From: an uncultured Anaeromyxobacter sp. | GTDB taxonomy: Bacteria; Myxococcota; Myxococcia; Myxococcales; Anaeromyxobacteraceae | NCBI GenBank assembly: GCA_903855945.1 | Contig: CAIOAK010000144.1 | Span: 1-34,209, forward strand | Length of the DNA: 34,209 nucleotides | Reading direction: 5' to 3' | Shown here: positions 1-34,209 of the stretch, in pieces | How the letters are laid out: every line of letters begins with the position of its first letter | How positions within the stretch are numbered: the first letter of the stretch is position 1 | Made by a program: the position numbers and the translations under genes | Notes under the pieces: generated by a model | Told to the model about the DNA's origin: nothing | Seen by the model: the letters and a program-made list of their open reading frames with translations, nothing else | Database searches by the model: none

Positions 1-1
1 C

Positions 2-1717
<1,716 letters not shown>

Positions 1718-1782
1718 GCGATTCACACTTCTTCACCCAGGATCCCCGCGGAGGCAAGGGCTTGCGTGACTATGATGGGCGG

Positions 1783-2487
1783 GTGTCCACCGATCCGGTC
1801 CTCACCGCGCTCCTCGTGGAGGACGATTCGCGCCTCGCCGCGCTGACGGCCGACTACCTGGGCGGCCACGGCGTGGTGGTGACCCGGGCTGCGGACGGGA
1901 AGGCCGGCCTGCAGGAGGCGCTCCGGCGCCCCTACGACGTCGTGCTCCTCGACCTGATGCTCCCGGAGAAGAGCGGCCTCGACGTCTGCCGGGAGCTGCG
2001 CGCCCGATCCGACGTGCCCATCGTCATCCTGACGGCCCGCGGGGAGGAGGCCGACCGGGTGGCCGGGCTCGAGCTGGGCGCGGACGACTACGTGGCGAAG
2101 CCCTACTCCCCCCGGGAGCTCCTGGCCCGCATCCGATCGGTGGTCCGGCGCGCCCGCGGCCAGGCGGGTCCGGCGGTGAAGGTGATCCGGGTGGGGAAGC
2201 TCGTTCTCGATCCGGGTACCCGGCGTGCCACCGCCGACGGGCAGGAGCTCTCCCTCACCGGCTACGAGTTCTCGCTCCTCTACGCGCTCGCCTCACGGGC
2301 CGGCCGGGTGCTCTCCCGTGAGCAGCTCATCGAGCTCGCGGGCGGGAACGCCGAGGAGGCCTTCGACCGCTCGATCGACGTCCACGTCTCCCGGCTCCGC
2401 CAGAAGCTGGGCGACGACTCCCGCGGCCCGCGCCTGCTCAAGACCGTGCGCGGGGCGGGCTACCTGCTGGCGGCGGACCCCGGATGA
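1783..2487 (+). CDS. OmpR/PhoB-type response regulator
   Basis: DNA-binding response regulator. The receiver domain carries the acidic pair in LLVEDD, the phospho-acceptor Asp in VVLLDLMLP (Asp57 from the GTG start), Thr in VILTARG and Lys in YVAKPYSP. It is followed by a winged-helix effector domain of the OmpR class (SLTGYEFSLLYALA through VRGAGYLL). The frame is also open from a TTG at 1762. The GTG at 1783 gives the usual N-terminus (MSTDPVLTALLVEDD) and is preferred, although neither start has a strong ribosome-binding site. Its stop overlaps the start of the sensor kinase by 4 bp (ATGA), so the two are a co-translated pair. The regulated genes are unknown. Confidence 0.93.
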   Translation: MSTDPVLTALLVEDDSRLAALTADYLGGHGVVVTRAADGKAGLQEALRRPYDVVLLDLMLPEKSGLDVCRELRARSDVPIVILTARGEEADRVAGLELGADDYVAKPYSPRELLARIRSVVRRARGQAGPAVKVIRVGKLVLDPGTRRATADGQELSLTGYEFSLLYALASRAGRVLSREQLIELAGGNAEEAFDRSIDVHVSRLRQKLGDDSRGPRLLKTVRGAGYLLAADPG

Positions 2488-3827
2488 GCCGCTGGCGCGT
2501 CCGGCAGCCGCGCCTCTTCTGGCGCCTCTACCTGGCCGGGCTGGGGCTGCTCGCGCTCGTCGGGGTCGCCAACGTGGTCGTCGGCTCCCTCGTCGGGAGG
2601 ACGCCCTCCGTCCGCGGGACCGAGCCGCTCACCCGCTATGCGGCCGAGCACATCGCCGACCACCGCTCCTCCCCCGAGCGGATCGACGCCGAGCTCCGCC
2701 AGATGGCCGATGCCTTCCACGTGGACATGGCCTACCGGCTCGACGACGGCCGCCTGGTCGCGAGCGTCGGCGACGTCCCTGCGATCTCCGAGGTCGAGCG
2801 GTCCCGGATCTCGGACGGGGTCCGCCGCATCACCGACGACGACAGGACCGTCTGGGCGGCCCGCGTTCCCGGGAGCCCGCCCGGCTACCTCGTGGTCGCC
2901 GCGCCGCGCCGCTCGTTCCCGGTGGAGCGGGCCGCGGCCTTCATCTCCGCATGGCTGCTCGTCCTGGCGCTCGCCGCCTTCCCGCTGGCGCGCGCGCTGG
3001 CCAGCCCCATGGAGAAGCTCACCGCGACGGTGCGGGAGCTCGGCCAGGGAGATCTCTCGGCCCGCTCCGGCCTCCGCCGCTCCGACGAGGTGGGAGAGCT
3101 CTCCGCGGCCTTCGACGACATGGCGGCCCGGCTGGAGGGGCTCGTCCGCTCCGAGCGGCAGCTCCTCGCCGACGTCTCCCACGAGCTCCGCACGCCCCTC
3201 TCCCGCATCCGCGTGGCCCTCGACCTGGCCGCCGAGGGGGACGTGGAGAGCGCCCGGCGCTACGTGGGGGAGATCCGCATCGACCTCGAGGAGCTCGACG
3301 AGCTGCTCACCGACATCCTCACCGCGGCCCGGCTCGACCGCGCCGGCGGGCGGGGCGAGGTTCCGCTCCGGCTCCAGCAGGTCCCCTCGTCGGAGATCCT
3401 GGAGGCGGCGGCCGCACGCTTCCGGCTGGCCCATCCGGAGCGGGAGCTCCGCGTGGTGCTGGGGCCAGACCTTCCGCAGCTCATCGCCGACCCGGCCCTC
3501 CTCCGGCGCGCCATCGACAACCTCCTCGACAACGCCCGGAAGTACTCCGAGGCCCCGGCCCCGGTGCTGCTCGAGGCGGAGGCCTCCGACGGCTTCCTCC
3601 GGGTCTCGGTGCGGGACGAGGGCATCGGCGTCGATCCGCAGGACCTGCCGCGCCTCTTCACCCCCTTCTTCCGGAGCGATCGGAGCCGGGCGCGGGGCAC
3701 CGGGGGGGTGGGGCTGGGGCTCGTGCTCGCGAAGCGCATCGTGGAGGCGCACGGCGGCGGCATCCAGGTGGAGAGCCGGGCCGGCCTGGGAACCACCGTC
3801 CGGTTCCGGGTCCCCTTCGAAACGTAG
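2484..3827 (+). CDS. Sensor histidine kinase (HAMP, HisKA, HATPase)
   Basis: Membrane sensor kinase, partner of the preceding regulator (ATGA overlap). From the 447-residue sequence: membrane segment about 15-37; periplasmic sensor of about 110 residues; second membrane segment about 150-172; HAMP linker about 172-225; HisKA with the phospho-accepting His233 in DVSHELRTPLSRIR; N-box DNLLDNARKYSE (Asn350); G1 box DEGIGV at 378-383; and G2 box GTGGVGLGL at 405-413. The HELRTPL core and compact periplasmic loop are typical of CpxA/RstB-like kinases, but the signal cannot be predicted. It converges on the small membrane protein gene on the other strand with only 2 bp between the stops. Confidence 0.94.
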   Translation: MSRWRVRQPRLFWRLYLAGLGLLALVGVANVVVGSLVGRTPSVRGTEPLTRYAAEHIADHRSSPERIDAELRQMADAFHVDMAYRLDDGRLVASVGDVPAISEVERSRISDGVRRITDDDRTVWAARVPGSPPGYLVVAAPRRSFPVERAAAFISAWLLVLALAAFPLARALASPMEKLTATVRELGQGDLSARSGLRRSDEVGELSAAFDDMAARLEGLVRSERQLLADVSHELRTPLSRIRVALDLAAEGDVESARRYVGEIRIDLEELDELLTDILTAARLDRAGGRGEVPLRLQQVPSSEILEAAAARFRLAHPERELRVVLGPDLPQLIADPALLRRAIDNLLDNARKYSEAPAPVLLEAEASDGFLRVSVRDEGIGVDPQDLPRLFTPFFRSDRSRARGTGGVGLGLVLAKRIVEAHGGGIQVESRAGLGTTVRFRVPFET

Positions 3828-3829
3828 AA

Positions 3830-4294
3830 CTAGAAGACGTCCCCGCACTTGCCGCAGCGGGCCTCGCGGAAGAGGAAGTCGTTCCCGCGGCCGGTCACCT
3901 TCCCGCACCCCGGGCACCGGAGCGCGAACCACTCGAACGCCGAGCGCCGTCCCAGGGCGATCGAGGTCGTGACGAGCGGCAGGACGAGCCCGGCGAGCAT
4001 CACCGCCGCGAGCCGCCAGGGGAGCTCCCCCTTCCAGAACCCCAGCCCGAGCCCGGCGAGGACCGTCGCGGCGAGGAAGAGGGTGAGCCAGCGCCCCCAG
4101 AGCCAGGCGAGCCGGTAGCCCCGGGCGATGCCCCAGACGAGCACGCCCATCACCACCACCGCGAAGATCCACTGGGCGAAGCCGACGCCGTTCGTCGAGG
4201 AGACCAGGAACGCCACGCCCGCCTGCACGGAGGCGGCGAGGAGCAGGGAGATGCTCGCGACGTGGATGCTCCGGGGTGCCTTCCGCGCGGTCAC
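3830..4294 (-). CDS. Small multi-pass membrane protein with C-terminal zinc ribbon
   Basis: 154-residue protein that I do not recognise. It has four probable membrane segments (about 12-32, 40-60, 68-88 and 94-114) followed by a soluble tail with two CxxC pairs, CPGC and CGKC, separated by about 18 residues. That spacing fits a treble-clef or ribbon zinc site. Its GTG start (4294) lies 1 bp after the TGA of the upstream aldehyde dehydrogenase gene, so it is probably the second gene of that operon. No function can be assigned. The cysteine spacing suggests a structural zinc domain rather than a redox centre. Confidence 0.8.
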   Translation of the reverse strand: MTARKAPRSIHVASISLLLAASVQAGVAFLVSSTNGVGFAQWIFAVVVMGVLVWGIARGYRLAWLWGRWLTLFLAATVLAGLGLGFWKGELPWRLAAVMLAGLVLPLVTTSIALGRRSAFEWFALRCPGCGKVTGRGNDFLFREARCGKCGDVF

Positions 4295-4295
4295 G

Positions 4296-5927
4296 TCAGG
4301 GCTCCTCCTGGTGCGGGTAGGGAACCCGGACCGGCGGGACGAAGGTCTCCTTGATGGAGCGCTGCGACACCCAGCGCATCAGGTTGGAGAGCGCGCCGGC
4401 CTTGTCGTTGGTCCCGCTGGCCCGGGCGCCGCCGAAGGGCTGCTGCCCCACCACCGCCCCGGTGGGCTTGTCGTTCACGTAGAAGTTGCCGGCCGCGTTC
4501 TCGAGCGCCTTCGCCATCCGGACGAGGGCGCCCCGGTCCTGCGCGAAGATCGCACCGGTGAGCGCGTAGGGGGAGGTCTGGTCGCAGAGGGCGAGGGTCT
4601 CGTCGAGCCGGGCGTCCTCGTAGACGAAGAGGGTGAGCACCGGCCCGAAGATCTCCTCCTCCATGAGCCGGAACCGGGGGTCCTCGGTCTCGACCACGGT
4701 GGGCTGGATGAACCAGCCCTCCGACGCGTCGGATCCGCCTCCCACCAGGATGCGGGCCCGGGGCGAGTTGCGGGCGAGCTCGACGTGGCCGGTGATGCTC
4801 TCGAAGGCCTTCCGGTCGATGACCGCGCCCAGGGAGGTGCGGAAGTCGGCGGGGTCGCCCATGCGGAGCGCCTCCACCTCGGCGACGAGCCGCTCCTTCA
4901 CCCGGGGCCAGAGGCTGCGCGGCACGTAGGCGCGGGAGGCCGCCGAACACTTCTGCCCCTGGTACTCGAAGGCGCCGCGAACGAGGGCCACCACCAGCGC
5001 ATCCACGTCGGCCGACGGATGGGCGAAGACGAAGTCCTTGCCGCCCGTCTCCCCGACGATGCGCGGGTACGATCGGTAGCGGGGGAGGTTCGCGGCGATG
5101 GTGCGCCACATCCCCTGGAAGACCCCGGTCGATCCGGTGAAGTGGATGCCCGCGAAGTCAGGATGTGCGAGCACGGGGTCGCCCACCGTGCCCCCCGGTC
5201 CGGGCAGGAAGTTCAGCACGCCGGGCGGCAGCCCGGCCTCCTCGAGGAGGCGCAGCGTCCACCAGTTGGAGAGAACCGCGGTGGAGGCAGGCTTCCAGAG
5301 GACGGTGTTCCCCATGAGGGCCGGGGCGGTGGGCAGGTTGGCGCCGATGGCCGTGAAGTTGAACGGGGTGACGGCGAAGACGAACCCCTCGAGCGGCCGG
5401 TGCTCGAGCCGGTTCCAGACCCCCGGGGAGGAGACCGGCTGCTGGCCGTAGATCTCCTCGGCGAAGGCGGCGTTCCAGCGCCAGAAGTCGATCACCTCGC
5501 AGGCGCTGTCGATCTCGGCCTGGAAGACGGTCTTCGACTGCCCGAGCACGGTGGCGCCGTTCAGCACCTGCCGCCACGGTCCGGCGAGCATCTCGGCGGC
5601 CTTGAGGAAGACCGCGGCACGGTCGGTCCAGTCCCAGGAGCCCCACTCCCGTCGGGCCTCCCGGGCGGCCTGGGCGGCGAGCGCCACCTCCGCGGGGCCG
5701 GCCTGGTGGAAGCGGGCGAGCACGTGGCCGTGCCGGTGGGGCATGCGCACCTCGCCCACGCGCCCGGTGCGGATGGCCTTGCCCCCGATGACGACCGGGA
5801 TCTCCACCTCGGAGGCGGCCATCCCGGCGAGCCGGGCCTGGAGCGCCACCTTCTCCGGGCTGCCCGGGGCGTAGTGGAGGTTGGGCTCGTTCTTCGGCTG
5901 GGGAACCTGGAATCGGGCGTTGGCCAT
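4296..5927 (-). CDS. pruA: L-glutamate gamma-semialdehyde (1-pyrroline-5-carboxylate) dehydrogenase
   Basis: NAD-dependent aldehyde dehydrogenase that oxidises glutamate semialdehyde (P5C) to glutamate, the second step of proline breakdown. The 543 residues align over the full length with the ALDH4 type: VTPFNFTAIGANLP at about 186-199, Rossmann glycine motif FTGSTG at about 263-268, general base Glu293 in VGETGGKDF, catalytic nucleophile Cys327 in QGQKCSAASR, and EEIFGPVL at about 424-431. The stand-alone length shows it is not fused to a proline dehydrogenase domain as in PutA. No proline dehydrogenase gene is visible nearby. The ATG at 5927 yields the typical N-terminus (MANARFQVPQPKNEP). 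Family assignment is firm; the symbol follows common bacterial usage. Confidence 0.93.
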   Translation of the reverse strand: MANARFQVPQPKNEPNLHYAPGSPEKVALQARLAGMAASEVEIPVVIGGKAIRTGRVGEVRMPHRHGHVLARFHQAGPAEVALAAQAAREARREWGSWDWTDRAAVFLKAAEMLAGPWRQVLNGATVLGQSKTVFQAEIDSACEVIDFWRWNAAFAEEIYGQQPVSSPGVWNRLEHRPLEGFVFAVTPFNFTAIGANLPTAPALMGNTVLWKPASTAVLSNWWTLRLLEEAGLPPGVLNFLPGPGGTVGDPVLAHPDFAGIHFTGSTGVFQGMWRTIAANLPRYRSYPRIVGETGGKDFVFAHPSADVDALVVALVRGAFEYQGQKCSAASRAYVPRSLWPRVKERLVAEVEALRMGDPADFRTSLGAVIDRKAFESITGHVELARNSPRARILVGGGSDASEGWFIQPTVVETEDPRFRLMEEEIFGPVLTLFVYEDARLDETLALCDQTSPYALTGAIFAQDRGALVRMAKALENAAGNFYVNDKPTGAVVGQQPFGGARASGTNDKAGALSNLMRWVSQRSIKETFVPPVRVPYPHQEEP

Positions 5928-6029
5928 CGACGGAAAGGATAACTCCGATCGGGGAGGGGAGGCTCCCCCTTCGTCGCCTCATCGGCTAGGCTCCCGCGCC
6001 GGACCCCAACCCGGGAAAGGACCCCCCTC

Positions 6030-6302
6030 ATGAAGACCCGATTCCTCGCCGCACTCGCCGCCGTGACCTTCGCCACCACCGCGCTCGCCTACCAGGTGAC
6101 CGGAGAGGTGGACTCCGTCACCCCGACCACCGTCGTCGTCAAGGCGACCGGCGGGAAGAACAAGGGAGAGAAGTTCGAGATGACCCGCACCGCCGACACG
6201 AAGGTGACCGGCGATCTGAAGAAGGGCAGCAAGGTGACCGTGGAGTACGTGATCACCGCGAAGTCGGTCGAGGTGAAGGCCGACAAGCCCGCCAAGAAGT
6301 AG
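6030..6302 (+). CDS. Small exported protein, DUF5666-like
   Basis: 90-residue protein with a clear Sec signal peptide (KTR basic start, hydrophobic Ala/Leu/Val core, cleavage expected after ALA at residue 20). A short mature domain of alternating beta strands follows (YQVTGEVDSVTPTTVVVKA, then KVTVEY) with a Lys-rich tail (ADKPAKK). The VTGEV...V...TVVVK layout resembles small OB-like periplasmic domains such as DUF5666; that comparison is from memory, not a search. ATG start at 6030 with AAAGGA about 8 nt upstream. It converges with the sigma-54 regulator gene, leaving 4 bp between stops. Function unknown. Confidence 0.8.
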   Translation: MKTRFLAALAAVTFATTALAYQVTGEVDSVTPTTVVVKATGGKNKGEKFEMTRTADTKVTGDLKKGSKVTVEYVITAKSVEVKADKPAKK

Positions 6303-6306
6303 CCCG

Positions 6307-7692
6307 TTACTGCTCGTCCCCTCCACGGGCCAGCCCGTGCTTGTGGAGCTTGTCGTGGAGGGTGACGCGCGAGATGCCCAGCTTGCGCGCGGCCTCGGTT
6401 CGGTTCCCGGCCGAGGCCCGCAGCGCTTCCACCACCAGCCCTCGCTCGAAGGCGTCCACGCGCCCCTTGAGCGTCATGGCCAGCACCTCGCCGCGCTCCC
6501 CCGTCCCGCCGTCCGTGCCGGGCGGGAGCAGCGCCGGATCGAGGGTGCCGTCGTGGGAGAGCGCCACGAGCTTCTCGATGGAGTGCTCGAGCTCCCGCAC
6601 GTTGCCGGGCCAGTGCCAGGCGACCAGACGGCCGAAGACCTCGTCGCCGGCCCGCAAGGGCCCGGTGCCGAAGCGCTCGGAGAAGCGGGCCAGGAAGTGT
6701 CGGGCCAGGAGCGGGATGTCCTCGGGGTGCTCGCGCAGCGCCGGCACGTGCAGGTGCACCACGTTGAGCCGCCAGTAGAGATCCTCCCGGAAGGCGCCCC
6801 GCGAGACCCGCTCGGCGAGGTCGCGGTTCGTGGCGGCGATGACCCGGACGTCCACGTTGCGGGAACGCTCCTCGCCGACCGGGCGGATCTCCCCCTCCTG
6901 GAGCACCCGGAGGAGCTTCGCCTGCAGGGCGAGCGGCAGCTCCCCCACCTCGTCGAGCAGGATCGTGCCCCCGTCGGCCTCGCCGAAGAGCCCCACGCGG
7001 GTCCGCACCGCGCCGGTGAAGGCGCCGCGCACGTGTCCGAAGAGCTCGGCCTCGGCCAGGTCGGCCACCAGCGAGGCGCAGTTGAAGCGGACGAACGGGC
7101 GTGCGGCGCGGCGGGAGGCCTGCACGAGCGCCTCGGCGACCCGCTCCTTGCCCGTGCCGCTCTCCCCGGTGAGCAGCACCGCCACGTCCCGCGGCCCCAC
7201 CCGGGCCACCAGCGCCGCCAGCCGGCTCATGGCCGGCGAGTCGAAGATCATCGTCCGGGAGAGGGCGAGCTCGCCGGTGAGCCGCTCGTTCTGGGCGCGC
7301 AGCCGCGCCGCCTCGGTGGCGCGACGGACCACCGCGAGCAGCTCCTCCGGCTCGAAGGGCTTGCGGAAGTAGTCCCAGGCGCCGGCCTTGATGGCCTCGA
7401 CCGCCTGCCGCTCCGAGCCGTGGGCGGTCACCATCACCACCCGGGGGGCGCCGGGACCGGTGCCGATGCGGCGCAGGAGCTCCATCCCGTCCATGCGGGG
7501 CATGCGCAGGTCGGTGAGCACGAGGTCGGGGGCGGCCTCGGCGAGACGCTCCAGCGCCTGCATCCCGTCGGCGGCCTCGGTGACGTCCAGCCCCTCCGAT
7601 TCCAGGATTTCACGGAGAGTGTACCTGACGCCGGCGTCGTCGTCTACGACCAGCGCCCGCGGGCGGGGCTCGGCGGCGGCACGCTCGCTCAC
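6307..7692 (-). CDS. NtrC-family sigma-54-dependent response regulator
   Basis: 461-residue activator of sigma-54 RNA polymerase. Receiver domain 1-125 with VVDDD and phospho-acceptor Asp61 (LVLTDLRMP). The AAA+ domain has Walker A GESGTGKE at 176-183, the sigma-54-contacting GAFTGA loop intact at 223-228 and Walker B GGTILLDE at 241-248. A Fis-type HTH is at the C-terminus (NRTEAARKLGISRVTLHDKL). The frame is open far upstream, but GTG 7692 is the start: it overlaps the sensor kinase stop by 4 bp (GTGA) and gives a natural N-terminus ahead of the receiver. Its target may include the tolC gene upstream, where a sigma-54-like element is seen (inference). Confidence 0.95.
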   Translation of the reverse strand: MSERAAAEPRPRALVVDDDAGVRYTLREILESEGLDVTEAADGMQALERLAEAAPDLVLTDLRMPRMDGMELLRRIGTGPGAPRVVMVTAHGSERQAVEAIKAGAWDYFRKPFEPEELLAVVRRATEAARLRAQNERLTGELALSRTMIFDSPAMSRLAALVARVGPRDVAVLLTGESGTGKERVAEALVQASRRAARPFVRFNCASLVADLAEAELFGHVRGAFTGAVRTRVGLFGEADGGTILLDEVGELPLALQAKLLRVLQEGEIRPVGEERSRNVDVRVIAATNRDLAERVSRGAFREDLYWRLNVVHLHVPALREHPEDIPLLARHFLARFSERFGTGPLRAGDEVFGRLVAWHWPGNVRELEHSIEKLVALSHDGTLDPALLPPGTDGGTGERGEVLAMTLKGRVDAFERGLVVEALRASAGNRTEAARKLGISRVTLHDKLHKHGLARGGDEQ

Positions 7693-8981
7693 GCGGCAGC
7701 CTCCACCGCGCCGGAGGGGAGGGTGAGCTCGGCCCGCAGTCCGCCCCCGTCGCGCGGGGCGAGGCGCAGCTCGCCCCCGTGCTGGCGCGCGATGGCCCGG
7801 GACACGGTGAGCCCCAGCCCCGACCCGCCCGCCTTGGTGGTGACGCCGGGCTCGAAGACCCGCGCCTCCACCGCCGGGTCGAGCCCCGGCCCCCGGTCGA
7901 GGACCGAGAGACGCGCCGTCTCCGCGCCGTCCTGCACCTCGATGGCCACGATCTGTCCGGGCGGGCTCACGTCGAGCGCGTTCTGCACCAGGTTGATGAG
8001 CACCTGCTTCACTTTCCGTGGATCGCAGCGGGCGCGCCCGGAGCCCCGGACCTCGACGACCACGCCCAGGTCCCGCGCCATCCCCTCGTGGAGCATCGCC
8101 ACCTCGCGGGCGATGGCCCCGATGTCGGCGCTGCCGAGCGTCAGCGGGACGAGCGGACGGGAGAAGTTGAGGAACTCGTCCAGGATCGACTGGAGCCGGT
8201 CCACCTCCCGGCGGAGCACCGAGAGCCGCTCCGCCGAGCGCGGGTCGGCCATCCCCGGCGCGAGCAGGGCCGCCAGCCCCTTCACGCTGGCGAGCGGGTT
8301 CTTCAGCTCGTGGGCGATCTCGGCCGACAGCGCCGAGAGCTCGGCCTCCCGTTCCTGCCAGGCCTGCAGCGACTCCTCCTGGGCGGAGAGTGCGCGTCGC
8401 ACCATGCCGTCGAAGGTCTTGCGGACGACCCGTCCCAGGCCGGCGCTTCCCACGAGGAGGAAGGTGAGCACCCCCCAGTCCACGAGCACCGACAGCCGGG
8501 AGGCCCCGCCCAGGACCGGCAGCGCCACCGGCGATCCGCCGGCGAGTGCCAGCCCCGCGAAGGCGGCCGCCGCCACCACCTGGATCCCCGTCGCCACGAA
8601 GATGGCCGGCGGGTCGAGGAAGACGCCGAAGGTGACGGCCAGGACCGGCAGGACGAACACGAGCGGACTGCCGAGACCGCCGGTCCCGAGCGCCATGCAG
8701 GCCGTTCCCACCGCCGCCACGGCCAGGTTGAGCCGGAGCGAGAGCCGCTCGATGCCCACCCGGCGGGCCCGCACCGCCTCCACGGCGAAGAAGGCGAAGG
8801 CGAGGACGGCCGTGAGCCCCACGAGCCAGGTGCGCCACGGCCGGGGGTCGGTCCAGGCGAGCGCCACGGCCACGGTCATCATCACCGGGACGAAGAGCAG
8901 CCGGACCCCGACCACGCGCCCGAAGAGCCGGTTCACCTCCTGGCGCTGGATCTCGGCGAATCCGTGGGGCGGGCTGGGCAT
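7689..8981 (-). CDS. Membrane-bound sensor histidine kinase (NtrB/AtoS-like)
   Basis: 430-residue kinase paired with the NtrC-type regulator (GTGA overlap at 7689-7692). The N-terminal half has about six hydrophobic segments (about 25-43, 52-70, 84-99, 105-122, 126-147 and 160-183) with almost no extracytoplasmic loops, so sensing is probably within the membrane. A short coiled coil (about 195-220) leads to the H-box EIAHELKNPLASVKG with His224. The ATPase domain then shows NLVQNALD, DRGPGLD and GGSGLGLTVSRAI. HELKNPL is typical of NtrB-like kinases that partner sigma-54 activators. ATG 8981 is chosen because translation further upstream reads into low-complexity Arg-rich sequence. Confidence 0.93.
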   Translation of the reverse strand: MPSPPHGFAEIQRQEVNRLFGRVVGVRLLFVPVMMTVAVALAWTDPRPWRTWLVGLTAVLAFAFFAVEAVRARRVGIERLSLRLNLAVAAVGTACMALGTGGLGSPLVFVLPVLAVTFGVFLDPPAIFVATGIQVVAAAAFAGLALAGGSPVALPVLGGASRLSVLVDWGVLTFLLVGSAGLGRVVRKTFDGMVRRALSAQEESLQAWQEREAELSALSAEIAHELKNPLASVKGLAALLAPGMADPRSAERLSVLRREVDRLQSILDEFLNFSRPLVPLTLGSADIGAIAREVAMLHEGMARDLGVVVEVRGSGRARCDPRKVKQVLINLVQNALDVSPPGQIVAIEVQDGAETARLSVLDRGPGLDPAVEARVFEPGVTTKAGGSGLGLTVSRAIARQHGGELRLAPRDGGGLRAELTLPSGAVEAAA

Positions 8982-9052
8982 TCCGTCGTTCTCTCGCTCG
9001 CGCCGGAGGATACGCCGGGCGGCGATCGAGCGCACGCGGAGCCCCGCGAACC

Positions 9053-10372
9053 TCACGGGGAGCGTCCCACCGCCCGGTCGAGCGCCGCGATCGAGCCGCC
9101 CAGCCGGGCGCTCGCCTGCGCCACCCCGATCTCGGACATGTAGAGCATGTCGTTGGCGGAGAGCACGTCGAGGCTGGAGGTGACCCCCTCGCCGAACCCG
9201 CGCCGGGCCGAGGCGGCCGCGGAGGATGCGGTGTCCCGCTCCTGCCGTGCGAGCGCCAGCCGCTGGCGCGCCACCTCGACGTCGCGGGCGGCGTTCTGCA
9301 CCTCCTGGAGGATCTGGAGCCGGACGCCGGTCTCGGAGGCGCGGGCCTCGGAGGCCTGGGCGTCGGCCTGGTCGGCCTTTCCGTACCGGTAGCCGCCGTC
9401 GTAGAGAGTCCAGGTGAGGTCCACGGAGACGCGCCAGCCGCCCTGGTCCCCGGTGGGGAAGGGCACCGTCTGCCCCTGCGCGCCGCCCGAGGCGGAGATC
9501 TGCGGGGCGATCCGCCAGAGCGCGGCGCTCTTCTGCTTCTCGTAGGAGCGCACCACCGCGGCCTGGGCGCGCAGCTCGGGGCGGGCCTCGGTGGCCTCGC
9601 GGGAGAGCGCATCGATGTCGTAGGAGCCGGCGGGCTGGGACGGCGGCATCTCGATCTCCACCGGGTCGGGGCGGCCGAGCAGCACGCCCACCGCGATGCG
9701 CGCGCGCGATCGCTCCGAGCGGGCGGCGAGCAGATCGCTCTCGCGGCGGGTGGCGGAGGTCTCGGCCTGCAGGATCGCGAGCGGCGTGCCGGTGCCGGCC
9801 CGCAGCGTCCGCTTCGCGCTCTCGGCCTGGGAGCGGGCCGATACGACCGCCCGTTCCGATGCGGCCACGATCTCGTCCCCGGCCCAGGCGGTCCAGGCCG
9901 CCTGCACGAGCGCCATGCGGAGCGTGAGCCGGGTGGCGTCGCTCGCCTCGGCTGCGGCGAGCGCCTGGTCCCGCGCCGCCGAGACCTGGAACCAGGCCTC
10001 CGGGACGACGAGCGGCACCCGGAGCCCGGCCGAGGCCTGCCAGGCGTCGAGCGGCTGGATGTAGACCTGCCGGACGCCTCCGTCCATGGGGGCGGTGATG
10101 ATCACGGAGGCGTTGTTGTGGAAGTACCCCCCGCCCACCTGGAGCGTGGGGAGCAGCGGCGAGGTCACCTGCCGCACGACCCCGAGCGCCGCCTTGGCCC
10201 GGCTCCGCGCCTCCTCCAGGGAGGGGTTCTGCCGGTCGAGTTCGGCGAGCGCGTCGGACATGGTCATCCGGGCGAGGGGGCGCATCCCCTGGAGGCGGCT
10301 CGTGTCGGGGGGCGGCGCCTCGATCGGAGGAGCGGCGACGAGGAGGGCGAGGGCGGCGGCGATCGCGGTCAT
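9053..10372 (-). CDS. TolC-family outer membrane efflux protein
   Basis: 439-residue outer membrane channel subunit. A signal peptide (MTAIAAALALLVAAPP) is followed by two repeats of the OEP fold: long Ala/Arg-rich helices with the recurring SLEEARSRAKAALG and ARQRLALARQERDTA heptad-like pattern, and beta segments such as PTLQVGGGYFHNN and ISASGGAQGQT. ATG 10372 is preceded by GGGGAGGGT, a good ribosome-binding site. It is divergent from the membrane fusion protein/ABC exporter genes at 10599-15797 and very likely supplies their outer membrane duct. The sensor kinase start lies 71 bp downstream of its stop, so all three minus-strand genes may be one transcript. Substrate unknown. Confidence 0.9.
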   Translation of the reverse strand: MTAIAAALALLVAAPPIEAPPPDTSRLQGMRPLARMTMSDALAELDRQNPSLEEARSRAKAALGVVRQVTSPLLPTLQVGGGYFHNNASVIITAPMDGGVRQVYIQPLDAWQASAGLRVPLVVPEAWFQVSAARDQALAAAEASDATRLTLRMALVQAAWTAWAGDEIVAASERAVVSARSQAESAKRTLRAGTGTPLAILQAETSATRRESDLLAARSERSRARIAVGVLLGRPDPVEIEMPPSQPAGSYDIDALSREATEARPELRAQAAVVRSYEKQKSAALWRIAPQISASGGAQGQTVPFPTGDQGGWRVSVDLTWTLYDGGYRYGKADQADAQASEARASETGVRLQILQEVQNAARDVEVARQRLALARQERDTASSAAASARRGFGEGVTSSLDVLSANDMLYMSEIGVAQASARLGGSIAALDRAVGRSP

Positions 10373-10598
10373 ACCCTCCCCGGCAGCAATTCCGGTGCCG
10401 GCCGGCGGGGGCCGGTTTGCGCGCTCCGGGCGGCCTCCCCTGTACGACGCCCCGAACGAGCCGTCGGAATTCCTTACAGGTGGGGTCAGGATGGCTCGCC
10501 ACGGGCCCCATTTCCGCGCTGGGCGAAGCCTCGGGGCCGGCACGCTCCTCGCACGGGTGACGGCGGGCCCGCATGTCGCGCGGGCGAGGAGCAGCCGC
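10373..10598. other. Divergent intergenic region, tolC / membrane fusion protein
   Basis: 226 bp between the divergent efflux genes. Apart from the sigma-54-like element at its left end I see a GGAATTCC palindrome near 10470 and several GC-rich inverted repeats (for example GCCGGCCGGC near 10400). No convincing -35/-10 pair for the plus-strand genes was found. It presumably holds both promoters. Confidence 0.5.
10385..10400 (-). promoter_or_regulatory. Candidate sigma-54 promoter element before tolC
   Basis: Read on the minus strand the sequence is CGGCACCGGAATTGCT. This matches the sigma-54 consensus TGGCACG-N4-TTGCW at all key bases (GG at -24 and GC at -12, correct spacing). An NtrC-type activator with an intact GAFTGA loop is encoded 2.7 kb downstream on the same strand. 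Caveat: the predicted transcription start would fall only about 2 nt before the chosen tolC ATG, removing the ribosome-binding site. The match may therefore be chance, or the mRNA is leaderless. Confidence 0.4.
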
Positions 10599-11636
10599 AT
10601 GCGTCGGATCGTAGCCGTGGTCAGCATCGTCGTGGTCTTGCTGGTCGCCCTCCTGGGCGTCCGGCTCTGGGTCCAGGCTCGGGCGCGCAACGCCCCGCCG
10701 GGGGGCTCGGGGGAGATCGAGGGCACCACGGTGGACGTCTCGGCGCGCATCACCGCCCGGGTCCTGAAGCTCGTGGCCGTGAAGGGGCGCCCGGTGAAGG
10801 CCGGCGACGTGCTCGTGGAGCTCGACTGCTCCGATCAGTCGGCCGTGCTCGCCGAGGCCGAGGCGCGGCTGGCGTCGGCCCGGGCCCAGGCGTCGGCGGC
10901 CGGGACCAACGTGGACGCCTCCCGGCGCGGTCAGGACGCGGCGGCGGCCGCCGAGGCGGCGGCGAAGGCGCAGGCGTCGGCGCTCGCGTCCCAGCGGGAC
11001 GTGGCGAAGCGCGAGGCGGCCCGTCTCGAGTCGCTGCCCGAGGACGTCTCCGCCTCCGCCCGGGACAGGGCGCGCGGCAGCGCCGATCAGCTGGCCGCAC
11101 AGACCGCGGCCGCCGAGGCCCAGGCCCGGGCCAGCGCGCAGCAGGCGCTCGCGGCCTCGCTCACCGTGCAGGCCACCGGGGCCCAGTCCACCTCCAGCCA
11201 GGCCACCGTGAAGGCGGCCGAGGAGGCGGCGCGGCGCAACCGGCTGCTCGCCGACGAGTGCGTCCTGCGCGCTCCGCGCGACGCCATGCTCGACGACCTG
11301 CCCCACGAGGTGGGGGAGCTCGTCCCGGCGGGGCAGCCGCTGGCCCGGCTCGTGGACATCTCCGAGGTCAAGGCCACCTTCTACCTGCCCAACGCCGAGA
11401 TCGGCGCGGCCCGCCCGGGCGGCAAGGCCACGGTCGTCGCCGACGCCTTCCCCGATCGCAGGTTCGAGGGGACGGTGGCCTCGGTCTCCTCCAAGGCCGA
11501 GTTCACTCCGCGTAACATCCAGACCCGCTCCGACCGCGACCGTCTCGTCTACCCGGTGGAGGTCCGGCTCCGGAACCCGGAGGGGCTGCTCCGCCCCGGG
11601 ATGCCGGTGCAGGTGACGCTGGCCCGGGGGGAGTGA
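10599..11636 (+). CDS. HlyD/YbhG-type membrane fusion protein
   Basis: 345-residue periplasmic adaptor of a tripartite exporter. One N-terminal membrane anchor (about 4-22). Lipoyl half-motif (VDVSARITARVLKLVAVKG then GDVLVELDCSD). A long Ala/Arg/Gln-rich alpha-hairpin of about 130 residues. Second lipoyl half (CVLRAPRDAMLDDLPHEVGELV) and beta-barrel/membrane-proximal domain ending in GMPVQVTLA. ATG 10599 is chosen because GAGGAG lies 7 nt upstream and the membrane anchor follows immediately. Further-upstream in-frame starts would add a low-complexity leader overlapping tolC. First gene of the exporter operon; 3 bp separate its stop from the next start. Confidence 0.92.
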   Translation: MRRIVAVVSIVVVLLVALLGVRLWVQARARNAPPGGSGEIEGTTVDVSARITARVLKLVAVKGRPVKAGDVLVELDCSDQSAVLAEAEARLASARAQASAAGTNVDASRRGQDAAAAAEAAAKAQASALASQRDVAKREAARLESLPEDVSASARDRARGSADQLAAQTAAAEAQARASAQQALAASLTVQATGAQSTSSQATVKAAEEAARRNRLLADECVLRAPRDAMLDDLPHEVGELVPAGQPLARLVDISEVKATFYLPNAEIGAARPGGKATVVADAFPDRRFEGTVASVSSKAEFTPRNIQTRSDRDRLVYPVEVRLRNPEGLLRPGMPVQVTLARGE

Positions 11637-11639
11637 GGG

Positions 11640-12551
11640 GTGGAAGCCGCCCTCGAGGCGCGCCGGATGGAGAAGCGCTTCGGCACGGTCGAGGCGCTCG
11701 CCGGCATGTCCTTCTCGGTCCGGGCCGGGGAGCTCTACGGGCTCGTCGGCCCCGACGGCGCGGGCAAGACCACCGCCATCCGCGCCCTGGCCGGTCTGCT
11801 CGACCTCGACGCCGGGGAGGCCCGGGTCCTCGACATGGACCCGCGCTCCGGCGGCGCGGTCCGCGAGGCGCTCGGGCTGCTCCCCCAGCAGTACAGCCTC
11901 TACCGGGATCTCACGGTGATGGAGAACCTGACCTTCTACTCCCGCCTCTACGTGCTCCCGCGCGACGTCTTCCGCCGCCGGGCCGAGCGGCTGCTGGCCA
12001 TCACGCGGCTCGACCGCTTCACCGACCGGCGCGCCGACCAGCTCTCCGGCGGCATGTACAAGAAGCTGGCGCTGGCCGCGGCGCTGCTCCACGAGCCCCG
12101 CGTGCTGCTCCTCGACGAGCCCACCAACGGCGTGGATCCGGTCTCGCGCCGCGAGCTCTGGGCGCTCCTCCACGAGTTCGTGCAGGGCGGGATGGCGGTG
12201 CTGGTCTCCACGCCGTACATGGACGAGGCCGAGCGCTGCGACCGGGTGGGGCTCGCCTACCGGGGGCGGCTGCTGCTCGAGGGCGAGCCGGGGGCGCTGC
12301 TCGCCGGGTTCGACGAGGAGGCCTACGAGATCGCCGGGGGGGACCGAGAGCGGGTGGAGGCGGCGCTCGAGACGTTGCCCTCGGTCCGGTCCGTCTCCCC
12401 GGCCGGCTCCCGCCTGCGCGTGGACCTGGCCGCCGGGGGGCGGGAGGGCGTCGCCGCGGCGCTCGCACCGCTGGGCGCGGAGCTTCGCCCGGTGGCCCCG
12501 AGCTTCGAGGACCTGTTCCTGTCCCGCCTGCAGGGGGAGCACGCAGCGTGA
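11640..12551 (+). CDS. ABC transporter ATPase, first half of a YbhF-like pair
   Basis: 303-residue nucleotide-binding protein of the drug-export ABC class. Walker A GPDGAGKTT at 37-45, Q-loop in LLPQQYSLY (Gln84), signature LSGGMYKKLALA at about 135-146, Walker B VLLLDEPTNGVDP and switch region VSTPYMDEAE. The usual H-loop His is replaced: TPYMDEAE has Pro where TH(Y/L)MDEAE is usual. This substitution is known in the first ATPase half of YbhF-type exporters, which may be catalytically weak. GTG start at 11640 lies 3 bp after the upstream stop. Its TGA overlaps the GTG of the second ATPase (GTGA), so the two probably form a heterodimer. Confidence 0.93.
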   Translation: MEAALEARRMEKRFGTVEALAGMSFSVRAGELYGLVGPDGAGKTTAIRALAGLLDLDAGEARVLDMDPRSGGAVREALGLLPQQYSLYRDLTVMENLTFYSRLYVLPRDVFRRRAERLLAITRLDRFTDRRADQLSGGMYKKLALAAALLHEPRVLLLDEPTNGVDPVSRRELWALLHEFVQGGMAVLVSTPYMDEAERCDRVGLAYRGRLLLEGEPGALLAGFDEEAYEIAGGDRERVEAALETLPSVRSVSPAGSRLRVDLAAGGREGVAAALAPLGAELRPVAPSFEDLFLSRLQGEHAA

Positions 12552-13510
12552 ACCCGGCCCCCTCCATCGAGGCCGAGCACCTCTCCCGCCGCTTCGGGGA
12601 GTTCCTGGCGGTGGACGACGTCTCCTTCCACGTGGAGAAGGGGGAGATCTTCGGCTACCTGGGCGCGAACGGCGCCGGCAAGTCCACCACCATCCGCATG
12701 CTCATCGGCCTGCTCGCCCCCACCAGCGGCCGGGCCACGGTGGCCGGCCACGACGTGGCCACCGACCCGGAGGGCGTGAAGGCGGCCATCGGCTACATGT
12801 CGCAGAAGTTCTCGCTCTACCTCGACCTCCCGGTGGAGGAGAACCTGCGCTTCTTCGGGGGCGCCTACGGGCTCTGGGGGAAGGACCTGCAGCGTCGCTC
12901 CGACGAGGTCCTCGAGCTCACCGGCCTCTCCGAGCACCGCAAGGCCATCACCGGCGCGCTGCCCGGCGGCATCCGCCAGCGGCTCGCGCTGGGGAGCGCG
13001 GTCCTTCACCGTCCGTCCATCGTCTTCCTCGACGAGCCCACCGCCGGCGTCGATCCCGAGGCCCGCCGCTCCTTCTGGCGCCTCATCCGCGACCTGTCCC
13101 GGGGAGGGACCACGGTCTTCGTCACCACCCACTACCTCGACGAGGCCGAGTACTGCCGCCGCATCGGCCTGATGGTGGACGGCCGGCTGGTGGCCCTCGA
13201 CACCCCGGCCGAGCTGAAGCGGACCTGGGTCCCCGACCGGGTCCTGCTGGTCCGCGGGCGGAACCTGACGGCCGGGATGACGGCCCTCCGCGACCGGCCC
13301 GGGGTCCGGGCCGCCGAGCCCTTCGGCGCCGGGCTCCACCTGCGCGTCGATCCGGCCGCCTGGACCGCGCCCGACGTGCGGGCGGCCCTGGAGGCGAGCG
13401 GTGGGGAGGGAGTCTCGGTGGAGGTGGCCGAGCCCACGCTCGAGGACGTGTTCCTGGCGGTGGTGGGGCGCGGCGCCGGGGCGCCTTCGGTTCAGGAGGT
13501 GGCGCCGTGA
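12548..13510 (+). CDS. ABC transporter ATPase, second half of a YbhF-like pair
   Basis: 320-residue ATPase. Walker A GANGAGKST at 39-47, Q-loop MSQKFSLY, signature LPGGIRQRLALG at about 138-149 (Pro in place of the Ser of LSGG), Walker B IVFLDEPTAGVDP and an intact H-loop VTTHYLDEAEY. It complements the first ATPase, which lacks the H-loop His, so the canonical site may be built from one good half of each subunit (inference). C-terminal about 80 residues form a DrrA-like extension ending in EPTLEDVFLAVVG. GTG 12548 overlaps the previous stop; its own TGA overlaps the first permease start (GTGA). The frame is open upstream, but that sequence is out-of-frame readthrough of the first ATPase gene. 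Confidence 0.93.
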   Translation: MNPAPSIEAEHLSRRFGEFLAVDDVSFHVEKGEIFGYLGANGAGKSTTIRMLIGLLAPTSGRATVAGHDVATDPEGVKAAIGYMSQKFSLYLDLPVEENLRFFGGAYGLWGKDLQRRSDEVLELTGLSEHRKAITGALPGGIRQRLALGSAVLHRPSIVFLDEPTAGVDPEARRSFWRLIRDLSRGGTTVFVTTHYLDEAEYCRRIGLMVDGRLVALDTPAELKRTWVPDRVLLVRGRNLTAGMTALRDRPGVRAAEPFGAGLHLRVDPAAWTAPDVRAALEASGGEGVSVEVAEPTLEDVFLAVVGRGAGAPSVQEVAP

Positions 13511-14649
13511 GGATGGCCGGAAGCCCGGCCGGGCGGTTCCTCGCCCGCGTGGGCGCCATCGCCTGGAAGGAGATCCTCCACATCCGGCGCGACCCCCGGA
13601 CCCTGCTGCTCGCGCTCGCCATGCCGGTGGTGATGCTGCTCCTCTTCGGCTACGGGGTGAGCTTCGACGTCGATCGGATCCCGCTCGCCGTCTCCGACCA
13701 GGACCGCACCGAGGCCTCGCGCCGGCTGGCGCTGGCCTTCACCGAGAACCACGAGTTCGAGCCGGTGGGCGGGGCCGACGCCGACGCCGCCGACACCGCC
13801 TTCCGCCGCCACCGGGCGCAGGCCATCCTGGTCATCCCCCAGGGCTTCGAGAAGGACCTGGCGCGCGGCGGACCGGCGCGGGCCCAGCTCCTCCTCGACG
13901 CCGCCGACCCGGTCACCGCCGGCCAGGTCCTCAACAAGGCGGACGCCATCGCCCTCTCCGAGAGCCGACGGGTGTCGGTGGGCCCCGGCATCTCCGCCGC
14001 CCCTCCACTTCAAGTGAAGGTGTCGTCCCGCTACAACCCGGAGGCCCGCTCGGCGGTCTTCATCGTGCCCGGGCTGGCGGCCTACCTCATGGCCATCAGC
14101 GCGGTCCTGCTCACCGCGCTCACCGTGGCCGGCGAGTGGGAGCGGGGCTCCATGGAGCAGCTCTTCGCCTCGCCGGTGAGCCGGCTCGAGATCGTGCTGG
14201 GCAAGCTCCTGCCCTACCTGGTGGTCGGGCTCATCCAGCTGCTCCTCGTCCTGGGGGTCGGGACCAACGTCTTCGACGTGCCCATCATGGGAAGCCCGCT
14301 CCTCGTCATCCTGGCCGGGACGCTGTTCCTGGCCGGGATGCTGGGCCAGGGGCTCCTCATCTCGGTGCTGGCGAAGAACCAGCTGGTGGCCACCCAGGCC
14401 GGCAGCCTCTCCTCCCTGCTCCCGAGCCTGCTCCTCTCCGGCATGCTCGTCCCCATCGACAACATGCCGGCGATCCTCCGCCTGCTCTCGCGGATCGTGC
14501 CCGCCCGGTACATGGTGGACGCGCTCCGGCAGATCCTGCTCAAGGGGAACGGGTTCGCGCAGGTCTGGCCCGACCTCCTCGCCATGCTGGTCTTCGCCGT
14601 GGTGATCGTGGCGCTCGCCACGGTCCGCTTCAAGAGGAGGATCGCGTGA
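13507..14649 (+). CDS. ABC-2 type permease (YbhS/YhhJ-like)
   Basis: 380-residue membrane subunit of the exporter. One membrane segment near 28-48 (TLLLALAMPVVMLLLFGYGV) is followed by a large extracytoplasmic domain (about 50-180), then five more membrane segments after FIVPGLAAYLMAISAVLLTALT, typical of ABC-2 permeases. The WERGSMEQLFASPVSRLEI segment is the conserved coupling-helix region. GTG 13507 overlaps the ATPase stop; an ATG two codons later (13513) is an alternative. Its stop overlaps the next permease start by GTGA, completing a tightly coupled five-gene operon. Confidence 0.92.
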   Translation: MRMAGSPAGRFLARVGAIAWKEILHIRRDPRTLLLALAMPVVMLLLFGYGVSFDVDRIPLAVSDQDRTEASRRLALAFTENHEFEPVGGADADAADTAFRRHRAQAILVIPQGFEKDLARGGPARAQLLLDAADPVTAGQVLNKADAIALSESRRVSVGPGISAAPPLQVKVSSRYNPEARSAVFIVPGLAAYLMAISAVLLTALTVAGEWERGSMEQLFASPVSRLEIVLGKLLPYLVVGLIQLLLVLGVGTNVFDVPIMGSPLLVILAGTLFLAGMLGQGLLISVLAKNQLVATQAGSLSSLLPSLLLSGMLVPIDNMPAILRLLSRIVPARYMVDALRQILLKGNGFAQVWPDLLAMLVFAVVIVALATVRFKRRIA

Positions 14650-15797
14650 GCGCGGAGCGGCGCCCGGCCCGGGCATGGATCCAGTACGTCGCGGTGGTGC
14701 GCAAGGAGGTCCTCCAGACGCTCCGGGACCGGCGCGTCATGTTCATGCTGATCTTCGCGCCGTTCCTGCAGACGCTGGTCCTGGGCTTCGCGGTGGACTT
14801 CGACGTCGATCGGGTGCCCACCGTGGTCGCCGACCAGGACCGCAGCCTGGAGAGCCGCACCCACCTGCGCCGGGTGCTCGCCGACGGCACGCTGCGCTTC
14901 GCCGGGGGAGCGGACAGCGCCGAGCAGGGCGCCGCCGCGCTCGAGACCGGCGAGGCGGCTGCGGTGCTGGTCATCCCGCCCCGCTTCGGCTCCGACGTGG
15001 TGGCCGGGCGCCCCGCCCAGGTCCAGATGATCCTCGACGGGACCGACCCCAACCGGTCCAACGTGGCGGCCGGCGCGGTCTCCCGCTACTTCGGGGAGGA
15101 CGCCCTGCGGCGCGGGAGCGAGCGCGCCCGGGCCGCCGGCGTGCCCCCTCCGGCCCGCATCGAGATCGTGCCCCGGCTCTACTACAACCCCGGCCTGAAG
15201 AGCCCGCCCTACATCGTGCCGGGCATCGCGGCCATGCTGCTCGTCGTCGTCACCACCCTGGTCACCGCCATGGGGCTGGCCCGCGAGCGGGAGCAGGGGA
15301 CGCTGGAGCAGGTGGCGGTCACGCCCGTCCCGGCCTCGGTGCTGCTCGCCGCGAAGATGACCCCCTTCGTCTTCATCGGATTCTTCGACGTGCTGCTCCT
15401 CGTCACCGTGGGCACCTGGGTCTTCGGGGTCCCGCTGCGGGGAAACCTGGCGGTGATGGCGGTGGCGACGCTGCTCTACCTGCTCTCCACGCTGGGCGTG
15501 GGGCTGCTCATCTCCACCATCTCCGCGAACCAGCAGCAGGCGTTCCTGGGCGGCTTCCTCTTCACGCTGCCGGCCATGCTGCTCTCCGGGATCATGACGC
15601 CGGTCGATTCGATGCCGCGCTGGATGCAGTGGATGACCTACGCCAACCCGCTGCGCTACTTCCAGGAGATCGCCCGCTCCAACCTGCTCAAGGGAGGGGG
15701 TTTCGCCGACCTCTGGCCGCAGCTGGTGGCGCTCACGTTCTTCGGGATGACCATCTTCGGGCTGGCCGCGGCCCGATTCCGCAAGCGCACCTCGTAG
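14646..15797 (+). CDS. ABC-2 type permease (YbhR-like)
   Basis: 383-residue second permease, homologous to the first along its full length. N-terminal membrane segment (MFMLIFAPFLQTLVLGFAV), extracytoplasmic domain starting VDFDVDRVPTVVADQDRS, then VPGIAAMLLVVVTTLVTAMGLAREREQGTLEQVAVTP with the coupling helix, and further membrane segments to the C-terminus (FRKRTS). The same order of membrane fusion protein, ATPase(s), permease, permease occurs in E. coli ybhGFSR. It forms a heterodimeric channel with the preceding gene product (inference). Last gene of the operon; it converges with the amidase gene with 16 bp between stops. Confidence 0.92.
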   Translation: MSAERRPARAWIQYVAVVRKEVLQTLRDRRVMFMLIFAPFLQTLVLGFAVDFDVDRVPTVVADQDRSLESRTHLRRVLADGTLRFAGGADSAEQGAAALETGEAAAVLVIPPRFGSDVVAGRPAQVQMILDGTDPNRSNVAAGAVSRYFGEDALRRGSERARAAGVPPPARIEIVPRLYYNPGLKSPPYIVPGIAAMLLVVVTTLVTAMGLAREREQGTLEQVAVTPVPASVLLAAKMTPFVFIGFFDVLLLVTVGTWVFGVPLRGNLAVMAVATLLYLLSTLGVGLLISTISANQQQAFLGGFLFTLPAMLLSGIMTPVDSMPRWMQWMTYANPLRYFQEIARSNLLKGGGFADLWPQLVALTFFGMTIFGLAAARFRKRTS

Positions 15798-15813
15798 GCG
15801 GCGCGCCCGCTCC

Positions 15814-16629
15814 TCAGAGCCGGCGGTGCGTGAGCGCGGGCAGCTCCTGCCGCGCCTTCTCCATCCGGGGCCGGTCGAAGCGGGCCACGCACACCCCCTC
15901 GCCGTCCGGGCAGCGGGCCAGCACGGTTCCCCAGGCGTCCACCACCATGGCGTTGCCGTAGGTGAGCCGGTTGGCCGAGTGGCGCCCCACCTGCGCCGGG
16001 GCCACCACGTAGCAGAGGTTCTCGATGGCCCGCGCGCGGAGCAGGACCTCCCAGTGGTCCTTGCCGGTGAAGAGCGTGAAGGCGGCGGGCACGAAGATCA
16101 CCTCGGCGCCCAGCCCGGACAGCTTCCGGTACAGCTCCGGGAAGCGGAGGTCGTAGCAGATGGTGAGCCCCACCCGCCCGAGCGGGGTGGTGGCGAGCAC
16201 CGCCTCGCTCCCCGGGGCCACGGTCTCGCTCTCGGCGTAGCGGGCCCCGTCCGGGATGTTCACGTCGAAGAGGTGGATCTTCCGGTAGGCCGCGGCGATG
16301 GAGCCGTCATCGGCCACGAGGACGCTCGTGTTGGCGGTCTTCCCGGGGTCGTCCACCTTCTCGGCGATCGATCCGGCGACGACCCAGATCTTCCGGTCGC
16401 GGGCCACGTCGCGGATGGCGGCCAGGGTGGGCCCGTCCAGCGTCTCGGCCGTGGCGATGCGCTCCTCGTCGCGCCCCATGAAGGCGAAGTTCTCGGGCAG
16501 ACCCACCAGCCGGGCGCCCAGGTCGGCGGCCTCGTTCAGGAGCCGGATGGCGGTGGACAGGTTCCGGGACCGGTCCGCCGTCGAGGTCATCTGCACCGCG
16601 CCCAGGAGGTACGTCGCCGGAGGGGCCAT
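15814..16629 (-). CDS. Carbon-nitrogen hydrolase (nitrilase superfamily, Nit-like amidase)
   Basis: 271-residue cytosolic amidase with the complete catalytic triad of the nitrilase superfamily: Glu46 (LPENFAFMG), Lys117 (YRKIHLFDV) and Cys158 (LTICYDLRFPELYR). The Y-D-L-R-F-P-E-L-Y context after Cys and the IHLFDV segment are those of the Nit1/Nit2 group, whose best-known reaction is repair of deaminated glutathione or omega-amide hydrolysis. Substrate is inferred by family only. ATG at 16629; it is divergent from the MerR-type regulator with 26 bp between the starts, too short for two independent full promoters without overlap. Confidence 0.9.
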   Translation of the reverse strand: MAPPATYLLGAVQMTSTADRSRNLSTAIRLLNEAADLGARLVGLPENFAFMGRDEERIATAETLDGPTLAAIRDVARDRKIWVVAGSIAEKVDDPGKTANTSVLVADDGSIAAAYRKIHLFDVNIPDGARYAESETVAPGSEAVLATTPLGRVGLTICYDLRFPELYRKLSGLGAEVIFVPAAFTLFTGKDHWEVLLRARAIENLCYVVAPAQVGRHSANRLTYGNAMVVDAWGTVLARCPDGEGVCVARFDRPRMEKARQELPALTHRRL

Positions 16630-16655
16630 GGATTCTCCTTATCACGGAGTGGTGT

Positions 16656-17255
16656 ATGCTCCGCACCTCCCCGATGCGCAGGTTCTACACCACATTCGAG
16701 GCGGCCCACGTGCTCGGCGTCTCCCTGCCGACCGTGGTCAACTGGATCAAGGCCCGCAAGCTCCAGGCGCACCGGACGCCCGGCGGGCACCGCCGGATCG
16801 CGCGCGAGGAACTCGCCGCCTTCATGTCCCACCACGGGATGCCGCTGCCCGAGGATCTCGCCGACGCGGTGGACTCGCGGCGGCGCGCGCTCGTGGTCGG
16901 GGAGCCCGGAGCCGCGGTGGACCACGTGGTCCGGCAGCTCCAGGAGGCGGGGCTCGTCACCCAGCCCGCGAACCCCGGATTCTCGGCCGGCCTCGCCGCC
17001 GCCCGATTCGCCCCCGACGTCGTGCTCCTCGTCGATCCCCCGGCCGACGGCGGGAACACGCTGGCCGGGCTGCGGGGCGACGTCGCGCTCGGCCCGGTTC
17101 CCATCGTGGCCGCGGCGCGGGCCGAGTTCGTGCAGCGGCTGCGTGCCATGGGTTGCGATCTGGTGCTGGCGTCGCCGATCCCCGATGGAGCGCTCGCCGC
17201 CGCGGCCACCCAGGCGGTGGCCACGGCCTCGGCCGCCCCGCGCCGGAGAACGTAG
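16656..17255 (+). CDS. MerR-type HTH regulator with receiver-like C-terminal domain
   Basis: 199 residues. N-terminal MerR/excisionase winged helix (YTTFEAAHVLGVSLPTVVNWIKARKLQAHRTPGGHRRI), the GGHRR wing being typical. A linker then leads to a C-terminal domain with receiver-like alternation (RRALVVGEPGAAVDHVVRQLQEAG, PDVVLLVDPPADGG, VPIVAAARAE, CDLVLASPIPDGALAAAA). The acidic pair of true receivers is replaced (VVGEPG), and Lys of the C-terminal KP motif is replaced by Ser-Pro, so it is probably not phosphorylated. ATG 16656 (CGGAG upstream) and ATG 16674 are both possible. It may regulate the divergent amidase or the TPR operon 10 bp downstream. Confidence 0.8.
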   Translation: MLRTSPMRRFYTTFEAAHVLGVSLPTVVNWIKARKLQAHRTPGGHRRIAREELAAFMSHHGMPLPEDLADAVDSRRRALVVGEPGAAVDHVVRQLQEAGLVTQPANPGFSAGLAAARFAPDVVLLVDPPADGGNTLAGLRGDVALGPVPIVAAARAEFVQRLRAMGCDLVLASPIPDGALAAAATQAVATASAAPRRRT

Positions 17256-17265
17256 GGGGCGACGC

Positions 17266-19014
17266 TTGTCCCGCCTCTCCCTCCTCGCGGCCCTGGTCGC
17301 GCTTGCCGCGTCGCCGGCGTGGGCCGAGCCGGCGTCGGCACGAGCCTACGCCTCCTACCTGCGCGGCCGGCTCGCCGAGCAGCAGAGCGACTGGCGCGCC
17401 GCGCTGGAGGCCTACCGTGCCGCGGTGGAGGCCGATCCCCGGGCGCCCGTCCTCCGCGTGGCGCTGGCCGAGGCCCGGGCCCGCACCGGCGACCTGCCCG
17501 GCGCCGAGGAGGAGGGGCTCAAGGCGATCGCGCTCGCCCCCGACGAACCGTCCGCCGCCGCAGCCTGGCTCATCCTGGGGAAGACCGCCGCGATCTCGCA
17601 TCGCCTGGCCGACGCCGAGCGCGCATACCGCGCATCCATCGCCGTGCAGACGGCCCTCGCCGCTGGCGCCCCTCCGGGGAGCGGCGACGTCGAACCGGAG
17701 GCCTGGCGGCTGCTCGCCCAGTCGCGGCTCGACGCCGGCGACGGTCCGGGCGCCGAGGCCGTGCTCGGGGACCTGGCCCGCCTCCGACCCGCCGACGGTG
17801 CCGCCGCGCTCCGCGACCTGGGCCGGGCGCTCCAGGATCGCAAGGACCTCGACGGCGCGGCCGCCCTGTTCGCCCGCGCGGTCTCGATCGAGCGGCGGGA
17901 CGTGGAGGCCTGGCGCCGCCTGGCCGACCTCGAGGAGTCTCGCCGCCGGTTCGACGAGGCGCGGAAGGCCTGGCAGGGGCTCCTCCGGCAGGATTCCGAC
18001 GACGTCGAGGCGCTCGTGGCGCTCGGCCGGTTGCAGCTCCGCACCGGGAACACGGATGCGGCCCGGGCCCTCTTCGACCAGGCGGTCCACGTCTCCACCG
18101 ACGACGTGGACGTGCGCGTGCGCGTGGGCTTCGCGTGGCTCGATGCACGCCGCCCGTCCGAGGCGATCGCGGTGGTCGATCGGGGGTTGCGCAACTCGGC
18201 CGACGGTCGGCTCCTCTACGTCCGGGGCCTGGCGCTGCGGGAGGAACGGCGCCTCGAGGAATCGGCCGCGGCCCTCGGCGCGGTGGCCACCGGCAACGTG
18301 GAGATGGACCTCTCGGCGCTCGCCGCCCGGGCCTCCGTGCTGGCCCAGTCCGGGAAGGTGCCGGCCGCGCTCGCGCTCCTCGACCGGGCGCTCGCCGCGC
18401 GCCCCGGCGACGTCCGGCTCGTGAGCGCCAGGGGGTACGTGCTGGAGAAGGCCGGGCGCTCGGCCGAGGCGGTGACCTTCATCGAGAGGGAACTCCGGTC
18501 GCAGCCCCGCAGCGAGCGGCTGCTCTTCGCGCTCGGCGTGGCCCAGGAGCGCGCCGGGGACCGGGCCGGCGCCATCGCCACGATGCGCCGGGCCATGGAG
18601 GCCTCGCCCGACAACGCCGACGCGATGAACTTCGTGGGCTACACCCTCTCCGAGAAGGGGGAGGACCTCGACGAGGCCGAGACCCTGGTGCGGCGCGCGC
18701 TCGAGATCGACCCGGACAACGGGTCGTTCCTCGACTCGCTGGGATGGATCCAGTACCAGCGCGGCGACCTGGTGGCCGCCGTGGCCACGCTGGAGAAGGC
18801 CGAGGGGCTGGCGGGCGCCGAGCCCACCATCCTGGAGCACCTGGGCGACGCCTACCGGCGGTCGCACCGGGAGGCCGACGCTGCCCGGGCCTGGCGCCGG
18901 GCGCTCGGGGCCATCGACGGCGGGGCCGACACCGACCAGCCGGACCAGCGGGCCGCCATCGAGCGGAAGCTCCGCGAGCTGCCGGGCGGCGACGTCCGTC
19001 CGGCGAGGAGGTGA
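17266..19014 (+). CDS. Exported TPR-repeat protein
   Basis: 582-residue protein with a signal peptide (LSRLSLLAALVALAASPAWA, cleavage before Glu21) and tetratricopeptide repeats almost end to end: A-Y-x-x-A-V-x-x-D-P motifs such as ALEAYRAAVEADPRAP, ALLDRALAARPGD, AMRRAMEASPDN-like and LVRRALEIDPDNGSFLDSLGW. The last pattern is common in periplasmic TPR proteins of delta-proteobacteria. The TTG at 17266 is chosen because AGGGGGCG ends 4 nt before it and the signal peptide follows at once. TPR proteins scaffold complexes; no partner can be named. Its stop sits within the ribosome-binding region of the hydrolase gene, the second gene of a probable six-gene operon. Confidence 0.88.
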   Translation: MSRLSLLAALVALAASPAWAEPASARAYASYLRGRLAEQQSDWRAALEAYRAAVEADPRAPVLRVALAEARARTGDLPGAEEEGLKAIALAPDEPSAAAAWLILGKTAAISHRLADAERAYRASIAVQTALAAGAPPGSGDVEPEAWRLLAQSRLDAGDGPGAEAVLGDLARLRPADGAAALRDLGRALQDRKDLDGAAALFARAVSIERRDVEAWRRLADLEESRRRFDEARKAWQGLLRQDSDDVEALVALGRLQLRTGNTDAARALFDQAVHVSTDDVDVRVRVGFAWLDARRPSEAIAVVDRGLRNSADGRLLYVRGLALREERRLEESAAALGAVATGNVEMDLSALAARASVLAQSGKVPAALALLDRALAARPGDVRLVSARGYVLEKAGRSAEAVTFIERELRSQPRSERLLFALGVAQERAGDRAGAIATMRRAMEASPDNADAMNFVGYTLSEKGEDLDEAETLVRRALEIDPDNGSFLDSLGWIQYQRGDLVAAVATLEKAEGLAGAEPTILEHLGDAYRRSHREADAARAWRRALGAIDGGADTDQPDQRAAIERKLRELPGGDVRPARR

Positions 19015-19016
19015 AC

Positions 19017-19889
19017 GTGGCCGTTCCGACCTTTCCCGGACCCGAGCTGGCCCACCACTCCGAGGGGCGTCTGGGCGTCCCCGGTGGGCTCGATCTTCAC
19101 TGGGAGCGCTACACGCCGGCCGACCCGCGCTCGACCGTCATGGTCCTGCACGGCGCGGGGGACCACCTGGGGCGCTACGCCGGGATCACCGACGCGCTGG
19201 TGCGCGCCGGCCACGACGTGGCGCTCCTCGACTTCCGCGGCCACGGCCGCTCGGGGGGCAAGCGCTGGTTCGTGGAGCGGTTCGAGGACTACCTCTCCGA
19301 CCTCGACGCCTTCGCCGCCGCGGTGCGCGCCGGATCGGCGGGGCGAAAGATCTTCGTGGTCGCCCACAGCCAGGGAGGGCACATCGCGGCCCACTGGGCG
19401 CTGCGCGGGGGGCGATCGGTGGACGGGATGGTGCTCTCCAACCCGTACTTCCGCCTGGCCATCGATCCACCCAAGGTGAAGATCTGGACGGCGCTGCTGG
19501 TGGGGAAGATCATCCCCCATCTGCCGGTGGACGCCGCGCTCGACCTGGCCACGCTCACGAGCGACCCGGAGATGCAGGCCTGGACCGACCGGGACCCGCT
19601 CTACCTCCGCAAGGCCACGCCCCGCTGGTTCACCGAGTCGGGGCGGGCGCAGGCGGATCTGAAGCGCGACATGGCCCGCTTCGACCGGCCGCTCCTCCTC
19701 CAGCTCGGCACCGGGGACCGGATCGCCGACGGTGCGGCCTCGGCCGAGTTCTTCGCCGCGGTGGCGTCGCCGGACAAGACCCTGAAGGAGTACGTCGGCC
19801 TCGAGCACGAGATCTTCAACGAGCGGGATCGGGCCGGCCCCATCGGCGACGCGGTGGCCTGGATCTCCGAGCGCGCCGGAACCCATTGA
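19017..19889 (+). CDS. Alpha/beta hydrolase (monoacylglycerol lipase-like)
   Basis: 290-residue serine hydrolase. Oxyanion region VLHGAGDHLGRY at 43-54, DFRGHGRSGG at 72-81, nucleophile Ser118 in VVAHSQGGH, acid Asp234 in GTGDRIAD and base His264 in GLEHEIFNE: a full triad in the order and spacing of the monoacylglycerol lipase/lysophospholipase group. GTG 19017 is preferred over GTG 19011 because AGGAGG (19006-19011) lies 5 nt before 19017 and would overlap the other. It has no signal peptide, so it is cytosolic. Substrate class (lipid ester) is inferred from family resemblance only. Confidence 0.88.
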   Translation: MAVPTFPGPELAHHSEGRLGVPGGLDLHWERYTPADPRSTVMVLHGAGDHLGRYAGITDALVRAGHDVALLDFRGHGRSGGKRWFVERFEDYLSDLDAFAAAVRAGSAGRKIFVVAHSQGGHIAAHWALRGGRSVDGMVLSNPYFRLAIDPPKVKIWTALLVGKIIPHLPVDAALDLATLTSDPEMQAWTDRDPLYLRKATPRWFTESGRAQADLKRDMARFDRPLLLQLGTGDRIADGAASAEFFAAVASPDKTLKEYVGLEHEIFNERDRAGPIGDAVAWISERAGTH

Positions 19890-20254
19890 CCGGGGCGACG
19901 GGCGCCTCCTATCCTGCCCGCCCAGGGAGTCCCGCCACGAACCACGAGCCACAGAGCCCCCAGGACGCCGTCCCGCCCACCGTGGTGGCGCCGGGTGCCG
20001 CCGTCCACGGCGAGGTGCGGGGCGCGGGCGACCTCGTCGTCCAGGGGACCCTGGAGGGACGGGTCGCGGTGGCGGGCACCGTCCGGCTCGAGGCCGGCTC
20101 GGTGGTCCGCGCCGACATCCGCGCGCCGCGGGTCGTGATCCAGGACGGGGCCTCCTTCCAGGGAGCGCTCGACACCTCCGGCGAGGCGCCGACGCCGACG
20201 TCGGGGGACGGACTCGCCGCGCTCCGGCGCCGCATCCGGCTTCGCGAGGGATAG
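19886..20254 (+). CDS. Bactofilin family protein
   Basis: Short bactofilin, a self-polymerising beta-helical cytoskeletal protein. The core from about residue 32 shows the regular six-residue beta-helix ladder: VVAPGAAVHGEVRGAGDLVVQG, TLEGRVAVAGTVRLEAGS, VVRADIRAPRVVIQDGASF, QGALDTS. Disordered tails lie on both sides, and the C-terminus is basic (RRRIRLREG). The start is uncertain: TTG 19886 overlaps the hydrolase stop by 4 bp (TTGA), and GTG 19982 would trim the N-terminal tail to the core. The core is about 70 residues, smaller than the 100+ of most bactofilins. It is followed after 1 bp by a ParB-like gene, a linkage reminiscent of the bactofilin-PadC module of Myxococcus. Confidence 0.78.
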   Translation: MTGATGASYPARPGSPATNHEPQSPQDAVPPTVVAPGAAVHGEVRGAGDLVVQGTLEGRVAVAGTVRLEAGSVVRADIRAPRVVIQDGASFQGALDTSGEAPTPTSGDGLAALRRRIRLREG

Positions 20255-20255
20255 C

Positions 20256-20909
20256 GTGGAGCACGTCGCCATCGAGGAGATCGCGCCCGACGCGACCTTC
20301 CGGCTGCGGGAGACCGGCGACGTCTCCGGCCTGGCCTCGGCCATCGGCCGGCTCGGGCAGCTCACCCCGGTGGACCTCCGTCCGCTGCCCGGAGCCGGGG
20401 AGGGTGCGCGCTTCCAGGTGGTGGCCGGATTCCGGCGGATGGAGGCGCTCCGGATGCTGCAGCGGGAGCGCGTCCTGGCCCGCATCCACGATCCCTTGCG
20501 GGACGAGGACGCCTGGGCGCTGGCGCTCCACCGCGCCCTCTTCGCCGAGCCCTGGACCGCGGCCGATCTCGACGCCATCGCCGACCGGGTGGGGCAGCAA
20601 CTTCCCTGGGCCGTGCCGGTCCTCGCCGCCCGGCGGAAGGCGCTCGGGAAGCCGGCAGCGGCACCCGCGCCCGTTCCCGCGCCGGCCGCGAAGCCCGCGC
20701 CCGCACCCCCGGCTCCGCACCCGACCCTCGCCGCCGATCCCGCCGGATTCACCCGCGCCCTGGCCGTCCGCGCCTACGAGCTGAACCGGGAGGTCGCAGC
20801 CGCCTACGCGGCCTGGGGTACGCTTCCGGCCGAGGGGCGGCGGCTCGTGCTCGAGCAGCTTCGCTACCTGGTTCGCCTCCAGCCCATGCTGGAAAAGGAG
20901 AGACGATGA
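20256..20909 (+). CDS. ParB/Srx-domain protein without ParB HTH (PadC-like)
   Basis: 217 residues. N-terminal 95 residues resemble the ParB/Srx nucleotide-binding fold: VEHVAIEEIAPDATFRLRE, then LASAIGRLGQLTPVDLRP, and the key motif FQVVAGFRRMEALRML (GFRR in place of GERR; this box binds CTP in ParB). A short helical part follows, then a Pro/Ala/Lys linker (about 130-155) and a C-terminal helical segment rich in Leu/Arg. The KorB/ParB HTH domain is absent, as in Myxococcus PadC, which binds ParA and bactofilins. GTG 20256 starts 1 bp after the bactofilin stop. Its stop overlaps the pyrE ATG (ATGA). PadC-like function is inference; no parA is visible nearby. Confidence 0.72.
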   Translation: MEHVAIEEIAPDATFRLRETGDVSGLASAIGRLGQLTPVDLRPLPGAGEGARFQVVAGFRRMEALRMLQRERVLARIHDPLRDEDAWALALHRALFAEPWTAADLDAIADRVGQQLPWAVPVLAARRKALGKPAAAPAPVPAPAAKPAPAPPAPHPTLAADPAGFTRALAVRAYELNREVAAAYAAWGTLPAEGRRLVLEQLRYLVRLQPMLEKERR

Positions 20910-21478
20910 GCCTCGTCGAGGACCGCGCACGCCTGCTGGAGCTGCTCCGCCAGCTCTCCTTCGAGCGGCGCAAGGTGGTGCTCGCCTCCGGCAAGGAGAG
21001 CGACTTCTACGTGGACTGCAAGCGCACCGCGCTCACGGCCGAGGGGCACGTGCTGGTGGGGCGGCTGCTCTTCGACCGCATCCGGCGCCTCCCACCGCTC
21101 GTGCGCGGGGCCGGCGGACTCACGCTGGGCGCCGATCCGCTGGCGAGCGCGGTGGCCTTCGCGAGCTTCCTCGCCGGCGAGCCGGTGGACGCCTTCATCG
21201 TGCGCAAGGAGCCGAAGGGGCACGGCACCGGCCAGTGGATCGAGGGGCGCAAGACCATCCCGGACGGCAGCCGCGTGGCGGTGCTGGAGGACGTCATCAC
21301 CACCGGCGGCAGCGCCGCCAAGGCCATCGAGCGGTGCCGCTCCGAGGGGCTCGTGGTGGCGGGATGCTTCGCGCTGGTGGACCGGATGGAGGGGGGCCGG
21401 GAGAACCTGGAGGCGCTGGGCATCCCGGTCGAGTCGCTCTTCACCCGCGAGGACTTCCTCGGGCCGGGGAAGGCATGA
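20906..21478 (+). CDS. pyrE: Orotate phosphoribosyltransferase
   Basis: 190-residue enzyme of de novo UMP synthesis (orotate + PRPP to OMP). It shows the N-terminal FxxGKESDFYVDCKR region, LTLGADPLASAVA, the flexible-loop residues VRKEPKGHGTGQWIEG, and the PRPP-binding motif VAVLEDVITTGGS (the EDVITTGGS part at 128-136). Length is normal for the family. ATG 20906 has AGGAGA a few bases upstream and overlaps the ParB-like stop. Its own stop overlaps the lipoprotein start (ATGA). Location in a run with bactofilin and lipoprotein genes looks like operon convenience rather than pathway logic. Confidence 0.95.
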   Translation: MSLVEDRARLLELLRQLSFERRKVVLASGKESDFYVDCKRTALTAEGHVLVGRLLFDRIRRLPPLVRGAGGLTLGADPLASAVAFASFLAGEPVDAFIVRKEPKGHGTGQWIEGRKTIPDGSRVAVLEDVITTGGSAAKAIERCRSEGLVVAGCFALVDRMEGGRENLEALGIPVESLFTREDFLGPGKA

Positions 21479-22071
21479 GACGGCTCCTCCTCGCGGCGCC
21501 CCTCCTGCTGGCCGCCTGCACCTACATCACCCCGTCGCCCAACCCCTCCACGAAGGAGGGCGCCTGGGCCGAGACGCGCGATCGCGCCACCCGCAAGGCC
21601 AAGCTCTACGACGTGCTCGACGACGTGGCCTTCGCCACCGCCACCTACCAGTCGCCGGCGGTGCGGACGGCGCGGGTGGAGCGCATGGCCGAGTGGCGGG
21701 GGATGCTCCCGGCCGAGAAGCAGGCCGCCCTGGAGAAGGAGAGGGCCGAGGCGGCCGAGGGGGAGGAGTTCCTGCTCGCCTTCTTCAGCGACGACCGGCG
21801 CGCCAACGACCTCGCCAGCGACAAGAGCACCTGGCGCGTTTCACTCACAGTGAATAACGGCGAGCAGGCCGTGGCGGCCAAGATCTCCATGGTGAAGAAG
21901 GACCCGACCACGGCCGTGCTCTACCCGTACGTCAGCGAGTTCGACACGGTCTACCGGGTGCGCTTCCCGCGCTTCCCGGGGCCGACGCCGGCCGCCGATC
22001 TCCCGCTCAAGCTCCGCATCGCCGGCGCGCTGGGGTCGCTCGAGCTCGACTACGGTCCCGGCCCCCGGTAG
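21475..22071 (+). CDS. Predicted lipoprotein, unknown function
   Basis: 198 residues. Lipoprotein signal peptide with lipobox LAAC (Cys15) after RRLLLAAPLL. The mature part starts TYITPSPNPSTKEG, has helical segments rich in Arg/Glu/Ala (about 40-105), and ends in a beta-rich domain (WRVSLTVNNGEQAVAAKISMVKKD; VYRVRFPRF; LKLRIAGALGSLELDYGP). I do not recognise a family. ATG 21475 overlaps the pyrE stop (ATGA). Asp is absent right after the lipid Cys (CTY), so under the enterobacterial +2 rule it would be outer-membrane directed; that rule is not established for this group. It converges with nadB. Confidence 0.8.
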   Translation: MRRLLLAAPLLLAACTYITPSPNPSTKEGAWAETRDRATRKAKLYDVLDDVAFATATYQSPAVRTARVERMAEWRGMLPAEKQAALEKERAEAAEGEEFLLAFFSDDRRANDLASDKSTWRVSLTVNNGEQAVAAKISMVKKDPTTAVLYPYVSEFDTVYRVRFPRFPGPTPAADLPLKLRIAGALGSLELDYGPGPR

Positions 22072-22098
22072 CGGCCGGGGCGCCGCCGCCCCGAGCCG

Positions 22099-23718
22099 TC
22101 AGACGTGGGGCGCCGGCTCCTCGATCTCCCCCCGGTGGATCACCGTGTCCTTCAGGAACCGGTCGTCCGTCGTGGGATGGTCGAGGAGGAAGTGGAGCCC
22201 GCGCGACTCGCCCCGACGCAGCGCGCACTGCACGATGAGCAGCGCCACGTCGGCCAGGTTGCGCAGCTCCACCAGGTCGGGCGTGACCTGGTAGCGCCAG
22301 TAGTACTCCCGGATCTCGGAGCGGAGGATGCGCAGCCGGGCCGCGGCCCGCTCCAGCCGCTTCACCGAGCGCACGATGCCCACGTAGTTCCACATGAGCC
22401 GGCGCAGCTCGTCCCAGTTGTGCGCCACCACCACGCCCTCGTCGGGCGTGAGCGCGTCGCCGGAGTTCCAGTCGGGGACCGGAGGCGGAGGCTGCCCGCT
22501 GGCGAGCAGCTCGATGGCGGCCAGCGCCGCCCGCCGGCCGAAGACCAGCCCCTCCAGCACCGAGTTGGAGGCCAGCCGGTTGGCGCCGTGCAGGCCGGTG
22601 CAGGCCACCTCGCCCACCGCCAGCAGGTTCGGCACGCCGGTGCGCCCGTGCAGGTCGGTGACCACCCCTCCGCACTGATAGTGCGCGGCCGGGACCACCG
22701 GGATGGGCTGGACGGCCATGTCGATGCCGAACTCCTTGCACGTCTGGTAGATGTGCGGGAAGTGGTCGAGCAGGAAGCTCTTCGGCAGGTGCGTCATGTC
22801 GAGGAAGGCGCAGTCGTCGCCGCGCCGCTTCACCTCGGCGTCGATGGAACGGGCCACGATGTCGCGCGGGGCCAGCTCCTTGCGCGGGTCGTAGCGGACC
22901 ATGAAGGCCTCGCCCGCCTTGTTGCGCAGGATCCCGCCCTCGCCGCGCAGCGCCTCGGAGATGAGGAAGCTCTTCGCGTCCGGGTGGAAGAGGCAGGTGG
23001 GGTGGAACTGGAAGAACTCCATGTTGGCGACCGAGGCGCCGGCCCGGTAGGCCATGGCCACCCCGTCGCCGGTCGCGACGTCCGGGTTGGAGGTGTAGAG
23101 GTAGACCTTCCCCGCACCCCCGGTGGCCAGCACCGTGACCGTCGCGGTGACGGTGCGGATGCGCCCGGTCTCCCGGTCGAGGACGTAGGCCCCGAGCGCC
23201 CGGTTCGGCCCCGGCGCGCCGGACCGCTCGCTGGTGATGAGGTCGATGGCGACCTGGTCCTCCTCGATGCGGATGCCCGCCGCCACGCAGGCGGCCAGCA
23301 TGCGCTTCTCGATCTCCATCCCGGTGGTGTCCTTGGCGTGGGCCACCCGGCGCCGGGAGTGTCCCCCCTCGCGGGTGAGGTGGAGCCGGTCGGGCCCCTC
23401 CCGGTCGAACTCGACCCCCAGCGACTGGAGCCAGCGGATCCGCTCCGGGGCCTCGGTCACCGTCACCTCGACCGCATCCCGGTGGCAGAGCCCCGCGCCG
23501 GCCACGAGCGTGTCCTCCACGTGGAGCGGGAAGGCGTCGTCGGCCCCGAGGACCGCGGCCACGCCCCCTTGCGCGTACTGGGTGTTGCCTTCCTGCCGGT
23601 TCCGCTTGGTGAGGACCAGCACGCGGCCGCGGGGGGCGGCCTCGAGGGCGAAGGAGAGGCCTGCCACCCCGCCGCCCAGGACCAGGAAGTCGACGTGCTC
23701 GCGCGTGGACGTGGTCAT
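22099..23718 (-). CDS. nadB: L-aspartate oxidase
   Basis: 539-residue FAD enzyme that oxidises aspartate to iminoaspartate, first step of de novo NAD synthesis. FAD dinucleotide motif VLGGGVAGLSFAL at about 13-25; GNTQYAQGGVAAVLG at about 44-58; substrate region HVEDTLVAGAGLC; active-site segment GHSRRRVAHAKDTTG; FQFHPT; SEALRGEGGILRN; and EVACTGLHGANRLASNSVLEGLVFGRRA, all characteristic of NadB rather than succinate dehydrogenase. The C-terminal helical domain includes LRSEIREYYWRY. ATG 23718; 71 bp separate it from the divergent transglycosylase gene. No nadA or nadC is visible in the window. Confidence 0.95.
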   Translation of the reverse strand: MTTSTREHVDFLVLGGGVAGLSFALEAAPRGRVLVLTKRNRQEGNTQYAQGGVAAVLGADDAFPLHVEDTLVAGAGLCHRDAVEVTVTEAPERIRWLQSLGVEFDREGPDRLHLTREGGHSRRRVAHAKDTTGMEIEKRMLAACVAAGIRIEEDQVAIDLITSERSGAPGPNRALGAYVLDRETGRIRTVTATVTVLATGGAGKVYLYTSNPDVATGDGVAMAYRAGASVANMEFFQFHPTCLFHPDAKSFLISEALRGEGGILRNKAGEAFMVRYDPRKELAPRDIVARSIDAEVKRRGDDCAFLDMTHLPKSFLLDHFPHIYQTCKEFGIDMAVQPIPVVPAAHYQCGGVVTDLHGRTGVPNLLAVGEVACTGLHGANRLASNSVLEGLVFGRRAALAAIELLASGQPPPPVPDWNSGDALTPDEGVVVAHNWDELRRLMWNYVGIVRSVKRLERAAARLRILRSEIREYYWRYQVTPDLVELRNLADVALLIVQCALRRGESRGLHFLLDHPTTDDRFLKDTVIHRGEIEEPAPHV

Positions 23719-23789
23719 GGCGCGATCCCTAGCACGAGGCGTGAGAAGTTGTCCCGGGTACCCTCCGGGCGGTAACCTCCGGGGGGTCC

Positions 23790-24461
23790 ATGTCCCACGC
23801 CGCCGCCACGCTCCTCCTGGGGGTGCTCGCGCTCGCCCCTTCGCCCGGGCGGGCCCAGGGGGACATGTTCGCCTGCCGGGACTCGGAGGGGACCTGGATC
23901 TTCGGGAACGTCTCCCGGCACCTCTGCTCGGGCAAGGTGCAGACGATGCGGAGCCAGTCCTCCTCGCCGGGGGAGCGGCGCGCGGTCGGAACCGGCCAGG
24001 CCGCCGCCGAGGCCCGGGCCATCCTGCTCGCCCCCACCGCCTACCGGGAGCACGTGAAGGCCGCGGCGCAGCGCTACCATCTCGACACCGAGCTCCTCCA
24101 CGCGGTCATGGCGGTGGAGTCGGGCTTCCGCCAGGACGCGGTCTCCGAGAAGGGAGCGGTGGGTCTCATGCAGCTCATGCCCGACACGGCGCGCGACATG
24201 TACGTGCGCGATCGATGGAGCCCCGAGGAGAACATCCAGGGCGGCGCCCGCTACCTGCGCATCCTCGCGAACCAGTACAAGGGCGACCTCCGGCTGACGC
24301 TGGCCGCCTACAACGCCGGCCCCGAGGCGGTGAAGCGGGCCGGCGGCGTGCCCCGGATCCCCGAGACCCAGGAGTACGTGCAGCGGGTGCTCGGCATCTA
24401 CCAGAGGTTGAAGAGCCTGAACGCCGGCGGCGGCGCCGGCAGCCAGCGGCGGGACGGCTGA
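23790..24461 (+). CDS. Periplasmic lytic transglycosylase (SLT domain)
   Basis: 223 residues. Signal peptide (SHAAATLLLGVLALAPSPGRA), then a small DUF4124-like module (FACRDSEGTWIFGNVS) and a C-terminal SLT domain cleaving peptidoglycan. Catalytic Glu110 lies in AVESGFRQDAVSEKGAVGLMQLMP, followed by GGARYLRILANQYKGDLRLTLAAYNAGP, the classical family 1 motifs. ATG 23790 follows GGTAACCTCCGGGGGG-type sequence with a modest ribosome-binding site. 7 bp separate its stop from pgsA. Confidence 0.92.
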   Translation: MSHAAATLLLGVLALAPSPGRAQGDMFACRDSEGTWIFGNVSRHLCSGKVQTMRSQSSSPGERRAVGTGQAAAEARAILLAPTAYREHVKAAAQRYHLDTELLHAVMAVESGFRQDAVSEKGAVGLMQLMPDTARDMYVRDRWSPEENIQGGARYLRILANQYKGDLRLTLAAYNAGPEAVKRAGGVPRIPETQEYVQRVLGIYQRLKSLNAGGGAGSQRRDG

Positions 24462-24468
24462 GGAACGA

Positions 24469-25092
24469 TTGGCGAACACGCTCCGGAAGGACCTGCTCAC
24501 CGCGCCCAACGCCATCACCATGGTGCGCATCGCCATGATCCCGGTGATCCTGGCCTTCACCTACTACGAGGGGCGGGTGAACAGCTTCATCGCCGGCGGC
24601 CTCTTCGCCGTGACCGGCGCCACCGACTTCCTGGACGGCTGGGTGGCGCGCCGCACCGGGCAGGTGACGCTGGTGGGCAAGTTCCTCGACCCGCTCGCCG
24701 ACAAGCTCATCGTGATGTCGGTGCTCGTCATGCTGGTGCACCTGGGACGGGTGCCGGCCTGGCTCGTGATCCTGATCCTGGCCCGGGAGTTCATGATCAC
24801 CGGGCTGCGCACCATGGCGATGGGGGAGGGGATCGTCATCGCCGCCGGGCAGGAGGGGAAGTACAAGACGAGCATCCAGATCGCCGCCATCGCCTTCCTC
24901 CTCATCCACTACCAGTATCGGGTGGACTTCCTGGCCTTCGAGGTGGACGTGGACGCCAACGTGGTGGGGACCTGGCTCCTCTACCTCTCGCTGGGCTTCT
25001 CGCTCTGGTCGGCCTGGGTGTACATCCGGGACTTCTTCAAGGCGGTCTACACGCCCGACGGAGGGGGGCCGCGAGAGGGTCAAGGCTCTTGA
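24469..25092 (+). CDS. pgsA: CDP-diacylglycerol-glycerol-3-phosphate 3-phosphatidyltransferase
   Basis: 207-residue membrane enzyme of phosphatidylglycerol synthesis. The full CDP-alcohol phosphotransferase motif D(x)2DG(x)2AR(x)8G(x)3D(x)3D is present from Asp53 to Asp78 (DFLDGWVARRTG then GKFLDPLADK). About five or six hydrophobic segments surround it, and TAPNAITMVRI at the N-terminus is typical of PgsA. The TTG at 24469 follows GAGGAA by 3 nt. The C-terminal tail is short and polar. The -35 of the tRNA-Gly promoter overlaps its stop codon. Confidence 0.93.
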   Translation: MANTLRKDLLTAPNAITMVRIAMIPVILAFTYYEGRVNSFIAGGLFAVTGATDFLDGWVARRTGQVTLVGKFLDPLADKLIVMSVLVMLVHLGRVPAWLVILILAREFMITGLRTMAMGEGIVIAAGQEGKYKTSIQIAAIAFLLIHYQYRVDFLAFEVDVDANVVGTWLLYLSLGFSLWSAWVYIRDFFKAVYTPDGGGPREGQGS

Positions 25093-25118
25093 CACCCCCG
25101 AGGGCGTGGCCCTATAAA
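25089..25118 (+). promoter_or_regulatory. Sigma-70-type promoter of tRNA-Gly
   Basis: TTGACA at 25089-25094 and TATAAA at 25113-25118 (18-nt spacer; CTATAA with 17 nt is the alternative register). This is an excellent -35/-10 pair about 24 nt before the tRNA. The -35 overlaps the pgsA stop codon (25090-25092). Confidence 0.75.
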
Positions 25119-25141
25119 CGCGCCCCTCACCACAGGATTTC

Positions 25142-25216
25142 GCGGGAATAGCTCAGCGGTAGAGCATCGCCTTGCCAAGGCGAGGGTCGAGGGTTCAAAT
25201 CCCTTTTCCCGCTCCA
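25142..25216 (+). tRNA. tRNA-Gly (GCC), CCA encoded
   Basis: Cloverleaf by eye: acceptor GCGGGAA (25142-25148) with TTCCCGC (25206-25212); D stem GCTC/GAGC; anticodon stem TCGCC/GGCGA with loop TTGCCAA (anticodon GCC, glycine); T arm GAGGG-TTCAAAT-CCCTT with one G-U pair; discriminator T and encoded CCA at 25214-25216. The 3' half is the probable attachment site of the downstream integrative element, whose integrase gene ends 44 bp beyond the CCA. Confidence 0.95.
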
Positions 25217-25221
25217 GTTTG

Positions 25222-25255
25222 CCCCCGATAACTCATTGAGTTGTCGGGGGTTTTT
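25222..25255 (+). terminator. Rho-independent terminator after tRNA-Gly
   Basis: Stem CCCCCGATAACTCA paired with TGAGTTGTCGGGGG (25222-25250, one internal mismatch/wobble) followed by five T (25251-25255). It acts on tRNA transcription. It also separates the tRNA from the oncoming integrase gene but lacks a U-run on that strand. Confidence 0.85.
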
Positions 25256-25259
25256 GCTT

Positions 25260-26465
25260 CTACGTCGCCGGGACCACCGCCAGTGCCATTCTAGTGCCAT
25301 TTTCGGCCAGCTTCTGGCTCGCCTTCGACAGCAGTCCGACCGCCTTCTCCTTGTGGGCGGTGGTCAGGTGGATGTAGCGCATCGTCATGTTCAGGGTCGT
25401 GTGGCCGAGCAGTTCCTGGATGTCCTTCGCCCCGGCGCCCTTCATGGCCAGATGCGACGCGAACGTGTGGCGGAGCACGTAGACGTTCCCGTTCACCTTC
25501 AGCCCGGCTCGGCGCTGGACCTTCTTCATCCAGACGCGGAAGACCTTCTGGTTGGCGGGGCGCCCGTCGTCGCGGAGGAAGACGTGGTCGTCACCCAGGT
25601 GCCGGATGGCCTTCAGGGAGGCTGCTAACTCCAGCGTCATCGGCTGCCACTTCACGTTGTTCGTCTTGGTCGAGTCGGTGACGTCGCGCCAGGACTGCTT
25701 GTCCACCAGGAGTTCGCCGTTCGCCCCCCGGTTCCAGTAGATGTCCGACTGGAGGAGCGCAGCCGTCTCGCCGGGGCGGAGCCCAGCGTGCGCCGTGATG
25801 TACACCATGGCCAGGTACCGGGACCCAAGTGCAGTAGCGGCAGTGACGATGCGTTCGAACTCGTCGAACTCGTAGAACTCCGGAGTCTTGGATCGGTTCT
25901 TCAGCAACCCGACGGAGTCCACCGGCATCGCCGAGATGAGCTTCAGGCGTTTCGCCACCTTCAACATCTTCGAGAGGGTGGCGAGCACGTTGTTCACGGA
26001 GCTGGGTGCGTAGTCCTTCATGCGGACCTTGATGGCCTGGATGTCGAGTTCATCAACTTCGTCGAGCCGCTTGTTCCCGATGGCCGGGATGATGTGGTTC
26101 CGGAAGACGCTTTCCCACGAACAACCCGTGGCGGCCTTCTGGCGGCTGGCCTTGCCGTAGTCGAGGAAGTCCTTCTTGAACTCCCCGACCGTGGGGACCC
26201 GGGCCCTGGCGCCGGCCGTCAGCCTGGTCTTCAGCTTGTCGTGCTCCTGCTTCGCCCAGGCATCTCGCTCGGTGGCGGTCCCGCAGAACTCCTGCGGGAT
26301 CGTGAGCCTTCGACGGGTCTCCTTCCTGCCGGGGACCTTGATCGTGATGTGGGCCTTGAACACCCCCTTGTCCCTGCGGCGTTTGCACTCCGGGCCGCAT
26401 CCCTTGTTCTTCTTGCAGCCCGGCGCGTGGTCGAGCCGTACTGCCTCCTTCACATTCACGCTCAT
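25260..26465 (-). CDS. Tyrosine recombinase integrase
   Basis: 401-residue site-specific recombinase that would insert and excise the element at tRNA-Gly. Core-binding domain about 90-190 (VPTVGEFKKDFLDYGK...). Catalytic domain with Arg230 (AHAGLRPGE), Arg332 (VLRHTFASH), His355 (LLGHTTLNMTMRY) and nucleophile Tyr364. The first His of the usual HxxR box is Tyr329. The N-terminus has an unusual His13/Cys17/Cys23/Cys27 cluster in a Lys/Arg-rich segment, possibly a zinc knuckle used for arm-site binding. ATG 26465 overlaps the excisionase stop (ATGA). The frame is open 42 codons further upstream, but that overlaps the excisionase gene and looks non-coding. Confidence 0.93.
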   Translation of the reverse strand: MSVNVKEAVRLDHAPGCKKNKGCGPECKRRRDKGVFKAHITIKVPGRKETRRRLTIPQEFCGTATERDAWAKQEHDKLKTRLTAGARARVPTVGEFKKDFLDYGKASRQKAATGCSWESVFRNHIIPAIGNKRLDEVDELDIQAIKVRMKDYAPSSVNNVLATLSKMLKVAKRLKLISAMPVDSVGLLKNRSKTPEFYEFDEFERIVTAATALGSRYLAMVYITAHAGLRPGETAALLQSDIYWNRGANGELLVDKQSWRDVTDSTKTNNVKWQPMTLELAASLKAIRHLGDDHVFLRDDGRPANQKVFRVWMKKVQRRAGLKVNGNVYVLRHTFASHLAMKGAGAKDIQELLGHTTLNMTMRYIHLTTAHKEKAVGLLSKASQKLAENGTRMALAVVPAT

Positions 26466-26722
26466 CGCTCGGACTCCCCGGGCGCCAAGACGCGGTTTTC
26501 CCGAACGTAGCGTAGCAGGCCAGTCCGACTGACGCGCCAAGGCCCCGCCGGGAGCCGGAAGGCACCTGGAAGCTTGCGCTTCAGTGCCCACTCGTAGGCG
26601 GTCTTCTCGTGAACCTGGAGAAGCTCCGCTGCCTGCCGGATGGTGAGGTACTCGGCCAAGGTTGGTGTCGGGAGATGGGACTCACCCCCCGAGGGGATCT
26701 TCAAGGTCTCAGCGATTGCCAC
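26462..26722 (-). CDS. Excisionase-like HTH protein
   Basis: 86 residues. Central MerR/Xis-type winged helix (LAEYLTIRQAAELLQVHEKTAYEWALKRKLP, then GPWRVSRTGLLRYV) with a flexible N-terminus. GTG 26722 is chosen because AGGAG lies 8 nt upstream; a longer open frame to 27262 reads Pro/Arg-rich sequence with no family signature. Its stop overlaps the integrase ATG (ATGA), so xis and int are co-translated, and a directionality factor role is likely. It may also act as a regulator of the long upstream region. Confidence 0.8.
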   Translation of the reverse strand: MAIAETLKIPSGGESHLPTPTLAEYLTIRQAAELLQVHEKTAYEWALKRKLPGAFRLPAGPWRVSRTGLLRYVRENRVLAPGESER

Positions 26723-27106
26723 AACACACGCTCCTGCCCCAGGGCGAGGTCCACTGACCTCTGCCAGCGCACACGGCGCCGTTGCTGGAACTTCAAGTCC
26801 TGGCTTGCGATGCTGGCGATTCGCCGGCTGGCCAGGTGGTGCTGCCGGTGCCCGGAAGGGGGGGCCCGGCGGCATGAACTCAGTGAGTGTTCCCTTCGCG
26901 CCCCTGACAGTAGGGGCCATGACTCCAAGGTAACGAGTGCCTTGGCTTCTGCAGGAAACGTCAAGCAGGTGTCCGCAGGTACGGCGGCAATCACCACTCG
27001 GCGACTGCCCGGGTTGGAACACCAACCCTGTAGAGGGCCCTTGTGGCCCTGGTGACGACTGCTTGATGGACGGCGGTAGTGTGTCCTCACGTGACCCCTG
27101 CGCGAT

Positions 27107-27120
27107 TTTGACGCCGTAAA
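27107..27120. promoter_or_regulatory. Element palindrome copy 1 (TTTGACG-C-CGTAAA)
   Basis: Half-sites TTTGACG and CGTAAA about a central C, preceded by GAT. It lies in the control region between the xis-int and HTH genes. Confidence 0.7.
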
Positions 27121-27248
27121 GAGCCCCGACTCCGTTCCGTAGCCTGTTCACGGATGGTCTATGTCGCATCGGGCCCACACTTGATGGGTAAGGAGGAGCC
27201 TGAAATCTGTCAAGGCGCCACGGCCGGCTTCCTGGTCGAGGCTGAGAT

Positions 27249-27263
27249 TTTGACGGCGTCAAG
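27249..27263. promoter_or_regulatory. Element palindrome copy 2 (TTTGACG-G-CGTCAAG)
   Basis: Seven-base half-sites about a central G with one mismatch at the end. The same GATTTTGACG left flank as copy 1. Centre 142 bp from copy 1. Confidence 0.7.
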
Positions 27264-27428
27264 TCGGAGGGTCGCGGCGGTGCGTGGCAAGCCGCTCGAC
27301 CACTAACCCTGTTGCGAGCGGCCTACACCCTCAGTGATAGTCATTTGGGGCGTGAGGGCGGAATTCGTACTTTTAGCCCTTGCGGGATTGGCTCCTTTTT
27401 CTACTTTTACTTTCAGGAAAGGAGTTCC

Positions 27429-27650
27429 ATGAAGAATCACAGAGGAGAGATGACTGCACTGCGCCGCGCGATCTTTGATGCGAGGTTGACGCAGACAAAA
27501 CTGGCCGAGGACGCAGACGTGCCTCAGGGCGCGCTGTCGCTGGCTGCCACTGGACGCCTGCCGCTGGGGCGTACGACGGCATCGAGGATCCGGACCGCGC
27601 TGGCGGCACACGGCGTGCGGGTATCGATTGAAGACGCGAGGGGGCTCTAG
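27429..27650 (+). CDS. Small Cro/CI-type HTH DNA-binding protein
   Basis: 73 residues forming a compact lambda-repressor-like HTH domain: MTALRRAIFDARLTQTKLAE then DADVPQGALSLAATGRLPLG, where the second helix pair (QTKLAEDADVPQGALSLAA) is the recognition motif. ATG 27429 is chosen because AAAGGAG ends 4 nt upstream; an open frame from 27312 lacks a ribosome site and a recognisable N-terminus. Its TAG abuts the Prim-Pol ATG directly. It is the first gene of the replication operon, hence a likely autoregulator or copy-control protein, and one candidate to bind the element palindromes. Confidence 0.82.
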   Translation: MKNHRGEMTALRRAIFDARLTQTKLAEDADVPQGALSLAATGRLPLGRTTASRIRTALAAHGVRVSIEDARGL

Positions 27651-29108
27651 ATGGCCTGCGTCGAAGAGAAGGCACCGGGAAAGAGGGCCCAGCAGGCTGT
27701 TTGGCTGTACGAGCAGGGGCTCACCCCGATTCCGCTCTGGGGAGTAGCCAAGGAGTTCAACGGGAAGTTCTACTGCCGCTGCGAAAGGGGCTTCTGTGAC
27801 ACCCCGGGCAAGCACCCCATCCTGAAGGGCTGGACGGCGCCCGGCGGGCTCTCCCGCGCGGCCATCGAGGAAGCGTTCACCGTCCACCGGTATCCAAACA
27901 TCGGGTGCCTGACGGGGAGCAGCTCGCAGCGCTTCCCCGACGGAACATGGCTCATCATCATCGACATCGACATTGCCGATGGGAAGCCGGGCGTCGAGAG
28001 CCTGAGGGCGCTGGAGCAGGTCCTCGGGGTGTTGCCGCGGACCGTCACGGTCGTCACCGGGTCGGGCGGGACGCACCTCTACTTCCGGACGAACAAGAAG
28101 GTCAGGACCAGCGTCGGCAGGTTGGTTCAGGGCAGGGTTGTAGGCCTTGCCCCTGGAGTCGACACCAGAGGGGAGGGCGGCCAAGGCGTACTTCCACCCT
28201 CCCTCCACTTCTCTGGTGCGGGCTACGCCTGGGCCGCTGGGTGCTCCCCCGACCAAGTCGCCTTCGCCATGCTTCCTGATGCCTGGGAGGTGAAGCTGGT
28301 CGCACTGGGCGGGGACGAGCCGAAGGCGCCGCGAGCTGAGAAGACGACACATCGGATCTTTACGCCGTCAAACGGCGCCGACGTCCTGGAACAGATTCGA
28401 CTCCATCCGCTGACGGAGTGGGCGACCGAGAACCCAGACGAGCTGGGCCGTGAGCTGTGGCGTGCCTTCGCCACCAACATCGCGGCGTTGGTCGCCGAGG
28501 ACGAGGGCCTGGAGGACGAAGGCCGCGAGCTGTGCCACGAGATTTCGGAGGGCTACAGCCGCTACAGCCGACGGGAAACGGACCGCCTCTTCACCGGCGC
28601 CGTCGACAGCATGCGCAAGGGCTACGGGCCCACCACGTTCGAGCGGATGGTGCAGTACGGCGCCCCCCGCGACCTGTGCACGGGAGGGACAGCGCTTGTG
28701 GCGGCAGCTCGAAGGGCAGCTCGTGGCGGCCGCGTCGTCGATTCGAGCGCCGCGGGCTGGCTAGAGGGTGACGACTCCGCCGATGTCAGGGACGCGATGG
28801 TCGCGTACAGCGCGGCCAACGAGCCGACTGGCCCAGAAGCATGGCCCCTCCACGAGAGAGGCACCTGCCCGGTCTGCTGCGCGGCTTCGGGGAGCTTCTA
28901 CATGCACGTCGTCGAGGAAGACCCCGAGAAGCCGAGCACCTGGGAGTGCAACTCCCCCGAGCACGGCAAGCTCGCGCTGGCCTCCGGGAAGAGCATCGGC
29001 TGGCCAGACGACCGCGGAGCTTTCCACGGGTGGCAAATCCACATCGACGCCTTCAAGGCGGGGAAGGGGGTGAAGGCGTACCTGGTCGAGACCGGGTACC
29101 TGGCCTGA
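27651..29108 (+). CDS. Bifunctional primase-polymerase (Prim-Pol) protein
   Basis: 485 residues with the AEP-type Prim-Pol domain of plasmids and satellites in the first about 215. Zinc-associated CRCERGFCDTPGKHPIL (Cys42, 44, 49 and His55). Metal-binding DxD Asp105/Asp107 in LIIIDIDIADG. SGGTHLYF at 138-145. Third motif GVDTRGEGGQGVLPPS with Asp171 and Arg173. A helical middle (about 240-330) precedes a C-terminal CPVC...C...H cluster that may bind a second zinc. It should prime or copy the element's own DNA. ATG 27651 directly follows the HTH stop, with GAGGGGGCT as ribosome site. Copy 3 of the palindrome lies inside its coding region. Confidence 0.9.
   Translation: MACVEEKAPGKRAQQAVWLYEQGLTPIPLWGVAKEFNGKFYCRCERGFCDTPGKHPILKGWTAPGGLSRAAIEEAFTVHRYPNIGCLTGSSSQRFPDGTWLIIIDIDIADGKPGVESLRALEQVLGVLPRTVTVVTGSGGTHLYFRTNKKVRTSVGRLVQGRVVGLAPGVDTRGEGGQGVLPPSLHFSGAGYAWAAGCSPDQVAFAMLPDAWEVKLVALGGDEPKAPRAEKTTHRIFTPSNGADVLEQIRLHPLTEWATENPDELGRELWRAFATNIAALVAEDEGLEDEGRELCHEISEGYSRYSRRETDRLFTGAVDSMRKGYGPTTFERMVQYGAPRDLCTGGTALVAAARRAARGGRVVDSSAAGWLEGDDSADVRDAMVAYSAANEPTGPEAWPLHERGTCPVCCAASGSFYMHVVEEDPEKPSTWECNSPEHGKLALASGKSIGWPDDRGAFHGWQIHIDAFKAGKGVKAYLVETGYLA
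28359..28372. promoter_or_regulatory. Element palindrome copy 3, inside the Prim-Pol gene
   Basis: TTTACG-C-CGTCAAA, read in frame as F-T-P-S-N. It lies between the catalytic and helical regions of the protein, where sequence constraint on the protein is probably low. Confidence 0.65.
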
Positions 29109-29157
29109 GAGCAGGCCACCAAGAAGAACCGGCCCGTGAGTGGGACTCACGGACCGG
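29101..29157 (+). other. Two tandem hairpins between the Prim-Pol and helicase genes
   Basis: TGGCCT/AGGCCA (29101-29118, spanning the Prim-Pol stop) and a strong 13-bp stem CCGGCCCGTGAGT/ACTCACGGACCGG with one mismatch and a GGG loop (29129-29157). No U-run follows, so it is not a standard terminator. It sits in the 114-bp gap before the helicase start and could tune helicase expression, stabilise RNA ends, or be a DNA structure used in replication. Confidence 0.6.
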
Positions 29158-29222
29158 CGACTAGTTCGACGCGAAGTGAAGCAAGGGGCGAATACCCCCA
29201 GAAAGCACAGAAATAATAAGTC

Positions 29223-31067
29223 ATGAGTAACGAAATCGCACCAATCGAACCCGCAGTAATCACCAAGGAGGTGCTGACACCAGAGGCGCAGAACGAACCG
29301 ATGGCGGATAGCTCGTTCCAGTGGATGGTGGGGACGTTCAAGCAGAGCAAGCTGCTTGAGCAGTTGAAGACGAAGGGCCTGGCCGACGAGAAGGTGGTCG
29401 TGCTGATCGCCGGAGTCGTCGGGGACCTGGCCCGCAAGGACGAGAAGAGGGGGCTCTCCGGAGTGGTGGAAGACGGAGCGAGAGGAGCCTTCCTCGGACT
29501 GGTCCAGGGGGTGACGCCGTTTGACGCCGTGAAACTGGAGGAGATCTGGGCGCACAGGCCGGCCATTGTTCCAGTTCTCGGGAAGTGGCCTGGGGTCGAT
29601 GTCCGGGCCTTGGAGAAGGGCTGGAACGAGAAGGCCAGCCCGAGCGTCACCCTCAGGACGGAATGGGAGGTGCACCGGAAGGGCGTTGCGGCGGCGTTCG
29701 AGGGGGAGGAGGCCGTACGGAAGGCCAAGGCGGCCGGTGTCCTCCTGCTGCCGGACCTCTCGAGCAGGTTCTCGTCGATCTGCGAGACCCTGCGTAAGCC
29801 GACCGCGTGCGTGCCGCTGTTCGGCGGCCGGGCGCTCGTCTTCAACCAGCTCGTCTCGAAAGTTGAAGTCGACCGCAAGGCGATGGGCGACCGGACGGGG
29901 GAGGATCTCGTCAGCCAGATCCGCGAGCACGTGGAGACTCGCCTAGGAGTTCCCCGTGAAGAAGAGGGGCGCAAGTGGATCGAGCACATCAGTTGGCCCG
30001 TGGACGACACTTACAGAGCTGTCGTCCGTGTTGCGAAGGACGCTAGCTACCACCCGGTGCGCGCCCACCTGAACGGACTCAAGTGGGATGGCGTCAAGCG
30101 CCTCAATGACATCGCCCGCTTCGGGTTCGGACTCGACGACGCCCACCCGCTAGAGGTCAAGATGACGGGCTGGTGGTTCATTCAGGCTGTGGCCCGGATG
30201 ATGGAGCCAGGCGGCCAAGCCGACTACATGCTCGTACTGGTGGCTGATCAGGGAGAGGGAAAGTCGACGCGCATCCTGAACCTGTCTTTCGACCCGTCAT
30301 GGGTCACGGACGAGAAGGTAAGACCGGGCGACAAGGACAACTACCTCACGCTGCACATGAAGTGGATTTGTGAGTGGGGCGAGCTGGCAGGCCACGCCAA
30401 GCGGGAAGCGGAGGAAGTGAAGAACTTCCTTACGAAGCGCAGTGACAACTTCCGCAAACCCTATGACCGCGAGACCCTGGACCACCCGAGGGGGTTCGTC
30501 TTCATCGGTACGACGAACGACTGGGAGTTCCTGAAGAACGATCCGACCGGGTACAGGCGCTACTGGCCGGTCCGGGTGAAGGGCGAGGCCGGGATGGCGT
30601 GGATGATCGCCAACCGGGACCAGATATGGGCCGAGGCCATGGAGGCCTACCGCAAGGGGGAGCGACGCTGGCCGGATTCGGCTGAGTCGAGGGAGTTGGC
30701 GAAGTACCTCCAGAAGTACACGAAGGACATCCTCGCTCCCGGCGAAGACGACTGGGTGGTTCTCGCCGCCGAGGCCGCGTACCAAGCCAACAAGGGCGGC
30801 GCCGTACAGCGGGAGGATGTGATGGCGATGCTGAAGAAGAAGGAAGGCGAGGAGATGCTCCCCGAGGTTCGCGCGGAGTACAGGAAGACCATCCCGCTGA
30901 TCCTCAAGAAGGCCGGTTGGCGAACGACGGAAACCACTTTGGGCGGGGGGCGCAGGAAGGGCCTCGTTCCTCCCATGGCGCGGGCCGAGGAACTGCTTGC
31001 GCATCCAAAGGTTGAATCCGCCGGAAAATCAGCTTCTCCGGAAGAGACGATCACGGGCGGAGGCTAA
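29223..31067 (+). CDS. VapE-type superfamily 3/AAA+ replicative helicase
   Basis: 614 residues with the virulence-associated-E ATPase domain found in satellites such as SaPIs and P4-like elements. N-terminal part about 1-250 of unknown fold. Then YHPVRAHLNGLKWDGVKRL. Walker A QGEGKST at 343-349 and Walker B WICEWGE at 381-387. KNFLTKRSDNFRKPYDRE at 400-417. Sensor TTN at 430-432 and arginine finger region DPTGYRRYWPV (Arg445/446). C-terminal about 470-614 is charged and helical. ATG 29223 has only a weak AATAAG ribosome site, so expression may depend on the upstream hairpins. Copy 4 of the palindrome lies inside the gene. Confidence 0.9.
   Translation: MSNEIAPIEPAVITKEVLTPEAQNEPMADSSFQWMVGTFKQSKLLEQLKTKGLADEKVVVLIAGVVGDLARKDEKRGLSGVVEDGARGAFLGLVQGVTPFDAVKLEEIWAHRPAIVPVLGKWPGVDVRALEKGWNEKASPSVTLRTEWEVHRKGVAAAFEGEEAVRKAKAAGVLLLPDLSSRFSSICETLRKPTACVPLFGGRALVFNQLVSKVEVDRKAMGDRTGEDLVSQIREHVETRLGVPREEEGRKWIEHISWPVDDTYRAVVRVAKDASYHPVRAHLNGLKWDGVKRLNDIARFGFGLDDAHPLEVKMTGWWFIQAVARMMEPGGQADYMLVLVADQGEGKSTRILNLSFDPSWVTDEKVRPGDKDNYLTLHMKWICEWGELAGHAKREAEEVKNFLTKRSDNFRKPYDRETLDHPRGFVFIGTTNDWEFLKNDPTGYRRYWPVRVKGEAGMAWMIANRDQIWAEAMEAYRKGERRWPDSAESRELAKYLQKYTKDILAPGEDDWVVLAAEAAYQANKGGAVQREDVMAMLKKKEGEEMLPEVRAEYRKTIPLILKKAGWRTTETTLGGGRRKGLVPPMARAEELLAHPKVESAGKSASPEETITGGG
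29520..29534. promoter_or_regulatory. Element palindrome copy 4, inside the helicase gene
   Basis: TTTGACG-C-CGTGAAA with a further partial GTGACGCCGTT directly to the left (29511-29521). It encodes F-D-A-V-K in the N-terminal part of the protein. Confidence 0.65.
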
Positions 31068-31387
31068 CCACCTCAGTCAGGTGGATCCCACCTGGCTCCC
31101 ACCGCGCCAGGTGGGAGAAAAAGTATAGCAATAGCATGAGGTTAAGCCGCGGATGGGGTGGTTTTCCACCTCCCACCGCGGTTTTTCTTCTAAAGGGGCC
31201 CAGTAGCGGGGAATGCGCCGTGCGCTATGCCATCCAGTACATCACCCTTTCAATACTCCACTATTACCTATTCCTATACCTTTTAAGATCAATAGTAAGG
31301 TGGGTAGGTGGGAAGTAACGTAAGCCTTCGGCATTGCTGTTTGTTTCGTCCCACCTGATGAGGTGGGAGCCAGGTGGGTAGGTGGGA
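31068..31387. repeat. AGGTGGGA iteron cluster around an AT-rich core: candidate replication origin
   Basis: The word AGGTGGGA, or its core AGGTGG/CCACCT, occurs at least 11 times. In the left block: 31068-31073(-), 31079-31084(+), 31086-31093(-), 31097-31103(-, partial), 31109-31116(+), 31166-31171(-) and 31171-31177(-, partial). In the right block: 31298-31304(+), 31306-31313(+), 31349-31356(-), 31361-31368(+), 31372-31378(+) and 31380-31387(+). Between the blocks, 31235-31300 is strikingly AT-rich for this genome (CTATTACCTATTCCTATACC and following). Iterons flanking an AT-rich tract next to the helicase gene is the layout of satellite origins such as those of SaPIs; origin function is inferred. 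Confidence 0.65.
31147..31190 (+). terminator. Rho-independent terminator after the helicase gene
   Basis: CCGCGGATGGGGTGG (31147-31161) pairs across a TTTT loop with CCACCTCCCACCGCGG (31166-31181) apart from small bulges, and is followed by TTTTTCTTC. It probably ends the HTH/Prim-Pol/helicase transcript 80 bp past the helicase stop. Part of the stem is built from the same repeat words as the candidate origin. Confidence 0.75.
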
Positions 31388-31495
31388 GACCCCCGCATCC
31401 GCGCCATCCGAACGGCAATCGGCAGCGCCCCCAAAAATCGAAACTAAATGCACTCCGTGCCTTTGATCCAAGGGGCCTGCACCCTAGGATCATGC

Positions 31496-31684
31496 ATGAC
31501 ACTCTCGGTTACCGACAACCCCCAGCCCCGCGTGCGCGTATCTGCGCGAATCCCCTTCGCCCTCTTCGAGAAGCTCGAACAGCACCGGTTCGATCTGTCC
31601 CGCACGGAAGGCCGCCGTGTCTCGTCTAGGACGCTCCTGGAGACCGCCCTCGCGATGTTCCTTGAGGGGAGGGTGGCGCCGTGA
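31496..31684 (+). CDS. Ribbon-helix-helix-like small protein
   Basis: 62 residues: MTLSVTDNPQPRVRVSARIP, then an amphipathic helix FALFEKLEQHRF, a turn, and VSSRTLLETALAMFLEG. The beta strand (RVRVSARI) followed by two helices matches CopG/ParD-like RHH DNA-binding proteins, with an extended loop between the helices. ATG 31496 is chosen because AGGA lies 6 nt upstream; the in-frame ATG at 31448 lacks a ribosome site and would lie next to the repeat region. Its stop overlaps the next gene (GTGA). It could repress its operon or bind the neighbouring repeats. Confidence 0.68.
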   Translation: MTLSVTDNPQPRVRVSARIPFALFEKLEQHRFDLSRTEGRRVSSRTLLETALAMFLEGRVAP

Positions 31685-32199
31685 TTACCGCCCACTGCCC
31701 GACGTGTTTCACCTCCATCAACGTCCTCGATCCTGGTGAGTACTACGCCCTCTCCCCCGCTGAGCGCGAACTGATCGACCGGGATGAGCGCGACCATGCC
31801 GAGATCCACGGGGTCGTAGCCGCCGCCCTCGTCGAACTTGGCTTCACCACCCACGGACCCTGGGAGGCCGACGCCGAAGAGAACCAGGCGCGGGGGGACA
31901 TGCAGTCCCCGAACCGCGAGGTCCAGAACCAAGGTGTCCACATGTTCATCAGGGCCTTCTTCTACCGATCCATCTTGCGTGCCGCCGAACTGGGCTACTG
32001 GCGCCAACACCCTGACGAGGAGGCGTTCGGGAGGCTGCTGCTGCTCCGTACGTTCATCCCCAAGGACCTCGCCGACCGGGCACGCGTCGACATCGGTCCC
32101 CAGACCCACTTCATCGACCCGCGCACACAGCGCTGGGAGCCAGACAGCGTTCGCCCCATCGAGGATTGGGAGGGTGATCCAGAGGTCATCTCGCCGTGA
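31681..32199 (+). CDS. Hypothetical protein with N-terminal CxxC
   Basis: 172 residues that I do not recognise. It starts MITAHCPTCFTSINV (Cys6/Cys9, a possible half zinc site). An acidic helix (LSPAERELIDRDERDHAEIHG), an aromatic central helix (VHMFIRAFFYRSILRAAELGYW) and an acidic tail follow (PIEDWEGDPEVISP). GTG 31681 overlaps the RHH stop, and its own TGA overlaps the next GTG (both GTGA), so three proteins are translated in near-fixed ratio. The tightly coupled context suggests an element-specific complex, unknown. Confidence 0.72.
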   Translation: MITAHCPTCFTSINVLDPGEYYALSPAERELIDRDERDHAEIHGVVAAALVELGFTTHGPWEADAEENQARGDMQSPNREVQNQGVHMFIRAFFYRSILRAAELGYWRQHPDEEAFGRLLLLRTFIPKDLADRARVDIGPQTHFIDPRTQRWEPDSVRPIEDWEGDPEVISP

Positions 32200-32618
32200 C
32201 GCCCTCCGCGGACTTGGTCCAGAACATCCGGCAATACCCGAAGCCAGTTGCCCTCGCTCCGCTCGACACGCTCGCCCTCGACCGCCTCGTCTCGGGGGAT
32301 GCCGATCAGGCCATCCAACACGCCCGGAGCCTCGCCGAGGCCCTGACAGGCATCGACCGTGACGGCGTGCGTCTTCGTGTCCTGGCCAAGGCCCTGGCCG
32401 CTGAGCGTACGCTCCAGGCCCTCCTGGAGGCCCTCCTGGCTGAGCGCGTGCGCCGCGCCGATGTCCAGGGCGTCCGGACCCTGAACGAGGCGCTACGGGG
32501 TTGCGTGGCCCGCCTCGAGCGTCTGGCCATCGCTCACCGGTTGGACTCCCACTCCGGGTCCCGCCCCTCCGTCGTCCTCATCAACCACGCCGAGAACGTC
32601 CGGGTGGGGGCGGCGTAG
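32196..32618 (+). CDS. Hypothetical alpha-helical protein
   Basis: 140 residues, almost entirely predicted helix, with heptad-like Leu/Ala/Arg runs (LAKALAAERTLQALLEALLAERV; LNEALRGCVARLERLAIAHRL). It ends in a beta-like tail (RPSVVLINHAENVRVGAA). No family recognised; the tail VVLINHAENVRVG loosely resembles the last strand seen in some phage terminase small-subunit-like proteins, too weak to call. GTG 32196 overlaps the upstream stop. Confidence 0.7.
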   Translation: MTPSADLVQNIRQYPKPVALAPLDTLALDRLVSGDADQAIQHARSLAEALTGIDRDGVRLRVLAKALAAERTLQALLEALLAERVRRADVQGVRTLNEALRGCVARLERLAIAHRLDSHSGSRPSVVLINHAENVRVGAA

Positions 32619-32624
32619 CTCGCC

Positions 32625-32957
32625 ATGGCCGTGTATCGGGACACCGTCCCGCGCCTGACCATCGCCGACGTCCGAGGCCGCTACAAGCCGGCTGTCTTCA
32701 GCACCCTTGAGTCGGTGGCCGTCGAGGCCGGGGGGTTCCAGGCCGACATAAAGATCGTGAAGACGGCCCATCCAACGTGCATCGGCGGCTACCGTCGGGT
32801 GTTCGAGTGCCCTCACTGCGGCCGAGGTGCCCTGACAGTGGGGTGTGTGGATGGCCTGGGCTGGCGCTGCCCCGCACGCGACTGCGGCGGGTGGCGGGGT
32901 CGGAATAGAACTTCGCCGCCGAGCCAACGGGAAACCGCGCGACCTAACGCAGTGTAA
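32625..32957 (+). CDS. Small zinc-ribbon protein
   Basis: 110 residues. N-terminal about 50 residues of mixed structure, then a clear zinc ribbon ECPHCGRG (Cys62/Cys65) and RCPARDCGGW (Cys82/Cys87), with extra Cys52 and Cys74. The tail is basic and Ser/Pro/Arg-rich, as in nucleic-acid-binding proteins. ATG 32625 starts 6 bp after the previous stop with no strong ribosome site. It ends the four-gene operon that begins with the RHH protein. DNA or RNA binding is inferred from the ribbon and basic tail only. Confidence 0.7.
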   Translation: MAVYRDTVPRLTIADVRGRYKPAVFSTLESVAVEAGGFQADIKIVKTAHPTCIGGYRRVFECPHCGRGALTVGCVDGLGWRCPARDCGGWRGRNRTSPPSQRETARPNAV

Positions 32958-33005
32958 GGCTGCATTGCCAAGGTCGAAGGCCGTGGGCTCCCCTGGCCTG
33001 CCCGA

Positions 33006-33152
33006 TTTCACGGCGTCAAATCCCGCCGCCGTCCCCTCCAGCGGGTCCCAACTTTACGCCGTAAAAATGGGACGCCCCGCCCGACTCGCCCAACTTTACG
33101 CCGCCAAATCCCGCGCTCCCCTCCAGCGCGCCCCGGCTTTGGCGCCGTCAAA
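33006..33152. repeat. Array of four element palindromes spaced about 44 bp (copies 5-8)
   Basis: Copy 5 TTTCACG-G-CGTCAAA (33006-33020). Copy 6 TTTACG-C-CGTAAA, perfect (33053-33065). Copy 7 TTTACG-C-CGCCAAA (33095-33108). Copy 8 TTTGGCG-C-CGTCAAA (33138-33152). Centres are 46, 42 and 44 bp apart, near four helical turns. CCCAACTTTACGCCG is repeated exactly at 33047-33061 and 33089-33103. CCCCTCCAGCG recurs at about 33034 and 33117, showing a degenerate two-site repeat unit of about 85 bp. The array lies just upstream of the promoter of the acidic gene. Confidence 0.75.
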
Positions 33153-33213
33153 TCAGAACCCGCGCCCGCCGCCTGCCAGGCTTACTCCGAGCAAGAAGTC
33201 GGTTCCCCGCGCC

Positions 33214-33241
33214 TTGACAGATCGCGCGCCTTTTTTACCTT
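33214..33241 (+). promoter_or_regulatory. Promoter of the acidic-protein gene, probably leaderless
   Basis: Consensus TTGACA at 33214-33219, 16-nt spacer, TACCTT at 33236-33241. Transcription would start near 33248, at or next to the ATG (33249). No ribosome-binding site precedes that ATG, consistent with a leaderless mRNA. The four-site palindrome array ends 61 bp upstream. Confidence 0.55.
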
Positions 33242-33248
33242 CAACTCT

Positions 33249-33500
33249 ATGGCGATGCCACTGGTAGTAAACGTGTCCGAGGCCGATGTACTGCAGTGCA
33301 TGGAGTTCGCGGATGAGTTGAACGCCGACCGCGAGGCAGGCGAGCCAGGTGACCCCTGGGAGGTGGTTGACGTGATCCGGTTCATCGTCCACGAGTACTT
33401 TGAGCCCTGCGCAGCCTGCCGGGCGATGATGGACGAGGAAGCCGCTGAAGATGCCGACATGGAGGACCTGGCCGAGGCCGCTTTGCACGACCCACTGTAA
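33249..33500 (+). CDS. Highly acidic small protein
   Basis: 83 residues with 23 Asp/Glu against 3 Arg and no Lys, a net charge near -20. The N-terminal half (VVNVSEADVLQCMEFADELNA) and middle (WEVVDVIRFIVHEYF) look folded; PCAAC gives one CxxC; the tail is a string of acidic residues (MMDEEAAEDADMEDLAEAA). I do not recognise a family. Such composition occurs in DNA-mimic proteins (anti-restriction, anti-CRISPR, anti-repressors), but also in many unrelated small proteins. ATG 33249 or 33255. Single-gene transcript ended by a strong terminator. Confidence 0.72.
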   Translation: MAMPLVVNVSEADVLQCMEFADELNADREAGEPGDPWEVVDVIRFIVHEYFEPCAACRAMMDEEAAEDADMEDLAEAALHDPL

Positions 33501-33572
33501 GCAGCACGGGCCTACCCAGCGCCCACCCCTAAACACAACCGCCACCGCCGACTGCGCTTCCAGTTCCTACCG

Positions 33573-33604
33573 AACCCCCGGGCTACCAGCTCCCGGGGGT
33601 TCTT
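33573..33604. terminator. Strong terminator, probably bidirectional
   Basis: Ten-base perfect stem AACCCCCGGG (33573-33582) / CCCGGGGGTT (33592-33601) with a 9-nt loop, then TTCTTGC. Located between the convergent acidic gene and the membrane-protein pair. On the minus strand the U-run is short. Confidence 0.75.
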
Positions 33605-33626
33605 GCATTGGCGGGGGCGTAAGCGT

Positions 33627-33722
33627 TCAGCGCGTGATCCTCGACAGGGCGATCAGCACGTAGACGACGCCGGCCCAGAGGACTGAGACCTTGGACCAAG
33701 TTCGTGAGAAGGACTTGCTCAC
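33627..33722 (-). CDS. 31-residue single-pass membrane micro-protein
   Basis: VSKSFSRTWSKVSVLWAGVV followed by YVLIALSRITR: a basic N-terminus, one hydrophobic helix (about residues 12-26) and a basic C-terminus. GTG 33722 overlaps the TGA of the upstream membrane-protein gene by 4 bp (GTGA), the same coupling as other genes of the element, which is the main argument that it is real. Tiny cationic membrane proteins are often toxins or holin-like or regulatory subunits; none can be chosen here. Confidence 0.55.
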   Translation of the reverse strand: MSKSFSRTWSKVSVLWAGVVYVLIALSRITR

Positions 33723-33916
33723 GGTGCACCTGTGGCGGCGCCCATGCCGAGGAGAATGAGTTTCCCTCCCAGCGCTGCGGCAGCGCCGCCCGTGATCACG
33801 GCCAAGGTCTTCGGGGCGATCACCATCGTGAGGACGACGGCCGTGCCGCCCACCAGTGCTACCGCGCCGAGCATCTCGAGGGCGTTGAGGCCTTCGTCGT
33901 CGTTCTTCCTGTGCAT
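33719..33916 (-). CDS. Small two-pass membrane protein
   Basis: 65 residues: charged N-terminus (MHRKNDDEGLNALEM) and two hydrophobic helices (about 13-33 and 37-60) joined by APKT, with almost no further polar residues. This holin-like or hairpin membrane topology has no family that I recognise. ATG 33916 with GGAG 8 nt upstream. That ribosome site lies within copy 9 of the element palindrome. Coupled to the micro-protein downstream by GTGA overlap. Confidence 0.68.
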   Translation of the reverse strand: MHRKNDDEGLNALEMLGAVALVGGTAVVLTMVIAPKTLAVITGGAAAALGGKLILLGMGAATGAP

Positions 33917-33918
33917 GA

Positions 33919-33933
33919 TTTCACTCCGTCAAA
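33919..33933. promoter_or_regulatory. Element palindrome copy 9, overlapping a ribosome-binding site
   Basis: TTTCACT-C-CGTCAAA, one mismatch from the family. It ends 2 bp from the ATG of the minus-strand membrane-protein gene and contains its GGAG. A bound protein would block transcription into, or initiation at, this gene. Confidence 0.6.
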
Positions 33934-34138
33934 AATGGATAGGGCGCCGCCAGGGCTCCGGGTGGAGCAGGGGGCGCTGGGGTTGGTTGTGTATGGGGGG
34001 AAGGTGCTACGCCCGGCTGTCAGACCCGGCGCCTACGCTTCGAAAATCGGGACTCTCCAACGAGCTTCCCCGGTCTGGGGCGGGCTGCTAGCGCGGTGCC
34101 GCCCCGATGTTTTCCGGGGATGACGCGGCGCTTGTTGT
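33934..34138. other. Gene-free stretch before the right-hand fragment
   Basis: 205 bp with no supported gene on either strand and no recognisable copy of the tRNA 3' end. A weak CCCCG/CGGGG hairpin lies at about 34103-34120. It should hold the promoter of the minus-strand membrane-protein pair. Confidence 0.4.
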
Positions 34139-34209
34139 CACGGCCTCGCCATCTGCCATGCCATCGTCACGGACCACGGTGGAACCATCACGGTCGAGAG
34201 CGAGGTAGG
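34139..34209 (+). pseudogene. Fragment resembling a histidine kinase ATPase C-terminus
   Basis: Reads HGLAICHAIVTDHGGTIT then VESEVG to the window edge, matching the G2-box/end region of HATPase domains (GLGLAI...HGG.I.VES..G). The matching frame has a stop at 34121-34123 and the resemblance begins abruptly at about 34142. No kinase-like sequence is found in any frame upstream. It therefore looks like the truncated remainder of a kinase gene at a junction, continuing beyond the window. Confidence 0.45.

Follow-up and report, generated by a model that had tools for sequence, protein, structure and literature searches.

An iteron array behind a VapE helicase gene as the probable replication origin of an integrated, satellite-like element in an Anaeromyxobacter-family contig

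The window analyzed here is the whole of contig CAIOAK010000144.1 (C144), a stretch of 34,209 bp with 71% GC from the Anaeromyxobacter family. It is chromosomal up to ~25.2 kb, from where an element runs rightwards out of a tRNA-Gly region in the order tRNA-Gly, tyrosine integrase (minus strand), a weakly matched HTH protein, Prim-Pol, VapE, a repeat region, and small genes as far as the contig goes (Table 1). The contig stops at 34209, short of the element's right end. Two whole-element features of PICIs are present, namely, a terminal integrase next to a specific att-like site (the tRNA-Gly) and a module of primase and Rep helicase (PF09250 and PF05272). To the right of the repeat region, searches of Pfam and PHROGs returned no family match for any gene up to the contig end, the small ribbon-helix-helix-like protein included.

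Table 1. Coordinates of the element's genes and of the parts of the repeat array in the window
Feature	Position	Strand	Evidence or details
tRNA-Gly, probable attachment site	25142-25216	+	ARAGORN; 3'-end copies without a tRNA gene on contig C170
Tyrosine integrase	25260-26591	-	PF00589, E 2.1e-23; phrog_1
HTH protein, weak match	27312-27650		Pfam/PHROGs search; sole candidate for a PICI master repressor
Prim-Pol (primase/polymerase)	27651-29108	+	PF09250, E 2.2e-24
VapE-type AAA+ helicase, proposed initiator	29223-31067	+	PF05272, E 3.7e-67
Outer-left iteron block	31066-31116		Copies at 31066 (-) and 31079 (+), two mismatches each; 31086 (-), 31097 (-), 31109 (+)
Terminator-like hairpin and T tract	31146-31190	+	Holds the inner-left pair, 31164 (-) and 31171 (-); fold -25.8 kcal/mol, z -4.9
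Core between the inner pairs, proposed melting site	31179-31297		AT-rich
Inner-right tandem iteron pair, AGGTGGGTAGGTGGGA	31298-31313	+	Copies at 31298 and 31306
Outer-right iteron block	31349-31387		Copies at 31349 (-), 31361 (+), 31372 (+), 31380 (+)
Small protein, ribbon-helix-helix-like by eye	31496-31684	+	Homologues in L046 and L047
Three-gene cassette, annotated without function	31681-32957	+	Genes at 31681-32199, 32196-32618, and 32625-32957; shared wholly or partly with other myxobacterial elements

The cassette at the right recurs, whole or in part, in elements L046 (8169-9420), L082 (10059-10887), L048 (3753-4939), and L047 (18931-19278), and the myxobacterial elements that share it have quite different primase/helicase modules. 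On contig C170 (L263, G000:C170), the 3' end of tRNA-Gly occurs twice in tandem on the minus strand (1027-1051 and 2288-2312), accompanied by a similar terminator and surrounded by toxin-antitoxin-like genes, with no tRNA gene; these copies look like attachment-site scars, possibly marking the right end of this element or of a sister island.

A repeat array occupies the space that separates the VapE stop (31067) from the next small ORF, which starts at 31496. Allowing at most one mismatch, the word AGGTGGGA occurs 11 times within 31068-31387, six times exactly, and two further copies with two mismatches widen the left edge. The initial annotation, which had described at least 11 copies in both orientations, set in two blocks around an AT-rich tract right after VapE, is thus borne out. 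Chance is excluded because 1000 dinucleotide shuffles of the region yielded a mean of 0.45 such copies and a maximum of 4 (0 of 1000 exceeding 4), against the 11 present. Other 320-bp intervals of the contig hold at most 3 copies with up to one mismatch, and the whole window contains 7 exact copies (shuffle mean, 1.24), of which 6 fall at 31086-31387. In a scan for over-represented words across all 350-bp intervals of the contig, 31051-31400 ranks first; the region holds 14 GGTGG cores, and the 16-mer AGGTGGGTAGGTGGGA has only two occurrences in the genome, both in the array region.

The first copies overlap or directly follow the VapE stop, the position of an origin of this type, and the two iteron blocks (31066-31178 and 31298-31387) flank the AT-rich core in the two-set arrangement of PICI and SaPI origins. 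The core is 119 bp long and has 45% GC, compared with 71% for the contig, and its lowest 40-mer (31247-31286) drops to 30%. A 46-nt section of the left block matches part of the right block in inverted orientation (80%). The hairpin at 31146-31190 is followed by the T tract TTTTTCTTC and is, judging from its sequence, a probable intrinsic terminator; a sigma-70 promoter scan and a simple terminator scan of the region called none. The two copies inside this hairpin, AGGTGGAA and CGGTGGGA, have one mismatch each and form a degenerate pair, and the pair at 31298/31306 and the outer blocks stand outside it. GC skew, which the initial annotation had proposed as a check, passes from positive to negative at ~31.4 kb; because this sign is opposite to that of a simple bidirectional origin and is confounded by genes, we did not use it as evidence for an origin, and it lends that reading no support.

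To place the array in context, we collected 125 VapE loci from Myxococcota genomes, plasmids, one phage, and IMG/VR, which came down to 45 after those more than 60% identical were dropped and to 40 with enough downstream DNA. The plasmid and phage loci stood in as positive controls for SaPI records, many of which contain toxin genes. For word clusters, the interval directly 3' of VapE ranks among the top 5% of the locus in 18 of these 40 (binomial p = 1.5e-13) and comes first in 17 of 40; the control interval upstream of VapE reached the top 5% in 1 of 36. All 17 loci whose core could be defined (as the largest gap, with words picked from the data) have oppositely oriented, outward-facing sites around a core of 64-121 bp, and their inner sites are mostly tandem pairs of 8-9 bp. 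In view of this choice of words and core, the plan was retested on new, held-out loci: 8 of 12 nonredundant loci fell in the top 5%, and the orientation was opposite in 7 of 7. The array at 31066-31387 conforms to the plan of the 17 scored loci, which assigns the hairpin copies to the inner-left pair and those at 31298/31306 to the inner-right pair. Since phage L093 and plasmid-prophage L091 carry the same plan, it also extends beyond satellites.

No array stands behind VapE in about half of the loci, among them most of the Myxococcus type (~790 amino acids). The best family-level relative of the window VapE (L007, 36% identity, from genome G016 of the same genus) has no cluster behind its gene, and a search with back-translated patterns for close relatives of the window VapE returned none in the genome-contig and viral-contig collections. 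The strongest clusters of the cyanobacterial plasmids L092 (~6100-6450; GGTGGAAC, nine copies) and L087 (~3550-3900; GGTTGAGTA, six copies) begin ~450-500 bp before the VapE stop and lie inside the 3' part of VapE, not behind the gene. Weaker clusters of the words TGGCAAC and TCCGGACA, of roughly the same plan, occur upstream of the shared cassette in L046 (7587-7842) and L047 (18452-18668), both of which have a helicase module of non-VapE type.

The words themselves vary by locus (AGGTATGGA, CGGCAACC, ATGGGACA, TGGGACA, GTAGACA, AGGTTGG, ATCGGTGG, GGTCGGGAC, AGGTAGGA, and others), and the word of the window recurs. An array of AGGTAGGA lies behind VapE in L079 (genome G061), and a scan of IMG/VR for AGGTGGGWAGGTGGGA detected 48 stretches, 4 of them within ~150 bp behind a VapE gene (L302, L291, L303, and L295). 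Because L291 mixes the two forms within one array, AGGTAGGA on the left and AGGTGGGA on the right, we define the word class as AGGTRGGA. The closest likeness is in L293 (IMGVR_UViG_3300013830_000091, 3448-3537), whose 11 exact copies of AGGTGGGA are nearly superposable on the window array, with the direct copies of the right block spaced identically (0, 8, 63, 74, and 82 bp). The 7.5-kb record of L293 yielded neither VapE nor a D5_N domain, and a search for DNA relatives of its array in phages gave no match. All of these arrays (L302, L291/L303/L295, L293, and L079) agree with that of the window in word class and plan and differ from it in their elements and flanking genes. The view that the repeat is unrelated to known words falls, since arrays of AGGTGGGA and AGGTAGGA are found behind other VapE genes and in L293; the new initiator specificity first suggested is not supported either, given that each element tends to have its own word and that AGGTRGGA recurs.

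Across 18 loci, similarity between words tracks the C-terminal region of VapE (Mantel r = 0.36, p = 0.002) but not the helicase core (r = 0.16, p = 0.10); the partial correlation for the C-terminal domain is 0.34 (p = 0.003). Loci L116 and L091 have in common both an unusual C-terminal region and the word CGGCAAC. In an AlphaFold2 model of the window VapE, a C-terminal winged helix (residues ~509-582) follows the AAA+ core. The best solved relative of this model is PriRep1 with double-stranded DNA (PDB 7pds, "Similar to D. nodosus vapE"; Z score of 28.9, rmsd of 5.8, 379 aligned residues), and the SaPI5 primase-helicase is also among the structural matches. PriRep1 belongs to the same VapE helicase family (profile E 4e-102), with 22% identity to the window VapE in the structural alignment, and its C-terminal part, compared by eye, is of the L116/L091 type, unlike the winged helix of the window protein. 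The prediction that VapEs with the same word would have the C-terminal domains nearest to that of the window failed (L302 ranks 203 of 204, and the L291 group ranks 95-97), and because these domains are not the closest, covariation of word and C-terminal domain cannot be claimed for the window VapE.

Ribbon-helix-helix proteins bind short direct and inverted repeats, and the array stands just upstream of the gene for a protein of this appearance (31496-31684), whose homologues in L046 and L047 likewise follow word clusters. The array might accordingly be an operator or a centromere-like site of this protein, serving autoregulation or partition, but we consider this improbable because same-plan arrays occur behind VapE where the protein has no homologue (L082 and all IMG/VR loci); the set of 18 loci, in which the word follows the C-terminal domain of VapE, also speaks against it. 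That the repeats are only terminators or other RNA hairpins ending the replication operon is very unlikely: the hairpin with its T tract does contain two copies, and those at 31086-31116 can pair as well, but the right block, folded entire, is no more stable than its shuffles (z -0.5), direct tandem copies make no stems, and unrelated elements keep the place, orientation, and spacing. The initial annotation had named repeats that are terminator stems only and are absent from relatives as one outcome that would count against its proposal; related elements do have arrays at the same place, and what stands of the objection is that 2 of the 11 copies sit in a terminator-like stem.

There is also only a slight chance that the array is a former origin of the VapE kind, now a decayed remnant in an element that perhaps no longer replicates. 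Such decay would suit the degenerate inner-left pair and the absence of the element's right end from the contig, whereas the integrase, Prim-Pol, and VapE frames are all open with good family scores, the right-block spacing matches that of L293, and mixed words within one array are found in L291 too. Against the reading as an origin we counted the sign of the GC skew, the array-less half of the VapE loci, the L293 array for which no VapE was found, the C-terminal domain of the window VapE not being closest to those of same-word VapEs, and the location of the degenerate inner-left pair in a hairpin.

Taken together, these observations make 31066-31387 very probably the origin from which an integrated, satellite-like element replicates, a site that the C-terminal winged helix of VapE would read. 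The initial proposal of a SaPI-type origin beside the rep/helicase gene is well supported by position, by architecture, and by ~50 other VapE loci. In the mechanism we envisage, VapE would bind the AGGTRGGA iterons through its winged helix, and two ring assemblies would form on the outward-facing inner pairs, one on each side of the ~119-bp core. Melting of the core's AT-rich part would follow and VapE would load itself, after which the adjacent Prim-Pol would prime and, following excision, host polymerases would finish synthesis, with replication presumably proceeding in both directions.

A broader and distinctly more tentative proposal is that a single origin grammar is common to the VapE-type initiators found in phages and in satellites, consisting of outward-facing iterons, usually 8-9-bp tandem pairs, on both sides of a core of ~55-120 bp. 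The word would be an exchangeable vocabulary, its reader a C-terminal domain that can be swapped, and an array of the L293 type, with AGGTGGGA at almost identical spacing, may serve a non-VapE helicase. We regard the comparative result (a common plan, a variable word, and a link to the C-terminal domain) as more interesting than the single case, which would place a well-formed PICI-type origin, a kind already known, in an Anaeromyxobacter-family element. VapE-linked origins can often be read directly from the sequence behind the gene, and the collected pairs of genes and words offer a way to ask how a winged-helix domain reads an iteron and make origin exchange between elements predictable and testable.

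Among known systems, the putative origin of SCCmec Cch2, a helicase that loads itself and binds, through its C-terminal domain, direct repeats lying just 3' of its operon (eLife 2020, PMC7581432), resembles the proposed origin of the window in having repeats downstream of the helicase genes and a C-terminal domain as reader, the latter predicted in the window; it differs in its only three 5-nt iterons (AAGTG) and in its helicase and primase families. PICI origins lie immediately 3' of rep and always have two iteron sets around an AT-rich region (PMC6092414), and the C-terminal domain of SaPI Rep recognizes the iterons of the origin downstream of its gene (PMC7581432). The window differs from these in its Anaeromyxobacter-family host, in the word AGGTRGGA, and in having the inner-left pair inside a terminator-like hairpin. 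Its sequence features are nonetheless those of a PICI-type origin, and it shares with the SaPI and PICI systems (PMC6092414, PMC7581432) a putative origin immediately 3' of the helicase/initiator gene, a primase gene beside the helicase, and an integrase at the module's opposite end.
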